A stretch of 64,000 nt of DNA, taken from NCBI GenBank assembly GCA_002839335.1, contig PGXU01000010.1:22700-86699 (forward strand). Reading direction: 5' to 3'. Positions 1 through 64,000 of the stretch are shown here, one piece after another. The position numbers and the translations under genes are program-made. The notes beneath the pieces are model-generated. The model did no database searches. It was not told where the DNA came from and saw only the letters and a list, made by a program, of their open reading frames with translations. The DNA comes from Spirochaetae bacterium HGW-Spirochaetae-4 (GTDB lineage: Bacteria > Spirochaetota > Spirochaetia > Sphaerochaetales > Sphaerochaetaceae). Position 1 is the stretch's first letter, and every line of letters begins with the position of its first letter.

Positions 1-429
1 CAAGGGAGGCCGTTTGCTGAGGATACCCGCCTCTCCTGCCCAGGTGTCTGCCGTACTGGCGGCCACGGCTACGCCGAACATCACCAAGGCAATGCGCCCG
101 CCATCGAATCCATAGAGCAACGCGGATGCACCCGCGAGACCTCCGTTGGCCAGGACCTGGGCCCAATCCCGTGTTCCTCCCTTCTTCTGGATTCCCGTCT
201 CGATGGACACTGATACGGCACGGCTGACTTTGCCGAGGATATTTGCAGTGATGAAGAAAAGCATGAGGAGGACCCACCCTCCGGGCCCTGTGAACCTGTA
301 GGCCAAAAACCCCACGACCAACGCCGAGACAGCGCCCGAATACGTCAGCCATTTGAGGGCTTTCGCCACCACGGCGACACATAGGTTCACCGCTAGGGGT
401 ACGATATAGATCCAGATACCGCTGTTCAT
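1..429 (-). CDS. DUF92 / VTE6-like membrane protein (partial, runs off window start)
   Basis: Reverse-strand reading from ATG at 429 gives MNSGIWIYIVPLAVNLCVAVVAKALKWLTYSGAVSALVVGFLAYRFTGPGGWV...GGTRDWAQVLANGGLAGASALLY...AASTADTWAGEAGILS, with DUF92-like motifs; overlaps upstream stop as ATGA. Not in the ORF track because it is truncated. Confidence 0.75.
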   Translation of the reverse strand, partial: MNSGIWIYIVPLAVNLCVAVVAKALKWLTYSGAVSALVVGFLAYRFTGPGGWVLLMLFFITANILGKVSRAVSVSIETGIQKKGGTRDWAQVLANGGLAGASALLYGFDGGRIALVMFGVAVAASTADTWAGEAGILSKRPPL

Positions 430-1094
430 GCGACTCCGAGCAACAGGAAAGCAATCAATGTCGTTCCGAGCGGAACGCTGAGGTTGTCCAGTCCGTGGGG
501 GGTGTAGGCTTCAAGCAAGGCCGCAACACCCGAAATGACGACAACGGAGATCCACCAGGTGAAGCTCCATACGGAAGGAAGGGAATACCCGAGGGAGAAC
601 CCTGTTACCACCAGTGCGGTAACCACGAACATGACGAGGGTCCCGAGAAGCGACTTGTCTCCACGGATCTTTTTGGTTCCCCAATGCTTGCCGATCATGG
701 CGGCGAGACCGTCGCCATACCCCATGGTGAGCGCTCCCATTCCACAAGCCCACATGGGAATGGTATTCGTATAACCTGCGATAACCAGAAGCAAAAGGGA
801 AATGGGGAAATAGACGAGACCCAGGTTCCTGCGCTTGTCGCTGATTCCCAGGACATTGGCGGCTCCCGTCACGACGGCGATTCCGTTGACGAGGATGAAG
901 AGTATTGGACCTACCAGGGCATAGGCAAGGGAGTCGAAACTCGCAATCAGGATAAACCACCAGTTCGAGACGCCTATGTGGATAAATTTGCGTACGAACT
1001 CGGCAGTGAAGCGATCGGATTTCGACAGCAGAATACCTATCCCTATGATTATCCCAATGAAACCAAGCGAAAGAATCAACCCTAGATTATTCAT
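426..1094 (-). CDS. Phytol/dolichol kinase-like (COG0170, VTE5-like) integral membrane protein
   Basis: Motifs RKFIHIG, GYGDGLAAMIGKHWGTKKIRGDKSLLGT, EAYTPHGLDNLSVPLGT. Start at MNNLG chosen; ORF extends to 1169. Confidence 0.75.
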   Translation of the reverse strand: MNNLGLILSLGFIGIIIGIGILLSKSDRFTAEFVRKFIHIGVSNWWFILIASFDSLAYALVGPILFILVNGIAVVTGAANVLGISDKRRNLGLVYFPISLLLLVIAGYTNTIPMWACGMGALTMGYGDGLAAMIGKHWGTKKIRGDKSLLGTLVMFVVTALVVTGFSLGYSLPSVWSFTWWISVVVISGVAALLEAYTPHGLDNLSVPLGTTLIAFLLLGVA

Positions 1095-1321
1095 TGCCAC
1101 AATATAGGGTAAAATATGTCGTTTTTCAAGATATTGACAGACCATATTACCCATGCTATTTTTATTCATGCTTTCGTTTTTGAGTTGCAGCTGGTTCTTT
1201 TAATCTAGTTTCCTTCGAGTCGTCTTCGTCGTATTCCTAAAGACCGATTAAATTGACTCAAGCATGCCGCCAAATGAAGCAATTTTAGTTAAACAGGCTT
1301 AGGACCTGTGGAGGATGCTTT

Positions 1322-1597
1322 ATGGCAAAGAAAATCTATGTCGGCAACATGAGTTACGCCACTTCCGAAGAGGAACTTCGGGAACTGTTCGCCCAGTACG
1401 GTACCGTATTGAGTGCAAACATCATCATTGATCGTGAAACTCACCGCCCCAAAGGCTTTGGGTTCGTCGAGATGGAAGAGGATTCAGCTGCAGACGCTGC
1501 GATTTCCCAACTCGATGGCAAGGAATTTGGTGGACGCAATCTTCGTGTCAACGAAGCAATTGCAAAACCCCGTCCGACTAGAAGCTATCGCGACTAA
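1322..1597 (+). CDS. RRM-domain RNA-binding protein
   Basis: KIYVGNMSYATSEEELRELFAQYG (RNP2) and RPKGFGFVEME (RNP1). Confidence 0.93.
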   Translation: MAKKIYVGNMSYATSEEELRELFAQYGTVLSANIIIDRETHRPKGFGFVEMEEDSAADAAISQLDGKEFGGRNLRVNEAIAKPRPTRSYRD

Positions 1598-1617
1598 TTC
1601 GAAGTAGAAACTAGCGG

Positions 1618-1645
1618 AGCCGTCCTCTTTGGGGGACGGCTTTCT
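1618..1645 (+). terminator. Rho-independent terminator after RRM gene
   Basis: AGCCGTCC-tctttggg-GGACGGCT followed by TTCTT. Confidence 0.75.
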
Positions 1646-1652
1646 TATGCCT

Positions 1653-2819
1653 TCACTGTATGAGCCGGAGCCCGACGAACACCAACACGAACAACACGTT
1701 CACTTTGGTGAATACCCACAGGTATTTCCATGAAGAGCCGGCATCATATGCCGCGAAGAGCTTGAATGAGATGACCGAGGCCAACGACGCGATCAAGGTG
1801 CCGCAACCACCGGCGTTCACACCGAGAAGCAATTGCCCGCTATCCAGGGTGAAGCGGGAAAGCAGCAATGCAGCCGGGACATTGCTCAGCACCTGGCTGG
1901 CAAGGAGCGAAACCATGAAGACCCGTCCTGCCAGAATCCGTTCCAATCCGACCCGCACAAACGATGCGGACCCCAGGTTGCCGACAAGAATGAAGAAGCC
2001 GACGAAGGTGAGCAACAAGCCGTAATCGACCTTTCGCAGTTGACGGATTCCCACCGACAATCCCACAACCACAACGACTGCATACCATGGAAGGATATCG
2101 AAAACCGCCAGGATTGAAAGCAGGAACAAGATCGAGTATCGGATGACCGGTCCAATCGCAAGTGGTCCGGTTTTTTGCACCAAGGGAACCACAATCGATT
2201 GTCGTCCGGTTCCGATGAAAAACACCATGCAGAAGAGCACTCCACCACCGACTGCGACCATGGGCAACATCGTCAGGAAAAACTCTCCCGTCCCCATATG
2301 ATAATACGAGAAGAGGTAGAGGTTCTGGGGGTTCCCCATGGGAGTCAACGAACTGCCAACATTTGCTGCAACCGTCTGCAGGACTATGGTCAGCATGATC
2401 GGTCTCGCATCACCGAGCATCCTGAATACTACCAGGGTGAACGGGACGAACGTGATCAACGCGACATCGTTGGTGATCCACATGGAAGCGAAGAAAGTCA
2501 ATCCGACCAATAGGATCGAGACTCGGCGGACCGAGTGGACTTGGGCCAGCAGGAGTACCGACAATCGTTCGAACAACCCGATCGACCGGAATCCCGCCAC
2601 TACCGCCATCAACGCAAAGAGACACCCGAGCACCTTGAAGTCCATATAGGCAAGGTACGCTTTCGAGGGAGGAACCAGAATCATGGAAAGGACAGCCAAC
2701 GTCAGGGAAAGGACCAGTACCGGTTCGTTCCTCAGGTTCGCGGCTGCCCTGGAGAGAACCGTCTCACCAGGCTCCGCCACCGCCACCGCCGAACCCTCCG
2801 CCAGAGAATCCACCACCAC
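1653..2819 (-). CDS. Citrate/anion transporter-like permease (SLC13/ArsB-like)
   Basis: Polytopic; WITNDVALITFVPF, NVGSSLTPMGNPQN and SNVPAALLLSRF motifs. 5' end overlaps the upstream DUF2207 gene by up to 56 bp; exact start uncertain. Confidence 0.75.
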   Translation of the reverse strand: MVVDSLAEGSAVAVAEPGETVLSRAAANLRNEPVLVLSLTLAVLSMILVPPSKAYLAYMDFKVLGCLFALMAVVAGFRSIGLFERLSVLLLAQVHSVRRVSILLVGLTFFASMWITNDVALITFVPFTLVVFRMLGDARPIMLTIVLQTVAANVGSSLTPMGNPQNLYLFSYYHMGTGEFFLTMLPMVAVGGGVLFCMVFFIGTGRQSIVVPLVQKTGPLAIGPVIRYSILFLLSILAVFDILPWYAVVVVVGLSVGIRQLRKVDYGLLLTFVGFFILVGNLGSASFVRVGLERILAGRVFMVSLLASQVLSNVPAALLLSRFTLDSGQLLLGVNAGGCGTLIASLASVISFKLFAAYDAGSSWKYLWVFTKVNVLFVLVFVGLRLIQ

Positions 2820-4635
2820 CGAATGAAGAACCGCCGAAGCGAGATCCGGGACTCGCTTTTGGAGAGGTGATCACCGACGATACCAATGCGGTGTTGCACC
2901 TCGACAACATGGAACTGAGCACCATTGCATTCCAGACGGTATGGGTTCCGACATACCAGTTGGGAGGTTCGATCGTGATGGAGTCGAATTTCTTCGCCCA
3001 TTTCTTCTCCAACCCCAGGACAATGGCGAATGAAAGCATATGGTAATAATAATTGGGATCGCTATCGATCATCCGTTTCAATTCATCGATCTCAACCTTC
3101 TCGATGAAGTCGCGGAATCCCAGGACTTCTTCCAAACGACGACGCCCATAATCGCTGCGTTGCTTGGTGACTATGGCCAAAAATCCCATCGGAGCGTTTG
3201 CCACCATGAGCAGGGTAGCTCCAAAAAGGATATCGTCCATGGGAGAGTCGACAATCCACCCGGTGACAATGAGGAACACCCACCCGAAGACAATCACGAA
3301 AAGGAAGACCAAAGGCCAAAACAGTTTTCCCACCGTCTTGCGGATATGCCAGGAACGCATCACGACATGCGTGATAAGCAACAGCGGAATCGAAACACCG
3401 ATGGCGACGGCAATCAGCACCAAGGTCACCGGACCCAGATAGTTTCCGGTAAGGATCAACGCATAACCGATAGCCGGAACCAACATGAACAAGGTGATAA
3501 GCGCGGCCTTGTTGCGTGATCGGGAGCTCGCCAGGGCCCGCTCTCCCCGATAATGGGAATCGACGGTCTTCTTCAACTTCTGGTATGCTTGGAAAAAGCG
3601 CCCCTCGAGATCGGCTGTCTTCACCACACCGTTCGTGCCGCTGGCGAAGAATGCATCGAAAATCTGCTTCTCATGCTTGGAGGCATTCTTCGGGTCATGT
3701 CCCTTTATGAACGAAAACTTCTTCCCCTCCTCCACGATTGTCAGGCACCCCTTGTCGGCCCAGTAGAAGATCATGGAAGTCACGTCGCGCGGATCCAGGG
3801 ATTCGTCGATGATGTACCCGACATCCAACGGGCTCATACCATCGGGGGCTTCGAACCGCGGAACGATGATCAGGTCCTTGTCGCGTCCGTACGCATGCCA
3901 GAAATACCAGGCCAAGGCCACCAACAGCAGCGAGAGTACCAGAAAGACGATCCGATATACGGCTTGCCAGTCTTTTCTGGCGGTAAAGTAGCCGTCCGGC
4001 ATCTCCACCCTGACGGTGATCGCCTCGCCCGGTTCCAACCGGGTCGATTCTCCCGTGAGCACGGTCCCGTCGCCAGACAACTGCCACCTCAGGCCTTGGG
4101 CGGTCGTACTTCCCCAGAATCCACGTGTGAACGAGACGCTGTCGGCGGATATCTGAGAAGGAAATGTTATGGAGAAGGTGAATTTTCCGATCGGGACTTC
4201 CCAGTCCTCCCCCACGATATTGTAATAGAACTCGTCGTATTCCTCGTGGGGATCGGCCCCGATATCATAGTTGTACGAGATATCGTACCGGTGAGAGCCC
4301 ACAACGGTCCTGTTCGCATCGCCTACCCGTATCGTTATATACGAACCGTCGCGCATGACGGTGAACGTGTCGCTGGCCTTGACCTTGGTAACCCGCACCT
4401 TCACGTCTTCCCGCTGCGAATCCTCGAACAGGTATTCGACCGGAAGGACCCGATAGAATCCATGCAACGGGACATGGAAGTCCATGGCAATGCGTTCATC
4501 CACCTGGTACACACCTTCCGGTGAAATCACGATGCCACTGTTCATTTCCTTGATATCGTATCCTGTGGCACCCCATGCAACCGATGCGACAACGAGGAAC
4601 AGCACTACGATACTGGCAAAACGTGTGTACTTCAT
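2764..4635 (-). CDS. DUF2207 domain membrane protein
   Basis: Signal peptide, YDIKEMNSGIVISPEGVYQVDERIAMDF N-terminus, C-terminal Gly-rich GGSSFGGGGFSGGGFGGGGGGAW; adjacent to lemA. Confidence 0.85.
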   Translation of the reverse strand: MKYTRFASIVVLFLVVASVAWGATGYDIKEMNSGIVISPEGVYQVDERIAMDFHVPLHGFYRVLPVEYLFEDSQREDVKVRVTKVKASDTFTVMRDGSYITIRVGDANRTVVGSHRYDISYNYDIGADPHEEYDEFYYNIVGEDWEVPIGKFTFSITFPSQISADSVSFTRGFWGSTTAQGLRWQLSGDGTVLTGESTRLEPGEAITVRVEMPDGYFTARKDWQAVYRIVFLVLSLLLVALAWYFWHAYGRDKDLIIVPRFEAPDGMSPLDVGYIIDESLDPRDVTSMIFYWADKGCLTIVEEGKKFSFIKGHDPKNASKHEKQIFDAFFASGTNGVVKTADLEGRFFQAYQKLKKTVDSHYRGERALASSRSRNKAALITLFMLVPAIGYALILTGNYLGPVTLVLIAVAIGVSIPLLLITHVVMRSWHIRKTVGKLFWPLVFLFVIVFGWVFLIVTGWIVDSPMDDILFGATLLMVANAPMGFLAIVTKQRSDYGRRRLEEVLGFRDFIEKVEIDELKRMIDSDPNYYYHMLSFAIVLGLEKKWAKKFDSITIEPPNWYVGTHTVWNAMVLSSMLSRCNTALVSSVITSPKASPGSRFGGSSFGGGGFSGGGFGGGGGGAW

Positions 4636-4638
4636 AGC

Positions 4639-5187
4639 CTAGAACCGCACGTTGACTTGTGCCCGCGCCTCATCCTCGATCGCGAGATACGGCAATTTGG
4701 TGAAATGCGCAATACCGGCGACAATGGAACTCGGTATGGTTTCGACCATGGTATTTATGTCGTTGATCACGGCATTGTAGTACTTGCGCACATGGAGCAA
4801 TTCCTCCTCGATCTTCTGCAATTGGCTTTGCAGGTCAAGGAACCCTTGGTTGGCTTTCAGATCGGGATAGCTCTCGCTGAGTGCGAACAGGCTCTTCAAT
4901 GTGGAGGAGAATGCGTTCGAGGCTTCATTCTTTTCCGTCAAGGTTGTGGCGCCCATTGCCGCGTTGCGTGCCTCGATGACAGCGGTGAGTGTCTGGCTTT
5001 CGTGTTTTGCATATCCTTTGACGGTTTCCACAAGATTCGGGACCAAGTCGTACCGCTTTTTCAGGTGGGCATCGATCGCGGCAGCCGATTCCTCACTCTG
5101 GTTCCGAAGCCGGACCAACTTGTTGTATACCGCTACACCATATAACAACACCAAGACTACAATTGCACCTATGATAATGCCCACCAT
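4639..5187 (-). CDS. lemA: LemA family protein
   Basis: YNKLVRLRNQSEESAAAIDAHLKKRYDLVPNLVETVKGYAKHE...ARAQVNVRF. Confidence 0.9.
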   Translation of the reverse strand: MVGIIIGAIVVLVLLYGVAVYNKLVRLRNQSEESAAAIDAHLKKRYDLVPNLVETVKGYAKHESQTLTAVIEARNAAMGATTLTEKNEASNAFSSTLKSLFALSESYPDLKANQGFLDLQSQLQKIEEELLHVRKYYNAVINDINTMVETIPSSIVAGIAHFTKLPYLAIEDEARAQVNVRF

Positions 5188-5288
5188 GAGAGACCTCCCT
5201 TTGCTACTTCCGGTGTGTATCCACACCAAGTATCCGAAACAATAATATCTTTACTGCAGTGATTCGTCCAGATAATTACCTTGTGTTT

Positions 5289-5316
5289 AGTACGATTGTA
5301 CTGTATATTCATACAG
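5289..5316. promoter_or_regulatory. Two overlapping palindromes upstream of argR (candidate operator)
   Basis: AGTAC-GATT-GTACT (5289-5302) and CTGTAT-ATTC-ATACAG (5301-5316). Confidence 0.5.
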
Positions 5317-5351
5317 ACATTAAAGAATATTTATACCGATTGGAGATACCG

Positions 5352-5822
5352 ATGAAGGAACGACATAATAGGCTTTCAGTTGTGAAGGAACTGATCAAGA
5401 ACAATAGGATTGACAATCAGGATACACTTCTCGACCTGTTGGCGAAAGAGGGCTTTTCCGTCACCCAGGCGACACTGTCGCGCGACTTGAAGATGCTGAA
5501 GGTCGGCAAGATTTCCGACGGTTGGTCAGGCTATTATTATGCGTTGCCGGAAAACGATCTGATATCCGAATCGGAAAAAAGCTACATCCAGGATGTGCGC
5601 CGAGGGGTCCTCTCCATAGAATTCAGCCAGAATTTCGGTGTCATAAAGACCCGTAGCGGCCATGCGAACAGCGTAGCCCTCGCCTTGGATATCTTGGCTC
5701 TTCCCGAAATCCTTGGAACCCTTGCCGGTGACGATACCATTTTCGTCATTCTCCGTGAGGGAATGACCAAGGAAGACCTGTTGGAGAGCTTCAAGCTCCG
5801 CATCCCGGAAATCGAGACATAA
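5352..5822 (+). CDS. argR: Arginine repressor ArgR family
   Basis: MKERHNRLSVVKELIKNNRIDNQDTLLDLLAKEGFSVTQATLSRDLKMLKV (ArgR wHTH) plus C-terminal TRSGHANSVALALD...GTLAGDDTIFVILRE. Confidence 0.9.
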   Translation: MKERHNRLSVVKELIKNNRIDNQDTLLDLLAKEGFSVTQATLSRDLKMLKVGKISDGWSGYYYALPENDLISESEKSYIQDVRRGVLSIEFSQNFGVIKTRSGHANSVALALDILALPEILGTLAGDDTIFVILREGMTKEDLLESFKLRIPEIET

Positions 5823-5921
5823 TTCCCGAGCCAGTGCAGGAAACGTACGGGAGTCGATATTGCCTGGCCCAAGCTCCTGCTATACACTAAAGGACACCCT
5901 GAGAAGGGAAGGAGTCAATGT

Positions 5922-7505
5922 ATGCAGTTCAAGAATCTTTCCAAGACAGCATCCTTCGATGTATTGAAAAAGACACCTCCTATCGATTTGCACAACGCAC
6001 TTGCGCGTGGACGCATTTCGCAGTCATCGGTCCCGATCGGTGGCGGGCTTTCATACAATTGGGCGGCGATGCCTGTCGATGACGGACATATCGCGCTCAT
6101 GCAGAAGCTGGCGGATGAACAGGATCTGGTGATGAAATACCAGGCGGTGCTTGAGGGAGAGGTCATGAATACCGGGGAACACCGGTTGGTACTGCATCAT
6201 TTGACCCGTGGAAGGGTGTTGGGAGACGACACTTCGGTGTTCGCCGACGAAGAGGAAAAGGGAGCGTTCTATGCCGAACAGCTTGAGCGGATAGCCGGCT
6301 TTTCCGCCTCGGTCCGCAGCGGATCCTTGGTGGGATCCACCGGAAAAGCTTTCACAACCGTTGTGCAGATCGGTATCGGTGGAAGCGATCTCGGACCACG
6401 GGCCTTGTATCTTGCCTTGAAGGGTTGGGCCAAGGGAGCGGCTGTCAAACGGATCGAAGCACGGTTCATCTCCAATGTTGATCCTGACGATGCGGACGAT
6501 GTGTTCGAGAATCTCGACTTCGAGTCGACACTGTTTGTCCTGGTCACCAAAAGTGGAACCACCCAGGAAACACTCACCAATTGCGACCTGGTACGCAAGG
6601 CCATGGTGGATTCGGGGATACCCCGTCTCGATCCTTCAAAGCACATGGTCGCCGTAACCAGCAAGACCAGTCCGCTTGCCTCTTCCAAGGATTTCCTCGA
6701 AGCGTTCTATATCGACGACTATATCGGCGGCCGATACTCGTCTTCCAGTGCTGTCGGGGCAGTGGTGCTCTCGGTAGCATTCGGGGCGGAGGTCTTCCAG
6801 CGATTCCTCGCCGGTTGCCACGAAGCCGACCTTGGAGCGCTCGAACCCGATATCCGCAAGAATGCAGCCATGATGGATGCACTTGTGGGGCTCTATCTCC
6901 GCAATGTCCTGGGTTTTCCCTGTACGGCGATCCTGCCCTACTCCCAAGCCCTTTCACGATTCCCCGCCCACTTGCAGCAATTGGACATGGAAAGCAACGG
7001 CAAGCACGTCAACCGGAATGGTGAACCGATCGATTATGCCACTGGTCCGATCATTTTCGGAGAACCGGGAACCAACGGGCAGCACTCGTTCTACCAGCTG
7101 CTGCACCAGGGGACCGATACCGTCCCCTTGCAATTCATCGGGTTCAAGCAATCCCAGCGCGGTGTGGATATCGAAACCGACGGATCGACGAGCCAAACCA
7201 AGCTTGTTGCCAACCTGATTGCCCAAATTGTCGCGTTTGCCGGCGGCAAGGACGATGCCAATGCAAACAAGCGGTTCCCAGGAAACCGGTACTCGAGTGT
7301 GATCTCGGGTGACAAGCTAACACCCGAGGCTCTTGGTGCCTTGCTGGCCCACTACGAGAACAAGGTCATGTTCCAAGGATTCCTCTGGAACATCAACTCG
7401 TTCGACCAGGAAGGGGTACAATTGGGCAAGGTTCTGGCAAAGAAGGTCCTCTCCGGTGGCGGGGGCGACGAGGCGTTGCTGGCGTATATGGAATTGTTGT
7501 ACTGA
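5922..7505 (+). CDS. pgi: Glucose-6-phosphate isomerase
   Basis: VQIGIGGSDLGPRALYLAL, VTKSGTTQET, QLDMESNGKHV, GEPGTNGQHSFYQLLHQG. Confidence 0.97.
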   Translation: MQFKNLSKTASFDVLKKTPPIDLHNALARGRISQSSVPIGGGLSYNWAAMPVDDGHIALMQKLADEQDLVMKYQAVLEGEVMNTGEHRLVLHHLTRGRVLGDDTSVFADEEEKGAFYAEQLERIAGFSASVRSGSLVGSTGKAFTTVVQIGIGGSDLGPRALYLALKGWAKGAAVKRIEARFISNVDPDDADDVFENLDFESTLFVLVTKSGTTQETLTNCDLVRKAMVDSGIPRLDPSKHMVAVTSKTSPLASSKDFLEAFYIDDYIGGRYSSSSAVGAVVLSVAFGAEVFQRFLAGCHEADLGALEPDIRKNAAMMDALVGLYLRNVLGFPCTAILPYSQALSRFPAHLQQLDMESNGKHVNRNGEPIDYATGPIIFGEPGTNGQHSFYQLLHQGTDTVPLQFIGFKQSQRGVDIETDGSTSQTKLVANLIAQIVAFAGGKDDANANKRFPGNRYSSVISGDKLTPEALGALLAHYENKVMFQGFLWNINSFDQEGVQLGKVLAKKVLSGGGGDEALLAYMELLY

Positions 7506-7540
7506 TATCCAATAAGTTTGAAATTTAGCCATATGATGCA

Positions 7541-7575
7541 AAGAAGCTGCGACATTCCTGCCGCAGCTTTTCCTA
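7541..7575 (+). terminator. Rho-independent terminator after pgi
   Basis: AAGCTGCG-acattcctgc-CGCAGCTTTTCC. Confidence 0.75.
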
Positions 7576-7600
7576 TATATGCAGACCATACCATGTGGAC

Positions 7601-7641
7601 AAAAAAAACCCCCTGGGGAAAAGGAGGTTAAACCCAGGGGG
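7601..7641 (-). terminator. Strong leftward intrinsic terminator with CCUCC-containing loop
   Basis: On minus strand: CCCCCTGGG-tttaacctccttttc-CCCAGGGGG followed by TTTTTTTT (plus-strand A8 at 7601-7608). Confidence 0.7.
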
Positions 7642-7656
7642 AACAAAAAGGAGGTT

Positions 7657-7824
7657 ATGAAAAGTCAATTGAATGGAGTCCATGTTATCGGAAGGAATTA
7701 TCCATTCGTTTTTCCTTTCGATGAGAATTTACCGAGAATTAAAAAAAGAATCAAGCATTTTTTAAAAATTTTTGAAAAATTCTTTTTAGCATCAAGTACC
7801 ATCGATAAGAACATCTTCCAATGA
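7657..7824 (+). CDS. Possible small protein (55 aa), hypothetical
   Basis: AAAAAGGAGGTT immediately before ATG; MKSQLNGVHVIGRNYPFVFPFDENLPRIKKRIKHFLKIFEKFFLASSTIDKNIFQ; no family recognised. Confidence 0.35.
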   Translation: MKSQLNGVHVIGRNYPFVFPFDENLPRIKKRIKHFLKIFEKFFLASSTIDKNIFQ

Positions 7825-7944
7825 TATTAATCCTGCTAATATACCCAATAATGGCACTTTAATGTGAAGAAAATATTATTAAATCGGTTTATCTTTCACA
7901 TAATATGAAAGTTGGAATGTATAGATATTAAAATGATGCCAGAA

Positions 7945-7970
7945 ATGCCCCGGCTTCTATTCCGGGGCAT
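7945..7970 (-). terminator. Hairpin after pfk
   Basis: ATGCCCCGG-cttctatt-CCGGGGCAT just beyond the pfk stop. Confidence 0.6.
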
Positions 7971-7981
7971 CCATACAAGCA

Positions 7982-9328
7982 TCAATTCTTGTTTATCATC
8001 GATGCGGGCTGCCTGGTATTCTCCAACACATCGCGCCAGAGACTTCCTTCGGTATTCACATGGTTCCGCTCGGAGACAGCGACCTTTATCGGAATATGCA
8101 CGAACTTGTTGTTTACCAGCGATATCAACGCCTGTGTCTTACCCGACATCGCGGCATGGACAGCATGTGCTCCCAACCGTGAACAGTAGATCGAATCGTT
8201 GGGATTCGCCTGCGCGCTTCTGATGATATAACTCGGATCGATATACTTCAGGCTCATCTCCACGCCCTCTCGGGCGAAATAGTCCTTGATCCTATCCTTG
8301 AGGAAAATGCCGATATCGGTGAACTTCACATTCCCCGAGGCATCCTTCTCCCCTGTCTGCGGTACCAGATCCTGTCCGGCACCCTCTGCGATCAATATCA
8401 CCGCATGGCCCCGCTCCAGGATCCGTTTCTTCAAATGCGCCAACAGACCGTTCGGACCATCCAAATCGAAGGGATTCTCGGGAATGAGACAGAAATTCAC
8501 ATCGCTCATCGCCAAGGCAGTGCTCGCCGCGATGAAACCCGACTCCCTGCCCATGACCTTCACCAACCCGATCCCGTTCACCGACGCCTTGGCCTCGGTA
8601 TGGGCTCCCCGTACCGATGGCACGGCGTGTGTCACCGCGGTATCGAATCCAAAGGAAATCTGAATGAACGAAAGGTCGTTGTCTATGGTCTTGGGAACAC
8701 CGATCACAGCGATCTTGAGTCCCCGCTTCTTGATCTCCTCACCCAGCTCCCAAGCCCCCCGAAGGGTACCGTCACCACCGATCGTGATCAGGACATTGAT
8801 ATTCAACCGTTCCAACGAATCGATGATCTCCTCGACCTTGTCGCCACCACCGCGTGAGCTGCCGAGGATAGAACCACCCTTCTCCTGGATATCGTCGACT
8901 ACATCGGGATCGAGATTCATCAACGGATATGGGGAATTCTCCAGAAGACCACGATACCCGAAACGGATGCCGGAAATCCTCCTCACCCCGTATCGGTACC
9001 AGAAGCAACGAACGACGGCACGGATCACATTGTTCAAACCAGGACAGATTCCTCCGCAGGTTACGATCGCCGCGTGCACATGGGCAGGATTGAAGTATAT
9101 CTTTTCCCGGGGTCCGGCCACTTCCACCGTATCGTGGAATTCTGGAACTTCCTCGCCCTTCTCGTTGATCAACGCGTCGATCCCGAAATATACCCGCTTA
9201 GAGTCGTTCACGTAATCGGCAAGCCCATCGTCATCCGACGTCGACATCTTGATAGGCGAAAGAATCTTCGCCTTTCCAAGATTCGGAATGCTGAAATCGT
9301 ACTTCCTCTTGCTTGTCTGGAACTCCAT
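7982..9328 (-). CDS. pfkA: 6-phosphofructokinase, long trypanosome/spirochaete-like form
   Basis: ITIGGDGTLRGAWELGEE, IGVPKTIDNDLSF, GRESGFIA; start MEFQTSKRK preceded by AAGGAG. Confidence 0.9.
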   Translation of the reverse strand: MEFQTSKRKYDFSIPNLGKAKILSPIKMSTSDDDGLADYVNDSKRVYFGIDALINEKGEEVPEFHDTVEVAGPREKIYFNPAHVHAAIVTCGGICPGLNNVIRAVVRCFWYRYGVRRISGIRFGYRGLLENSPYPLMNLDPDVVDDIQEKGGSILGSSRGGGDKVEEIIDSLERLNINVLITIGGDGTLRGAWELGEEIKKRGLKIAVIGVPKTIDNDLSFIQISFGFDTAVTHAVPSVRGAHTEAKASVNGIGLVKVMGRESGFIAASTALAMSDVNFCLIPENPFDLDGPNGLLAHLKKRILERGHAVILIAEGAGQDLVPQTGEKDASGNVKFTDIGIFLKDRIKDYFAREGVEMSLKYIDPSYIIRSAQANPNDSIYCSRLGAHAVHAAMSGKTQALISLVNNKFVHIPIKVAVSERNHVNTEGSLWRDVLENTRQPASMINKN

Positions 9329-9341
9329 GGCATCACTCCTT

Positions 9342-9713
9342 CTATTCATGTTCGGCATAGTCCTTCAATAGTTGTTCGAAATCATGGGCAAAAGAACCGA
9401 ATGGTTCAACAAGCCGTTCTTTCGCCTCGGCTTGGAAGGCATTGTACAATGTGATGAATCGGTGGCCGAATTCGGTAAGCGAGGATCCCTCATGGGAGGC
9501 TCCACCCCGTTTCCTGTCGACGACTGGCAATCCCAACTGATCCTCCAGATTCTTCACCATGGCGTATGCCTTGGAGTAGGAAATCCCGAGAGCCGATGCG
9601 GCCGCCCGCAAGGAGCCTGAGGTTCCGACATGCTCCAACAACCAGAGCACCCCGATCCCCATGAACTTCTCACCTTCCCCATTCACCAGATACAGTTTCG
9701 TCTTTATTTCCAT
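9342..9713 (-). CDS. ModE/LysR-type winged-helix regulator (DNA-binding domain only)
   Basis: FMGIGVLWLLEHVGTSGSLRAAASALGISYSKAYAMVKNLEDQLGLPVVDRKRGG; no molybdate-binding (TOBE/Mop) domain. Confidence 0.8.
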   Translation of the reverse strand: MEIKTKLYLVNGEGEKFMGIGVLWLLEHVGTSGSLRAAASALGISYSKAYAMVKNLEDQLGLPVVDRKRGGASHEGSSLTEFGHRFITLYNAFQAEAKERLVEPFGSFAHDFEQLLKDYAEHE

Positions 9714-10999
9714 ATCGTCTCGGCGCTCCGATACACCGTGTCGATCATGTGCGGAAGCAATTCGGCATCTACACCCGAATACGCGATCCGCAACAGGTCC
9801 TTCCCTATCGATACAGTACCGATTCCATGGTTTTCCAACAAGTACCTCCGAAGCGATTCGGCATCACCCGCACAAGCGAATGTACAGAAGTAGCCGGAAT
9901 TGAACGGCAAGGGAAGCAACGCAACCGAGTCCTTCCATGTGAGGATCGACTCGCGGACACTCCCGTATCGCCGCGCCATTTCATCGGAGACCCGTTTCGT
10001 CTCCGCCCCATAGGCTTCATGCCTCATGGCCGCGAGCAACAACGATTGGCTCACCCGGGAACAGCTTGATACCGAAGACCGTATGACACCCATGGTCTTT
10101 TGAACCATTGCATGGTAGTGCCTCTCCGTCAAGCCACTGGCGGCATAGGTGATGAACCCGACGCGGAACCCCCATACCAGCGACTCCTTCGTCGCGGCAT
10201 CGCATTTGACCGCCAACAGGTTCTCGTGGGCATTCCACAAGAGGGAAAACAGCGAATACCGGCAGGCAGTCTCATCATGGAACAGCCCGAAATAGGCATC
10301 GTCCACCACTACCACCAACCGCTTGCCCGCCTGCGCAAGGTCCACCAACAGGTCCCTGATCCCCTCCATCTCCAATCGGGTCGGGGTATAGCCGGTGGGG
10401 TTGTTGGGGAAATTGAGTAGGAGGAAAATCTTGTCTGAGACAATTCCGTCGAGCGTACTTCCGAGGGCTTCCAGGGAAAAACGTCGATTCGCATCGAACA
10501 AGGAAGGGGATTGGATCGTACAACCATGCCGTACAGAGAATATCTGTTCATAATTGTCCCAACATGGGGACGGGACCACCACGGTATCCCCCGCATCGAG
10601 AAACAGATCGGCGGCTATGGCGATCGCATGGGTCAGTCCTGCGGTAATCACCGGCAGAGAACAGGATGAACCGGCAAGCAACGGATTCTTGCGCACCATT
10701 TCATCCCACCACAGCTTTCGCAATGCAGGATCACCCGCCGTGGGTGCGTACGATACCATATCGTCGCTGGAAACAACCGCATCCAATCGGGAAAACATGC
10801 CATGGGTCATGTAATGGCCGTGATCTAGAGCGACACCCGCGGTGGCGTTGGCGACATGGGCTGCCGAAGCCGCCTCCTGGCTTTGGGCGACGATACCTTT
10901 CGGAAAATACGCCCGCCTCCCATACTCCGAGAGCACCTGCGGAACCACGGTTCCCGCAAGCTCCGCATGCAACTGCGCCGCTATGCTATCGACTGTCAT
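9704..10999 (-). CDS. Class I/II aminotransferase (PLP-dependent)
   Basis: ITAGLTHAIAIAADLFLDAGDTVVVPSPCWDNYEQIF, LLNFPNNPTGYTPTRLE, VVDDAYFGLF. Confidence 0.88.
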   Translation of the reverse strand: MTVDSIAAQLHAELAGTVVPQVLSEYGRRAYFPKGIVAQSQEAASAAHVANATAGVALDHGHYMTHGMFSRLDAVVSSDDMVSYAPTAGDPALRKLWWDEMVRKNPLLAGSSCSLPVITAGLTHAIAIAADLFLDAGDTVVVPSPCWDNYEQIFSVRHGCTIQSPSLFDANRRFSLEALGSTLDGIVSDKIFLLLNFPNNPTGYTPTRLEMEGIRDLLVDLAQAGKRLVVVVDDAYFGLFHDETACRYSLFSLLWNAHENLLAVKCDAATKESLVWGFRVGFITYAASGLTERHYHAMVQKTMGVIRSSVSSCSRVSQSLLLAAMRHEAYGAETKRVSDEMARRYGSVRESILTWKDSVALLPLPFNSGYFCTFACAGDAESLRRYLLENHGIGTVSIGKDLLRIAYSGVDAELLPHMIDTVYRSAETIWK

Positions 11000-13028
11000 C
11001 GCTTTCCCCTCCTTCCAACATCCGGATGAACTGCTGCTCATCGACTATCGTTGTTCCAAATGACTGTGCCTGCTGCAATTTGGAACCCGCCCCGGTACCA
11101 GCCAACAGATGGGAGGTCTTGGAGGTAACGGAACTTGTGGTGCGGCCGCCGCGAGCCTCGATCTCCTTCAGTGCCAACGAACGGGGAGCGAACCGCTCGA
11201 AACTTCCGGTCACACACCACACCTGGTTGCGGAATATCTGGGGAAGCATTTCCTCAGCTCCGGTGGCCACTTCCGAGAATTGCAAACCCAACAGTTCCAA
11301 CCGGGCAATCCGTTCACGAACCTTCGCGTCGGACAATTCCGCGAACAACGAATCCACTGTCTTCTTGCCGAAGCCCTTGATTGCCACCAGCGTTTCGGCA
11401 TCACCCGAATCGACCATCTCCAACAATTGCTTCATGCTCCGTATACCCGCATTCACCAACAGGTCCACAGCCTTCTTTCCGAAATCAGGTATCCCCAAAG
11501 CCACCAATACCAACCGGTAGGGCTGCTCCTTACTCTTCTCGACAGCCAGTGCAAGTGCACCTGCCTTTTTCTCACCGAACCCCGGCTCCCCCACCAACGC
11601 ATCGTAATCGACCGTGTAGATATCGGGAATATCTTGCACCAGTCCCTTCTCGACCAAAAAGGAGACGGTCTCGGGACCAAATCCCTCAAGGTCCATCTGT
11701 TGCCGTCCCACGAAGAAGCTGATCCTTCCCACGACCTGGTCGGGACAATCTCCGTTCGGGCAGAAGGTATGGGCACCATTTCGTACCAGGCTTGTCGAGC
11801 AAGATGGACATTCGGCAGGGAGTTGCCATGTCGTGTTCCCCTTCTCGTTCTTCTCGACCACCCGCTCCACAGCTGGAATGACATCGCCGCGTTTCGAAAT
11901 GGCGACTGTATCACCGATAGCCAGTTCAAGCAGGTTGATATAGTCCTGATTGTGCAAAGTGACATTCGAGACCATCGAATTGCCGACCTTCACCGTCTTG
12001 ACCCGTGCCACCGGAGTGATCCTACCGGTCCGTCCGACCTGGACATCGATATCGAGAACCTCGGTCTGTGCTTCCGGTGCATCGAACTTGTATGCCAGGG
12101 CCCATCGGGGGTGGTGTCCGGTGTATCCGAGGAACTCGCGGACCCCCAGTTCATTGACCTTGATCACCAAGCCATCGATTTCGTAGGCAAGGGCAGAGCG
12201 CTGTTGTTCCAGTTTCCCAAGATAGTCGGGGATGTCCCCGTAGGTCATATTGCCGTTCGCATCGGCAAAGACAGCGAGGGACGGATTTACCAGGAAACCC
12301 AAATCCTTCAACAACCGCAGGATCTCCACATGGCTGTGGACCGCTTCCGCCGGGTTGGCGAAGTAGGCCTCGTAGGCAAACATCTTCAAGGGGACCTGTG
12401 CGGTTTCACTGCTCTTCAGCCGTCTGATTGTTCCCGCAGCCAGATTCCTCGGATTCGCATAGGGGACTTCCATGGTTCCGTTCAAGGCATCGAAATCCTC
12501 CTTGGCGAGGAAAACTTCACCCCTGACCGCGATATCCAATGGCTTGGACAAGCGCAACGGAATGGACTTGATCGTCTTCGCGTTGGGCGTGACATCGTTG
12601 CCCACGAACCCGTTGCCCCTCGTGACAGCCCGTGCCAACAAACCCTTCTCGTAGTAGAGCACCAGGGAGACACCATCGATCTTTTCCTCAACCACAAAGG
12701 ATAGCCGCTGCTCGCCACGCTGGCGGCACCGCTCGATCCATTGCAGGACACCGTCTCCGGTATACGCCTTGTCCAAACTCAGGACCGGAACCGTATGGCG
12801 CACTTCGGGAAAGCCGTTGCCAAGGTCGCTGCCCACCCGCTGGGAAGGGGAATCCGACAACTTCAATTCGGGGTACAAGCTCTCGAGATAGAGGAGCCTA
12901 TCCATCATGCGATCGTATTGCATATCACTTACAAGCGGTTGTGCTTCAACATAATAGTGGTGTTGGTGTCGCCGCAGGTCTTCCGACAACCGGGCAATCT
13001 CCACTTGTGCATGTTCCACTGTTTCCAT
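10986..13028 (-). CDS. ligA: NAD-dependent DNA ligase
   Basis: VEEKIDGVSLVLYYEKG, CPSCSTSLVRNGAHTFCPNGDCP zinc finger, HhH repeats, C-terminal BRCT. Confidence 0.97.
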   Translation of the reverse strand: METVEHAQVEIARLSEDLRRHQHHYYVEAQPLVSDMQYDRMMDRLLYLESLYPELKLSDSPSQRVGSDLGNGFPEVRHTVPVLSLDKAYTGDGVLQWIERCRQRGEQRLSFVVEEKIDGVSLVLYYEKGLLARAVTRGNGFVGNDVTPNAKTIKSIPLRLSKPLDIAVRGEVFLAKEDFDALNGTMEVPYANPRNLAAGTIRRLKSSETAQVPLKMFAYEAYFANPAEAVHSHVEILRLLKDLGFLVNPSLAVFADANGNMTYGDIPDYLGKLEQQRSALAYEIDGLVIKVNELGVREFLGYTGHHPRWALAYKFDAPEAQTEVLDIDVQVGRTGRITPVARVKTVKVGNSMVSNVTLHNQDYINLLELAIGDTVAISKRGDVIPAVERVVEKNEKGNTTWQLPAECPSCSTSLVRNGAHTFCPNGDCPDQVVGRISFFVGRQQMDLEGFGPETVSFLVEKGLVQDIPDIYTVDYDALVGEPGFGEKKAGALALAVEKSKEQPYRLVLVALGIPDFGKKAVDLLVNAGIRSMKQLLEMVDSGDAETLVAIKGFGKKTVDSLFAELSDAKVRERIARLELLGLQFSEVATGAEEMLPQIFRNQVWCVTGSFERFAPRSLALKEIEARGGRTTSSVTSKTSHLLAGTGAGSKLQQAQSFGTTIVDEQQFIRMLEGGESDDSR

Positions 13029-13141
13029 GTTCCTGCTCCTACGTAATGTTACCACCAGTATACCGGCTTTCCCATGTTTTGCCATTGCGGTCACTAGGGG
13101 AAAATGGTATTTTTAACTTCGAAGGATGGCAATAGGACTTC

Positions 13142-15115
13142 ATGGCGGAAAAAACTCTCAAGGTACCGGGCGACAACAAGACAATTCACGGGATTGTGAT
13201 CCGGTCCAATATCGAATCGGGATCGATAATCGGAATAACTCCGCCAAAACAAGACAATCGCTTCTTCCTTGTCGGTCCGAAGGATATCATAGGTCGGAAT
13301 GCTGTCGATGTATACACGGATAGTTTCCCGTTGTTCGCATCGACAGATATCGCCTACAAGGGACAACCGATCGTCGCTTTATTCGGACCTGATGCCGAAA
13401 TGGTCGAAGTCAAATCGAGGGAAATCGAGATAGATTTCCAACTTTCGGTGGAGATCCAGGCCCATCAGGAGAAGCAGGAACACGCTCCCCTCCAGTACCA
13501 ATGGGGAAATCTCGAGGACGTCTTTTCCCAAGCCGAATCCACACTGGAAAAGACCTACAGCGACCGGCGGGTCTGGACACGGGAAGATACGGTATCCCAA
13601 GCGACGACTTGGCTCGAGGACGATGTATTGAAAGTGCGGGTTTCCACCCAATGGCCGTTCCACGTCCGCGATACTGTCGCCGAAATTTGTGGCAGACCCC
13701 GAAAGAGTGTGGTCGTCTACCCGATGCCCTATTTTGCCCCCAAGGATGAAAAACTCATACAACCTTCGATCTTGTCCGCCATCGCGGCTTTGGCCACGTT
13801 GAAAAACAAGAGTCGTGTGCAGCTGTCTTCCCGGTTTCCCACCTACAAGAGTCCGATCACCATTACCCGCAAGACAGCACTGGATGCGACGGGGAAACCC
13901 TTGGCCGAAGAAGTCGAAGCCGTTGTCGACCAAGGATCTTTTCCACTTTTCACCGCAGAACTGTTCAAACAGATCCTTGCCGGACTTATTCCCCTCTACC
14001 AACTGCAAGCCTTTTGTGCGACCGTACGCATTGAAGAGTCCCACTTGCCGCCGTCGCACTTTTTCGGAGACTTGGGATACAGTTCCGCACTCTTTTCGAC
14101 CGAAGCACATACCTCGGCGATTGCCCGCCACTACCAGATGAATCCCTCCAATTGGAGAATCAAGCAGTATGCGGATGGGAAAGAGCGGGCGGCTATAATG
14201 GAGACCCTTCCGGTCTCGAAGTTGCGTGACCTCATTACGACGACCTGTACGGTGTCCGATTTCGCCCGCCATAGCGCTGTCTATGAATTGCAACGGAGGG
14301 CCAAGCACCCGCTCTCGGCTTTTCTCAACTACAGCAGGGGTATCGGTATTTCCTGTGGAGCGGGAATCAGCGGATTCAGCACCGACTCTCCGTTCGAAAG
14401 CTCGGCAAAAATATCGGTCACACTCGATGCGAACAACCAGGTGCTGGTCAATTCCAGTTTTTTCCCCATGCGAAAGACCACCACATTGTGGCGTTCGGTC
14501 ATTGCCAAGATGCTCTCGGTTGAAAAGGATACCATCGTATTCGTCGACAATTCCACTGAGGAGATGGTCGATACCGGACCGGAGGTACTTTCGCTCGACG
14601 TGGAACGATCGGTCCTCATGATCAACCAATGCTGTGCCGCAATCAAAGCCAAACGGTTCCAGGAACCGTTGCCGATCACCGAATCGGCAACTGCAAAGAG
14701 CATCCTCTCGACAAGCCCGGCGATGTTCAGCAGCAAGAATTGGGGGTGCATCGTATTGGAACTCGAGGTGAATACCATTACCCTGACAGTCGAGGTCCGC
14801 CGTGTGTGGGGGCGCTTCTCGTTCAGCAATCCACCCGACATCAACCGGCTGAGGGTCAAGTTCCAACATATCATCAATACCAGTTTGAACGAGTGCAATG
14901 TCATTCCCATCCACAGGGAGGGTGCGCCGCCGTTCATGGATATCAAGGTCGATGCCTTGGGATCGGACGAAATCCAGACTTCGGCGACTTCGGCCCTTCG
15001 CGCCATGGTCATGTCCGCCTGTGCCTCGGCACTTTCCCAAGCGTTGAATTGCGATGTCTCCACCATGCCGGTTACCAGTGAGGATATCATCGGCTATATC
15101 CGGAGGGAAGAATGA
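13142..15115 (+). CDS. Divergent xanthine-dehydrogenase-family molybdopterin-binding-like subunit
   Basis: N-terminal HGIVIRSNIESGSIIGI and DIAYKGQPIVALFGPD align with XDH large-subunit start; co-directional with Fe-S and FAD-like subunits. Confidence 0.7.
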   Translation: MAEKTLKVPGDNKTIHGIVIRSNIESGSIIGITPPKQDNRFFLVGPKDIIGRNAVDVYTDSFPLFASTDIAYKGQPIVALFGPDAEMVEVKSREIEIDFQLSVEIQAHQEKQEHAPLQYQWGNLEDVFSQAESTLEKTYSDRRVWTREDTVSQATTWLEDDVLKVRVSTQWPFHVRDTVAEICGRPRKSVVVYPMPYFAPKDEKLIQPSILSAIAALATLKNKSRVQLSSRFPTYKSPITITRKTALDATGKPLAEEVEAVVDQGSFPLFTAELFKQILAGLIPLYQLQAFCATVRIEESHLPPSHFFGDLGYSSALFSTEAHTSAIARHYQMNPSNWRIKQYADGKERAAIMETLPVSKLRDLITTTCTVSDFARHSAVYELQRRAKHPLSAFLNYSRGIGISCGAGISGFSTDSPFESSAKISVTLDANNQVLVNSSFFPMRKTTTLWRSVIAKMLSVEKDTIVFVDNSTEEMVDTGPEVLSLDVERSVLMINQCCAAIKAKRFQEPLPITESATAKSILSTSPAMFSSKNWGCIVLELEVNTITLTVEVRRVWGRFSFSNPPDINRLRVKFQHIINTSLNECNVIPIHREGAPPFMDIKVDALGSDEIQTSATSALRAMVMSACASALSQALNCDVSTMPVTSEDIIGYIRREE

Positions 15116-15624
15116 AGATCGAATGCACCATAGACAACAAACATGTCCTGTTGACGGTCAATTCCAACAAACCGCTCAACCTGATCCTTATGGATGAGCT
15201 TGAGACCTCACATATGGAGACCCGCTGCCGCGACGGCAATTGCGGCAATTGTGTGGTACTGTTGCAGGACGAAGCGGTGCTTTCCTGCCTGATACCCGCC
15301 TTTCGTCTGAAAGGGGCCAAGATAGTCACCTTCGAAGGGTATCAGAAGTCACGCTTCTGGCACGATCTAGAACGGGCTTACGAGGACACCGGCAGCCATC
15401 CATGTCCCCATTGCTATGCCTCGAAGACCCTGATCTTCGAATCATTGCTGCAAACGGTGGTAAAATCGGAGTCGGGCCCCTCCCACGATGAGGAACCGGA
15501 CGAGACGACCATAGTGAGGGAAGTCGGCTTGAACAAGTGTCCTTGCCTCGACGCCCACGAGATACTCGACATTTTCAGAGCGGCAGCCGCTTATCGGAGG
15601 CGCAGGCGTGTACGAAGGTATTAG
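15112..15624 (+). CDS. [2Fe-2S]-binding subunit, XDH family, divergent
   Basis: TRCRDGNCGNCVVLLQDEAVLSCL (plant-type 2Fe-2S) and HPCPHCYAS ... NKCPCLDAHEI replacing the usual QCGFCTPG ... CRCTGY. Confidence 0.75.
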   Translation: MKIECTIDNKHVLLTVNSNKPLNLILMDELETSHMETRCRDGNCGNCVVLLQDEAVLSCLIPAFRLKGAKIVTFEGYQKSRFWHDLERAYEDTGSHPCPHCYASKTLIFESLLQTVVKSESGPSHDEEPDETTIVREVGLNKCPCLDAHEILDIFRAAAAYRRRRRVRRY

Positions 15625-16498
15625 ATCCCCAGCAGTCCATATGCCCAAGACCATGAACGACCTGGTGTCCGCCTCCACCCGCTTTCCCAATGCGACCTTC
15701 TGGGCTGGCGGAACCTTCATCATGAGCCGGCACGATTATTATCCGACTAGGGAAAGCAACGATATCATATCGCTGGGAGAGGTTCCCGAACTCAAGCGGA
15801 TCAACCGGACCGACAGGTATCTGGAAATCGGCTCCATGGTCACCTTCGAGCAGATGCTCACCGTGGGAAAACAAGTCTTGCCGGGACTGTTGCAGACGAC
15901 GTTGGAAGGTACAGCCACCAAGATTATCCGAAAACAGATGACCATCGGCGGAGCAATCTGCACCCCGCAATCCCGATTGTCCCTCCCCGGTACGCTCTCC
16001 GCCCTGCAAGCGGAAATCGAAGTGAAGACATGTCTCGGACAGAAGACCGAAACACGATGGATCGATATCAACCGGTTGTATGACCGCCATGGCACGCTGC
16101 AGTTGAAGAAGAACGACCTGGTGACGCGGATCCGACTTGGGTTCGAGCGGGAAAACTTCTCCTCGTTCATCTGTGCGGGCAATCCCATGATAAATCTTGA
16201 GGAGACGGTCATGCTTTCGTTCGCGTGTTTCTACAACCAGGCTGTGATCAACCGGTTCCGCATGTGCCTCACCTTCCCGACCACCATGTTTCTCATTCCC
16301 CATGAGATCGACATGATGATGCACGGGACAATGCTTCCACTCTCCACCCAACAGATCGACCGTGTGGTCCGATCCATCATGGAAGGGGTATTCTCATCGA
16401 ATGAACATGAAATTCCGGCCATACAATTGGAGCGGGCTCGGAGGTTTGTGGAATCGGCCATGCATGAGTTGAACGCGCAAAGTCTCTCCGAGCGATAG
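15608..16498 (+). CDS. FAD-binding subunit, XDH/CoxM family, divergent
   Basis: FWAGGTFIM, KIIRKQMTIGGAICTPQSRLSLPGTLSALQAEIEV; GTG start overlapping previous gene. Confidence 0.72.
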   Translation: MYEGIRSPAVHMPKTMNDLVSASTRFPNATFWAGGTFIMSRHDYYPTRESNDIISLGEVPELKRINRTDRYLEIGSMVTFEQMLTVGKQVLPGLLQTTLEGTATKIIRKQMTIGGAICTPQSRLSLPGTLSALQAEIEVKTCLGQKTETRWIDINRLYDRHGTLQLKKNDLVTRIRLGFERENFSSFICAGNPMINLEETVMLSFACFYNQAVINRFRMCLTFPTTMFLIPHEIDMMMHGTMLPLSTQQIDRVVRSIMEGVFSSNEHEIPAIQLERARRFVESAMHELNAQSLSER

Positions 16499-16551
16499 GC
16501 TTCGAATTCATCGCTCCTTGTGCTACAATACGGCCTACCAAGGAGTCTTGC

Positions 16552-19500
16552 ATGTCCGAATTTGTCCATCTGCACAACCACACCGATTATTCGCTTCTTG
16601 ATGGAGCAGCACCTATCGACCGTTATATCGCGAAAGCGAAACAGTATGGGATGCAGCACTTGGCCATTACCGACCATGGAAACATGTTCGGTGTCCTCAA
16701 GTTCTACAAAGCTTGCAAAGCACAGGGGATAAACCCGATTGTAGGGTGTGAATTCTATGTGAACCCCGAATCCCATACGACAAAGTCGACCACCATGAGT
16801 GGTAGCCGCTACTACCATCTGGTCCTGATAGCCATGAATGAACAAGGCTACAAGAACCTCATGGTACTCAATTCGATCTCCTACACGGAAGGCTATTATT
16901 ACAAACCCCGGATCAGCGACCAACTGCTGGCCGAACATAACGAAGGACTCATCTGCCTCTCGGCGTGTCTCGCCGGAGAGATACCCCAACTGTTGTCCGA
17001 CAACAATTACGAGGGAGCTAAGCAACGCGCATTGTTCTACTCCTCGATTTTCGACGACAACCGGTACTATTTGGAATTGCAGGACCATGGTCTGGCGGAA
17101 CAAAAGCAGGTCAATCCACAAATCGTCAAACTGGCCAGGGAACTCGGGTTGCCCGTCGTGGCGACCAATGATATCCACTATATCGAAGATTCCGATGCCA
17201 ATGCGCACGATATTGTCCTTTGTATAGGAACGAACAAGAAGAAGAACGACCAGGACCGCATGCGTTTCGATGCGGTGGAATTCTATATGAAGAGCCCGGA
17301 CGCCATGTCCCGACTCTTCGATTGGATTCCCGAGGCAATCGAGAATACCGTTCGGATCGCCCAGCGGTGCGACCTCACCATAGACCAGCCGGGACCGATG
17401 TTGCCTGCATATGAAATACCACCGGAATTCGAAAATCCCGACCAGTATCTCCGGCATATCGCCCAGGAAGGTTTGGCAAAACGGTATCCAGAGATTACCG
17501 AAGAATTGCAGAAACGGCTTGACTACGAACTGGATGTCATTATCAGCATGGGATTCACAGGGTATTTCCTCATTGTGTGGGACTTCATCTTCTGGGCAAA
17601 ACAGCACGGGATTCCCGTAGGACCCGGACGCGGTTCCGGGGCCGGTTCCCTGGTCGCCTATAGCATGACCATCACCGATATCGACCCGATCGAGTACAAC
17701 CTGATATTCGAGCGGTTCTTGAATCCGGAACGGGTCTCCATGCCCGACTTCGATATCGACTTCTGCTATGAGCGCCGGCAAGAGGTCATCGACTACGTCA
17801 CGGCAAAATACGGAACGGACCGGGTCGCCCAGATCGCTACTTTCGGTACCCTGAAGGTCAAGGCCGTACTCAAGGATGTCGCACGGGTATTGGACATTCC
17901 CTTTGCCGAAGCCACCCGCATTGTGGGATTGGTCCCCGAGTCGTTGCCCGATGATGAAACCACCGGTAAACCTAGGAAACTCACGGTCCAAGGGGCCATA
18001 GACTTTACCCCGGAGTTGCGGGAACTCGAGCAGAGGGGCGGCATTTACGCCGAGTTGTTCGACGTGGCCAAACGGCTCGAGGGCTTCAACCGCCATACGT
18101 CCACCCATGCGGCGGGCGTCGTCATCGGCCAAAGTGTCCTCACCAACTATGTCCCCCTCTACCGAGACCCGAAAACCGGAGCCATCTCCACCCAATACAC
18201 CATGGATATGCTGGAAGACTGTGGTCTGGTGAAAATGGATTTTCTTGGACTCAAGACCCTCACACTGATCAAGCATACCGAGGACCTTATCAAGCAGAAC
18301 GACCCCACCTTTTCTATAGAGGAGATCGACGAGCAGGATACCGCAACCTTCGAGATGCTTGGACGGGGCGATAGCGCTGGTATCTTCCAGTTTGAAAGCG
18401 CGGGAATGCAACGGGTCCTCAAGGATGCCAAACCGAACTCGATCGAGGACCTGGTGGCCTTGAATGCCCTGTATCGGCCCGGTCCGATGGCATACATCCC
18501 GAAATTCATCGATTCCAAGAACGGACGGACGGCCATAGAATATTTCCACCCCGATTTGGAACCTCCTTTGAAAACCACGTACGGTGTCATCGTCTACCAG
18601 GAACAGGTCATGGAGGTCGCCCAGATAATCGGTGGCTATTCATTGGGAAACGCCGACCTTCTCAGACGGGCCATGGGCAAGAAGAAAGCCGAGGTCATGG
18701 AGAAGGAAAAGAAGAATTTTATCCGGGGGGCCCAAGAGAAAGGATACTCGAAAGAGATAGCCGAGGGTATTTTCGAGATGCTCCTGCCATTTGCAGGCTA
18801 TGGATTCAACAAGTCGCATGCAGCCGCATACTCTGTGGTCGCATACCAGACCGCATATCTGAAAGCCAATTATCCCGCGGAGTTCATGGCAGCCAACCTC
18901 ACCAACGAGATGAACAGTCCCGACAAGTTCGCCCAGTATCTGATCGAGACGAAGACCATGGGGCTCGAGATCACCCCACCCTCGATCAACAATTCGGGGC
19001 GGCAATTCTCCGTTGTCGACGGCAAGATAGTCTATGGACTCCAAGGTATCAAACATGTCGGGGAAGCGGCTGTCGAAAGCATATTGCGGGAGCGCAACGA
19101 GCACGGCCCCTACAAGAACTTCCTCGATTTCCTCTACCGCAGCGAACCGCGGGCTTTGAACTCGAAGCTCCTCGAATCCCTGATACAATCGGGGGCCTTC
19201 GATGGGCTGGGAAACAATCGGCCGACCCTTATGGCGAACGTGGAAGCAGCCGTCAAGTACGCCCAGAAGAAACGTGAGAACGAAGCGTTTGGCCAGGCCT
19301 CACTGTTCGATGCCGAGGAAGAGGCGGCAATGGAAACCTTCGAGATGGAACTGCTTCCCGATTCCACCTTGCTGGAAAAGCTGGAGATAGAGAAGGACCT
19401 GTTGGGTTTCTATGTCTCCGGCCATCCCATGGACATGTACCGCGATGTATGGAAACGGACCGTTACCATCGACCTCGGACAACCGGAACGGCTCCCGACC

Positions 19501-20052
19501 GGCAGGGCGGTGAATCTGGTGGCCATGGTGACCGGACTCCGCGAAATCACCACCAAAGGCGGTGCGGGAGATCGTATGGCATTCCTCCAACTGAGCGACT
19601 TCAATGGAACGATCGAGGCTGTGGCGTTCCCAAAAATCTGGAAGGAATGCGAAGGCAATGTGAAGACCGATGGCATCTTTGGCTTCAAGGGCAAATTCGA
19701 GACCCGTCAGGACAAGCTGTCGTTCCTTCTGGATGCGGTGGTCGATCCGAAACAACTGGAGCCGGAAGCAATCAGGGAGGCACATGTCGTCCTGGTCAAG
19801 GACCTCTGCACCCAGACTTCGCTGAGAAGCATCATGGATACGTGCATCACCTACAAGGGGGCCTGCTCCCTCCTTATCCACCTCTTGGCCGAAAGCAAAG
19901 ATACCGAAGAGGTGGCGGAGGGCACCGGCCAAGCCGTCCGAACGGACGAGACCATTGTGAAGGCCGGCAGGGAATTCTCTGTCGGGTATAGTGACGATTT
20001 CATATCTGCCTTGCGTGAACACCAGGCAGTTTCCGATATCTGGTTCAATTGA
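16552..20052 (+). CDS. dnaE: DNA polymerase III subunit alpha
   Basis: FVHLHNHTDYSLLDGA PHP domain, GPGRGSGAGSLVAYSM, PDFDIDFCYERRQEVIDYV. Confidence 0.98.
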   Translation: MSEFVHLHNHTDYSLLDGAAPIDRYIAKAKQYGMQHLAITDHGNMFGVLKFYKACKAQGINPIVGCEFYVNPESHTTKSTTMSGSRYYHLVLIAMNEQGYKNLMVLNSISYTEGYYYKPRISDQLLAEHNEGLICLSACLAGEIPQLLSDNNYEGAKQRALFYSSIFDDNRYYLELQDHGLAEQKQVNPQIVKLARELGLPVVATNDIHYIEDSDANAHDIVLCIGTNKKKNDQDRMRFDAVEFYMKSPDAMSRLFDWIPEAIENTVRIAQRCDLTIDQPGPMLPAYEIPPEFENPDQYLRHIAQEGLAKRYPEITEELQKRLDYELDVIISMGFTGYFLIVWDFIFWAKQHGIPVGPGRGSGAGSLVAYSMTITDIDPIEYNLIFERFLNPERVSMPDFDIDFCYERRQEVIDYVTAKYGTDRVAQIATFGTLKVKAVLKDVARVLDIPFAEATRIVGLVPESLPDDETTGKPRKLTVQGAIDFTPELRELEQRGGIYAELFDVAKRLEGFNRHTSTHAAGVVIGQSVLTNYVPLYRDPKTGAISTQYTMDMLEDCGLVKMDFLGLKTLTLIKHTEDLIKQNDPTFSIEEIDEQDTATFEMLGRGDSAGIFQFESAGMQRVLKDAKPNSIEDLVALNALYRPGPMAYIPKFIDSKNGRTAIEYFHPDLEPPLKTTYGVIVYQEQVMEVAQIIGGYSLGNADLLRRAMGKKKAEVMEKEKKNFIRGAQEKGYSKEIAEGIFEMLLPFAGYGFNKSHAAAYSVVAYQTAYLKANYPAEFMAANLTNEMNSPDKFAQYLIETKTMGLEITPPSINNSGRQFSVVDGKIVYGLQGIKHVGEAAVESILRERNEHGPYKNFLDFLYRSEPRALNSKLLESLIQSGAFDGLGNNRPTLMANVEAAVKYAQKKRENEAFGQASLFDAEEEAAMETFEMELLPDSTLLEKLEIEKDLLGFYVSGHPMDMYRDVWKRTVTIDLGQPERLPTGRAVNLVAMVTGLREITTKGGAGDRMAFLQLSDFNGTIEAVAFPKIWKECEGNVKTDGIFGFKGKFETRQDKLSFLLDAVVDPKQLEPEAIREAHVVLVKDLCTQTSLRSIMDTCITYKGACSLLIHLLAESKDTEEVAEGTGQAVRTDETIVKAGREFSVGYSDDFISALREHQAVSDIWFN

Positions 20053-20067
20053 TAGGGAGGTGAGGCC

Positions 20068-20664
20068 ATGAGGGAACTCGCACGAATGTTGTCAGTCCTG
20101 CTTTCGATCTATAATATGCTGATTATCATCAGGATCATCATGCAATGGCTGAATCCCGCCCGCACAACGGGTTCGGGGCTCTCCGACATGTTGGCCAAGA
20201 TAACCGATCCTTACCTCAACCTGTTCAAGGGCATGACCTTCCTACGTCGGGGAATGCTCGACTTCACGCCATTGGTTGCGTTCATGGTTGTGGGCATTGT
20301 CCAACGTATCCTGCAATCATTCGCCTACTCCGGCCAATTCTCCGTGGGGTACGCATTGGCGACTATTGTCCAATCCCTCTGGTGGTCGGTGGGATCGCTT
20401 GTCCTGGGGCTCTTCGCGGTCCTTGTCGGCATACGCCTCTATTTCGCCTATCGCAAGACCCAGAGCTCCATCCAATACATCTCCATGCTCGATGCATGGC
20501 TCAGACGCCCGTTGGACACCTTGCACGCAACCTTGTTCCGAGGTCGGGAAGTATCGGACCGTTTCCTGTTGTGGACAGCCCTTGTGGTCACGGCCCTCCT
20601 CTACTCGGTGTGTGCGATCCTGATCAACATGCTGGTCAACTGGCTCGCCGGTCTTCCATTCTAG
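20068..20664 (+). CDS. YggT family membrane protein
   Basis: IIIRIIMQWLNP...ITDPYLNLFKGMTFLRRGMLDFTPLVAFMVV. Confidence 0.75.
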   Translation: MRELARMLSVLLSIYNMLIIIRIIMQWLNPARTTGSGLSDMLAKITDPYLNLFKGMTFLRRGMLDFTPLVAFMVVGIVQRILQSFAYSGQFSVGYALATIVQSLWWSVGSLVLGLFAVLVGIRLYFAYRKTQSSIQYISMLDAWLRRPLDTLHATLFRGREVSDRFLLWTALVVTALLYSVCAILINMLVNWLAGLPF

Positions 20665-22755
20665 GTGCCGTTGGTGTACGTCAGGCAGCTGATCGATCCG
20701 ATCACCAGTCTCAAGGGTGTCGGCAAACATAGTGCCGAAAGCTACGAGAACCTTGGGGTACGTACACTCGGGGACCTGCTGCTCCTCGCACCGAGAACCT
20801 ATGAGAACCGGTCGGTCCTTGTTCCCTTGGGCCGCTTGGAGGATGGTGAATTCGCCAATACTGTGGTGGAAGTGGTTTCACACGGATATTTCGGAGGCAC
20901 CGGGAAACGGACACTGAAGGTAATCGTCAAGGATATCAGCGATGCGGGTGACGGCCGGGCGGCTTTGCTGTGCTTCGGAAGAAATTTTCTGGAACGTGTG
21001 TTCCGCATCGGCTCCCGTTTCTACCTATATGGCCAATTCCAGCGCAATTTCCATGAATTGCAGAGTAGCCAGTTCGAAATGCTGCCGTTGCAGTCCGATG
21101 GCTCGATGCCTGGTGACTTTGGGAAGCTGCTTGCCATCTACCCATTGTCAGGCGGGCTTTCCCAACGGATCATACGCAGGGATGTCACGGCGACCCTCGC
21201 CCGCACGGATCATTTTGCAGAGGAACTTCCGTCGGAACTAGTGGAAAAGCACCAGCTCCTACCCATCAATACAGCTATCCGTGCCCTACACCAACCGAAT
21301 TCGCTTGCCGATGCGATGAACGCGCTACGGACTTTGGCCTTCATCGAGTTGTTCTACCTGCTGCTTATGACCAGACGGAAGAATTCTTCATCAGGAAGCG
21401 CGGCGCCACGAAAATCCTACGGAATGTCGGCTCTCCAAAAGAAGTTCATCTCCCTACTCCCCTTCAGTTTGACCAAGGACCAGGGAACGGTCCTAGATGA
21501 GATTTGCGCCGAGTTGATGGACACAAACAGCATGAACAGACTGCTGCAGGGTGATGTCGGTTCCGGAAAAACCCTTGTCGCATGGATATCCGCATTGCAG
21601 GTCATCGAGGGTGGGGAACAAGTCGCCTTCATGGCTCCTACGGAACTGCTTGCCCGCCAACATGCGGAGAAAGCGGCCGAATGGCTCGAGCCACTCGGAA
21701 TCCGTTTGGCGTTCCTCACTGGTTCCGTTGTCGGCAAATCGCGAAAACTGCTCCTCGAGGCGCTGTCGGCCGGACACATCGATATCATTATCGGTACCCA
21801 CGCCCTCTTCTCTCCTGAAGTAACCTTCTCGAAACTCAGATATATCATAATCGACGAGCAACATCGGTTCGGAGTGGTCCAACGGGTATCGTTGCTCCAG
21901 AAGGGGCGTGCTCCGGATGTGCTCATGATGACAGCGACTCCCATTCCCCGTACCTTGGCACTGACTGTCTTCGGGGACCTGAACATCTCGACGATACGCA
22001 CCATGCCCGAAGGAAGGCTCCCGGTGACCACGTACCTTGTGGCGAACGAGAGCAGGGAACGCATGTACGCCGCGGTCGGAGTCGAATTTTCCCGTGGGCA
22101 CCAGGCATATTTCGTCTATCCCCGGATCGACGACCGGGGAGAATCCTCCCTACGTGATGTCGAAACCATGTTCCAACTACTCACAACAACCATGTATCCC
22201 GGAGTTCCCGCCGCCCTGATCCACAGCAGGTTGCCGGAGGAGGAGAAGGTCTCTATCCTCACACGGTTCAGGAAGAAGGAGCTTTCCTACCTGGTCTCTA
22301 CCAGTGTTGTCGAAGTCGGTATCGATATCCCGAACGCAACCTGCATGGTCATCGAGCATGCCGAGCGGTTCGGCTTGTCCGCCTTGCACCAACTACGGGG
22401 AAGAGTCGGACGAAGCGACCTCCAATCGTATTGCTTTCTGGTCTACGAGCGGGAGCTGGGGGAAGATGCCCGGAAGCGGCTCATGGTCATGAAGGAATCG
22501 AACGACGGATTCCATATCGCCGAGCAGGACCTGTTGATCCGCGGACCTGGCGAGGTGGCCGGTACACGCCAGTCGGGGTTCCTGAAGTTGCGGTTCGCCA
22601 ACTTGACCGATAATTTCGAGATGATCGAGCTTATTCGGGACGAAATCGATGGAATTCTACGCAGCGACCCGGGCTTGGTTTCCATTGAACACGCTATGGT
22701 CAGGGATGTCCTCATCAATGCGGCGCCGTTCGACGACAAGTCAGTTGAGAACTGA
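20665..22755 (+). CDS. recG: ATP-dependent DNA helicase RecG
   Basis: LLQGDVGSGKTLVAW, IIDEQHRFGVVQR, MTATPIPRTLALT, QLRGRVGRSDLQSYC; GTG start. Confidence 0.96.
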   Translation: MPLVYVRQLIDPITSLKGVGKHSAESYENLGVRTLGDLLLLAPRTYENRSVLVPLGRLEDGEFANTVVEVVSHGYFGGTGKRTLKVIVKDISDAGDGRAALLCFGRNFLERVFRIGSRFYLYGQFQRNFHELQSSQFEMLPLQSDGSMPGDFGKLLAIYPLSGGLSQRIIRRDVTATLARTDHFAEELPSELVEKHQLLPINTAIRALHQPNSLADAMNALRTLAFIELFYLLLMTRRKNSSSGSAAPRKSYGMSALQKKFISLLPFSLTKDQGTVLDEICAELMDTNSMNRLLQGDVGSGKTLVAWISALQVIEGGEQVAFMAPTELLARQHAEKAAEWLEPLGIRLAFLTGSVVGKSRKLLLEALSAGHIDIIIGTHALFSPEVTFSKLRYIIIDEQHRFGVVQRVSLLQKGRAPDVLMMTATPIPRTLALTVFGDLNISTIRTMPEGRLPVTTYLVANESRERMYAAVGVEFSRGHQAYFVYPRIDDRGESSLRDVETMFQLLTTTMYPGVPAALIHSRLPEEEKVSILTRFRKKELSYLVSTSVVEVGIDIPNATCMVIEHAERFGLSALHQLRGRVGRSDLQSYCFLVYERELGEDARKRLMVMKESNDGFHIAEQDLLIRGPGEVAGTRQSGFLKLRFANLTDNFEMIELIRDEIDGILRSDPGLVSIEHAMVRDVLINAAPFDDKSVEN

Positions 22756-22796
22756 ACTCCATTGCATTTTATCGCCGCACACCGTATGGTAGGCAT

Positions 22797-23366
22797 ATGA
22801 GAATAACCGGAGGGCTCTATCGTGGAAGGGTCGTCACCTGTCCCCCAGGTGAGATCAGGCCTGCAATGGACAAGATGCGCGAATCGCTTTTCTCCATCCT
22901 CGGAAACATATCCGACACATCCTTCCTGGATTTGTTTTCGGGTAGCGGTCTGGTGGGAATCGAAGCCGCATCGCGCGGTGCCGAGCCTGTCCATCTGGTC
23001 GAGATGGATGGGGGAAAGAAACCGACAATCCAAAAGAACATCGGTTTCGTCGAGTCGGACATAAAGCTGTTCGTCGCCAATGTGTTGCGTTTTCTGCCAC
23101 AAGCGAAACAGCAATACCATATCGTGTATGCCGACCCGCCCTTCCCCATGAAGAACAAGACAGCTCTCGCGACATTGGTCGACAAGCACCACGTGCTCGA
23201 ACCCGGCGGTTTGTTCATTATCCATTATCCGGCGGAAGAACAGAAGTTGTGGCCCCAGCAAATCGGTTCCTTGACATGGATCGACGAACGCAAGTATGGC
23301 CGCTCCCTACTCCGCTTCTACAAGGAGACTCGTACCGACCATGCAGATATCGAACGGCATCTATAG
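22797..23366 (+). CDS. rsmD: 16S rRNA (guanine966-N2)-methyltransferase
   Basis: MRITGGLYRGR, RPAMDKMRESLFSIL, FLDLFSGSGLVGIEAASRGA, VYADPPF. Confidence 0.92.
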   Translation: MRITGGLYRGRVVTCPPGEIRPAMDKMRESLFSILGNISDTSFLDLFSGSGLVGIEAASRGAEPVHLVEMDGGKKPTIQKNIGFVESDIKLFVANVLRFLPQAKQQYHIVYADPPFPMKNKTALATLVDKHHVLEPGGLFIIHYPAEEQKLWPQQIGSLTWIDERKYGRSLLRFYKETRTDHADIERHL

Positions 23367-24135
23367 CGACACCATCACCTTGAACAGTTATGACGTCGAT
23401 TCCTTCAACTCGACCCATACCTCCTACTATTTCAGGATTATGCAGGAGGTGGCCGGAGCCCACGCGTATCAGAGGAATGTCGCGATCGCACATTTGCGTC
23501 AAGACAACAAGACCTGGGTGGTGACCCGTACCAAAATGACGATTCCTCAGTATATCCGCTGGCCGAACACCTTCCGGATCGAGACTTGGCCACAACAACC
23601 GTGGAAACTCTATTTTCCCCGGGTATGCAGGGCTTGGAACGCCGAGAACGAGATATTGTTCGAATCGCTCACCCATTGGGTCGTCATGGACACCACCACC
23701 CAAAGACCGGTCAAACCACAAACAATTGCCGAAAGTTTCGGGCCGATCGCAACCGAAGGACTTGTGGATCCCGATCTTGGCAAGAGGGTCTCCTTCAACG
23801 AAGGGGAATTTGTCGATCTGCTGGTGTACGAGCCGACAATCCTCTACACCGACAACGACATAAACATGCATGTCAACAATGTGGTATTCCTGCAGTGGAT
23901 GCTGGATTCCCTTCCCTTCGCATTCCGTGACAACCATGTTGTCGGTGAAGTCGACATATCGTATCTCGCCCAGACGTTTCGCGATGACCACATACGGGTT
24001 CGTACCGGCCTTTCGGAAGCCGGCCTATTGGAGAGGGACACGCCTACATTGAGCCATGAAGTCCTGCGGGTTCTTCCCACTGGGGAAACCCAAGCGGTAT
24101 GTGTGGCCACCACTACGTGGAGACGGCGCGATTGA
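23341..24135 (+). CDS. Acyl-ACP thioesterase
   Basis: NSYDVDSFNSTHTSYYFRIMQEVAGAHA, WVVTRTKMTIPQYIRWPNTFRIETWP, DNDINMHVNNVVFLQWMLD. Confidence 0.85.
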   Translation: MQISNGIYSDTITLNSYDVDSFNSTHTSYYFRIMQEVAGAHAYQRNVAIAHLRQDNKTWVVTRTKMTIPQYIRWPNTFRIETWPQQPWKLYFPRVCRAWNAENEILFESLTHWVVMDTTTQRPVKPQTIAESFGPIATEGLVDPDLGKRVSFNEGEFVDLLVYEPTILYTDNDINMHVNNVVFLQWMLDSLPFAFRDNHVVGEVDISYLAQTFRDDHIRVRTGLSEAGLLERDTPTLSHEVLRVLPTGETQAVCVATTTWRRRD

Positions 24136-24156
24136 CGGACTTTTCCACTTGGGAAT

Positions 24157-24411
24157 CTAGTGGCCTGTAAACTTTAATACTTTGCTTTCCTTCGGTCTAA
24201 GCGGTGTGTGGCGGCGTTCGCGTCGAATCGGATATGATAGGTACCATAGGGCACCTCACGTTGCCTGCACTTGTTCGGGAAAGTGGACCAATTCTTGGTC
24301 CCTCTCCACTCACTTCGTTTGGCAATCTAGATATCCGATTCTCCTTGGCCTAGCCACGCTCCGCTTCCACTCGAAGTCAACTGACAAGTTTTAAGCTTTA
24401 CAGACCACTAG
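24157..24411. mobile_element. MITE-like inverted-repeat element (~255 bp)
   Basis: Terminal inverted repeats CTAGTGGcCTGTAAActTTAA / CTAGTGGtCTGTAAAgcTTAA; internal inverted GAATCGGATAT; central palindrome GGACCAA-TTC-TTGGTCC; no ORF. Confidence 0.65.
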
Positions 24412-24605
24412 TAATGGGGTGGTGGCCTATTGGGTATGTCGCCGGCAATCTCGGCCAACTCGGCCAACCGTTCTTCCAGACGCTCTTTATTCGCATGCAG
24501 GAGCTCCAATTCCCTACCATGGGCAATCACCAGGGCATTCAAGGTAACGACCATATCTTCCAGATAGGCGATTTTGGTCTCCAGGGCAGTCAATCTTTCA
24601 TCCAT
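24408..24605 (-). CDS. slyX: SlyX family protein (65 aa)
   Basis: MDERLTALETKIAYLEDMVVTLNALVIAHGRELELLHANKERLEERLAELAEIAGDIPNRPPPHY; SlyX-type coiled coil and C-terminal PPPHY. Confidence 0.85.
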   Translation of the reverse strand: MDERLTALETKIAYLEDMVVTLNALVIAHGRELELLHANKERLEERLAELAEIAGDIPNRPPPHY

Positions 24606-24726
24606 GCCGCATTGTAGCAACAGCACCTGGTAAATTGCAACAGGATTATACTTGTCTTGCACCCGATACATGGTATACTGAAATGCATTTGTTGCATTTT
24701 GGTGCGATTGAAAAGGGGAATTTGTT

Positions 24727-25692
24727 ATGAAAGGTGAACGTGTTGCACAACTGGATCTTCTACTCCACTCCCATCCGGAGGGTCTCAGACGATCGGAAAT
24801 AGCTAGAAGATTGGGAGTGCATCGTTCAACAATCAGCCGGTATGTCGATGAATTGAAGCAATACATCGATATCTATGAAGACAACAATCTCATCAAGATA
24901 CAGCCGAGGGAAGGTGATGAGAACATTTCCTTGAGTGTATACGAGTCGTTGGCATTCAACCTTTCGGCCGAGATCCTAGCGACCAACAGTGAATTCCAGA
25001 ATCCACACCTGGCCTCCGGATTGCGGAAGATCGCCATGAACATGCGTTCATATGCTCCCAAGATCTCCGACAATATCATCGGACTTGCCGAGTCGATCGA
25101 TCGGGAGGTCCATAGCAAGCGGGAACAAAACGGACCGTTCAACACGGTCCTCGAGGTCCTTATAGACAGCTGGGTCTCGGGAAAGATTGTCAGGATCCAA
25201 CATTTCTCCAATGGCGAAGAGATCGAGACGGAATTCGCGCCGTATTTCATAGGATTCAGGGAAGAGGACGATGGACGAAACCCTATCAGTGTCACCGGAA
25301 GACTACGACACACGGCAGCCATTACCACGATAGATATCGGAGCGATAACCACTGCCATCATACTGGATGAAACCTATACGATTCCAGACAATCTCAAGCC
25401 ATTCCACAAGCAACATGAGGAAGCGTTGTACGACAGTATCGATTTCATTCCGCTCGTCATGAAGATCCGGGAGCGTTCGGCGCTGAACTCCTTCCGACAA
25501 ATCAACCACAGTACTCCCCGTTTCGAAACGAATACACGGGGGGAAACCATCTGCCGGATGGAAGCTGAAAATTCAATCGAACTCTTTTTGCGTATCATAC
25601 AATGTGGGGATTCGGTTGAAATATTGGAGCCCGATTCCTTTAGGAAAAAATTCAAGCAATTGATCAAGAAAATACTCTCCATATACGAGTAA
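24727..25692 (+). CDS. HTH/WYL-domain transcriptional regulator
   Basis: LDLLLHSHPEGLRRSEIARRLGVHRSTISRYVDEL plus WYL-like C-terminal half. Confidence 0.82.
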   Translation: MKGERVAQLDLLLHSHPEGLRRSEIARRLGVHRSTISRYVDELKQYIDIYEDNNLIKIQPREGDENISLSVYESLAFNLSAEILATNSEFQNPHLASGLRKIAMNMRSYAPKISDNIIGLAESIDREVHSKREQNGPFNTVLEVLIDSWVSGKIVRIQHFSNGEEIETEFAPYFIGFREEDDGRNPISVTGRLRHTAAITTIDIGAITTAIILDETYTIPDNLKPFHKQHEEALYDSIDFIPLVMKIRERSALNSFRQINHSTPRFETNTRGETICRMEAENSIELFLRIIQCGDSVEILEPDSFRKKFKQLIKKILSIYE

Positions 25693-25723
25693 CAAGGAGA
25701 AAAATAGAACCCTTTCAATTTCC

Positions 25724-25752
25724 ATTGCATTTTTCGGTGTGTCACTGTATCC
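25724..25752 (+). promoter_or_regulatory. Sigma70-like promoter of rubredoxin gene
   Basis: TTGCAT - 17 nt - TATCCT. Confidence 0.5.
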
Positions 25753-25782
25753 TGACTATAAGATTCCAAACGGAGGAACAGC

Positions 25783-25944
25783 ATGAAAAAGTATGTTTGC
25801 GATTTGTGTGGTTATGTGTATGATCCGGCTGAAGGCGATCCGGACAACGGTGTTCAACCAGGAACCGCTTTTGACGCCCTTCCTGAAGATTGGGTTTGTC
25901 CACTTTGCGGCGCTGCCCAGTCGGACTTCTCACCCGAAGACTAA
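25783..25944 (+). CDS. Rubredoxin
   Basis: Read directly (below ORF-track cutoff): [53 protein letters not shown]; CxxC...CPLCG; GGAGGA RBS. Confidence 0.97.
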
Positions 25945-25966
25945 ACCTTTGATTGCACAAAGACTT

Positions 25967-25995
25967 GGGACCGTCACCGTACGGTCCATTTCTTT
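25967..25995 (+). terminator. Terminator-like hairpin after rubredoxin
   Basis: GGACCGT-caccgt-ACGGTCC followed by ATTTCTTTGTTT. Confidence 0.55.
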
Positions 25996-26010
25996 GTTTG
26001 GAGAACTAGC

Positions 26011-27444
26011 ATGAAAATTCATATGGTCGTATTGCTTGGCATGTTGATCGCATTGATTCCTGGCTGCACCACCAAAACAGTCGAACAAGCAATTGCCCCC
26101 GTCCCCGTCGAGGAGGAGAGACTTTTCGACTTCTCCGGCTATTGGGAAGGTTCGTTGGCGATCGGTCCGACGAATTCACTGGCAATGGGATTCACCATCA
26201 CCTCCAGCGGAGAGGGAACCTATGAAGCATTGTTGCAGATTCCGTCCCAAGGCCTCAGGAACTTCAAGGTCTCGTCGATCCACCAGGAGGACAACCTGCT
26301 TACCATAGGGATGGAGCAGTTGCAGGCTACCTTCACCGGAACCTACAATCCGGAGACACAGCAGATAGCGGGAACATTCGTCCAGATGGGACAATCGCTC
26401 CCCTTGGTCCTCGACTTGGGAGAAGTGAAGGAGAACACGCGTCCGCAAGATCCTGTCAAACCGTATCCATACATATCCGAGGATATGTTCTTCCCACAAG
26501 CACCGGAGGGCTTCCGGCTTGCCGGAACCATTACCCGACCGGAAGGGGACGGACCGTTCCCCGCAGTGGTGCTGGTCACCGGTTCAGGGGCCCAGAACCG
26601 GGACGAGGAACTGCTTGGGCATAGGCCGTTCCTGGTACTGGCGGACGCGCTTACACGTTCCGGCATTGTGGTCCTTCGGTACGATGACCGGGGCTTTGCC
26701 GAGTCGGAAGGGGATGCGAGCGACGCCACATCGGTGGATTTCGCGGACGATGCCGAATCTGCCGTCAACCACCTCAAGACCCTGCCCTATGTCGATGCTG
26801 GGAATATTGGGCTTCTCGGACATAGCGAGGGTGCCATCATCGCACCGATCGTAGCCCAAAGGAACCCAGGCCTGGCATTCCTGGTACTCATGGCCGGCTC
26901 CGGTGTGGATGGTGTTGCCGTACTCGAAGACCAGACAGCAGCAATCCTCAGGGCCCAACAGGCTCCCGAGCCGTACATCGCCCAGGCGGTTGAAGCAAAC
27001 ATGGCCATCTATGCCATGATCCTGGACGAGAGCCGGACGTTGGAGGAACGCAAGGAAGCTGTGCTGCAGACACTCCTGACGTTTGGGTTGCCCGAAGATC
27101 AGGCAAAGTCCCAGCTGTCCGCACTATTCTCCCCCTGGTACATGACGTTCCTCGCACTCGACCCTTCCGACTACCTGAAGGACCTGGCCATGCCCGTCAT
27201 GGTCCTCAACGGAACGAAAGATACCCAAGTATCGGCGACACTGCATGTGCCGGCTATCGAAAAGGCTTTGCTTGATGGAGGAAACACCCGCTATACGACG
27301 AAGGTATACGAGGGACTCAACCATCTCTTCCAACCAGCGGAAACCGGAGCTCCGGAGGAATACGGGACCATCGAGACAACTATCGACCCACAGGTATTGG
27401 AAGATATCTCCACCTGGATTGTCAGCGAAAGGTTTCAGCTCTGA
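26011..27444 (+). CDS. Alpha/beta hydrolase lipoprotein (esterase-like)
   Basis: Lipobox-like LIPGC; VLVTGSGAQNRDE, LLGHSEGAIIAPIVA nucleophile elbow, EGLNHLFQ. Confidence 0.85.
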   Translation: MKIHMVVLLGMLIALIPGCTTKTVEQAIAPVPVEEERLFDFSGYWEGSLAIGPTNSLAMGFTITSSGEGTYEALLQIPSQGLRNFKVSSIHQEDNLLTIGMEQLQATFTGTYNPETQQIAGTFVQMGQSLPLVLDLGEVKENTRPQDPVKPYPYISEDMFFPQAPEGFRLAGTITRPEGDGPFPAVVLVTGSGAQNRDEELLGHRPFLVLADALTRSGIVVLRYDDRGFAESEGDASDATSVDFADDAESAVNHLKTLPYVDAGNIGLLGHSEGAIIAPIVAQRNPGLAFLVLMAGSGVDGVAVLEDQTAAILRAQQAPEPYIAQAVEANMAIYAMILDESRTLEERKEAVLQTLLTFGLPEDQAKSQLSALFSPWYMTFLALDPSDYLKDLAMPVMVLNGTKDTQVSATLHVPAIEKALLDGGNTRYTTKVYEGLNHLFQPAETGAPEEYGTIETTIDPQVLEDISTWIVSERFQL

Positions 27445-28745
27445 CGAACCGACTCCTTATCAACCGCTTCCCGCAATCGCTCATCTTCGGTAACGATGAT
27501 GGGCGATTCCTTTATGAACAGAACGGCAAGGACCGCCGCGAACAACAAGGCGACACTAATTATCAGCACGGGTTCCAGGAATCGCCCTCCCTCGAGATTC
27601 ATGAAGATCAGGATTATGATTCCGATGAAGTGTCCGTTGAGCAACAGAACTCCTTGCGATGAAGCCTCTTGCACAGGATAACTCAATTCCGAGGCATACT
27701 GGTACCCCAACGGAATGGCGCTCTGGAAAAAGAATCCTAGTATGCCAGCCGCAATGAAACCAGCTAAGACCGGAGATATGATGAATTCATCCAAAAGGGG
27801 AATTGAGGCAAACACCAAGACTCCCACGAGGATTCCTGCCATACAGATGAAGAAGAACAACTTCCGTTTCCGCGAATAATCGGACAGCAGTGGTATGACC
27901 ACCGAGCCGAGCATACCTGCCCCCAAAAGGATCAATCCAACAATTCCATTGGAATTTTGGACACCGATGAATGCGGTGATACTATCGACCTTGGCGATAA
28001 AGACATTGAACAATCCCCAGACAAGTCCGAAGATGGTAATGAATCCACCCATATGTTTCTTATGGAGCAACAACTTGAACGAAGCGAAGAAGCTTTCGTT
28101 CTTAAACGGTTCCATGGACGAAGGTGTCGGTGGTTTTTCCTTGAAGAAAAACAATACGGCGAATGCTCCGGTCGCAGTTGCAAGTCCCAGCCAAAACAAA
28201 AGCGAGGGTATCCCTTCGCCATAGCCGGCCATGTTGGGATTGGTTACCACCAATTGCGGGCTGAGTATCATGATGAGAAGCAATCCCAGGTATTGGGCGA
28301 AGGATACCAGACCGGTTGCAAACCCACGCTCCCGCAGTGGAAACCATCGTGCGGTGACCAACGTGACATTATTCAGGATAAGGGCATGCGCCACAGACAA
28401 ACCGATCTGTGATACAACCACGGTCCAGAACGATGCGGCACCTATTCCCTTGACAATACTGAATACAGCCAAAAGTATCGCACTCGAGCGCAAGGTCCAC
28501 TTGAGCCCGACTTTATCGATGATATAGGAGGCGGGAAGGCTGAAGAAGACGAAAACCACCAGATGGATGAGCGTCAGCAAGTCTGGTCCGATCAAGGAAT
28601 CGGCTGGAATTTGGGAGGAATAGAAGGCTCCGGCTGCTCGGGAAATCGGAGCCAAGGCCAGCCACTGCATCTCGGAAGCCATGATTACTGCCATCAAGGC
28701 CACAAGGACGATCCATCGATAGGGATACACACGAATACTTTTCAT
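27435..28745 (-). CDS. MFS transporter
   Basis: 12-TM-like hydrophobic profile; MFS signature regions such as ARWFPLRERGFATGL. Confidence 0.8.
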   Translation of the reverse strand: MKSIRVYPYRWIVLVALMAVIMASEMQWLALAPISRAAGAFYSSQIPADSLIGPDLLTLIHLVVFVFFSLPASYIIDKVGLKWTLRSSAILLAVFSIVKGIGAASFWTVVVSQIGLSVAHALILNNVTLVTARWFPLRERGFATGLVSFAQYLGLLLIMILSPQLVVTNPNMAGYGEGIPSLLFWLGLATATGAFAVLFFFKEKPPTPSSMEPFKNESFFASFKLLLHKKHMGGFITIFGLVWGLFNVFIAKVDSITAFIGVQNSNGIVGLILLGAGMLGSVVIPLLSDYSRKRKLFFFICMAGILVGVLVFASIPLLDEFIISPVLAGFIAAGILGFFFQSAIPLGYQYASELSYPVQEASSQGVLLLNGHFIGIIILIFMNLEGGRFLEPVLIISVALLFAAVLAVLFIKESPIIVTEDERLREAVDKESVRQS

Positions 28746-28806
28746 ATCGACCTTCCGCCTTGTATACTATATGAATGGACTGAAAACGTATAGTAAGGAG
28801 ATTTTG

Positions 28807-29589
28807 ATGAACCAAACCTTGGACTTGTTGCTGAAACGACGTACCCACCGATCTTTTTCTGCGGAACCAATAAGCGCCCCTGACAAAAGATATATTCAGG
28901 AAGCCACACTCCGCGCACCTACTGCGGGCAACATGATGTTCTACTCGGTCATCGAAGTCACCGACCAGGGTGCGAGGCAGCAGCTTGCGCGACTTTGCGA
29001 CAACCAGCCGATGATAGCGACAGCCCCATTGGTATGGCTCTTCGTTTCCGACACCCGCAAGTGGGTCAACTACTACTTCGAGAGTGGCACGGTCGAGAAG
29101 GGAAAAGACCTCGCCGTTTCGTGGAGAGCTCCCGGTGCAGGAGATTTGTTGCTTGCCATGAGCGATGCGTTGATCGCTGCCCAAACAGCTGTTATCGCTG
29201 CCGAGTCCCTGGGAATCGGATCCTGTTATATCGGAGATATCTTGGAAAACCATGAGCAGATTTCATCCCTGTTCAATCTCCCGCAATACACCGCTGTGGC
29301 AACCTTGGTCATATTCGGACACCCGAAGAGCCACGAGCCATTGGCTTTCCCGGCAATCCGTTGTCCCCTCGATTCCATTTTCATGGAGAACACCTATACC
29401 GAACCCCACTTGGAAGACCTCCAGGTTGCTTTTGGTGCACAGGAACAACAACTCCGAACCCAAAAGCGGTTGCCATTCGAGAATACCGGATCCATTTCCG
29501 ACTACTATTACTTCAGGAAACATACAAGTGGTTTCATGGAGGAGATGAACCGCTCTTCCAAAGCAATCATCGATTCTTGGCTCGCGTGA
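28807..29589 (+). CDS. Nitroreductase family protein
   Basis: LLKRRTHRSFSAEPISAPDKRYIQEATLRAPTAGNMMFYSVIEV; AAQTAVIAAESLGIGSCYIGDI. Confidence 0.88.
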   Translation: MNQTLDLLLKRRTHRSFSAEPISAPDKRYIQEATLRAPTAGNMMFYSVIEVTDQGARQQLARLCDNQPMIATAPLVWLFVSDTRKWVNYYFESGTVEKGKDLAVSWRAPGAGDLLLAMSDALIAAQTAVIAAESLGIGSCYIGDILENHEQISSLFNLPQYTAVATLVIFGHPKSHEPLAFPAIRCPLDSIFMENTYTEPHLEDLQVAFGAQEQQLRTQKRLPFENTGSISDYYYFRKHTSGFMEEMNRSSKAIIDSWLA

Positions 29590-29608
29590 ATTGAAGCACA
29601 TAATAGGA

Positions 29609-29633
29609 CAAGCCGTCCACAACGGACGGCTTG
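29609..29633. terminator. Terminator-like hairpin between convergent genes
   Basis: CAAGCCGTCC-acaac-GGACGGCTTG. Confidence 0.65.
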
Positions 29634-29666
29634 CCAAACATATACCTTTACTGTTTTGAGAATCCG

Positions 29667-32600
29667 CTACATCACTTCGCCGACATTCTTGTAGAATTTC
29701 ATGCGACGCTTGGCATCGGCTTCTGCCCGGGCGAACAACTCTTCGGCCTGCTCGGGATTCGTCTTGTACAAGGAAGAGTATCTTCTCTCGCTCTTGATGA
29801 ATTCCTGGTAGTCGCCAGTCGGCTCCTTGGTGTCCCAAGAGAAGCGCTTGCCATCTTCCAGAGTCGGATTGAAACGGAACAACGGCCAATAACCGACTTC
29901 CACCGCAAGCTTCTCCTCAACCTGGCTCTTCATCATATTGATACCGTGGTTGATACAGGGTGAATAGCAGAAGACAATCGAAGGACCATTGAATGCGGCA
30001 GCTTCCTGCAATGCCTTCTGTGCATGCAGTCTGTTGGCACCCATGGCGATCGAAGCCACATAGACATTGCCATAACTCATCATCATGAAGCCCATGTTCT
30101 TCTTTCCGTTCTGCTTACCTGCGTTGGCGAACTTAGCCACTGCCGCAATCGGTGTTGCCTTGGAAGCTTGTCCACCAGTGTTGGAGTACACTTCGGTATC
30201 CAAGACGAGGATGTTGACATTCTTTCCAGAAGCGACAACGTGGTCTACACCACCATAACCGATATCGTAAGCCCAACCGTCACCACCAAAGATCCAAACG
30301 TATTTCTCGCTCAGGTAATCCTTCAGTTCGACGATTTTCCGTAGTGCGGCTTTCGCTTCATCGTTCTTCGCAGCCTTGACCGCATCGTCCAGCAATGCCT
30401 GGGTCTCGTTCTGCGCTGTGATCGAAGCCTCGGTCATATCGGACCACAACTCGATGTTCTTGGCGAGAGCCTTGGCAAGTGCATCGGTGGTTCCTGCGGC
30501 AAGCAGGCGGTCGATGTTCGCTTTCAACTGACGGCGGTTCGCCTCGACGGCGAGACGCATACCAAGACCATATTCAGCGTTGTCCTCGAACAGGGAGTTA
30601 CCCCATGCCGGTCCCCGTCCATCCCTGCGCTGGGCGTAAGGAGTTGTGGGGAATGTTCCGCCATAGATCGAGGAACAACCGGTCGCATTGGCGACAATCA
30701 TGCGGTCGCCACAAATCTGGGAGACCAACTTGACATAGGGTGTCTCACCACAACCTGCACAGGCACCGGAGAACTCGAACAAGGGCTTCTTGAACTGCAT
30801 ACCCTTCACGGTATCGATGGAGATACCATCGACAACATCATCGGGAAGCGCATCGAAGAACTCGGCGTTTTTCGTCTCGCCGGCTTCGCGTTCCACGTTG
30901 ATCGGGCTGAATTCCAAGGATTTCTGCTTGGAGGGACAGGTTTCGATACATACGCCGCAACCCTGGCAATCCTCAGGATACACTTGGATCTTGAACCGGA
31001 GTTCGCGAGTGTTCTTGGTGTTGGACTTGAGGGTACTGAAGCTTTCTGGAGCGTTTTCCAGATCCTTCTGATCAATCTGCTTGGCCCGGATAGCCGCATG
31101 TGGACAAGATTGTACACACTGGTTGCACTGGATACAGTTCTCGCTGATCCAATGGGGGATGAATGGGGCAACACCACGCTTTTCAAGCCGAGCGGTATTT
31201 GTCGGCAAGGTGCCGTCGAAAGACATCTTGGAGACAGGGATATCGTTGCCCTTCAGATGCATGATCGGTTCGATGATTTCCTTTGCATAGGCATCGGCGG
31301 AATCGTCGATGAGCTTCTTGGGCTCATAGGCTTTGCCGGTCTTTGCGGGAATCTTCACTTCTTCCAATGCATCCGAGGCACCGTCGACCGCTGCCCAGTT
31401 CATCTTGACGATATCTTCGCCCTTCTTTCCGAAGGTCTTCTTGATTGCATTCTTGATCAGTGCAATGGCTTCCTCTTCGGGGAAAATCCCAGATATCTTG
31501 AAGAATGCCGCCTGCATGACCGTATTGATCCTGGAACCCAGACCGACCTTCTCCGCAATCTTGAGAGCGTCGATATTGTAGAAACGGATCTTCCTGTCGA
31601 TTATCTGCTGCTGCTCCGATGCGGTGAGATGCTCGAATACCTCTTCGGTGGGAATCTGGGAGTTCAAAAGGAACACCCCGCCTTCCTTCAGGGGAGCGAG
31701 CATGTCGTATCGACCGATGTATGCGGGATTGTGGCAAGCCACAAAGTCGGCGCTGTCGATAAGCCACGGCATGTTCACCGAACTCTTTCCGAAGCGCAAG
31801 TGGCTGATTGTGATACCACCGGACTTCTTGGAGTCGTAGGAGAAATATGCCTGTGCATTCATGTCGGTGTTTCCACCGATAATCTTGATCGAGTCCTTGT
31901 TGGCGCCGACGGTACCGTCGGATCCGAGACCCCAGAACATGCAGGAGACCACACCCTTGGGGGTGACGTTGATCTGTTCGCTTGCAGGAATGCTCAAGTT
32001 CGTCACATCATCCTTGATTCCGACTGTGAAGTTGTGCCAATTGCCTGCGTTCATATGGTCGAAAACGGCCTTCGCGTGGGAAGGGGTGAAGTCTTTGCTG
32101 GAGAGACCGTATCGGCCTCCGATGACCGAGATTCCACCACGACCCATCTGGGAAAGGGCGGTAACCACGTCGAGGTACAAGGGTTCACCGATCGAACCGG
32201 GCTCTTTGGTCCGGTCGAGGACAGCGATCTTCTTGACAGATTGGGGAATTGCCGCAACAAAGTCCTTGGCCGAGAACGGGCGGTAGAGACGTACCTTGAG
32301 TACACCGACCTTCTCACCCTTCTTGTTCAGGTAATCGGCGGCCCATTCGAACGTATCGAGTGCACTGCCCATGGCAATGATGATGCGGTCCGCATCGGGA
32401 GCCCCGACATAGTCGAACAGGTGGTATTGGCGTCCTGTGATAGCCGCGACCTTATCCATGTATTCCTGCACGATACCGGGTGTCGCATCGTAGTACTTGT
32501 TGACCGTCTCACGACCCTGGAAATAGACGTCCTCATTCTGCGCCGCCACCTTGAGCATGGGCTTCTCGGGGCGTTGCGCACGGGCTCTGAAACGCTCGAT

Positions 32601-33200
32601 ATATTCGGGCTCCATGAGGCTGCGCATTTCGTCATAGGAAATTTCCTCGACCTTCTGCACTTCATGCGAGGTCCTGAAACCATCGAAGAACGCAAGGAAG
32701 GGAACCTGGGTCTTCAGGGTCGCAAGATGTGCGACCAATGCAAGATCCATAGTTTCCTGGATGCTCGTCGCGGCGGTCATGGCAAACCCTGTGTTTCGGC
32801 AGGACATGACGTCGGAGTGGTCTCCAAAAATGGAAAGTGACTGGGCGGCAAGGGAACGTGCCGAGACATGGAACACGGTCGGAGTCATTTCTCCGGCAAT
32901 CTTATGCATGTTCGGAATCATCAACAGCAAGCCTTGGCTGGCAGTAAACGTCGTCGTAAGCGCTCCCGCGGCAAGAGAACCATGCACTGCACCAGCTGCA
33001 CCTGCCTCAGACTGCATCTCCATAATGTCGACGCGCTCGCCGAACAGATTTACTCTTCCGGTACTTGCCCAGGAATCGGCATACTCCCCCATTGGTGAGG
33101 AGGGGGTGATTGGATAAATCGCGGCGACATCGCTGAATGCATACGCTACGTGTGCGGCCGCGGTATTGCCGTCGATAGTAACCATTTTCTTGTTACCCAT
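29667..33200 (-). CDS. nifJ: Pyruvate:ferredoxin (flavodoxin) oxidoreductase
   Basis: TIDGNTAAAHVAYAFSDVAAIYPITPSSPMGEYAD; two 4Fe-4S motifs; GCAGCGETPYVKL; FGGDGWAYDIGYGGVDHV. Confidence 0.97.
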   Translation of the reverse strand: MGNKKMVTIDGNTAAAHVAYAFSDVAAIYPITPSSPMGEYADSWASTGRVNLFGERVDIMEMQSEAGAAGAVHGSLAAGALTTTFTASQGLLLMIPNMHKIAGEMTPTVFHVSARSLAAQSLSIFGDHSDVMSCRNTGFAMTAATSIQETMDLALVAHLATLKTQVPFLAFFDGFRTSHEVQKVEEISYDEMRSLMEPEYIERFRARAQRPEKPMLKVAAQNEDVYFQGRETVNKYYDATPGIVQEYMDKVAAITGRQYHLFDYVGAPDADRIIIAMGSALDTFEWAADYLNKKGEKVGVLKVRLYRPFSAKDFVAAIPQSVKKIAVLDRTKEPGSIGEPLYLDVVTALSQMGRGGISVIGGRYGLSSKDFTPSHAKAVFDHMNAGNWHNFTVGIKDDVTNLSIPASEQINVTPKGVVSCMFWGLGSDGTVGANKDSIKIIGGNTDMNAQAYFSYDSKKSGGITISHLRFGKSSVNMPWLIDSADFVACHNPAYIGRYDMLAPLKEGGVFLLNSQIPTEEVFEHLTASEQQQIIDRKIRFYNIDALKIAEKVGLGSRINTVMQAAFFKISGIFPEEEAIALIKNAIKKTFGKKGEDIVKMNWAAVDGASDALEEVKIPAKTGKAYEPKKLIDDSADAYAKEIIEPIMHLKGNDIPVSKMSFDGTLPTNTARLEKRGVAPFIPHWISENCIQCNQCVQSCPHAAIRAKQIDQKDLENAPESFSTLKSNTKNTRELRFKIQVYPEDCQGCGVCIETCPSKQKSLEFSPINVEREAGETKNAEFFDALPDDVVDGISIDTVKGMQFKKPLFEFSGACAGCGETPYVKLVSQICGDRMIVANATGCSSIYGGTFPTTPYAQRRDGRGPAWGNSLFEDNAEYGLGMRLAVEANRRQLKANIDRLLAAGTTDALAKALAKNIELWSDMTEASITAQNETQALLDDAVKAAKNDEAKAALRKIVELKDYLSEKYVWIFGGDGWAYDIGYGGVDHVVASGKNVNILVLDTEVYSNTGGQASKATPIAAVAKFANAGKQNGKKNMGFMMMSYGNVYVASIAMGANRLHAQKALQEAAAFNGPSIVFCYSPCINHGINMMKSQVEEKLAVEVGYWPLFRFNPTLEDGKRFSWDTKEPTGDYQEFIKSERRYSSLYKTNPEQAEELFARAEADAKRRMKFYKNVGEVM

Positions 33201-33458
33201 ATTGACACTCCATTGAAATAATATTTACCTGTGGACCTCTACGGGCCACAACCATTTGAACACAATTCGACCCTGTAATAGTACAGGGCAACTCCCCTAT
33301 GACTATACAGCAATCGGGGGGTGATTGCAACCTTAGACACCTACTTATACGGTGAGTTCCATAGTACGAAGGAAAGGTATCGATGCTGCAAGGCAAGGGT
33401 CGGACCCAGATGGTTTCACCTCGTCCGAAGCCCCAAGGGGCGAGGTATAGATTCTTAT

Positions 33459-33484
33459 GTTGCCTGCACTCGCTCGGGAGAGTG
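33459..33484. repeat. 26-bp segment shared with MITE-like element at 24260-24285
   Basis: GTTGCCTGCACTCGCTCGGGAGAGTG vs GTTGCCTGCACTTGTTCGGGAAAGTG, 23/26 identical. Confidence 0.5.
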
Positions 33485-33493
33485 TCAATCGAT

Positions 33494-34753
33494 TTATGGG
33501 GTCACCGGGCCATGGGTTTCCGATTTGACCACCAACACCCGCAACCAGATGAACAATAGGCTGATCAGGATCGCCGTTCCCACCATTACCATCCACAAGA
33601 ATGCATAGGTGGCATGGGCCAAGATCATTCCACCAGCGAAAGGCCCAAGGGTCGAGCCGAGTCCGGTGGTCACACTGACGATGGAATTGAAGCGTGCCCT
33701 GTGCGTACTGGGCGCATGTTGGTTCACAAACACATTGCCATTCGTCGCCAACAGGATTTCCCCGATTGTCCAGATGAACGTGGCGCCGAGAAATGCCGGC
33801 AACGACGAACAGACCGCATAGAGTCCGAATCCAACGACATAGAAGAGACACCCTATGGCCATGCTTATCGCCCGGGAGACCCGTAACGTCAAGTGGATCA
33901 CAAATGCGGTCATGAGCAACACGGTCAACGCATTCACCGACATCAGCCATCCGTACCCCTCGGTTCCTGCCTGTGTGCCGAAAATCGAATTCATCTGCAA
34001 TGGAAGCGCAAACCCATGCTGGACATAGATGAAATTGTAGAGCGTGAAGGCCACCACATAGAGCACCAGCATCCTGTTGCCGAAAAACAATCGCCACAAG
34101 GACTTCTGTTTACCATGGGATTCGGATGGAACAAGGTCGGTCTCCATAGGATGCCGTGGAAGGAGAAACCCGAGAAGGCTTGATGCGATTACCAGGGTGC
34201 TGGAGGAGACCAGAAACAGGAGGGGCAAGTTCCGCGAGAAGAGGAATGCCGCAACCAATGGCCCCACGGCCACACCGATATTCGATCCGAGGTACAGCAG
34301 GGAAAAGGCTTTGGCTCGCTCGATTTCTCCGTGGGAGTAATCAGCCACCAATGCGTGCGAAATCGGCCAGGTAGCCCCCCTGAAGGGAGAGGAGACGAGG
34401 ATGAGATACGCCACGGTCATGGGAGATTCGGTAATGAGCAGGGCACAGGAGGCATACAGTACGGCAACCGCAAGTTGGCAGGACACCATGACATGCTTGC
34501 GGGGAAACTTGTCCGCGACTATGCCTCCGACAAGTTGTCCAACACTCGCGGCGAGTACCGTCAAGGTCGCGAACAGACCTGCGAGGTGTGCCTCCATCCC
34601 GATCGAGACGGTGAGTATGAGTACCAGGAGCATCTGGACAAAATCACCGAACCGGTTGATGATCCGGGCAACAAAGAGGATATGGATACTTCTATCGAGA
34701 CTTCGGTATGAACCTCCCGTATCTCTACGGGAGGCTCGTGTATCGGATTCCAT
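33494..34753 (-). CDS. MFS transporter
   Basis: MFS motifs: GGIVADKFPRKHVMV, ALVADYSHGEIERAKAFSLLYLGSNIGVAVGPLVAA. Confidence 0.85.
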   Translation of the reverse strand: MESDTRASRRDTGGSYRSLDRSIHILFVARIINRFGDFVQMLLVLILTVSIGMEAHLAGLFATLTVLAASVGQLVGGIVADKFPRKHVMVSCQLAVAVLYASCALLITESPMTVAYLILVSSPFRGATWPISHALVADYSHGEIERAKAFSLLYLGSNIGVAVGPLVAAFLFSRNLPLLFLVSSSTLVIASSLLGFLLPRHPMETDLVPSESHGKQKSLWRLFFGNRMLVLYVVAFTLYNFIYVQHGFALPLQMNSIFGTQAGTEGYGWLMSVNALTVLLMTAFVIHLTLRVSRAISMAIGCLFYVVGFGLYAVCSSLPAFLGATFIWTIGEILLATNGNVFVNQHAPSTHRARFNSIVSVTTGLGSTLGPFAGGMILAHATYAFLWMVMVGTAILISLLFIWLRVLVVKSETHGPVTP

Positions 34754-34772
34754 ATGGTGGTCTATTCAGCAA

Positions 34773-37283
34773 TTAGCATTCGCTATGCCCGCAGGAGAAA
34801 CATTTCTTGCAACCTTCGATATTCACGAATGTCACATTCCCACATACAGGACAAATATCGGGGGTCACGCTGTTGGCCACTTCAGCCGCGAGGCCCAGAT
34901 CGAACTGCTTTGCGGCGATTTCGACGTCGTCCTCATCGGGCAACTGCGGATATCCATTCTCATCCTGCTCTATGCCGATATGTTCCTCAAGGACTTGGGC
35001 AACCGCATCGGGAAGACTCATGACACGGTTCTTTCCAAATCCCATGGGACGTCCGGAGCCGATCCCACGCAATTGTGCGATGACAGACTGGGCACGTTGC
35101 CGTGGTCCCAACGGACTGGGCATACGGAGGATCAGACTGATCAATCGGCCGAGTCCCTCGGCATCGGCCGATACATCGGAACCGACCTTGGCGACATTGA
35201 TGAAGACTTCGAACGGTTCTCCGTAGGGGCCTCCATCGGAATTCACTGTGATATATGCTGTGCCGATCGGTGTTGCCTTACGGTAGGTAGTTCCATGCAA
35301 CACGGTCGAACGGACTCGCGACTTGGGTTCCTCGGCGACAAATTTCGGCAATTGGGCCACAGGATCGGCGTCCTTTTCCTTTGCCTTGGCTATGAGGACC
35401 TGCGTATCCCGTGAGCCGTCACGATAGGTGGTCCCACCCTTGCAGCCGAGATCGTACAACAATTCGTACAGTTGCTCGGTCTGTTCGACGGTATAGTCGG
35501 CGGGCGTGTTGCCCGTCTTCGAGATACTGGAGTCGACCCATCGCTGGATCGCTGCTTGTACCCGCACGTGACCCTCGGGTGGAAGGTCCATGGCCGATAC
35601 GAAGAAGGACGGCTTCTCTTTTCCGGGATTGTCCTTGACCCATTCGTCGTACACGGCGACGCGTTCGATATTGGAACCCATGCGTCCGACCCGTTCCCAC
35701 TCCCAGAAGTAGTACGGTTCGATTCCGGTGCTGGTCCCCACCATGGTTCCCGTCGTACCGGTCGGAGCCTGGGTCAACAACGTGACGTTGCGCACACCCT
35801 TCTTTGCGATCAGTTCCCTGATTTCCTCGGGCATCTGCTGCATGAATCCGCTTTGGAGGAATTTTTCGGCGTCGAACATGGGGAAAGACCCCTTTTCACC
35901 AGCCAACTCCGCACTCTCGCGATAGGCCTCGACACAGATGAACTTGTACAAGCGGTCGATGAAGTCGATCGATTCGTTGCTGCCATAGGCGAGTTCGAGT
36001 TTGATCAACATGTCTGCCAGGCCCATGGTCCCAAGACCGACACGACGTTCCGACTGCTGGCGCTCGCGGTTCTCCTCGTAGAAATAGGGAGTATCGTCGA
36101 TCACATCGTCCAAGAAACGGATAGCACCACGCACAGCCCTACCCAGCTCGTCCCAAAGCACCTTCTTCTTCTGTACGAAACGTGAAAGGTTTATGGAACC
36201 GAGATTGCAGACACCCCACGGCGGCAAGCCTTGTTCTCCACAGGGATTCGTACATTGGATGGTACTGTAATACCAGGAGTTGGACATCTTGTTGTACCGG
36301 TCCATGAAAAAGACTCCCGGTTCGGCCGATGCCCACGCGCTCTCGATAATCGCATCCCATACTTCCTTGGCCTTGATTGTCTGGTAAGGAATGACGCGCT
36401 TCCCCAAGGATTTCCAACGGTTCAGATCGCCGTCCCACACGTCATTGTATTCGGGATCCGAGGTGTCGGGGAAATAGGTTGTCCACTCCTTGTCGGCACG
36501 GACGGCATCCATGAAGTCGTCGGTGATGCCGACGCTGATATTGGCATTCACGATCTTGTCCATCTCGCGTTTGCTGTTGATGAAATCGAGGATATCCGGG
36601 TGCCACACATTTAAAATCAGCATAAGCGCACCCCGTCGGGAACCACCCTGCTCGATCAGCCCGGTAACGAAACTGAACAGGGCCCCCCAGGAGACCGATC
36701 CGCTGGACCTGCCGTTCACACCCTTCACATAGGCATGGCGCGGCCGCAATGACGAGAGGTTCATACCTACTCCGCCACCACGCGACATGATTTCGGTCAT
36801 CTGACCAAGGGAGGTGATGATTCCACCCCTGCTGTCCTTGGGTGAAGGGATGACATAGCAATTGAAGTATGTCAGGTTCTGGTCGGTACCGGCACCGGTA
36901 AGGATCCGTCCTCCGGGAACGAACTTCCAATCCTCCAGAAGCCAATTGAATTCCTTCTCCCAATGCGGACGGACATCCTTCTTCTCCTGTACCGAAATTC
37001 CTTTTGCGACACGTGCCAGCATTTCGGAAGGAGTAGTCTCGGTCGGCTTGTCGACATTCTCCCGTGTGGAGCTGATTTCGGTCCCGTCCTCCAACTTGAC
37101 GGTTACAGCATCACCGGAAATCGTAAGGATATTTCCAATCTCGCGTTGCCCCGTCTGCAGGTTGCTGACAGCAACAACCAGATCCCCAACTTTCAGTGTA
37201 TCTTTCTTCCCATCTTTCTGGGCATATCTATCCAAAAAAATCTTACGACCAAGTGGTGTAAGTGCATTTTTCACAGTGGCCAC
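34773..37283 (-). CDS. nrdJ: Adenosylcobalamin-dependent (class II) ribonucleoside-diphosphate reductase
   Basis: TYFNCYVIPSPKDSRGG, GGSRRGALMLILNVWHPDILDFI, NPCGEQGLPPWGVCNLGSINLSRFV, C-terminal CPVCGNVTFVNIEGCKKCFSCGHSEC. Confidence 0.95.
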   Translation of the reverse strand: MATVKNALTPLGRKIFLDRYAQKDGKKDTLKVGDLVVAVSNLQTGQREIGNILTISGDAVTVKLEDGTEISSTRENVDKPTETTPSEMLARVAKGISVQEKKDVRPHWEKEFNWLLEDWKFVPGGRILTGAGTDQNLTYFNCYVIPSPKDSRGGIITSLGQMTEIMSRGGGVGMNLSSLRPRHAYVKGVNGRSSGSVSWGALFSFVTGLIEQGGSRRGALMLILNVWHPDILDFINSKREMDKIVNANISVGITDDFMDAVRADKEWTTYFPDTSDPEYNDVWDGDLNRWKSLGKRVIPYQTIKAKEVWDAIIESAWASAEPGVFFMDRYNKMSNSWYYSTIQCTNPCGEQGLPPWGVCNLGSINLSRFVQKKKVLWDELGRAVRGAIRFLDDVIDDTPYFYEENRERQQSERRVGLGTMGLADMLIKLELAYGSNESIDFIDRLYKFICVEAYRESAELAGEKGSFPMFDAEKFLQSGFMQQMPEEIRELIAKKGVRNVTLLTQAPTGTTGTMVGTSTGIEPYYFWEWERVGRMGSNIERVAVYDEWVKDNPGKEKPSFFVSAMDLPPEGHVRVQAAIQRWVDSSISKTGNTPADYTVEQTEQLYELLYDLGCKGGTTYRDGSRDTQVLIAKAKEKDADPVAQLPKFVAEEPKSRVRSTVLHGTTYRKATPIGTAYITVNSDGGPYGEPFEVFINVAKVGSDVSADAEGLGRLISLILRMPSPLGPRQRAQSVIAQLRGIGSGRPMGFGKNRVMSLPDAVAQVLEEHIGIEQDENGYPQLPDEDDVEIAAKQFDLGLAAEVANSVTPDICPVCGNVTFVNIEGCKKCFSCGHSEC

Positions 37284-37398
37284 TTCATTACCCCCAAAGA
37301 AAATTCACCCGCGTGTGCGGGCGATTCCAACCATACCACATTCTTATGGTGTTAGCAAGGTAATAATAGCGACAGATAGCGTATAATACCCTAGTATC

Positions 37399-37414
37399 AC
37401 ACTATATATAGTGT
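37399..37414. promoter_or_regulatory. NrdR box upstream of nrdJ
   Basis: ACACTATATATAGTGT, matching the NrdR consensus acaCwAtATaTwgtgt; degenerate second half-match TAGCGACAGATAGCGT at 37367-37382. Confidence 0.8.
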
Positions 37415-37457
37415 ATATATATCACTTTTATGGCACTCCCATATGACTGGAAAACAG

Positions 37458-38519
37458 CTATAAAGCAGGCATATCTTGACATACAGCATGCAATAAAAGC
37501 ACCAGTTCCCGGTAATCGAAAAAGGAAACCAAACAGTTGTGGCTATGCGCATACCTCACCGGAACACCAGTGACGACCGAAGGAATTCCCCGGTCTGCCA
37601 AAGCCAGGACCATGGCATCGGTCCCTCCGCCTTTTCGCACGGCTTCCTGGATCCGTATGCCCCTGCTTGCCGCCGTCGATCTGACAAATCGCAACAAATC
37701 CGGGTGGCCTATGTGTGTCGGGTCGAAGATCCTGACATGGGCACCGTTTCCCACACAGGTCTGCGGATGGGCCGGTCCATCCGGCACATCGTCCGCAGGA
37801 GCGCCTTCGACAACGAGTGCGACATCGGCTTCGATCCTGTTCGCAAGCACCTTGGCTCCACGCGTTCCGACTTCCTCTTGTACCGTAAATGCCAACACCA
37901 CTGTGTTGGATATCGGGTCCTTGGCAAACAGGGTACCCAATTCGATCAATGCGGCCACACCGATACGGTCGTCGAAAGCCTTGGACATGATGCATCCGCT
38001 CTTTTCGCAGAAGTGGAAACGCGTGACCGGAACGATTATTGCTCCCAGTCTGATTCCAAACGACTGTTGTACTTCTTGTGCGGTGGAGGCCCCTATATCG
38101 ATGAACAGATCGTCGAGTTCCGGAATTTGCGGTGCTGCTCCCTTCTTCAGAAAATGGGGCGACAACTGGCCGATGATTCCCGGAATCATATCGCCATCGG
38201 CATTGAGTATCTCGACGGGAGACGCAGGCAAGGTCACGGTATTCCACCCGCCGATAGCCACGAACTTGATGAATCCATTGTCGAGGATTTCCGATACCAT
38301 AAAACCGATCTCATCCTGGTGCGCCGCGAACAACACGCGTTGGCCCTTCGGATCTATGCCGGCTATCTCACACACGATATTGCCGATCCTGTCGGTTTCC
38401 AAGGTTCCGATACCATCCAAATGTTTACGGATGATATCGCCCACCGGCTTCTCGAACCCGCTCGGTCCCACTGCCCGGGCAAGCTGCCCGATCAAATCTT
38501 TTGAGGATTGTTTCATCAT
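37458..38519 (-). CDS. M42 family metallopeptidase
   Basis: VLFAAHQDEIGFMV, AFDDRIGVAALIELG, AFTVQEEVGTRGAKV, GGTDAMVLA. Confidence 0.92.
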   Translation of the reverse strand: MMKQSSKDLIGQLARAVGPSGFEKPVGDIIRKHLDGIGTLETDRIGNIVCEIAGIDPKGQRVLFAAHQDEIGFMVSEILDNGFIKFVAIGGWNTVTLPASPVEILNADGDMIPGIIGQLSPHFLKKGAAPQIPELDDLFIDIGASTAQEVQQSFGIRLGAIIVPVTRFHFCEKSGCIMSKAFDDRIGVAALIELGTLFAKDPISNTVVLAFTVQEEVGTRGAKVLANRIEADVALVVEGAPADDVPDGPAHPQTCVGNGAHVRIFDPTHIGHPDLLRFVRSTAASRGIRIQEAVRKGGGTDAMVLALADRGIPSVVTGVPVRYAHSHNCLVSFFDYRELVLLLHAVCQDMPAL

Positions 38520-38605
38520 ATGCCGAGTATAGAAAAAGACCGTCCCCTATACAAGAGAACGGCCTCGATACATAACCTACCCTTTTTCAAGGATGTTGGA
38601 CTGGA

Positions 38606-39943
38606 TTAATACCCGAGATCAAGCATTGCATTGGCAACTTTCTTGAACCCGGCGATATTCGCGCCTTTGGCATAGTTGATATAGCCATCTGCACTGGTGC
38701 CTTCAGCGACACATGCGGCATGGATGTTGCTCATGATACCATGGAGCTTTTCATCGACCTCCTCAGCAGACCAGCTGAGTTTCATGGAATTCTGGGACAT
38801 CTCGAGTCCGGAAACCGCAACACCTCCGGCATTCACAGCCTTGCCGGGACCGAACGGTATCTTCTGACCGATCAGATACGTGGCGGCATCTGCCTTGCAC
38901 CCCATGTTCGAGGTCTCGACCACATACTTGACTCCGTTCGCCACCAAGGTCTTGGCATCATCCAACGTAAGCTCGTTCTGGATCGCACAGGGGAATGCCA
39001 TGTCAACGGGTACTTCCCATGGCTTTCTGTTGGACACAAACTTGGCTCCGAACTTTGCGGCATAAGGAGCGACGACATCGTTGTTCGATGCGCGGAGCTG
39101 GACCATGAAATCCCATTTTTCCTGGGTGTTGATGCCATTCTCATCGAGAATATACCCATCGGGTCCGCTGATCGTCACAACCTTGGCTCCAAGTTCGGTT
39201 GCCTTCATGACAGCACCCCAAGCGACGTTGCCGAAACCGGAAACGGAAATTCGCTTGCCCTTGATCGTATCGCCATGGGCCTTCACCATTTCATTGGCGA
39301 AATACATGGCTCCAAAACCTGTGGCTTCGGGTCGAATCAGGGATCCTCCCCAATTGCGACCTTTTCCGGTTAGGACACCGGTGTTCTCACCACGCAGCCG
39401 TTTGTACTGACCATACAGGAATCCGATTTCCCGGCCACCCACACCGATATCACCGGCAGGCACATCGGTTTCGGGACCGATGTATTTCTGCAATTCGGTC
39501 ATGAAGGATCGGCAGAAGCGAAGGATTTCGTTGTTGGACTTGCCCCTTGGATTGAAATCGGAACCACCCTTGCCGCCACCCATGGGAAGTGAGGTCAGGC
39601 TATTCTTGAAGGTCTGTTCGAATCCGAGGAATTTCAAGGTACCCAAGGTCACGCTCGGGTGGAAACGGAGCCCGCCCTTGTAAGGACCCAGGGCATTGTT
39701 GAACTGGATACGATACCCACGGTTGACCTGTACGTCTCCGTTGTCGTCTTCCCATTCGACCTTGAACGTGAATATGCGGTCGGGTTCGGTGACCCGCTCC
39801 AAAATCTTTGCATTCACATATGCGGGATTGTCATTGACTACATCGATAATCGACTCGATCACTTCCGCCGCTGCTTGGATGAATTCGGGTTCCGCCGGAT
39901 TGCGTCGCTCCAGATCAGCCATGAAATCTTCATACCTATACAT
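38606..39943 (-). CDS. gdhA: NADP-specific glutamate dehydrogenase
   Basis: GYRIQFNNALGPYKGGLRFHPSVTLGTLKFLGFEQTFKNSLTSLPMGGGKGGSDFNPRGKS. Confidence 0.97.
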   Translation of the reverse strand: MYRYEDFMADLERRNPAEPEFIQAAAEVIESIIDVVNDNPAYVNAKILERVTEPDRIFTFKVEWEDDNGDVQVNRGYRIQFNNALGPYKGGLRFHPSVTLGTLKFLGFEQTFKNSLTSLPMGGGKGGSDFNPRGKSNNEILRFCRSFMTELQKYIGPETDVPAGDIGVGGREIGFLYGQYKRLRGENTGVLTGKGRNWGGSLIRPEATGFGAMYFANEMVKAHGDTIKGKRISVSGFGNVAWGAVMKATELGAKVVTISGPDGYILDENGINTQEKWDFMVQLRASNNDVVAPYAAKFGAKFVSNRKPWEVPVDMAFPCAIQNELTLDDAKTLVANGVKYVVETSNMGCKADAATYLIGQKIPFGPGKAVNAGGVAVSGLEMSQNSMKLSWSAEEVDEKLHGIMSNIHAACVAEGTSADGYINYAKGANIAGFKKVANAMLDLGY

Positions 39944-40112
39944 TGAAATTCCTCCCTATCGTTTTACGTGACACGGCGTGCCAATTCACCTGGCATTCCG
40001 GTCAACCTGAGAAGAGTGTAATCCTCTTTCAATTGGTTGTCAATAAAATAATCGCCGATTACATTAATTATATATTTGATTTTTTCCGGATACAGTAGAA
40101 TATCTTAAAAAC

Positions 40113-40130
40113 ATTTATCATATGATAAAT
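40113..40130. promoter_or_regulatory. 18-bp perfect palindrome in gdhA divergent intergenic region
   Basis: ATTTATCATATGATAAAT. Confidence 0.45.
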
Positions 40131-40225
40131 AGCTAGTTTGTTTTTGCTACTACTCACAACCGTGTCGGATATCACGGTAAGGAAGGAAACGGGAACCGCA
40201 GACTACTATGTGATCGGCAAAAATC

Positions 40226-43189
40226 ATGCTACGATTGACCACCATGAGAAAATTGATGACTGCCAGCGATCCCTTTGGAGAATTGATGCCGCGCCACATC
40301 TACAAGGTGGTGCTCCTCTGCAGTGAATACGACCAGTTCCTCATCGAGGAGGATGGCCGGGTGGAAGAGGAACTCTTCCGGGAATACACCCAGCTGGGTT
40401 TGAGCAATCCCCCAAAGATCACCTATGCCAGGAATATCGACGAGGTGTTCATGCTTCTGGCAACCAACAAGTTCGATCTTGTGGTGACCATGCTTGAACT
40501 CGGTTCCACCAGTGTTGTCGAACTGGCCCAAGCCATAAAGAACCAATACCCCAGCATCCCCATCGTCGCGCTTTCCCCATCACCTGCCCACCGTATCAGC
40601 GAGAACCTGCGCAAGCGCAATGTGGCTGCGGTGGACTACCTCTACTACTGGCAGGGCAACGCGAATATCTTCCTCGCCATGGTCAAATTGCTCGAAGACA
40701 AGATGAACGCGCTGCACGATGCACGCACCGCCGCGGAAGTACCGGTGATCATACTGGTGGAGAATTCGATCAGATTCTACTCCTCGTACCTACCTATCCT
40801 ATACACCGCGATCATACAGCAGACACGCATGGGCATGAGCGAAGGCCTGAATCCCTGGGCGACAGCCCTACGCATGCGGGGACGCCCCAAGATCCTTTTG
40901 GCCCAAAACTACGAAGAGGCCGTCGAACTCTACGACACCTACCGCAGCCATGTCCTGGGAATCATCACCGACGTCGCCTTCGACCGCGAAGGTGTGGCCG
41001 ATCCGGAAGCCGGCTTGAAATACTGCAGGCATATCCGCTCGCAACATCCGGACCTGCCCATCCTGTTGCAATCGACGAAAGCCGATTACACCGAAGAGGC
41101 GGCGAAAGAGAATTCTTCGTTCATCTGGAAACTCAGTCCATCGCTGCTCAACGACCTGAAGCAATACGTATTCGACAATTATGGATTCGGCCCCTTCATA
41201 TTCAAGGATCCCGACACAGGCGAAGAGATCGCACGCGCGGAAAGCCTGCGGGAGATGCAGCACACCTTGCCGACCGTCCCGATAGCATGTTTTGTCAAAC
41301 ATTCGAACCACAACGACTTCTCCCGCTGGTTGAAGGCGCGAAGCCTGTATGTGCTGGCCAATCTCTTCAGACCCTACTCGGTAAAGGACTTCAAGAATCC
41401 CGAGGATCTGCGCAAGCGGATGGTGGAGATGATCAAGGAATTCCGGCTCAACCGCGGTAAGGGTGTCATCGCACAGTTCAACCGCAACAGTTTCGACGAG
41501 CTTTCTTTCTTCAGCCGCATCGGATCGGGCTCTCTCGGAGGAAAGGGGCGGGGTCTTGCGTTCATCGACTACAAGCTTCGCCAAAGCGATATCATAGAGA
41601 AGTATCCGGACATGTACCTCTCGATTCCCCGCACGGTGGTGGTCGCCACCGACCTGTTCACGCAATTCATGGATGAGAACGACTTGCATGAGGTGGTGGC
41701 GGCATCCCTCCCGGACGAAACACTCAGACGGATTTTCCTGTCGAAGCCGTTGCCGAAGGACCTGATGCTGGACCTTGAAGCTATTATCCGGACACTCAAG
41801 GTACCGCTGGCGGTCCGTTCCTCCAGCATGCTCGAAGACTCGCATTACCAACCCTTCGCCGGAGTATACGAAACCTGCATGCTGCCGAACAACGGCTCCA
41901 GCGAAGAGCGCCTGAAGGCATTGGCGAGTGCGATTATCTGCGTGTATGCCTCCACCTACTACAACAAGAGCAAGGAATACCTGCGCGCGACACACCACAT
42001 GGTGGAAGAAGAGCGCATGGCTGTCATCATCCAGCAGGTGATCGGCAGTGCCCACGGCGACTATTGGTACCCGAACTTCTCGGGTGTCGCCCGTTCGTTG
42101 AACTTCTATCCGATAGGGACCGAGAAGGCCGAGGATGGAGTCGGCATGCTCTGCTTCGGATTCGGAAAGACAGTTGTGGACAACGGCATGGCCTTTAGGT
42201 TTTCCCCCACCTACCCCAAGCGGAATCTCCAATACCTCGGAGGCATGGAGTCGAGTTCACAAACCCTTTTCTATGGATTGGACATGACCCATTCGTACAC
42301 GCCGGAGGGGAACCCGGAAAACCTGGTGTCGCTTCCCCTTGCCGAAGCCGAGCGGCATCCCGATTCGTTGCGGCATATCGCATCCACGTTCGATGCCTCC
42401 AGAGGTGTCCTGGTCGACCAGTTGAGTGCCGAGGGACAGAAGGTGATCACGTTCAACAGTATCCTCAAGTACAACAGTTTCCCGATTGCGGCCATAATCC
42501 GGGAATTGCTGATATTTGGCGAAAATGTCATGAATACACCCATAGAGATCGAATTCGCCTGCAACCTGAACCGTCCCAAGTGGAAGAAGCCCGAGTTCAG
42601 CCTGCTCCAGATACGGCCGATCGTATCGGGTTCCGAATCCGAAGTGCTGCAGGTAAGCGCCCAGGAGCTGGAGCGCGCGATCATCGTATCGCACCATGTC
42701 ATGGGTAACGGACACAACGAGGAATTGACCGATATCGTCTTTATCAAGGCAGAATCGTTCAATCCCGCGAAAACTGCCGATATGGTCATGGAGCTGGATA
42801 GGATAAACGCGAAATTCGTCGAAACCGACGAGGATTATATCCTTGTTGTCGCGGGTCGATTGGGATCAAGCGACCCCTGGTTGGGCATCCCTGTCGTCTG
42901 GTCCCAGATATCCCATGCCGCGGTCATCGTAGAGACCAGCCTTCCCGGGTTCCAGGTCGAACCCAGTCAAGGAACGCACTTTTTCCAGAACATCACATCG
43001 TTGGGGACCATCTACCTGACAGTCAATCCCTCGTACAATGACGGAAAGCTGGCATTCGACCGCCTCACCGAATTGACACCTGTGGACGAAACACACCATT
43101 TCCGACATGTCCGGGCGAAAACCCCGTTGGTTGTGAAAGCGGACGGGAGAAGTCGGATCGGTGTGGTGACGGTTGCCGAGGAGCATTGA
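40226..43189 (+). CDS. Receiver-like domains fused to PEP-synthase/PPDK-type ATP-grasp (PEP/pyruvate-binding) domain
   Basis: N-terminal REC-like regions; IGSGSLGGKGRGLAFIDYKL, LKVPLAVRSSSMLEDSHYQPFAGVYETCML; no catalytic TxxGGxxCHAA phosphohistidine motif. Confidence 0.8.
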   Translation: MLRLTTMRKLMTASDPFGELMPRHIYKVVLLCSEYDQFLIEEDGRVEEELFREYTQLGLSNPPKITYARNIDEVFMLLATNKFDLVVTMLELGSTSVVELAQAIKNQYPSIPIVALSPSPAHRISENLRKRNVAAVDYLYYWQGNANIFLAMVKLLEDKMNALHDARTAAEVPVIILVENSIRFYSSYLPILYTAIIQQTRMGMSEGLNPWATALRMRGRPKILLAQNYEEAVELYDTYRSHVLGIITDVAFDREGVADPEAGLKYCRHIRSQHPDLPILLQSTKADYTEEAAKENSSFIWKLSPSLLNDLKQYVFDNYGFGPFIFKDPDTGEEIARAESLREMQHTLPTVPIACFVKHSNHNDFSRWLKARSLYVLANLFRPYSVKDFKNPEDLRKRMVEMIKEFRLNRGKGVIAQFNRNSFDELSFFSRIGSGSLGGKGRGLAFIDYKLRQSDIIEKYPDMYLSIPRTVVVATDLFTQFMDENDLHEVVAASLPDETLRRIFLSKPLPKDLMLDLEAIIRTLKVPLAVRSSSMLEDSHYQPFAGVYETCMLPNNGSSEERLKALASAIICVYASTYYNKSKEYLRATHHMVEEERMAVIIQQVIGSAHGDYWYPNFSGVARSLNFYPIGTEKAEDGVGMLCFGFGKTVVDNGMAFRFSPTYPKRNLQYLGGMESSSQTLFYGLDMTHSYTPEGNPENLVSLPLAEAERHPDSLRHIASTFDASRGVLVDQLSAEGQKVITFNSILKYNSFPIAAIIRELLIFGENVMNTPIEIEFACNLNRPKWKKPEFSLLQIRPIVSGSESEVLQVSAQELERAIIVSHHVMGNGHNEELTDIVFIKAESFNPAKTADMVMELDRINAKFVETDEDYILVVAGRLGSSDPWLGIPVVWSQISHAAVIVETSLPGFQVEPSQGTHFFQNITSLGTIYLTVNPSYNDGKLAFDRLTELTPVDETHHFRHVRAKTPLVVKADGRSRIGVVTVAEEH

Positions 43190-43193
43190 CGGC

Positions 43194-43925
43194 TCAGATA
43201 TCTTCCAGTCTCCAAGTGGCCTCGCCGGGTTCGGATACGACCGAAGCGAGATAGTCCCATACCACATCCCGTGGTGGAGGCGCGACAATCGTAAGCCGTT
43301 GCTTCTTCACCGGGTGGATAAACGAGATTTCCCTGGCGTGCAAGTGGATCCCACCATCTTCATTGGATCGTGGCGAGCCATACTTCAAATCACCTTTGAT
43401 ATGGCTACCCATCGCGGCCAATTGGGCCCGAATCTGGTGGTGTCGTCCCGTAAGCAGTCCGATTTCGAGCAGAAAGAACGATTTCGAAGCCGCAACCGTC
43501 CGGTAGGTCATGCTGGCCTTCTGGCTATTTTTCCTTTCGTGCGCAGTCGCCGCCGATTTGTTCTTCACAGAATCACGGGTCAGGTAATGGACAACCAACC
43601 CCTCGTCCATCGAGGGGAGCCGGTCGACGACAGCCCAGTAGGTCTTCGTCATGTCGTCGTCGGAACGGAACATCGCGTTCAACCGCACCAACGCCTTTTC
43701 TGTCTTGGCATAGACGACAATACCGCTGGTCGGCCGGTCGATCCTATGGGGTATGCCGAGATAGATATTCCCGGTCTTACCGTAGGTGACGCGGAGGTAG
43801 TCCTGTACTTCATCGGCCAACGTCGCATCGCCGGTCTTGTCTCCCTGGACGAGTTCTCCGGGAAGTTTGTTCAATATGATCAGATGGTTGTCTTCAAATA
43901 GAATTCTGGAAGCAAGTCTATGCAT
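43194..43925 (-). CDS. RluA-family pseudouridine synthase
   Basis: ILFEDNHLIILNKLPGELVQGD, PHRIDRPTSGIVVYAKTEKAL, LLTGRHHQIRAQLAAMG. Confidence 0.9.
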   Translation of the reverse strand: MHRLASRILFEDNHLIILNKLPGELVQGDKTGDATLADEVQDYLRVTYGKTGNIYLGIPHRIDRPTSGIVVYAKTEKALVRLNAMFRSDDDMTKTYWAVVDRLPSMDEGLVVHYLTRDSVKNKSAATAHERKNSQKASMTYRTVAASKSFFLLEIGLLTGRHHQIRAQLAAMGSHIKGDLKYGSPRSNEDGGIHLHAREISFIHPVKKQRLTIVAPPPRDVVWDYLASVVSEPGEATWRLEDI

Positions 43926-45927
43926 CGGTCGGTTCCTCTTGTGGTTCATCGTCGAACGGGTCGATATCCTTGAACAGGGAAGGTTCGTCTCCTTCTTCCC
44001 CTTTCGGATCGGCTTCGTGTTTTATGCGTAGCGTCTGTGCCTCTTTCGTGGTCAAACGTACGCCGTTGGCTTTCACTCCCTTCACCAGGAAACGGGAGAA
44101 GTAGGTGCGGTCCTCCAGATTCTTGTATCCCTTGCCCTTCTTGAACACAATCGTAATCCTGGCATCATCGAGGGCCGAAAGGGTGAACAGCTTGTAATTG
44201 CCTTCGGGCAACAGCTCGTAGGTCCTGTTGAGAATGTACTGGGTTATCTTGCACCGCTTGATGAACAGGTATTTCAACGATTTTTCCTGATAGATGATCG
44301 TAAAGACGAGCTGTTCCAACACATCCTTCTCAGCCAATACGCAATAGCGCATACTCTTGCCCACAAACAGCTTCTCGGGTGCATCGGTGACAAAGTAGGT
44401 GCCTTCCTTCTGGACAATCAGGATCCGGTCGAATGGCGACACCAGGTATTGGTTCGTCCCGCTCTTCAGCCCATAGCCCAGATACCCGGAAGCGGCATCG
44501 TATTTCAGCATGAGGTCCCTGTTGGCCACCTCGCGTACATCGGTCTTCTTGAAGGATCCGATGACGGTCTTCCGTTGCCACATGGAGGGATTCGCCAGCT
44601 TCCTCACTTCCTCCAGATAGGTGAGCGCATATTCGACGATATGGGAAAGATGCCAATCGATCTGCTCGATCCGAGTGTTGATCTCATCGATCTCGGCATG
44701 GTTCTTCTCGATGTCGAACAGGCTGATACGTCGTATGGGGATCTTGAGCAGCCTGTCCACATCCTCGGTGGTCACTGGGCGGGCAAGTTGTTCGGCGAAG
44801 GGCTTGAAGCCGGAGATGACCGCCTTCTCGACTTCGTCCTGTGTCCGTTTCTGCTCGATACGTTTGTAGATGCGTTCCTCGACGAAAATCCGCTCCAACG
44901 TGCGGGCATGCAAACGATCCAGGAGGTGGCTCTTCTCCATCTCCAATTCGCGCCGCAGGACCTCCACGAGGAATTTCGCGTGGTAATGGATCATTTCGGA
45001 AACCGGCATGATCCGCGGAACACCTTCGCAAATGACCAGGGGATTGACCGAGATGGATTGTTCGCAGGCAGTAAAGCCATACAGGGCATCGACCACGTCG
45101 TCGGAATAGGTGTTCCGGGCAAGCACCACTTCTATGTTGACCTTGTCGGTAGTGAAATCGTTGATGCTGGCTATCTTGAGTTTCCCCTTCTTCGCAGCAT
45201 CCTCGACCGACTTGATCATCTTCTCCGTCGTGACACCGAAGGGCAATTCCTCGATTACGATCCGCTTCGGATCCTTGGTGTTCAATTTCGCACGCACGAG
45301 GATTTTCCCGGTCCCTTCGGCATACGAGGAGACATCCATGAATCCACCGGTAATGAAATCGGGATACAATTCGAAGCTCTCTCCATTGAGGACGGCTTTC
45401 ACCGCATCTATGACTTCCATGAGATTATGGGGGAGGATGCGTGTGGACATGCCTACCGCGATACCTTCGGCTCCCTGGATCAGCACAATCGGCAATTTGG
45501 CGGGGAAGGACAAGGGCTCCTTGTTCCTACCATCGTAGGAATCGACGAATTCCGTCAACTCGGGATTGTAGAGGACCTTCTTGGCAAAGGGGAGGACACG
45601 GCATTCGATGTATCGGGGAGCTGCGGCCGAGTCGCCCGTCATGATATTTCCGAAGTTACCCTGACGGTCTATGAACAGCTCCATATTCGCAAGGTTCACC
45701 AAGGCATCACCTATGGAGGCATCGCCATGCGGATGGTACTTCATGCAATGGCCGACAACGTTGGCGACCTTGTGGAACTTGCCGTCATCCATTTCGAACA
45801 ACGAATGCATGATCCGCCGCTGGACGGGCTTCAGTCCATCGATGATATCGGGAATCGCGCGATCCTTGATCACATAGGAGGCGTATTCGAGGAAATTTTC
45901 TTTAAAAACCGTTTCAGCGTGTGCCAT
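43918..45927 (-). CDS. parC: DNA topoisomerase IV subunit A-like
   Basis: KDRAIPDIIDGLKPVQRRIMHSLFEM, YHPHGDASIGDAL, AAPRYIECRV catalytic Tyr. Confidence 0.88.
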   Translation of the reverse strand: MAHAETVFKENFLEYASYVIKDRAIPDIIDGLKPVQRRIMHSLFEMDDGKFHKVANVVGHCMKYHPHGDASIGDALVNLANMELFIDRQGNFGNIMTGDSAAAPRYIECRVLPFAKKVLYNPELTEFVDSYDGRNKEPLSFPAKLPIVLIQGAEGIAVGMSTRILPHNLMEVIDAVKAVLNGESFELYPDFITGGFMDVSSYAEGTGKILVRAKLNTKDPKRIVIEELPFGVTTEKMIKSVEDAAKKGKLKIASINDFTTDKVNIEVVLARNTYSDDVVDALYGFTACEQSISVNPLVICEGVPRIMPVSEMIHYHAKFLVEVLRRELEMEKSHLLDRLHARTLERIFVEERIYKRIEQKRTQDEVEKAVISGFKPFAEQLARPVTTEDVDRLLKIPIRRISLFDIEKNHAEIDEINTRIEQIDWHLSHIVEYALTYLEEVRKLANPSMWQRKTVIGSFKKTDVREVANRDLMLKYDAASGYLGYGLKSGTNQYLVSPFDRILIVQKEGTYFVTDAPEKLFVGKSMRYCVLAEKDVLEQLVFTIIYQEKSLKYLFIKRCKITQYILNRTYELLPEGNYKLFTLSALDDARITIVFKKGKGYKNLEDRTYFSRFLVKGVKANGVRLTTKEAQTLRIKHEADPKGEEGDEPSLFKDIDPFDDEPQEEPTDA

Positions 45928-47744
45928 TAGATGAGATTCTCCATGATGAATTCACGTCGATCGGGAGTATTGTCGCCCATATAGAATTTCATCGTCAGAT
46001 GCATTTCCCGGGAAGAGGCTATGGAGACGGGAATCAGCCGCATCTCCTCGCCGATGAACTGGCGGAACTCGGAGGGGTTGATTTCCCCCAAACCTTTGAA
46101 TCGGGTGATTTCGGCTCCACGTATCCGCGCGACCGCCTCATCCCGTTGCGATTCATTGTAACAGTATACCGTTTCCTGTTTGTTGCGGACCCGGAACAAC
46201 GGTGTCTCAAGAATGAACAACCGTCCGGCAAGGACCAGATCCTCGAAATAGGTAAGGAAATAGGTCATGAGCAGATTCCTGATATGGAAGCCGTCGGTAT
46301 CGGCGTCGGTCGCTATGATCACCCGGCCATAACGCAATCCGTCTATACCGTTTTCCATTCCCAGGGCAATCATGAGATTGTACAGCTCTTCGTTCTTGTA
46401 GATTTCGGTCCGCTTCTTATCGAATACGTTCAATACCTTGCCCCGCAGGCTGAAGATCGCCTGGGTATAGACGTCGCGGACACCCACCATGGACCCGGAA
46501 GCCGAATCACCCTCGGTGAGGAAGATCATGGTCTTCTCGCCCTTCTCTCCGTTTTGGTTGAGATGGTATTTGCAGTCCTTGAGTTTCGGAATATTTATGG
46601 AGACTTTCTTCGCCGCATCCCGCGCTGCGCCTTTCACCGCAGCCAGTTCCTTGCGCAACCGCTCGTTGCTGGCAATCTTATCCGAGAGCTTGTTGGCATC
46701 GTCCGGATGCTTCATGAGAAAATCGACAATGGCTTCACGAACCTCCAGGGTAATCCAGGTGCGGACCTCGGTGTTGCCCAACTTGTTCTTGGTCTGGCTC
46801 TCGAAGACCGGATCCTGCAGCTTGATGGAGATCGCTCCGGTCAATCCGTCGCGGACATCGGGTGCGGTATAGGCTTTCTTGTAGTATTCGTTGATGCCTT
46901 TCAGAATCCCTTCCTTGAACGCCCAAAGGTGGGTTCCTCCGTCGCTGGTATGCTGACCGTTCACGTAGGAGAAATAATTCTCGCCGTAGTTCTGGGTATG
47001 GGTAAAGGCGAATTCGAGCCGGTCTCCCTGGTGGTGGATCGTCGTATACATCCCCTCCACCCCCACCTGCTTGTCGAGCAGGTCGAGCAATCCATGCTTG
47101 CTGGCGAATATCTTCTTGTTGTAATCGATCGAGAGCCCGGTGTTCAGGTACGCATAGTTCCAAATCCGTTCCTCGATAAACTCATCCCGGTACTGGTAAT
47201 CCCCGAAAATCGCAGGATCGTGGTCGGGGATGAACTCTATCAACGTTCCGTTCGGTTCCTCGGACTTTCCTTTCTTCTGGGTGGCGAATTCACCCTTTGC
47301 GAAGGTTGCTTCGAAAAATGCCCCATCGCGGTAGGAGACGACCCTGAAATGGGAAGACAGCGCGTTGACAGCCTTGGTTCCCACACCGTTTAGACCGACG
47401 GAGAACTGGAAGACTTCGTTGTTGAACTTGCCGCCCGTATTGATGATGGAAACGCAGTCTATGACCTTCCCCAACGGTATGCCCCGGCCGAAGTCGCGGA
47501 CGGATACCTTGTCTCCCTCCACCCGGATAGTGATCCTGGCACCGTAGTCCATGATGAATTCGTCGACACTGTTGTCGATCACTTCCTTCAACAGGACATA
47601 GATGCCGTCCTCGAAATGGGAACCGTCACCGAGACGCCCGATATACATGCCGGGACGCAAACGTATATGTTCAAGAGCACTCAATGTCTGTATCTTGCTC
47701 TCATCGTAGGCTGCTGGACCTGCTGCGGATTTCTTCTTTGCCAT
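45927..47744 (-). CDS. parE: DNA topoisomerase IV subunit B-like
   Basis: EHIRLRPGMYIG, EVIDNSVDEF, VRDFGRGIPLG, LTEGDSASGSM, DADTDGFHIRNLL. Confidence 0.92.
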   Translation of the reverse strand: MAKKKSAAGPAAYDESKIQTLSALEHIRLRPGMYIGRLGDGSHFEDGIYVLLKEVIDNSVDEFIMDYGARITIRVEGDKVSVRDFGRGIPLGKVIDCVSIINTGGKFNNEVFQFSVGLNGVGTKAVNALSSHFRVVSYRDGAFFEATFAKGEFATQKKGKSEEPNGTLIEFIPDHDPAIFGDYQYRDEFIEERIWNYAYLNTGLSIDYNKKIFASKHGLLDLLDKQVGVEGMYTTIHHQGDRLEFAFTHTQNYGENYFSYVNGQHTSDGGTHLWAFKEGILKGINEYYKKAYTAPDVRDGLTGAISIKLQDPVFESQTKNKLGNTEVRTWITLEVREAIVDFLMKHPDDANKLSDKIASNERLRKELAAVKGAARDAAKKVSINIPKLKDCKYHLNQNGEKGEKTMIFLTEGDSASGSMVGVRDVYTQAIFSLRGKVLNVFDKKRTEIYKNEELYNLMIALGMENGIDGLRYGRVIIATDADTDGFHIRNLLMTYFLTYFEDLVLAGRLFILETPLFRVRNKQETVYCYNESQRDEAVARIRGAEITRFKGLGEINPSEFRQFIGEEMRLIPVSIASSREMHLTMKFYMGDNTPDRREFIMENLI

Positions 47745-47802
47745 GGGTACTCAGTATATACGCTTTACCGGTAATTGGAAAGTATCCTCCGGTCCCGGCC
47801 AG

Positions 47803-48501
47803 TTAGCGGGACTGGTAATCGTGTGAGGATATCCACGTCTCCGTATGCGCATGGACACACGCGACCGCTTGCTGTGAATCCCTTTGCATGATCGCGTTGT
47901 GCAGGTTCCTATGGGCTTCATAGACTCCCGAGTGGATGGGATTGATCGTCGGGGCGAACAGTTCGATCACAAAATTATAGATGTTCTCGACAATGGGATT
48001 ATGGGAATATTTGCCAAGCAGTCGGTGGTACCGGATATCATATTTGCTTGCCTTCTCGGGAGAAACCGAATCTTTCCCGAGCTCCTCAAGAAAATCGGCC
48101 ATGGCCATGTCCAATTGATGCAAGTCGTCCTTGTCGGCATTTTCGATTACCAACCGGACAATGCCCTCCTCCAACAGTTCACGAACCTGGGTCAGCGACC
48201 GGTAGTCCCGCTCCTGGACGAGTATCTGGAAAAGATGGGCATCGAACAGCCGTTTGTTCGATGCGGTGGCGATAAAGGTTCCGGCTCCCCGCCTGATCTC
48301 CAGGACTCCATAGGCGCACAGCACCTTCACCGCCTCACGGACCGAGCCCCGCCCGACTTGCAGGCTTTCGGCGAGGACGGTCTCACTGGGGATCATGTCG
48401 CCTGGCTGCAATTTCCGTTCAATCAGCAGTTCCTTTATCTTCTCGACAACGATTTCCACTGCAGAAGGTCGCCGTCCGTTTACTGCAAACATGTCTTCCA
48501 T
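47803..48501 (-). CDS. GntR family (FadR/FCD subfamily) transcriptional regulator
   Basis: GDMIPSETVLAESLQVGRGSVREAVKVLCAYGVLEIRRGAGTFIA plus helical FCD domain. Confidence 0.9.
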   Translation of the reverse strand: MEDMFAVNGRRPSAVEIVVEKIKELLIERKLQPGDMIPSETVLAESLQVGRGSVREAVKVLCAYGVLEIRRGAGTFIATASNKRLFDAHLFQILVQERDYRSLTQVRELLEEGIVRLVIENADKDDLHQLDMAMADFLEELGKDSVSPEKASKYDIRYHRLLGKYSHNPIVENIYNFVIELFAPTINPIHSGVYEAHRNLHNAIMQRDSQQAVACVHAHTETWISSHDYQSR

Positions 48502-48531
48502 CGACCAGACACTCCAATGTTTAGGGATTCG

Positions 48532-48549
48532 GATACCGTATGATACCGT
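48532..48549. promoter_or_regulatory. Helical-phase direct repeat upstream of GntR gene
   Basis: GATACCGT-AT-GATACCGT (10-bp period). Confidence 0.35.
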
Positions 48550-48584
48550 GGCAACCTATTTGTTGCAATGTTTAAGGCACCTCT

Positions 48585-48932
48585 TCAATCCTTATAATCA
48601 TCCCGGGCGGGTGTAAAGCATTCCAACAATTCGGTATCCTCCAACACCACCGACCCGTGGGGATCGTTGGAGGCGAAGTAGTAGGCGTCTCCTGCCGTGA
48701 GTTCCAGGATTTCTCCGTTTCCCTTGATGAACTTTATCCTGCCCTTCATGACAATCCCATTTTGTGACTGGACATGTGTATGCATCTCCAATATGGCGTC
48801 CTTTTCCAGGTAGAACCAGCACATCATGGTGTCCGCATCGTAGGTGAGCGTCACCCGGTCGATTCCCGGAGCCCGCTGTACGCGTGGATCCGTGGAGAGA
48901 CTGCCCCTGTGTTTTCGTAATGGTGCCATCAT
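48585..48932 (-). CDS. Cupin-domain protein
   Basis: LEMHTHVQSQNGIVMKGRIKFIKGNGEILELTAGDAYYFASNDPHGSVVLEDTELLECFTP. Confidence 0.8.
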   Translation of the reverse strand: MMAPLRKHRGSLSTDPRVQRAPGIDRVTLTYDADTMMCWFYLEKDAILEMHTHVQSQNGIVMKGRIKFIKGNGEILELTAGDAYYFASNDPHGSVVLEDTELLECFTPARDDYKD

Positions 48933-49981
48933 CGGTTTCTCCTTCTCTGTGCGATATAGTCGAGCAGCAGTGTCCACCCCTTCATGAAGGACGTACGGAA
49001 CAGTTCCACCCCGCCAAAATCGAAATACTCGTCGGGTTGCATCCCATCGGCGGCATATGCCCGTCGGAAATCGGGAAGCTTCGCCAGCAATTCATCGACT
49101 ATCCGGGAATCGGGCATCGCATCGATCCGCGCAACCGCAGGAAGATCCTTTTCAATCAACGTATCGGCCGAACCTTCCCAGTTGATGGTGATATGGAGGT
49201 CTCCACCGACCAATTCGGTGAAATCCTCGAGTTTCCGGGCACCTCCCCCGATCATGATTCCCGGATACCGCCGCTCCTTCATCAACGCATATTGTTTCTT
49301 GGCAACCGCCAGACCTGCCCACTTCACCGCATCATCGGAAATCACCAAGCCTTGCGTCTTGACCACACGCTTGAAGTGGTCGTCGAGGATTCCGGTGATA
49401 TGGGTCACATAGAAGGGAGGAGTCTTTCCACTTGTGGTGGACGCCCGGTTGTATGCCTCGCAAATCGAGACAGCTTGGGAAATACCCATCACTTCCGTGG
49501 CCATGGTAGGAATATCCAAGGTTACCAGACTGGCGATCGCTTCGATACCGGGTTCGGTGACAGGAATCTTCACGGTAATATTCGGACCGATCTTCCTATT
49601 CTCCAGACCTTCATCGATGATACTCTTGGCGTCTTCCTCGGCGAACGGATCCCCTTGGATGGTGACGAACCCTGTCCGCCCTTCCGAGGCTTCGTACATG
49701 GGCATGAACAGATCGCTCAAGCGCGAGACCATGATCCGTTGCACCAAGGAGGCCAACTGGGAATCGTCCGCCACATGCGGTACCAGCATGTCCACCGTGC
49801 GTTGCACGTCGGCATGATCGTCAGGAGAAGATAAGAGTTTCGATACATAGCTCGGGTTTGTGGTACACCCCACCGCACCGGCTGCGATAGCGGCTTTCGC
49901 CTGTTCGATCGTTGGGTTGTTGATCCAGAACCGTGTCGGCGTCTGTTCGTTTATCCGATGGAAATATCCTGGTTTGTTCAT
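48929..49981 (-). CDS. Transaldolase-family protein (non-canonical, ~350 aa)
   Basis: FWINNPTIEQAKAAIAAGAVGCTTNPSYV, ITVKIPVTEPGIEAI (candidate Schiff-base Lys); start MNKPGYFHRINEQTP, not the longer ORF start. Confidence 0.8.
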   Translation of the reverse strand: MNKPGYFHRINEQTPTRFWINNPTIEQAKAAIAAGAVGCTTNPSYVSKLLSSPDDHADVQRTVDMLVPHVADDSQLASLVQRIMVSRLSDLFMPMYEASEGRTGFVTIQGDPFAEEDAKSIIDEGLENRKIGPNITVKIPVTEPGIEAIASLVTLDIPTMATEVMGISQAVSICEAYNRASTTSGKTPPFYVTHITGILDDHFKRVVKTQGLVISDDAVKWAGLAVAKKQYALMKERRYPGIMIGGGARKLEDFTELVGGDLHITINWEGSADTLIEKDLPAVARIDAMPDSRIVDELLAKLPDFRRAYAADGMQPDEYFDFGGVELFRTSFMKGWTLLLDYIAQRRRNR

Positions 49982-49995
49982 TGAATCGCTCCTGT

Positions 49996-51279
49996 TCAGT
50001 TGTTGAATAATAGATTCGGCAACCACAAGGAAACTTGTGGGATATAGGTGAGGATCACCAGTGAAATCGCCAAGGTGACCAGATAGGGCGTGACAGCCCG
50101 AAAGATCTTGCCGACCGGCAGTTTGACGATCGGACTGAGCATATAGACGCTCATGCCAACAGGTGGTGTAATCATACCGATCATGAGGTTGAATACCATG
50201 ACGACCCCGAAATGGACCGGGTCGACTCCCGCGGCCATCAACGGCGGCAACAGGATGGGAGTGAGGACCATGAGCGCCGCGGTCGTTTCCAGGAACATAC
50301 CCGCAATCAACAGTACGATATTCGCCAGCAAGAGCAGGACCGCCGGATTCTCGGTAATATTGAGCAACAGGGCGGAAACTTGCTGTGGCAATTGCTCCAC
50401 GGTCAGGGTCCACGCGAAGATCGCCGCGGAGGCTACAATAAACAGTACGCTTGCGGTGGAACGCAAGGTTTCCCGGCAGACCTTCAGAAATTCCTTCCAG
50501 GAAAGTTCCTTGTAGATGGCGCTGAGGATCAGCGCATAGGTCACAGTGATCGCAGCAACTTCCGTCGGTGAGAAATAGCCGCTGAGCATACCGCCCATGA
50601 GCATGACCGGCATCAACATCGAAGGCAATCCCCGCCTGATGGTATGCAGCACTTCCTTGCGGGAAAACTTTCCTTCGACACCACGGGGATAATTCCGCTT
50701 ATGCGCGAAATAGCTCACCTGCATCATCAACAACGCGACTATGACCAGTGCGGGAAAGACGCCAGCCATAAGCAGTCGCATCGATGACGTCTCGGCGGCC
50801 GCACCATAGATGATCAGCGGAATGCTGGGAGGAAAGATCGGCCCGACCACAGCGGAAGCAGCGGTTATCGCGGCCGAGGCATCCTTCGGGTAGTTCTGTT
50901 CGGTCATGGCATCGATTTCGATATTGCCGAGACCGCCCACATCTGCCAATGCCGCGCCGGAAATGCCGGCGAAAATGAGACTGGCCACGATATTCACCTG
51001 GGCAAGACCACCCTTGAGGCGTCCCACCAGCAGTTTGGCGAATTCGAACAGCCGTGAGGTGATACCGGAGTTGTTCATCAATCCGGCGGCCAGGATGAAC
51101 AAGGGAACGGCAAGCAGCGGAAAGGAATTCAACGATGCGACCATCCGCTGGATCATCACACTGATCGGAATACCCTGGACAAGCAGGTAGATCGCAGCGG
51201 GAACTCCCATGCTGACGGCAATGGGAAGCCCGGTTGCTATCAACACGAGAAACAGGAGGATAATCATTCCACCACTCAT
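49996..51279 (-). CDS. dctM: TRAP transporter large permease (DctM)
   Basis: MSGGMIILLFLVLIATGLPIAVSMG, FILAAGLMNNSGITSRLFEFA, GPIFPPSIPLIIYG, ITPPVGMSVYMLSPI. Confidence 0.92.
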   Translation of the reverse strand: MSGGMIILLFLVLIATGLPIAVSMGVPAAIYLLVQGIPISVMIQRMVASLNSFPLLAVPLFILAAGLMNNSGITSRLFEFAKLLVGRLKGGLAQVNIVASLIFAGISGAALADVGGLGNIEIDAMTEQNYPKDASAAITAASAVVGPIFPPSIPLIIYGAAAETSSMRLLMAGVFPALVIVALLMMQVSYFAHKRNYPRGVEGKFSRKEVLHTIRRGLPSMLMPVMLMGGMLSGYFSPTEVAAITVTYALILSAIYKELSWKEFLKVCRETLRSTASVLFIVASAAIFAWTLTVEQLPQQVSALLLNITENPAVLLLLANIVLLIAGMFLETTAALMVLTPILLPPLMAAGVDPVHFGVVMVFNLMIGMITPPVGMSVYMLSPIVKLPVGKIFRAVTPYLVTLAISLVILTYIPQVSLWLPNLLFNN

Positions 51280-51755
51280 GACAATTCTCCTTTCCGACCT
51301 TTGAAGACATCGAATGTGTGTACGGCTGCTCCAATCGACATGAAGACCAACCCGATCACAATAGGGATGTAGAAGAGGATGTTGGGCATGCGTATGGCCG
51401 GAGTACGGACACTCCAGTTGCGTGTCATGACCTGATTGACCGCAATGAGCAGGAATACGGCGAGTCCTATGCAAAGCAGTTCTATGCATATCTCCAATAC
51501 CGGCCGGATGCGTTTTGGGACCCGCGCGGAGAGGATGTCGACAATGATATGCTGCTTGTCGATCGTCAAGACCGGAACCATGAGGAACACCAGGGAGACC
51601 AGGCAAAACCGGGCCAGCTCCTCGAGCACGACCGATCCGCTGGAGAAGAAGTTCCTCATGATGATTTGAACCAGCACGCAAGCGAACAACGCCAGAAGGA
51701 ATACTATTGAACTGCTTTCAAGGACTTTGCTGGTCTTCTGCATGAATTTGTGCAT
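51276..51755 (-). CDS. dctQ: TRAP transporter small permease (DctQ)
   Basis: Four-TM protein with IIMRNFFSSGSVVLEELARFCLVSLVFLMVPVLT; ATGA overlap with dctM. Confidence 0.88.
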   Translation of the reverse strand: MHKFMQKTSKVLESSSIVFLLALFACVLVQIIMRNFFSSGSVVLEELARFCLVSLVFLMVPVLTIDKQHIIVDILSARVPKRIRPVLEICIELLCIGLAVFLLIAVNQVMTRNWSVRTPAIRMPNILFYIPIVIGLVFMSIGAAVHTFDVFKGRKGELS

Positions 51756-51833
51756 ATGATCCGTCTCCCTTTCGTATAGACAGCACGTGACCGGAGTAGC
51801 TCCGGTCACGTATGGTAGCATGAATCGGTGCGA

Positions 51834-52853
51834 TTATTTGATAGCTCTGATCTGTTCGTAGTAGGCGCCCCATTTGGCTCCGAACCGCTGTTCCACGACC
51901 TTGTTGACCGAAGCCCTGAATTCATCGACTTTCAAGCCCTGTTCGGGTCCGATGATCGTCATGCCCTTGTCAGCGAGAATCTGGAGGTCGGAGGCTTCGC
52001 TGTCCTGGACATAATTGGATGCCCAGTCGCGTGTTTCCTTGGCCACTTTGGTGAAGACCTGCTTGTGCTCATCCGAAAGTTTCTGCCATACGGATTCGTT
52101 GATGACAACAGGCTCCGACCCCATGATGTGGTGGGTAAGCATCAGGAACTTCTGCACATCGTACAGCTTGTTCGAAACCAGCACGCTGACCGGATTCTCC
52201 TGCCCGTTCGCGACACCGGTCGAGAGGGCTACGGGAACTTCGGCCCAGTCCACGGGGACTGCGACTGCTCCCATTCCTTCCACTGCCGCCATATAGATGG
52301 CCGAAGGGATTGCCCTGATCTTCTTTCCGGAAAGATCCTTGGGAGCATAGACTGCGGAGTTGGCGGTCAAATCACGTGTGCCGAAATAGAAGGAGTAGAG
52401 TACGCGGACATTGCGTGAATCGATCAACTTCTGGTTCAGTTCCTTCAAGACCGGGGAGGTCTCGGGATCTGTTGCCTTCAAGAGGTGGTCGACATCCCGA
52501 TAGAGGTAGGGGGTATCGAACAGTCCAAGATCCTCGAGCAGGGGTTGCAGACCGCCATAGGTGTTATGGTGGAGAGCGACACTCCCTTGGGATACCATTT
52601 CAGCCATCTCCGTTATCGTACCGAGCTGGGAGCCCGGGTAGACTTCGATCTTGATCGCACCACCGGTCTCTTCGGCGATCCGATCGGCGAAGTACTGGGC
52701 TTGCAATCCATTCGGACTGTTGGCGACGTTCATATGCGCATAACGCATCACCAGCGGTTTTTCGGGGGTGGGACCCGATTCTGTCTGGCCAGCGGCGAAT
52801 AGCATCGAACCGACCATGAGCAGAGCCAATACAAGTGTCATTCCTTTTTTCAT
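51834..52853 (-). CDS. dctP: TRAP transporter substrate-binding protein (DctP)
   Basis: Signal peptide, NSPNGLQAQYFADRIAEETGGAIKIEVYPGSQLGTITEMAEMVSQG, GKKIRAIPSAIYM. Confidence 0.93.
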   Translation of the reverse strand: MKKGMTLVLALLMVGSMLFAAGQTESGPTPEKPLVMRYAHMNVANSPNGLQAQYFADRIAEETGGAIKIEVYPGSQLGTITEMAEMVSQGSVALHHNTYGGLQPLLEDLGLFDTPYLYRDVDHLLKATDPETSPVLKELNQKLIDSRNVRVLYSFYFGTRDLTANSAVYAPKDLSGKKIRAIPSAIYMAAVEGMGAVAVPVDWAEVPVALSTGVANGQENPVSVLVSNKLYDVQKFLMLTHHIMGSEPVVINESVWQKLSDEHKQVFTKVAKETRDWASNYVQDSEASDLQILADKGMTIIGPEQGLKVDEFRASVNKVVEQRFGAKWGAYYEQIRAIK

Positions 52854-52898
52854 GACGAACTCCTTTTTTGTGTTATCTATACCGACCGATTGTCGGAT

Positions 52899-53855
52899 TC
52901 ACACCTTGTTCTTTTTCCGGACCGCCGATTCGGCGCCCTTCACGATATCTTCCACAGACATGCCATAGGCATCCAACAATTCATCGGGGAACCCCGACTC
53001 GCCATAACAATCCTGCAGTCCCAATCGTACCAGGGAAGCAGGGACCTCCTCCGCGATCAACTCGGCGATGGCGCTGCCGAGCCCTCCGATTACCGTATGG
53101 TCCTCGATAGTGACCGCACATCCGGTCCGTACGAGCACTGCCTTGATACCTTCGGTGTCCAATGGTTTGACCGTGGCCACTTCCACCACGGTGACGCCGA
53201 CTCCCTTTGCCTTCAGGACCTTGGCAGCCTGCATCACCCTATTGAGCACGAACCCGTGGGCAAACAAGGCCACATCGTCTCCCTGATCGGCCATGATGCG
53301 GATCTTGCCGAGAGGAAATGGAGTTCCGGAAGGAAACACCTTCTCTTCCCTACCGCTGCCGATACGGATATAGACGGGACCGTCGATATCGACGGATGCC
53401 AGCATGGCTTGGCGCACCTGGTCTCCATCGGCCGGACACAACACGGTAAAACCGGGTATGGTTCGCAAGATGCCGATGTCTTCGATGAACTGGTGGCTCA
53501 CACCTTCCCTGTTTCCTCCGAACAACCCGCCGTTGGCTCCGACGAACCGGACCTTGAGTTTGGGATATCCTACGAAAGTCCGCATCTGTTCGCAAGCCCG
53601 CATGGTCAAGAATCCAGCGTAGGTGCAGATATAGGGAACCAGTCCTGTGGATGCGAGCCCGGCGCATACTCCGACACCGTTTTGCTCGGCGATTCCCAAT
53701 TCCACGACGCGCTCTGGCCAACGCTCCAAGAACGGTTCTCCCTTCACCACCTTCAACGAGTCGGTGGAGACAAACACGATATCGTCGCGCTTCTCGGCCA
53801 ATTCGATCAAGGCATTCGTGAACCCTACGCGGGTGCTGTCATAGACTACTTGCAT
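52899..53855 (-). CDS. Transketolase, C-terminal subunit (split)
   Basis: FVSTDSLKVVKGEPFLERWPERVVELGIAEQNGVGVCAGLASTGLVPYICTYAGFLTMRACEQMRTFVGYP. Confidence 0.9.
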   Translation of the reverse strand: MQVVYDSTRVGFTNALIELAEKRDDIVFVSTDSLKVVKGEPFLERWPERVVELGIAEQNGVGVCAGLASTGLVPYICTYAGFLTMRACEQMRTFVGYPKLKVRFVGANGGLFGGNREGVSHQFIEDIGILRTIPGFTVLCPADGDQVRQAMLASVDIDGPVYIRIGSGREEKVFPSGTPFPLGKIRIMADQGDDVALFAHGFVLNRVMQAAKVLKAKGVGVTVVEVATVKPLDTEGIKAVLVRTGCAVTIEDHTVIGGLGSAIAELIAEEVPASLVRLGLQDCYGESGFPDELLDAYGMSVEDIVKGAESAVRKKNKV

Positions 53856-54673
53856 ACCGTGCCTCCCAACTCGACCATCGCCTGTTCATATTCCGCATCG
53901 GTATAGACCCGCTTGTGCCAGGTGTTGTCACCCACCATGAACGACAACCCCTGACCCTTCACTGTCTTGGCGACAATCACCGAGGGTCGGTCCACAACGA
54001 GCTTCGCCTGTTCGACCGCCTCCAGTATCTGTGCGATATCATGGCCGTCGATGGTTTGCGTATGCCAACCGAAATCGGCCCATTTCTCCGCTATCGGGTA
54101 TGGTCCGGAGATTTCTCCCACGGTTCCTCCGCTTTGGTAGTTGTTGTTGTCGACGAATACCGTGAGGTTCGCCATCTTGTGGTGGCCCGCGGCCATCGCG
54201 GCTTCCCAGATCAAGCCTTCACCCAACTCGCCGTCGCCGGTAATCACATATACACGGTAATCCTGCTTCCGGATCCTTGCAGCCATGGCCATGCCCAACC
54301 CGATGGAAACGCCGTTGCCGAGCGAACCGGTGGTCGAGTCGAGTCCGGGGGTCTTCGGTTCATACGGGTGTCCCTGCAGGTTGGAATGCAAGTATCGCAA
54401 TGTGGTCAGCTCGTCCGGCGAAAAATAGCCCCGTCGCGCCAGCGCCGCATACAAAGCCGGACAGGCATGGCCTTTTGAAAGGATGAAGCGGTCCCGGTCT
54501 TCCCATTTCGGATTCTCGGGATCGATACGCAAGATATGGAAATAGAGGGCCGCCAGTATCTCGGCAACCGAGAAGCTGGGAGACGGATGCCCGTCCTTTG
54601 TCCGGTAGACCATTTCAACGACATCCTCGCGGATGCGTCTCGCACAATCCTGCAGATACGCGATATCAGCCAT
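53846..54673 (-). CDS. Transketolase, N-terminal TPP-binding subunit (split)
   Basis: DGHPSPSFSVAEILAALYFHILR, FILSKGHACPALYAALARRG, VITGDGELGEGLIWEAAMAAGHHKMANLTVFVDNNNYQ. Confidence 0.92.
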   Translation of the reverse strand: MADIAYLQDCARRIREDVVEMVYRTKDGHPSPSFSVAEILAALYFHILRIDPENPKWEDRDRFILSKGHACPALYAALARRGYFSPDELTTLRYLHSNLQGHPYEPKTPGLDSTTGSLGNGVSIGLGMAMAARIRKQDYRVYVITGDGELGEGLIWEAAMAAGHHKMANLTVFVDNNNYQSGGTVGEISGPYPIAEKWADFGWHTQTIDGHDIAQILEAVEQAKLVVDRPSVIVAKTVKGQGLSFMVGDNTWHKRVYTDAEYEQAMVELGGTVCK

Positions 54674-55338
54674 TACTTGTCCTCCAACATGTCCCGGACC
54701 ATTTCGACGCCAAGCCGAGGGCTGGAAAATACCGTTTTGCCGGTGAGCTTGCGCAAGGGATCTTCCATTCTGGCCATGGATCCTTGGGCAAGGAGAATGA
54801 CGTCACAGGTATCCGCGACTCGCATGGCGGTTTCCGCGATCAACCTGTCGTGGGTCTCGGCATCTCCCGCTGTAATGGCGGGAAAAGCTCCTTCGGCCAG
54901 CGCGGACACGGTGGTGATCTTCCTGCCCATCTCGGCCGCACAGGCTTCGAGCAATCGGATAGTCGGGTCCAATGTCGTCGGGAGGGTTGCGAGGACCGCG
55001 ATGGAACCGGCCATGGCAATCGCTTTGCGGGCCATGGCTTCATCGATCCGTACGATAGGGATGGGCATGAACTCGCGGGCACCATATACGGCATCGCCGA
55101 TGGACGAGCAGGTGTTGAGTATCAGCTCGGCTCCCGAGGCGCATGCGATCTCGTAATAGCCATACAGCCGTCGTTTCACCGCCTTGGTCATTCCACCATG
55201 CGCAATGATCTCTGCGATCATGCTGTCATCGAGAATATTCATCACTTCATAATCGGGAAGCACTTCACGCATCAAATCTGTTAGTGGTTTGACCAGGGCT
55301 GCTCCCGTGTAGATCGCTGCAATCTTATGGTTCGACAT
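54673..55338 (-). CDS. Asp/Glu/hydantoin racemase superfamily protein
   Basis: ELILNTCSSIGDAVYGAREFMPIPIVRIDEAMARKAI; second site LLAQGSMARM. Confidence 0.78.
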   Translation of the reverse strand: MSNHKIAAIYTGAALVKPLTDLMREVLPDYEVMNILDDSMIAEIIAHGGMTKAVKRRLYGYYEIACASGAELILNTCSSIGDAVYGAREFMPIPIVRIDEAMARKAIAMAGSIAVLATLPTTLDPTIRLLEACAAEMGRKITTVSALAEGAFPAITAGDAETHDRLIAETAMRVADTCDVILLAQGSMARMEDPLRKLTGKTVFSSPRLGVEMVRDMLEDK

Positions 55339-55351
55339 TGTTACCTCGCTC

Positions 55352-55380
55352 ATTCATACGACATCGGACGTCTTATGAAT
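55352..55380. promoter_or_regulatory. 29-bp near-palindrome upstream of the racemase/transketolase/TRAP gene run
   Basis: ATTCATACGACATC-G-GACGTCTTATGAAT; 12 of 14 positions pair. Confidence 0.6.
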
Positions 55381-55433
55381 ATACTGTGAGGCAGGTTCTG
55401 GAATCTGTCAAGAAAAACTTTCGGGAAATGTGG

Positions 55434-56414
55434 TCAACGCACGTAGTCTTCGAGAAACTCGAACAAGGCGGCATTGAACTGTTCCACGTGGGTTTCCATG
55501 GGGATGTGGGCAGCCCCTTCGATGATATACAGGCGTAGTTGAGGGATACGAATACCGATGGCCCTGGACTTTTCGATCGGCACCACCGTATCGGAATCTC
55601 CCCATATCGCCGCCACGGGCATATGGAGACTCTTCAAAGTGTCCAACGGGATGGAACGGGTCGTACGTACCATTGATGTGAGGGTTCGCGCGGTCCCGGG
55701 TAGTTGCAAGGGCTCCAGATAGACGGACAGCTCGTGTTCATCCGCTTCCCTTCCATATGCTTCGGAAAGCAGTCCACCAGCCTTTTTATCGGTCAGCAAG
55801 GACCGCTCAAGATACAAGCGTGTCCAGCGGGCAAACGGAGGAAAAGCCAACACGAGCGACGAGATTCCCCGGGAAATCTCCAATGCACCGGAGACCAAGA
55901 CCAGGGATGCGGTCTCTGCCGGTCGCGCGACCGCCATGGCCGCTACGGTTCCGCCGCCCATACTGTGGCCCACGAGGTGCCATCCAAGTTTTTTCATCAT
56001 CGGCATATCGGATTCGCGGTCGATCATATCCAACAAGGTCCAAAGGATCTGCGCACGGTGCTCTTGGCTGTGGTCGAATTTCTCTGGACGCCCGCTATAT
56101 CCGAATCCCGGCAAATCCACGGCAACCACAGCGAACCCGGCATCGACCAGGGCCTCCATGGCCGGATTGAACGTATAGGTCGAGCCCCCCAGACCGTGCA
56201 CCATGAGCAGCTTGCCCTTGATGTCGGAGGTTTGTGGAAGGACAAGCCGGTAATGGATCCATACCTCGTCGATGTTCTCGAATGACGAATCCTCGTAGGG
56301 ACCTTCCGGTCGTACACCGTCAGATTTGGAAAGTGTGAAGGCATAGGGAAGAAGACACGAGGTCAAGGAGAAGAGTATGATGAGAACAACCAACAGTCCC
56401 AATGGCCTAGTCAC
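55434..56414 (-). CDS. Alpha/beta hydrolase, membrane-anchored or exported
   Basis: LLMVHGLGGSTYTFNPAMEAL, GHSMGGGTVAAMA, GDSDTVVPIEKS, EGAAHIPMETH; hydrophobic N-terminus. Confidence 0.88.
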   Translation of the reverse strand: MTRPLGLLVVLIILFSLTSCLLPYAFTLSKSDGVRPEGPYEDSSFENIDEVWIHYRLVLPQTSDIKGKLLMVHGLGGSTYTFNPAMEALVDAGFAVVAVDLPGFGYSGRPEKFDHSQEHRAQILWTLLDMIDRESDMPMMKKLGWHLVGHSMGGGTVAAMAVARPAETASLVLVSGALEISRGISSLVLAFPPFARWTRLYLERSLLTDKKAGGLLSEAYGREADEHELSVYLEPLQLPGTARTLTSMVRTTRSIPLDTLKSLHMPVAAIWGDSDTVVPIEKSRAIGIRIPQLRLYIIEGAAHIPMETHVEQFNAALFEFLEDYVR

Positions 56415-57786
56415 CGATACGCTCCTTTTCCACCGCGGAGTCGACCCGTTCGAGATAGCGCCTCATATCGAACTTTCTCTCAAGCCCCTTGTCGTTCATA
56501 TAGCGGACATTGCCGAAAATCGGGCGTTCGACCCAGGGACGGTCATGCTTACCGAAACACCATGCGACACCGGCGAATCCATTCGGATCCCTTCCGTCAA
56601 GCTGATAGGTGTTGTTGAGATACAACGCGATGGAGAATGCTTTGCGGGGAGTCGGACTCCACTCCAGGATCTTCTTTCCCCAGTACATGCGCATATACCC
56701 ATGTATCGTGCCCAAGGCGACCAATTCCCGCTGAGCTGCATTCCAGTACGGATCGTGGGTACCGGCAGTTTCGAGTTCCCCCAGGGAATACCGGTACGGA
56801 CGCAGGTCGGTCGCATGTTTTTCCAACGTCTTGACGGCCCACGCAGGCAGTCCCTCGTATTGGTCGTACAGGGGATTGAAATGGACAAAGTTCATGGCAA
56901 GTTCCCGTCGCACGACCAACTCCTCAAGAAAAACAGGGACATCGGGCAAAGGTATTGCCGATACCTTCGTATAGATGGTTATCGGGGAAATCTGACCGAA
57001 ATGGAGGTACGGGCTAAGAAACGAGACATACGGATCGCCCGGATCGTTATGCCGCGAGGCATAGCCGTCCAAATACCGATCGAGGAAGTGTTCGAGTTGC
57101 CGGTTCGCACGGGTCTCCCCTCCCTGTAACCAAGAGACCTCGTGTGCCGAATCCGATATCCCGAGTGAAGCGAGCAAGGTTCCGATATCGTCCAGATTCG
57201 TTTCCGTACCAGGGATTTCCACATCCTTCGAATCGACTGTCACTTCGACAGGAGGGGACGATTGTACAAAATGGGCTATCATCGGTTCGATTTTCCGTCG
57301 CAACGTAGCCGCGGAATACTCCTCCTTGTTCGAGACGGTTTCCACCGGAACGACAACATTGCCCTCCACCTGCACGACCGAACACAGGACGGCACTGGCA
57401 ACCTGCTTGCGCCAGCTCCGTTCGAATCGTCCGTACGCACGGTCGACCACCACCAACGCCGAGCGCGCCGCAATTTCCCTCAAGCCGACAAGCGGGCCCC
57501 GCGTGTCCAGGACGAACCGGATATTCCGCCGCCGCAACTCGTCGCCGACCTCGTGCAATCCCTCCAGCATGAACCGATAGCTGCGCCGGGTACCCTCGGG
57601 AAAATCGGTGAGCAGGCAGAAGAACACCACCAGTGGTTTTCCGAGTGCATTGGCTTGGAGAACCGCATATGTAAACGCGGGATTGTCGGCAATCCGCTGC
57701 GAAGCCTGCATCCAATAGACGACAAACGCATTTTCCTTCAGGACCGGCTGCGTATTCAAAGCCTGTATCCGCTGCTGCTCGACCAT
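56407..57786 (-). CDS. phrB: Class II CPD deoxyribodipyrimidine photolyase
   Basis: VLKENAFVVYWMQASQRIADNPAF N-terminus; EELVVRRELAMNFVHFNPLYDQYEGLPAWAVKTLEKHA; YLNNTYQLDGRDPNGFAGVAWCFGKHDRPW. Confidence 0.93.
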   Translation of the reverse strand: MVEQQRIQALNTQPVLKENAFVVYWMQASQRIADNPAFTYAVLQANALGKPLVVFFCLLTDFPEGTRRSYRFMLEGLHEVGDELRRRNIRFVLDTRGPLVGLREIAARSALVVVDRAYGRFERSWRKQVASAVLCSVVQVEGNVVVPVETVSNKEEYSAATLRRKIEPMIAHFVQSSPPVEVTVDSKDVEIPGTETNLDDIGTLLASLGISDSAHEVSWLQGGETRANRQLEHFLDRYLDGYASRHNDPGDPYVSFLSPYLHFGQISPITIYTKVSAIPLPDVPVFLEELVVRRELAMNFVHFNPLYDQYEGLPAWAVKTLEKHATDLRPYRYSLGELETAGTHDPYWNAAQRELVALGTIHGYMRMYWGKKILEWSPTPRKAFSIALYLNNTYQLDGRDPNGFAGVAWCFGKHDRPWVERPIFGNVRYMNDKGLERKFDMRRYLERVDSAVEKERIGD

Positions 57787-58046
57787 AGCCCACCTCCCAA
57801 CCATATCGATACTGTACCACAGCAGAAATGAAATGACAGCCTCCAAGCCGCACGACCGCACCGGCCCCCTTACAGGCCGGACAACCGGCAAGAACCGACC
57901 CACATGCACAATATGTTGTTTGCATGCCTTGCATTATCCAACGCTTTTCCTGTATAGTGGACGTCTATGGAAGATCCGTTACCTAGTAAAGACAATCCGG
58001 AGCCTGAGAGTACAGGCCCCTCGTGTAAACCGTGCCGGAGGCCGTC

Positions 58047-59318
58047 ATGAGCCTCCACATCAGCGCCATCATCATATTGTTGGTCCTCTCGGCTTTCTTC
58101 AGTGCATCCGAAACAGCCTACACCTCCCTATCATTCCTGCAGATCCGCATGATGGAGACAGACAAGCGACGGACGAGCAAGATGGCAGCGGCCTTGGCAA
58201 AGAAACCCGATGTATTGCTCACCACCATACTTATTGGAAACAATATCGTAAACCTTACGGCATCCGCCCTCACCACGACCTTGGCGATCAATGCCTGGGG
58301 AAATGCGACGATCGGCTATGCGACGGGAGTGCTCACGTTCCTCATCCTCATATTCGGGGAAATCACCCCGAAACATCTTGCGATCACCTACAACACCGCA
58401 ATGGCCCGTTTCTCGGCATACCCGATCAGGTTTCTTATTTTCATATTGTATCCTGTAATCGCGATTGTCCGGTGGCTCAGCTCCCTCATCACCCGGCTGT
58501 TCGCCAAGGAGAAGGAGGGCTCGCTTTCGCTGGAAAGCCTGATGCATGTGGTCGATGTAGCTGAGGACGAAGGGATCGTCGACGAATACGAGACCAGTCT
58601 GGTGCAGCGCGTGCTCCACTTCAGCGAAGCCCCCGTCAAATCGATCATGACCCATAGGACCGAGGTCTTCAGCCTTCCCGATACCACCTCCCTTCGCGAG
58701 GCGTTCCCCTCCATCGTCGCAAGCGGGTATTCGAGGATCCCCGTCTACAACGAGAGTCCGGAGAATATCATTGGAATCCTCCTGGTGCGCGATGCATTGG
58801 CTGCCGAAGTCGACGGTCGTTCGGAGGAGGCGATCTCACAGTTCATCCTCCCACCGATCTATGTGCCCGAAACCCGGAAATTGGACGACATGTTGTTCCA
58901 GTTCCAGCAAGGGAAGCTCCAGATTGCCGTGGTGCTTGACGAATACGGCGGATTGTCGGGAATCGTCTCCATGGAAGATATCGTCGAACAGCTGTTCGGA
59001 GAAATCTACGATGAACACGAGAGCGGGGAACTGTTGCGTATCAGGTCCGAGGAATCGGGAACCTACCTGATCAAGGCCGACACCACCATGCAGCAGATAA
59101 AGGATGAACTCGACCTTGACATCAACAGGCCCGACCTGTCGTGTACACTTGCGGCATTCCTGATCGAACAGCTCGGAACCATACCCACCGTCGGCGAGAC
59201 GATCGAGTATCCATTCGGCATATTCAGCATCGTCACCATGAAGGGAAAACGGATAGAATCGGTTCGCCTGCAACCAATTGTGAAGGAAGAGGAACCTCAG
59301 CGCAACGGCTTCCATTGA
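58047..59318 (+). CDS. HlyC/CorC family (CNNM + CBS + CorC_HlyC) transporter-like protein
   Basis: [66 protein letters not shown]. Confidence 0.9.
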
Positions 59319-59350
59319 CACCCTTTGGCGAGGGCGGTATGATTGCGCGC

Positions 59351-61867
59351 ATGAGTACTTACCCATTCGGCACAATAGAAAAAAAATGGCAGGCATACTG
59401 GGAAAAGAACCAGACTTTTGCCGTAACAGAAGATCCCACGGTACCCGCGGACAAGCGAAAGTATGTGTTGGATATGTTCCCCTATCCATCGGGCGCAGGA
59501 CTCCACGTCGGACATCCCGAAGGGTACACTGCAACCGATATCTATTGCCGTTATTTGCGGATGAACGGATACAACGTCCTGCATCCCATGGGCTTCGACT
59601 CATTCGGTCTTCCCGCCGAGAACTACGCGATCAAGACCGGTACCCATCCCAGGTCGACAACAGAACGGAACATCGAGAATTTCCGCAAGCAGATCAAGAG
59701 CTTGGGGTTTTGTTACGATTGGAACCGTGAGGTCTCGACCCATACCGAAGAGTACTACCGGTGGACCCAATGGATATTCCTCCAACTCTACAACAGGGGC
59801 CTAGCCTATGAAGCCTCGACTCCAATCAACTGGTGCCCGAACTGTCTGACCGGCCTTTCCAACGAAGAAGTCAAGGAAGGCAAGTGCGAACGGTGTGGAA
59901 CCCATGTGACACGCAAGAATATCCGTCAGTGGATACTCAGGATCACCGCCTACGCAGACCGGTTGCTCAATGACCTCGATTCGCTCGACTGGTCCGATTC
60001 CATCAAGAGCATGCAGAGCAACTGGATCGGTCGCAGCGAAGGCGCGAGTGTGCGGTTCCAGTTGGTGGACTCCGACGAAGTGCTCGAGGTGTACACCACG
60101 AGAAGCGACACCCTCTTCGGTGCAACCTATATGGTAGTCTCCCCGGAGCATGCTTTGGTGGACAAGTTGACCACCGCCGGCCAACAGAAGGCTGTCGAAG
60201 ACTACAGGGACCAGGCAGCCCACAAATCGGATCTGGAACGGACCGACCTCGCGAAAGACAAGACCGGGGTATTCTCCGGGAGTTATGCCATCAATCCGGT
60301 CAATGGAAAGAAGATTCCCGTATGGATCGCCGACTATGTGTTGATTTCCTATGGGACCGGCGCCATCATGGCTGTTCCGGCCCATGATACCCGTGACTGG
60401 GAATTCGCCAAGAAATTCGACCTACCCATCATAGAAGTACTGAAAAGCGAAGTCGATGTCCAAACGCAGGCATGGGTCGAAGACGGTATCCATGTGAATT
60501 CCGATTTTCTCGATGGCTTGAACAAGACCGATGCCATAGAGAAGATGAACAACTGGCTGGAAGAAAAGGGTATCGGCAAGAAGACCGTGAACTACAAGTT
60601 GCGGGACTGGATATTCAGCCGACAACGCTATTGGGGAGAACCTATTCCCCTGGTCCATTGCGAATCATGCGGAACCGTGCCTGTTCCCGAGGACCAGTTG
60701 CCCCTGACCTTGCCGGAAGTCGAGACCTACGCACCCTCCGGCACAGGAGAAAGCCCGCTGGTCACGATTCCCGAATGGGTGAACACGACCTGCCCGAAGT
60801 GTGGTGGTCCCGCCAAGCGCGAAACGAACACCATGCCCCAATGGGCAGGTTCCTGCTGGTATTACCTCAGGTATCTCGATCCCAACAATACTGAAGCGCT
60901 TGCTTCGAAAGAGGCGATAGACTACTGGATGCCGGTCGACCTGTATGTAGGTGGAGCCGAACACGCCGTGTTGCACCTCCTCTATGCACGGTTCTGGCAC
61001 AAGGTACTCTACGACTTGGGTATCGTGAATACGATCGAACCGTTCCAACGACTCGTCAACCAGGGAATGATCACCTCGTTCGCCTACCAACGTGCCGACA
61101 AGACCTTGGTCGCCACCGACGAGGTCGAGGAGACCGCTGCAGACACATACATCGAGAAGGCTACGGGAGAGAGGCTCGAGCGGGTCATCGCCAAAATGTC
61201 CAAGAGCTTGAAGAACGTCATAAACCCGGACGAGATCATCAACGATTTCGGTGCGGACGCCATGCGGACCTATGAGATGTTCATGGGACCATTGCAAGTC
61301 TCGAAGCCTTGGGCGACCACCGGTCTTTCCGGCGTCTACCGGTTCCTTGACAGGATATGGCGTTTGACCGAACGGGAAATCACCGATACCGAACCTTCCG
61401 AGGAAATCCACAAGACGTTGCACAAGACGATCAAGAAGGTGACGAAGGACACGGCGAACCTGGATTTCAACACCGCAATCTCGCAGATGATGATTCTGGT
61501 GAACGAATTGTACAAGACCGATGATTTGCCGAGAAAGATATGGGAACCGCTGATTCTCATGCTCGCCCCCTATGTTCCGCATCTGGCCGAGGAGTTGTGG
61601 GAAATGTCCGGGAACGAACCGTCGGTGGCGAATGCCCAATGGCCACAGTACATCGAGGCATTGACTATCGACGATGTGATCGAAGTGGTCGTCCAGATCA
61701 ATGGCAAGGTACGTGCCCGCATGGAGACGGACAAGGGAACCGGGAAGGAAGCCTTGCTCGCCATGGCCATGGAACATGAGCGGATCGTCGAGTGGCTTGA
61801 GGGAAAAACCATCGTCAAGACCATCGTGGTCCCCGACAAGCTGGTGAATATCGTAATCAAAGGTTGA
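59351..61867 (+). CDS. leuS: Leucyl-tRNA synthetase
   Basis: [57 protein letters not shown]. Confidence 0.97.
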
Positions 61868-61892
61868 CCAATCGGTCAAGGGTAGACTTGCA

Positions 61893-61923
61893 CACCCCGA
61901 CTTCGGATGAGGTCGGGGTTTTT
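61893..61923 (+). terminator. Rho-independent terminator after leuS
   Basis: ACCCCGACTT-cggat-GAGGTCGGGGTTTTT. Confidence 0.85.
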
Positions 61924-61927
61924 CATG

Positions 61928-63136
61928 TTACCCCTTGATTTTCGCCAGGCCGCCGAGGGAAGTCTCCCGATAGAGGGACGGCAACGCTTGTCCGGTTTCC
62001 ATCATCACATCGACAACCGTGTCGAAGGAGACTTTGTGCCTCCCGTCGGAAAGCAGCGCATAGCTGGCATGGTCGAGGGCCCGCATGGCTCCAAGCGCAT
62101 TCCGTTCGATGCAGGGAATCTGCACCAGCCCCATCATGGGATCGCACGTCAAGCCAAGGTGATGCTCGAGCCCCATTTCCGCGGCATATTCGATTTGATG
62201 TATCGAACCGCCCAACAACTGGGCCACCGCACCCGAGGCCATGGCACACGCGACACCGACTTCTCCCTGGCAGCCAACCTCGGCTCCCGAGATGGAGCCG
62301 TTGGTCTTTGCCAAATTTCCTATCAATCCGGCGGTGAGCAATGCGCGCAGAATCTTTACTTTCGGTAGCTTGTATTGGTTGCGCACATAATGGAGTACTC
62401 CTGGAAGCACGCCACAGGATCCACAGGTCGGTGCGGTGACGATCTTGCCGCCGCCGGCATTCTCTTCGGCAACCGCCAGGGCATAGCTCAAGGCTCTGGT
62501 CGGTGTTCCAACCGGTCCGGACATATCCTTGGCCTGGGCAAAATACTGGGCCGCTTTACGTTGGAGCTTCAAACCTCCGGGCAACACGCCCTCCTGCTCG
62601 AGCCCACGCTCGATGGCAGCTGTCATGACGTCCCATATCTCCTCGATGAAAGCAAAGATCTCGGGACCTTCATATTTGACGACCAATTCCCACAACTGCA
62701 TCCCTTCCTTGCGGCAATAGGCAAGGATATGGTCCATCTTGCTCAGATATTTGGGATAGATCGATTTGTGTGCCGAGGCCAGCTCGCCTTCCTCCACCAC
62801 CTTCCCACCGCCAACGCTGTAATAGGTCTTCTCGGCAAGTTTGCCATGATCGGAGTCGTAGGCACACAAGGAGAGGGCATTCGGATGGAATGGTTTGAAA
62901 TCCTCCGGGAACCAATGGATGACCAATTCCTTACCCGAGTCGCCAAAGATCTGACGGAGCGTGGAATCGGTCAGGTGTCCTTTTCCAGTCGCCGCCAGAC
63001 TCCCGAACAGGTTGGCTTCAAAATGGTCGGCGCCCTTGTATTCGGACAAGAAACGCTGGGCGGCATACCGAGGGCCCATGGTGTGGCTGCTGGAAGGTCC
63101 GTACCCGATTCGATACAATTCTCTAATGGATTCCAT
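61928..63136 (-). CDS. sdaA: L-serine ammonia-lyase, iron-sulfur type
   Basis: MESIRELYRIGYGPSSSHTMGPRYAA, GKIVTAPTCGSCGVLPGVL, GCQGEVGVACAMAS. Confidence 0.93.
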   Translation of the reverse strand: MESIRELYRIGYGPSSSHTMGPRYAAQRFLSEYKGADHFEANLFGSLAATGKGHLTDSTLRQIFGDSGKELVIHWFPEDFKPFHPNALSLCAYDSDHGKLAEKTYYSVGGGKVVEEGELASAHKSIYPKYLSKMDHILAYCRKEGMQLWELVVKYEGPEIFAFIEEIWDVMTAAIERGLEQEGVLPGGLKLQRKAAQYFAQAKDMSGPVGTPTRALSYALAVAEENAGGGKIVTAPTCGSCGVLPGVLHYVRNQYKLPKVKILRALLTAGLIGNLAKTNGSISGAEVGCQGEVGVACAMASGAVAQLLGGSIHQIEYAAEMGLEHHLGLTCDPMMGLVQIPCIERNALGAMRALDHASYALLSDGRHKVSFDTVVDVMMETGQALPSLYRETSLGGLAKIKG

Positions 63137-63159
63137 GTACCTACTTTATAGATTTCCTG

Positions 63160-63975
63160 CTAGTATGTGAAGGCATCCCCCGCATGGACCAGCTCATGGT
63201 ATGCCCAGTCGGAAAGCCGCAACAACAGGTCCATGGGAACCATATGCCAGAACGGTGCGTCTTGGGTATTGTCGGGGACCGCGATGCGTAGTTCAAGACC
63301 ATGGTCGAGGTTCACATATCGGACAATCCCGGGTGATAGATTCTCCAAAGCCACCTCCTGGTCGGCAAATACGAAGAACGTTTCCGAATCCACCTGCTCT
63401 CCAATCCAGCGGCCTTGTGGTACCGATTCAATGACAATACTCCTTGATCCGGACGTGCGGAAAGAAGCCTCGGAGATCGCCCCTGTAACGATATCGGTGG
63501 CCAAGTGGTTCCAATCCAACCGGGTTCCACTCGGGTCCACCGTTTTCACCATCCGGGCAATTCTAGTGAAATTCAGCTCGGCGACCGGGTCCGGCCACTG
63601 TTTGGAGACCTGAAGCAATGCACCGGCCAACGGTCCGTCGTACATGGACAATTCGACCCGGTGGTTGTTGGCGACAGCATGGTATGCCCCACCGAACGGA
63701 ACTCCGGTACCCAGGGGATATGCGGCAAATATCGTTGTCCTGGCCTTCGGCACCATGATCCGCAGCGACCGTACCCCGATAGGAAGATTCACCTGTCTCA
63801 ATGCCGAATCGTCCCGATAGAGCAATGTGTACCAGAATTGTCTGCCGGAGGCCTTTTCCCACGGATGGTTCCCCACAATCCGCACAGTCGTCCATGAAGT
63901 CGATTCGCAGGCCGTGGTGGAGGCGATTCCGACGAGCAGGACAAGGATAGCTAGCGCACGTCCAATTCTTTCCAT
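63160..63975 (-). CDS. Hypothetical lipoprotein/exported protein
   Basis: N-terminal signal with lipobox-like STTAC; no family recognised. Confidence 0.6.
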   Translation of the reverse strand: MERIGRALAILVLLVGIASTTACESTSWTTVRIVGNHPWEKASGRQFWYTLLYRDDSALRQVNLPIGVRSLRIMVPKARTTIFAAYPLGTGVPFGGAYHAVANNHRVELSMYDGPLAGALLQVSKQWPDPVAELNFTRIARMVKTVDPSGTRLDWNHLATDIVTGAISEASFRTSGSRSIVIESVPQGRWIGEQVDSETFFVFADQEVALENLSPGIVRYVNLDHGLELRIAVPDNTQDAPFWHMVPMDLLLRLSDWAYHELVHAGDAFTY

Positions 63976-64000
63976 ATCGCATATACGGCCGGATTGAGTG
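63951..64000 (-). CDS. C-terminal fragment of an upstream gene (partial at window end)
   Basis: Minus-strand reading ...LNPAVYAIWKELDVR* ending at 63951 and overlapping the start of the lipoprotein gene. Confidence 0.35.
   Translation of the reverse strand, partial: LNPAVYAIWKELDVR

Follow-up and report, generated by a model that had tools for sequence, protein, structure and literature searches.

A conserved nine-gene cassette of spirochaetes with altered transaldolase- and transketolase-family proteins, a candidate route for sugar-acid catabolism

The closest known counterparts of the locus described here are the bifurcated sulfo-transketolase/transaldolase pathways, and in that of SqwGH, SftT and SftX, too, an inducible cluster brings together a split transketolase, a cupin and an enzyme of the transaldolase family, with no need of a kinase. 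A split transketolase also serves unusual-sugar catabolism in AptAB, the apulose-4-phosphate transketolase, whose substrate, a phosphorylated branched ketose, is supplied by a kinase; our cassette, in contrast, encodes no kinase. The Otn, Ltn and Den pathways for four-carbon acid sugars offer further likenesses in their substrates, their FCD GntR or TRAP partners and the racemase-family relatives found in DUF1537 loci, although the cassette lacks a DUF1537 kinase, OtnC and a dehydrogenase. For the cupin of the sulfo pathway (SftX/SqvB), the authors liken its chemistry to that of KdgF (PMC9594981, PMC11968277).

The window, a 64,000-nucleotide stretch of contig PGXU01000010.1 from Spirochaetae bacterium HGW-Spirochaetae-4, carries nine minus-strand genes across positions 47803-55353, in the order racemase-fold, tktN, tktC, dctP, dctQ, dctM, transaldolase-fold, cupin and gntR. 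The features are:

55406..55411, minus strand: TTGACA, probable -35 element, read from the sequence (the promoter scan itself did not call it)
55352..55380, no strand: palindrome ATTCATAAGACGTC-C-GATGTCGTATGAAT, candidate GntR operator (14-nt arms, 86% complementary)
54673..55353, minus strand: Asp/Glu-racemase-fold protein, single-cysteine type (PF01177, 67 bits; alignment)
53846..54673, minus strand: tktN, split transketolase N-terminal half (PF00456, 188 bits)
52899..53855, minus strand: tktC, split transketolase C-terminal half, 'REG' subfamily (PF02779/PF02780; alignment)
51834..52853, minus strand: dctP, TRAP solute-binding protein, sugar-acid/sialate type (PF03480, TIGR00787 above cut-off; PDB matches)
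51785-51811, minus strand: probable mRNA hairpin, a perfect 12-bp inverted repeat in the dctP-dctQ spacer
51276..51755, minus strand: dctQ, small TRAP membrane subunit (PF04290)
49996..51279, minus strand: dctM, large TRAP membrane subunit (PF06808, TIGR00786 above cut-off)
48929..49981, minus strand: transaldolase-fold protein, 'NN clade' (PF00923, 75 bits; alignment; AlphaFold2; Foldseek)
48585..48932, minus strand: KdgF-like cupin (PF07883; alignment with KdgF)
47803..48501, minus strand: GntR regulator of the FCD type, with which the set ends (PF00392 and PF07729)

Each Pfam assignment lies above its cut-off, and profile matches and coordinates bear out the gene set, positions and strand given in a first-pass annotation; the gntR gene, too, is co-directional with the other eight. 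The start/stop overlaps reported there are seen at racemase/tktN (TAATG), tktN/tktC (10 nt), dctQ/dctM (4 nt) and transaldolase/cupin (4 nt), with 14 nt between dctM and the transaldolase gene and wider spacers at tktC-dctP (45 nt), dctP-dctQ (78 nt) and cupin-gntR (83 nt). The true start of the racemase gene is likely to be at 55338, after GAGGT. A check of the operon by open reading frames and profiles agrees with the earlier claim in finding no kinase, dehydrogenase or classical sugar isomerase.

The complete nine-gene set recurs in 17 genomes from six families of the spirochaete class, several with different flanking genes, and the grouping therefore goes beyond chance; in one further genome the TRAP genes alone are missing and all five enzymes are retained. 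The distribution survey covered Spirochaetota and, beyond that phylum, plasmids, and a genome-collection scan with short exact peptides returned three loci only. An in-frame stop suspected in some relatives was the terminal stop codon in all four checked. Identity matrices correlate at 0.93-0.99 within racemase-transketolase-DctP-DctM, at 0.87-0.96 within transaldolase-cupin-GntR and at 0.76-0.89 between these modules (Mantel p 0.0002, five pairs tested); the cassette is composed of two modules, racemase-transketolase-TRAP and transaldolase-cupin-GntR, which have recombined on one occasion. The co-conservation on which the first-pass annotation had staked its reading is thus present, and the cassette is supported as a single co-conserved catabolic unit.

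Given the closest counterparts, a sulfo-sugar pathway with bifurcated sulfo-transketolase and sulfo-transaldolase has to be weighed. Faecalicatena and Caproiciproducens also group a split transketolase, a transaldolase and a cupin (PMC11659671, PMC13219744), and some Sphaerochaetaceae encode a sulfo-transketolase (PMC13219744). However, the conserved nine genes of every cassette include no SQase, SQ isomerase, SftI/SqvD, SqwI, SqwF, SqwE, SLA reductase, SAA/SLA-handling enzyme or exporter, nor any gene for disposal of a C2 or C3 sulfonate; transport is by a TRAP rather than an ABC system, the phosphate sites of the transaldolase and TktC are altered, and the racemase-fold protein is an addition. 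We regard this reading as highly improbable, and sulfoglycolysis was rejected on the absence of its marker genes from the cassettes. SqwGH, cited in the first-pass annotation as an example of a specialised split transketolase, differs from the present one in gene context.

The transaldolase-fold protein has the TAL/FSA fold by its PF00923 match and by Foldseek, in which its AlphaFold2 model (pLDDT 88.7) best matches solved transaldolases (TM 0.73-0.78, 17-20% identity). Its Schiff-base lysine (TalB K132) is retained as K138 in V-K-I-P, invariant across all aligned loci, and R249 is the retained equivalent of TalB R228; Q109 and T162-E163 complete the residues read from the alignment. In TalB, Asp17 is the catalytic base deprotonating the C4-OH and Arg181 binds phosphate. 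The aspartate is replaced by Asn in the window copy (W-I-N-N) and in 18 of 18 NN-clade loci (W-[IV]-N-N), where canonical rows have W-[LY]-D, and the arginine by Ile (I198, motif T-G-I-L/F).

A comparable change is found in the split transketolase, in which the TPP domains and transketolase fold are present (PF00456, PF02779, PF02780) and whose closest solved chain is the C. hydrogenoformans split transketolase. The phosphate ligands of yeast transketolase are R359, S386, H469 and R528. Alignment of TktC with the C. hydrogenoformans and human enzymes leaves only R359 in the window copy, with S386 to V, H469 to N, R528 to S and an insertion GNREG at D477 (yeast numbering); these Ser, His and Arg residues are replaced in the other cassette copies too. 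The TktN half is conserved, as is the R359 equivalent, and a nearby Arg or Lys (GSG[RK]) could restore a phosphate site. With Asn at the Asp17 position, Arg181 lost and three of the four TktC ligands lost, canonical phosphosugar transfer cannot be inferred from the family names, and the 'ketol and dihydroxyacetone transfer' of the first-pass annotation, in its ordinary form, finds only partial support; the altered phosphate sites suggest instead that unphosphorylated acid sugars may be the substrates. A housekeeping role in the pentose-phosphate pathway was rejected in view of these altered active sites and of the full-length transketolase encoded elsewhere in the genome.

These same residues bear on two other schemes. 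One is a carboxylate analogue of sulfoglycolysis, in which a true transaldolase would cleave a ketohexuronate and the transketolase would transfer to glyceraldehyde 3-phosphate; the products would be fructose 6-phosphate with tartronate semialdehyde and xylulose 5-phosphate. Sulfo-transaldolase and sulfo-transketolase make such kinase-free transfers (PMC9594981, PMC11968277), and a sister operon joins TktN/TktC and a transaldolase to a tartronate-semialdehyde reductase (score 402 bits, cut-off 341), the transaldolase there being of a different clade (WHDS, Asp retained). Dihydroxyacetone kinase (Dak1) was not found in the genome, so that free dihydroxyacetone would be a poor product, which again favours this analogue. 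The change of Asp17 to Asn, the loss of Arg181 and of the S386, H469 and R528 equivalents, and the lack in the cassette of a uronate isomerase of known family make it unlikely all the same.

The other scheme takes the transaldolase-fold protein for a Schiff-base beta-keto-acid decarboxylase, in which CO2 would leave a transaldolase-type enamine in place of the aldehyde and 3-oxo sugar acids would yield ketoses for the split transketolase. An Asn in place of the C4-OH-deprotonating Asp suits a carboxylate leaving group, and loss of the phosphate Arg also favours the scheme. Neighbours of NN-clade relatives are in keeping with it: a DenD-like SDR, a 2-hydroxyacid dehydrogenase accompanied by a TIM-barrel isomerase-like protein, and a DUF1537 kinase. 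DRL, lactonase-like and HpcH-like genes also adjoin NN-clade relatives. The DUF1537 kinase adjoins some NN-clade or racemase relatives and lies in no cassette. Yet we know of no decarboxylase with a transaldolase fold, the proposal draws purely on residues and neighbours, and the genome has no Dak1 to take a dihydroxyacetone product; we consider it rather improbable.

The transporter fits the TRAP family in all three subunits, DctP having the Arg/Arg/Asn anion site of its solute-binding proteins within an Arg/Arg/Asn/Trp anion-binding pattern (aligned motifs GTR..T.N, KKIR, GQENP and PVDW). Relatives in its binding-protein group have been reported with bound pantoate and erythronate (PMC11668362), and the sugar-acid pathway proposed earlier is borne out to the extent that the cassette fits an anionic sugar acid.

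The cupin matches Y. enterocolitica KdgF (5fpx/5fpz) at E=4e-11, a match of only 46 bits. It shares the fold, the metal ligands H46, H48, Q53 and H87 (aligned in all cassette cupins) and the active-site F/R pair, but has Glu at the Asp102 position. Retention of every ligand and of this pair would suit a genuine KdgF as first step in a route by which pectin or alginate yields 4,5-unsaturated uronates for breakdown; KdgF-like cupins, however, range wider than the uronate role, and no polysaccharide lyase, KduI, KduD, KDG kinase or KDPG aldolase is recognised in the cassettes. The classical route was rejected on these missing genes, and we think such a substrate very unlikely.

The racemase-fold protein retains its first cysteine (NTCSS in the window, [N/E/Q]TCSS in every cassette copy) and has AQGSM at the second position, so that the two cysteines of Asp, Glu and hydantoin racemases are not both present. 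Its relatives at loci L062 and L064 adjoin an oxidoreductase, a four-carbon-acid-sugar kinase and a class II aldolase, and OtnI is not present in the stretch shown around them.

Upstream, the candidate operator has no second copy in the window, where 0.02 such sites would be expected by chance. Similar palindromes directly precede the racemase gene in L005 and L107, more diverged ones do so in L115, L106, L113 and L123, and TTGACA likewise lies upstream of this gene in L005, L106 and L107.

We put forward, at a little short of an even chance, that the cassette is an inducible, self-contained, kinase- and dehydrogenase-free route for an unphosphorylated monocarboxylic sugar acid already bearing a keto or aldehyde group. 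DctPQM would bind the acid through two Arg and one Asn and import it, and the cupin would catalyse ring opening or tautomerisation. Through an enediol, the one-cysteine racemase-fold protein would shift the oxo group between 2-oxo/3-hydroxy and 3-oxo/2-hydroxy acids (for example tartronate semialdehyde to hydroxypyruvate), in place of Hyi/OtnI. The transaldolase-fold protein would form a Schiff base at Lys138 and cut a C-C bond near the carboxylate, Asn21/Asn22 holding the acid group where TalB Asp17 is the base. The split transketolase would then move a two-carbon ketol unit from a short keto acid onto an aldose phosphate, carbon thereby reaching the pentose-phosphate pool with no dedicated kinase or dehydrogenase, and GntR would repress at the promoter-covering palindrome, repression ending on binding of the acid or of an intermediate. 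The order of steps is a guess.

Co-conservation, the lost phosphate residues, the DctP anion pattern, the acid-sugar neighbours of relatives, the sister operon and the absence of Dak1 speak for this sugar-acid route. Against it stand the retained TktN and R359 equivalent, the GSG[RK] option, the retained transaldolase Lys and R228 equivalent, the WHDS clade of the reductase-bearing sister operon, and the 41-46% identity behind the racemase neighbour argument. The nine-gene set has no description in the open-access literature searched, as the first-pass annotation had supposed; of its interpretation, the co-conserved catabolic unit, the sugar-acid fit and the lack of a published match stand, and ketol and dihydroxyacetone transfer is not supported in the form given there.

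More speculatively, and we think it possible rather than likely, the NN-clade proteins and 'REG' split transketolases may be two uncharacterised enzyme classes co-evolved for unphosphorylated acid sugars, the first performing a Schiff-base C-C cleavage (possibly decarboxylation) new to the fold, in a kinase- and dehydrogenase-free sugar-acid route of anaerobic spirochaetes. For the cassette enzymes, the names 'transaldolase' and 'transketolase' probably mislead. If so, automatic annotation mislabels these proteins as pentose-phosphate enzymes, and metabolic models would gain a possibly non-existent transaldolase, since the PF00923 members of this genome are three NN-clade proteins and one distant 568-aa protein. 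The cassette, with five enzyme genes, a binding protein and an operator, is a compact and tractable set in which a pathway for sugar acids may be found, as may a new function for the transaldolase fold.

All nine genes of the cassette were located on the minus strand where the first-pass annotation had placed them, with ends overlapping or closely spaced, and profile matches give each a clear family assignment. They are transcribed in the order racemase-fold, tktN, tktC, dctP, dctQ, dctM, transaldolase-fold, cupin, gntR, downstream of a candidate operator:

55352-55380, palindrome, candidate operator, immediately upstream of the racemase-fold gene (first gene), adjoining a TTGACA box

Across the 64 kb window the palindrome consensus matches once, where chance would give 0.02; similar palindromes occupy the same place at loci L005 and L107, and those at L115, L106, L113 and L123 are more diverged. 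Between dctP and dctQ lies a perfect 12-bp hairpin (51785-51811), likely to raise DctP expression.

Profile searches covered 393 phylum and 395 class genomes; once neighbourhoods had been fetched, all nine genes were found together in 17 genomes (the window's genome, G568, G531, G529, G357, G407, G543, G595, G535, G533, G591, G594, G431, G426, G329, G397 and G464), with an eighteenth carrier, G515, whose cassette is cut by a contig end. The carriers span six families (labelled f1, f17, f18, f20, f62 and f64), some cassettes sharing parE/parC neighbours and others having different ones. Genome G537 lacks the TRAP genes and retains those for the racemase, TktN, TktC, transaldolase, cupin and GntR, which argues that the five enzyme genes are the functional core. 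Pairwise identities were compared gene against gene across 12 loci. Racemase, tktN, tktC, dctP and dctM correlate with one another at 0.93-0.99; for the transaldolase, cupin and gntR group the range is 0.87-0.96, and for comparisons across groups it is 0.76-0.89. Each of the five gene pairs tested gave a permutation p of 0.0002. In G431, where an additional gntR separates the two groups, each stems from a different lineage: its transaldolase and cupin are 66-74% identical to those of L004, a near-twin of the window cassette, and its other genes 46-56%. In G329 and G426 the groups are transcribed divergently. The cassette is therefore best described as two cooperating modules.

The AlphaFold2 model of the transaldolase-fold protein is confident (pLDDT 88.7), and its best PDB matches are transaldolases (TM 0.73-0.78, 17-20% identity). 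The roles of Asp17, Arg181, Arg228 and the Schiff-base Lys of TalB are established. Aligned beside four ordinary transaldolases, 36 members of the family yield a distinct NN clade (18 loci and the window copy), which has Asn at the Asp17 position, a conserved Thr then Glu (ATE), Gly-Ile where ordinary transaldolases have Gly-Arg181, and a T-[IM]-N-W motif, and which retains the Schiff-base Lys, an FSA-like Gln and the Arg228 equivalent; the WNDS/WHDS clade retains both Asp and Arg. Judged by sequence, the cassette protein thus falls outside the definition of an ordinary transaldolase at the tested residues.

The same reading applies to the split transketolase, which at the residues tested departs from the definition of an ordinary transketolase. 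A 'REG' signature unites the TktC proteins encoded by the cassette, by L048/L049 and by a second operon in G397: residues matching yeast S386, H469 and R528 are substituted (V, N and S in the window's TktC), G[NE]REG is inserted in the D477 loop and the R359 equivalent is retained. The window genome (99.9% complete) encodes one full-length and five split transketolases, and because the canonical full-length enzyme sits elsewhere, the cassette pair is not housekeeping. The second G397 copy adjoins TRAP genes and a dehydrogenase of the PGDH_C/KARI_N family, which includes D-apionate oxidoisomerase. At L122:1677-8054, TRAP, PGDH_C/KARI_N dehydrogenase and 'REG' split transketolase genes lie beside the cassette; they could form a kinase-free apionate route, which would yield hydroxypyruvate once 3-oxo-isoapionate had given up its ketol unit.

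The racemase-fold protein keeps the first of its superfamily's two catalytic Cys and not the second. Its relatives (41-46% identity) adjoin sugar ABC transporters and oxidoreductases and, in Deinococcus and Rhodococcus, four-carbon-acid-sugar kinases and class II aldolases, with no OtnI-type isomerase listed in the stretches around them. At L062:6090-10810 and L064:4854-7859 a racemase-fold protein accompanies a DUF1537 kinase and a class II aldolase, and the genes listed nearby include neither OtnI nor OtnC; these loci may encode a non-orthologous tetronate pathway. The cupin is a KdgF match in which all metal ligands are conserved. DctP has two Arg, an Asn and an aromatic residue, the set that holds the acid group in its binding-protein family; relatives have been found bound to pantoate or erythronate, though such ligands may be co-purified (PMC11668362).

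Elsewhere, NN-clade genes adjoin a DRL-domain (PF21135) oxidoreductase and TRAP genes (L037, L039, L041), a pairing that suggests branched sugar-acid catabolism, a DenD-like SDR (L006), a 2-hydroxyacid dehydrogenase (L038), a DUF1537 kinase (L050), lactonase-like, Ldh-like and HpcH-like genes (L128-L130), or an acetoin-dehydrogenase-like E1 with a split transketolase (L048, L049); several of these names reflect our own reading of the sequences. The E1 pairing resembles a Shinella plasmid (L066:4762-10848), where a transaldolase-family gene lies inside an acetoin-dehydrogenase-like E1a-E1b-E2-E3 operon. A sister operon (L047, L056, L075) runs SDR-tktN-tktC-tartronate-semialdehyde reductase-transaldolase(WHDS)-SDR with TTT or TRAP transport genes (the L047 reductase scores 402 bits, cut-off 341), and is probably another kinase-free sugar-acid route.

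The acid-type transporter, two enzymes with altered phosphate sites, the acid-sugar neighbours, the lack of a kinase or dehydrogenase in the cassette and the failure to find Dak1 in the window genome favour a pathway whose substrate is an oxo- or aldehydic sugar acid lacking phosphate. The cupin would open the sugar-acid ring, the racemase-fold enzyme would then shift the oxo group, the transaldolase-fold enzyme would break a bond near the carboxylate, and the transketolase may hand two carbons on to an aldose phosphate. The NN-clade enzyme may act by retro-aldol cleavage, by transfer or by decarboxylation. Among characterised systems, those that come nearest are the bifurcated sulfo-TK/sulfo-TAL clusters (PMC11659671, PMC13219744), where relatives of transketolase and transaldolase likewise act alongside a cupin in the absence of a kinase; the features that define those clusters, SQ isomerase, SqwI and genes for sulfonate disposal, are missing from the cassette. 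None of the four PF00923 members of the 99.9% complete window genome is an ordinary transaldolase: one is a distant 568-aa protein, and the other three are NN-clade copies, which automatic annotation would label 'transaldolase'.
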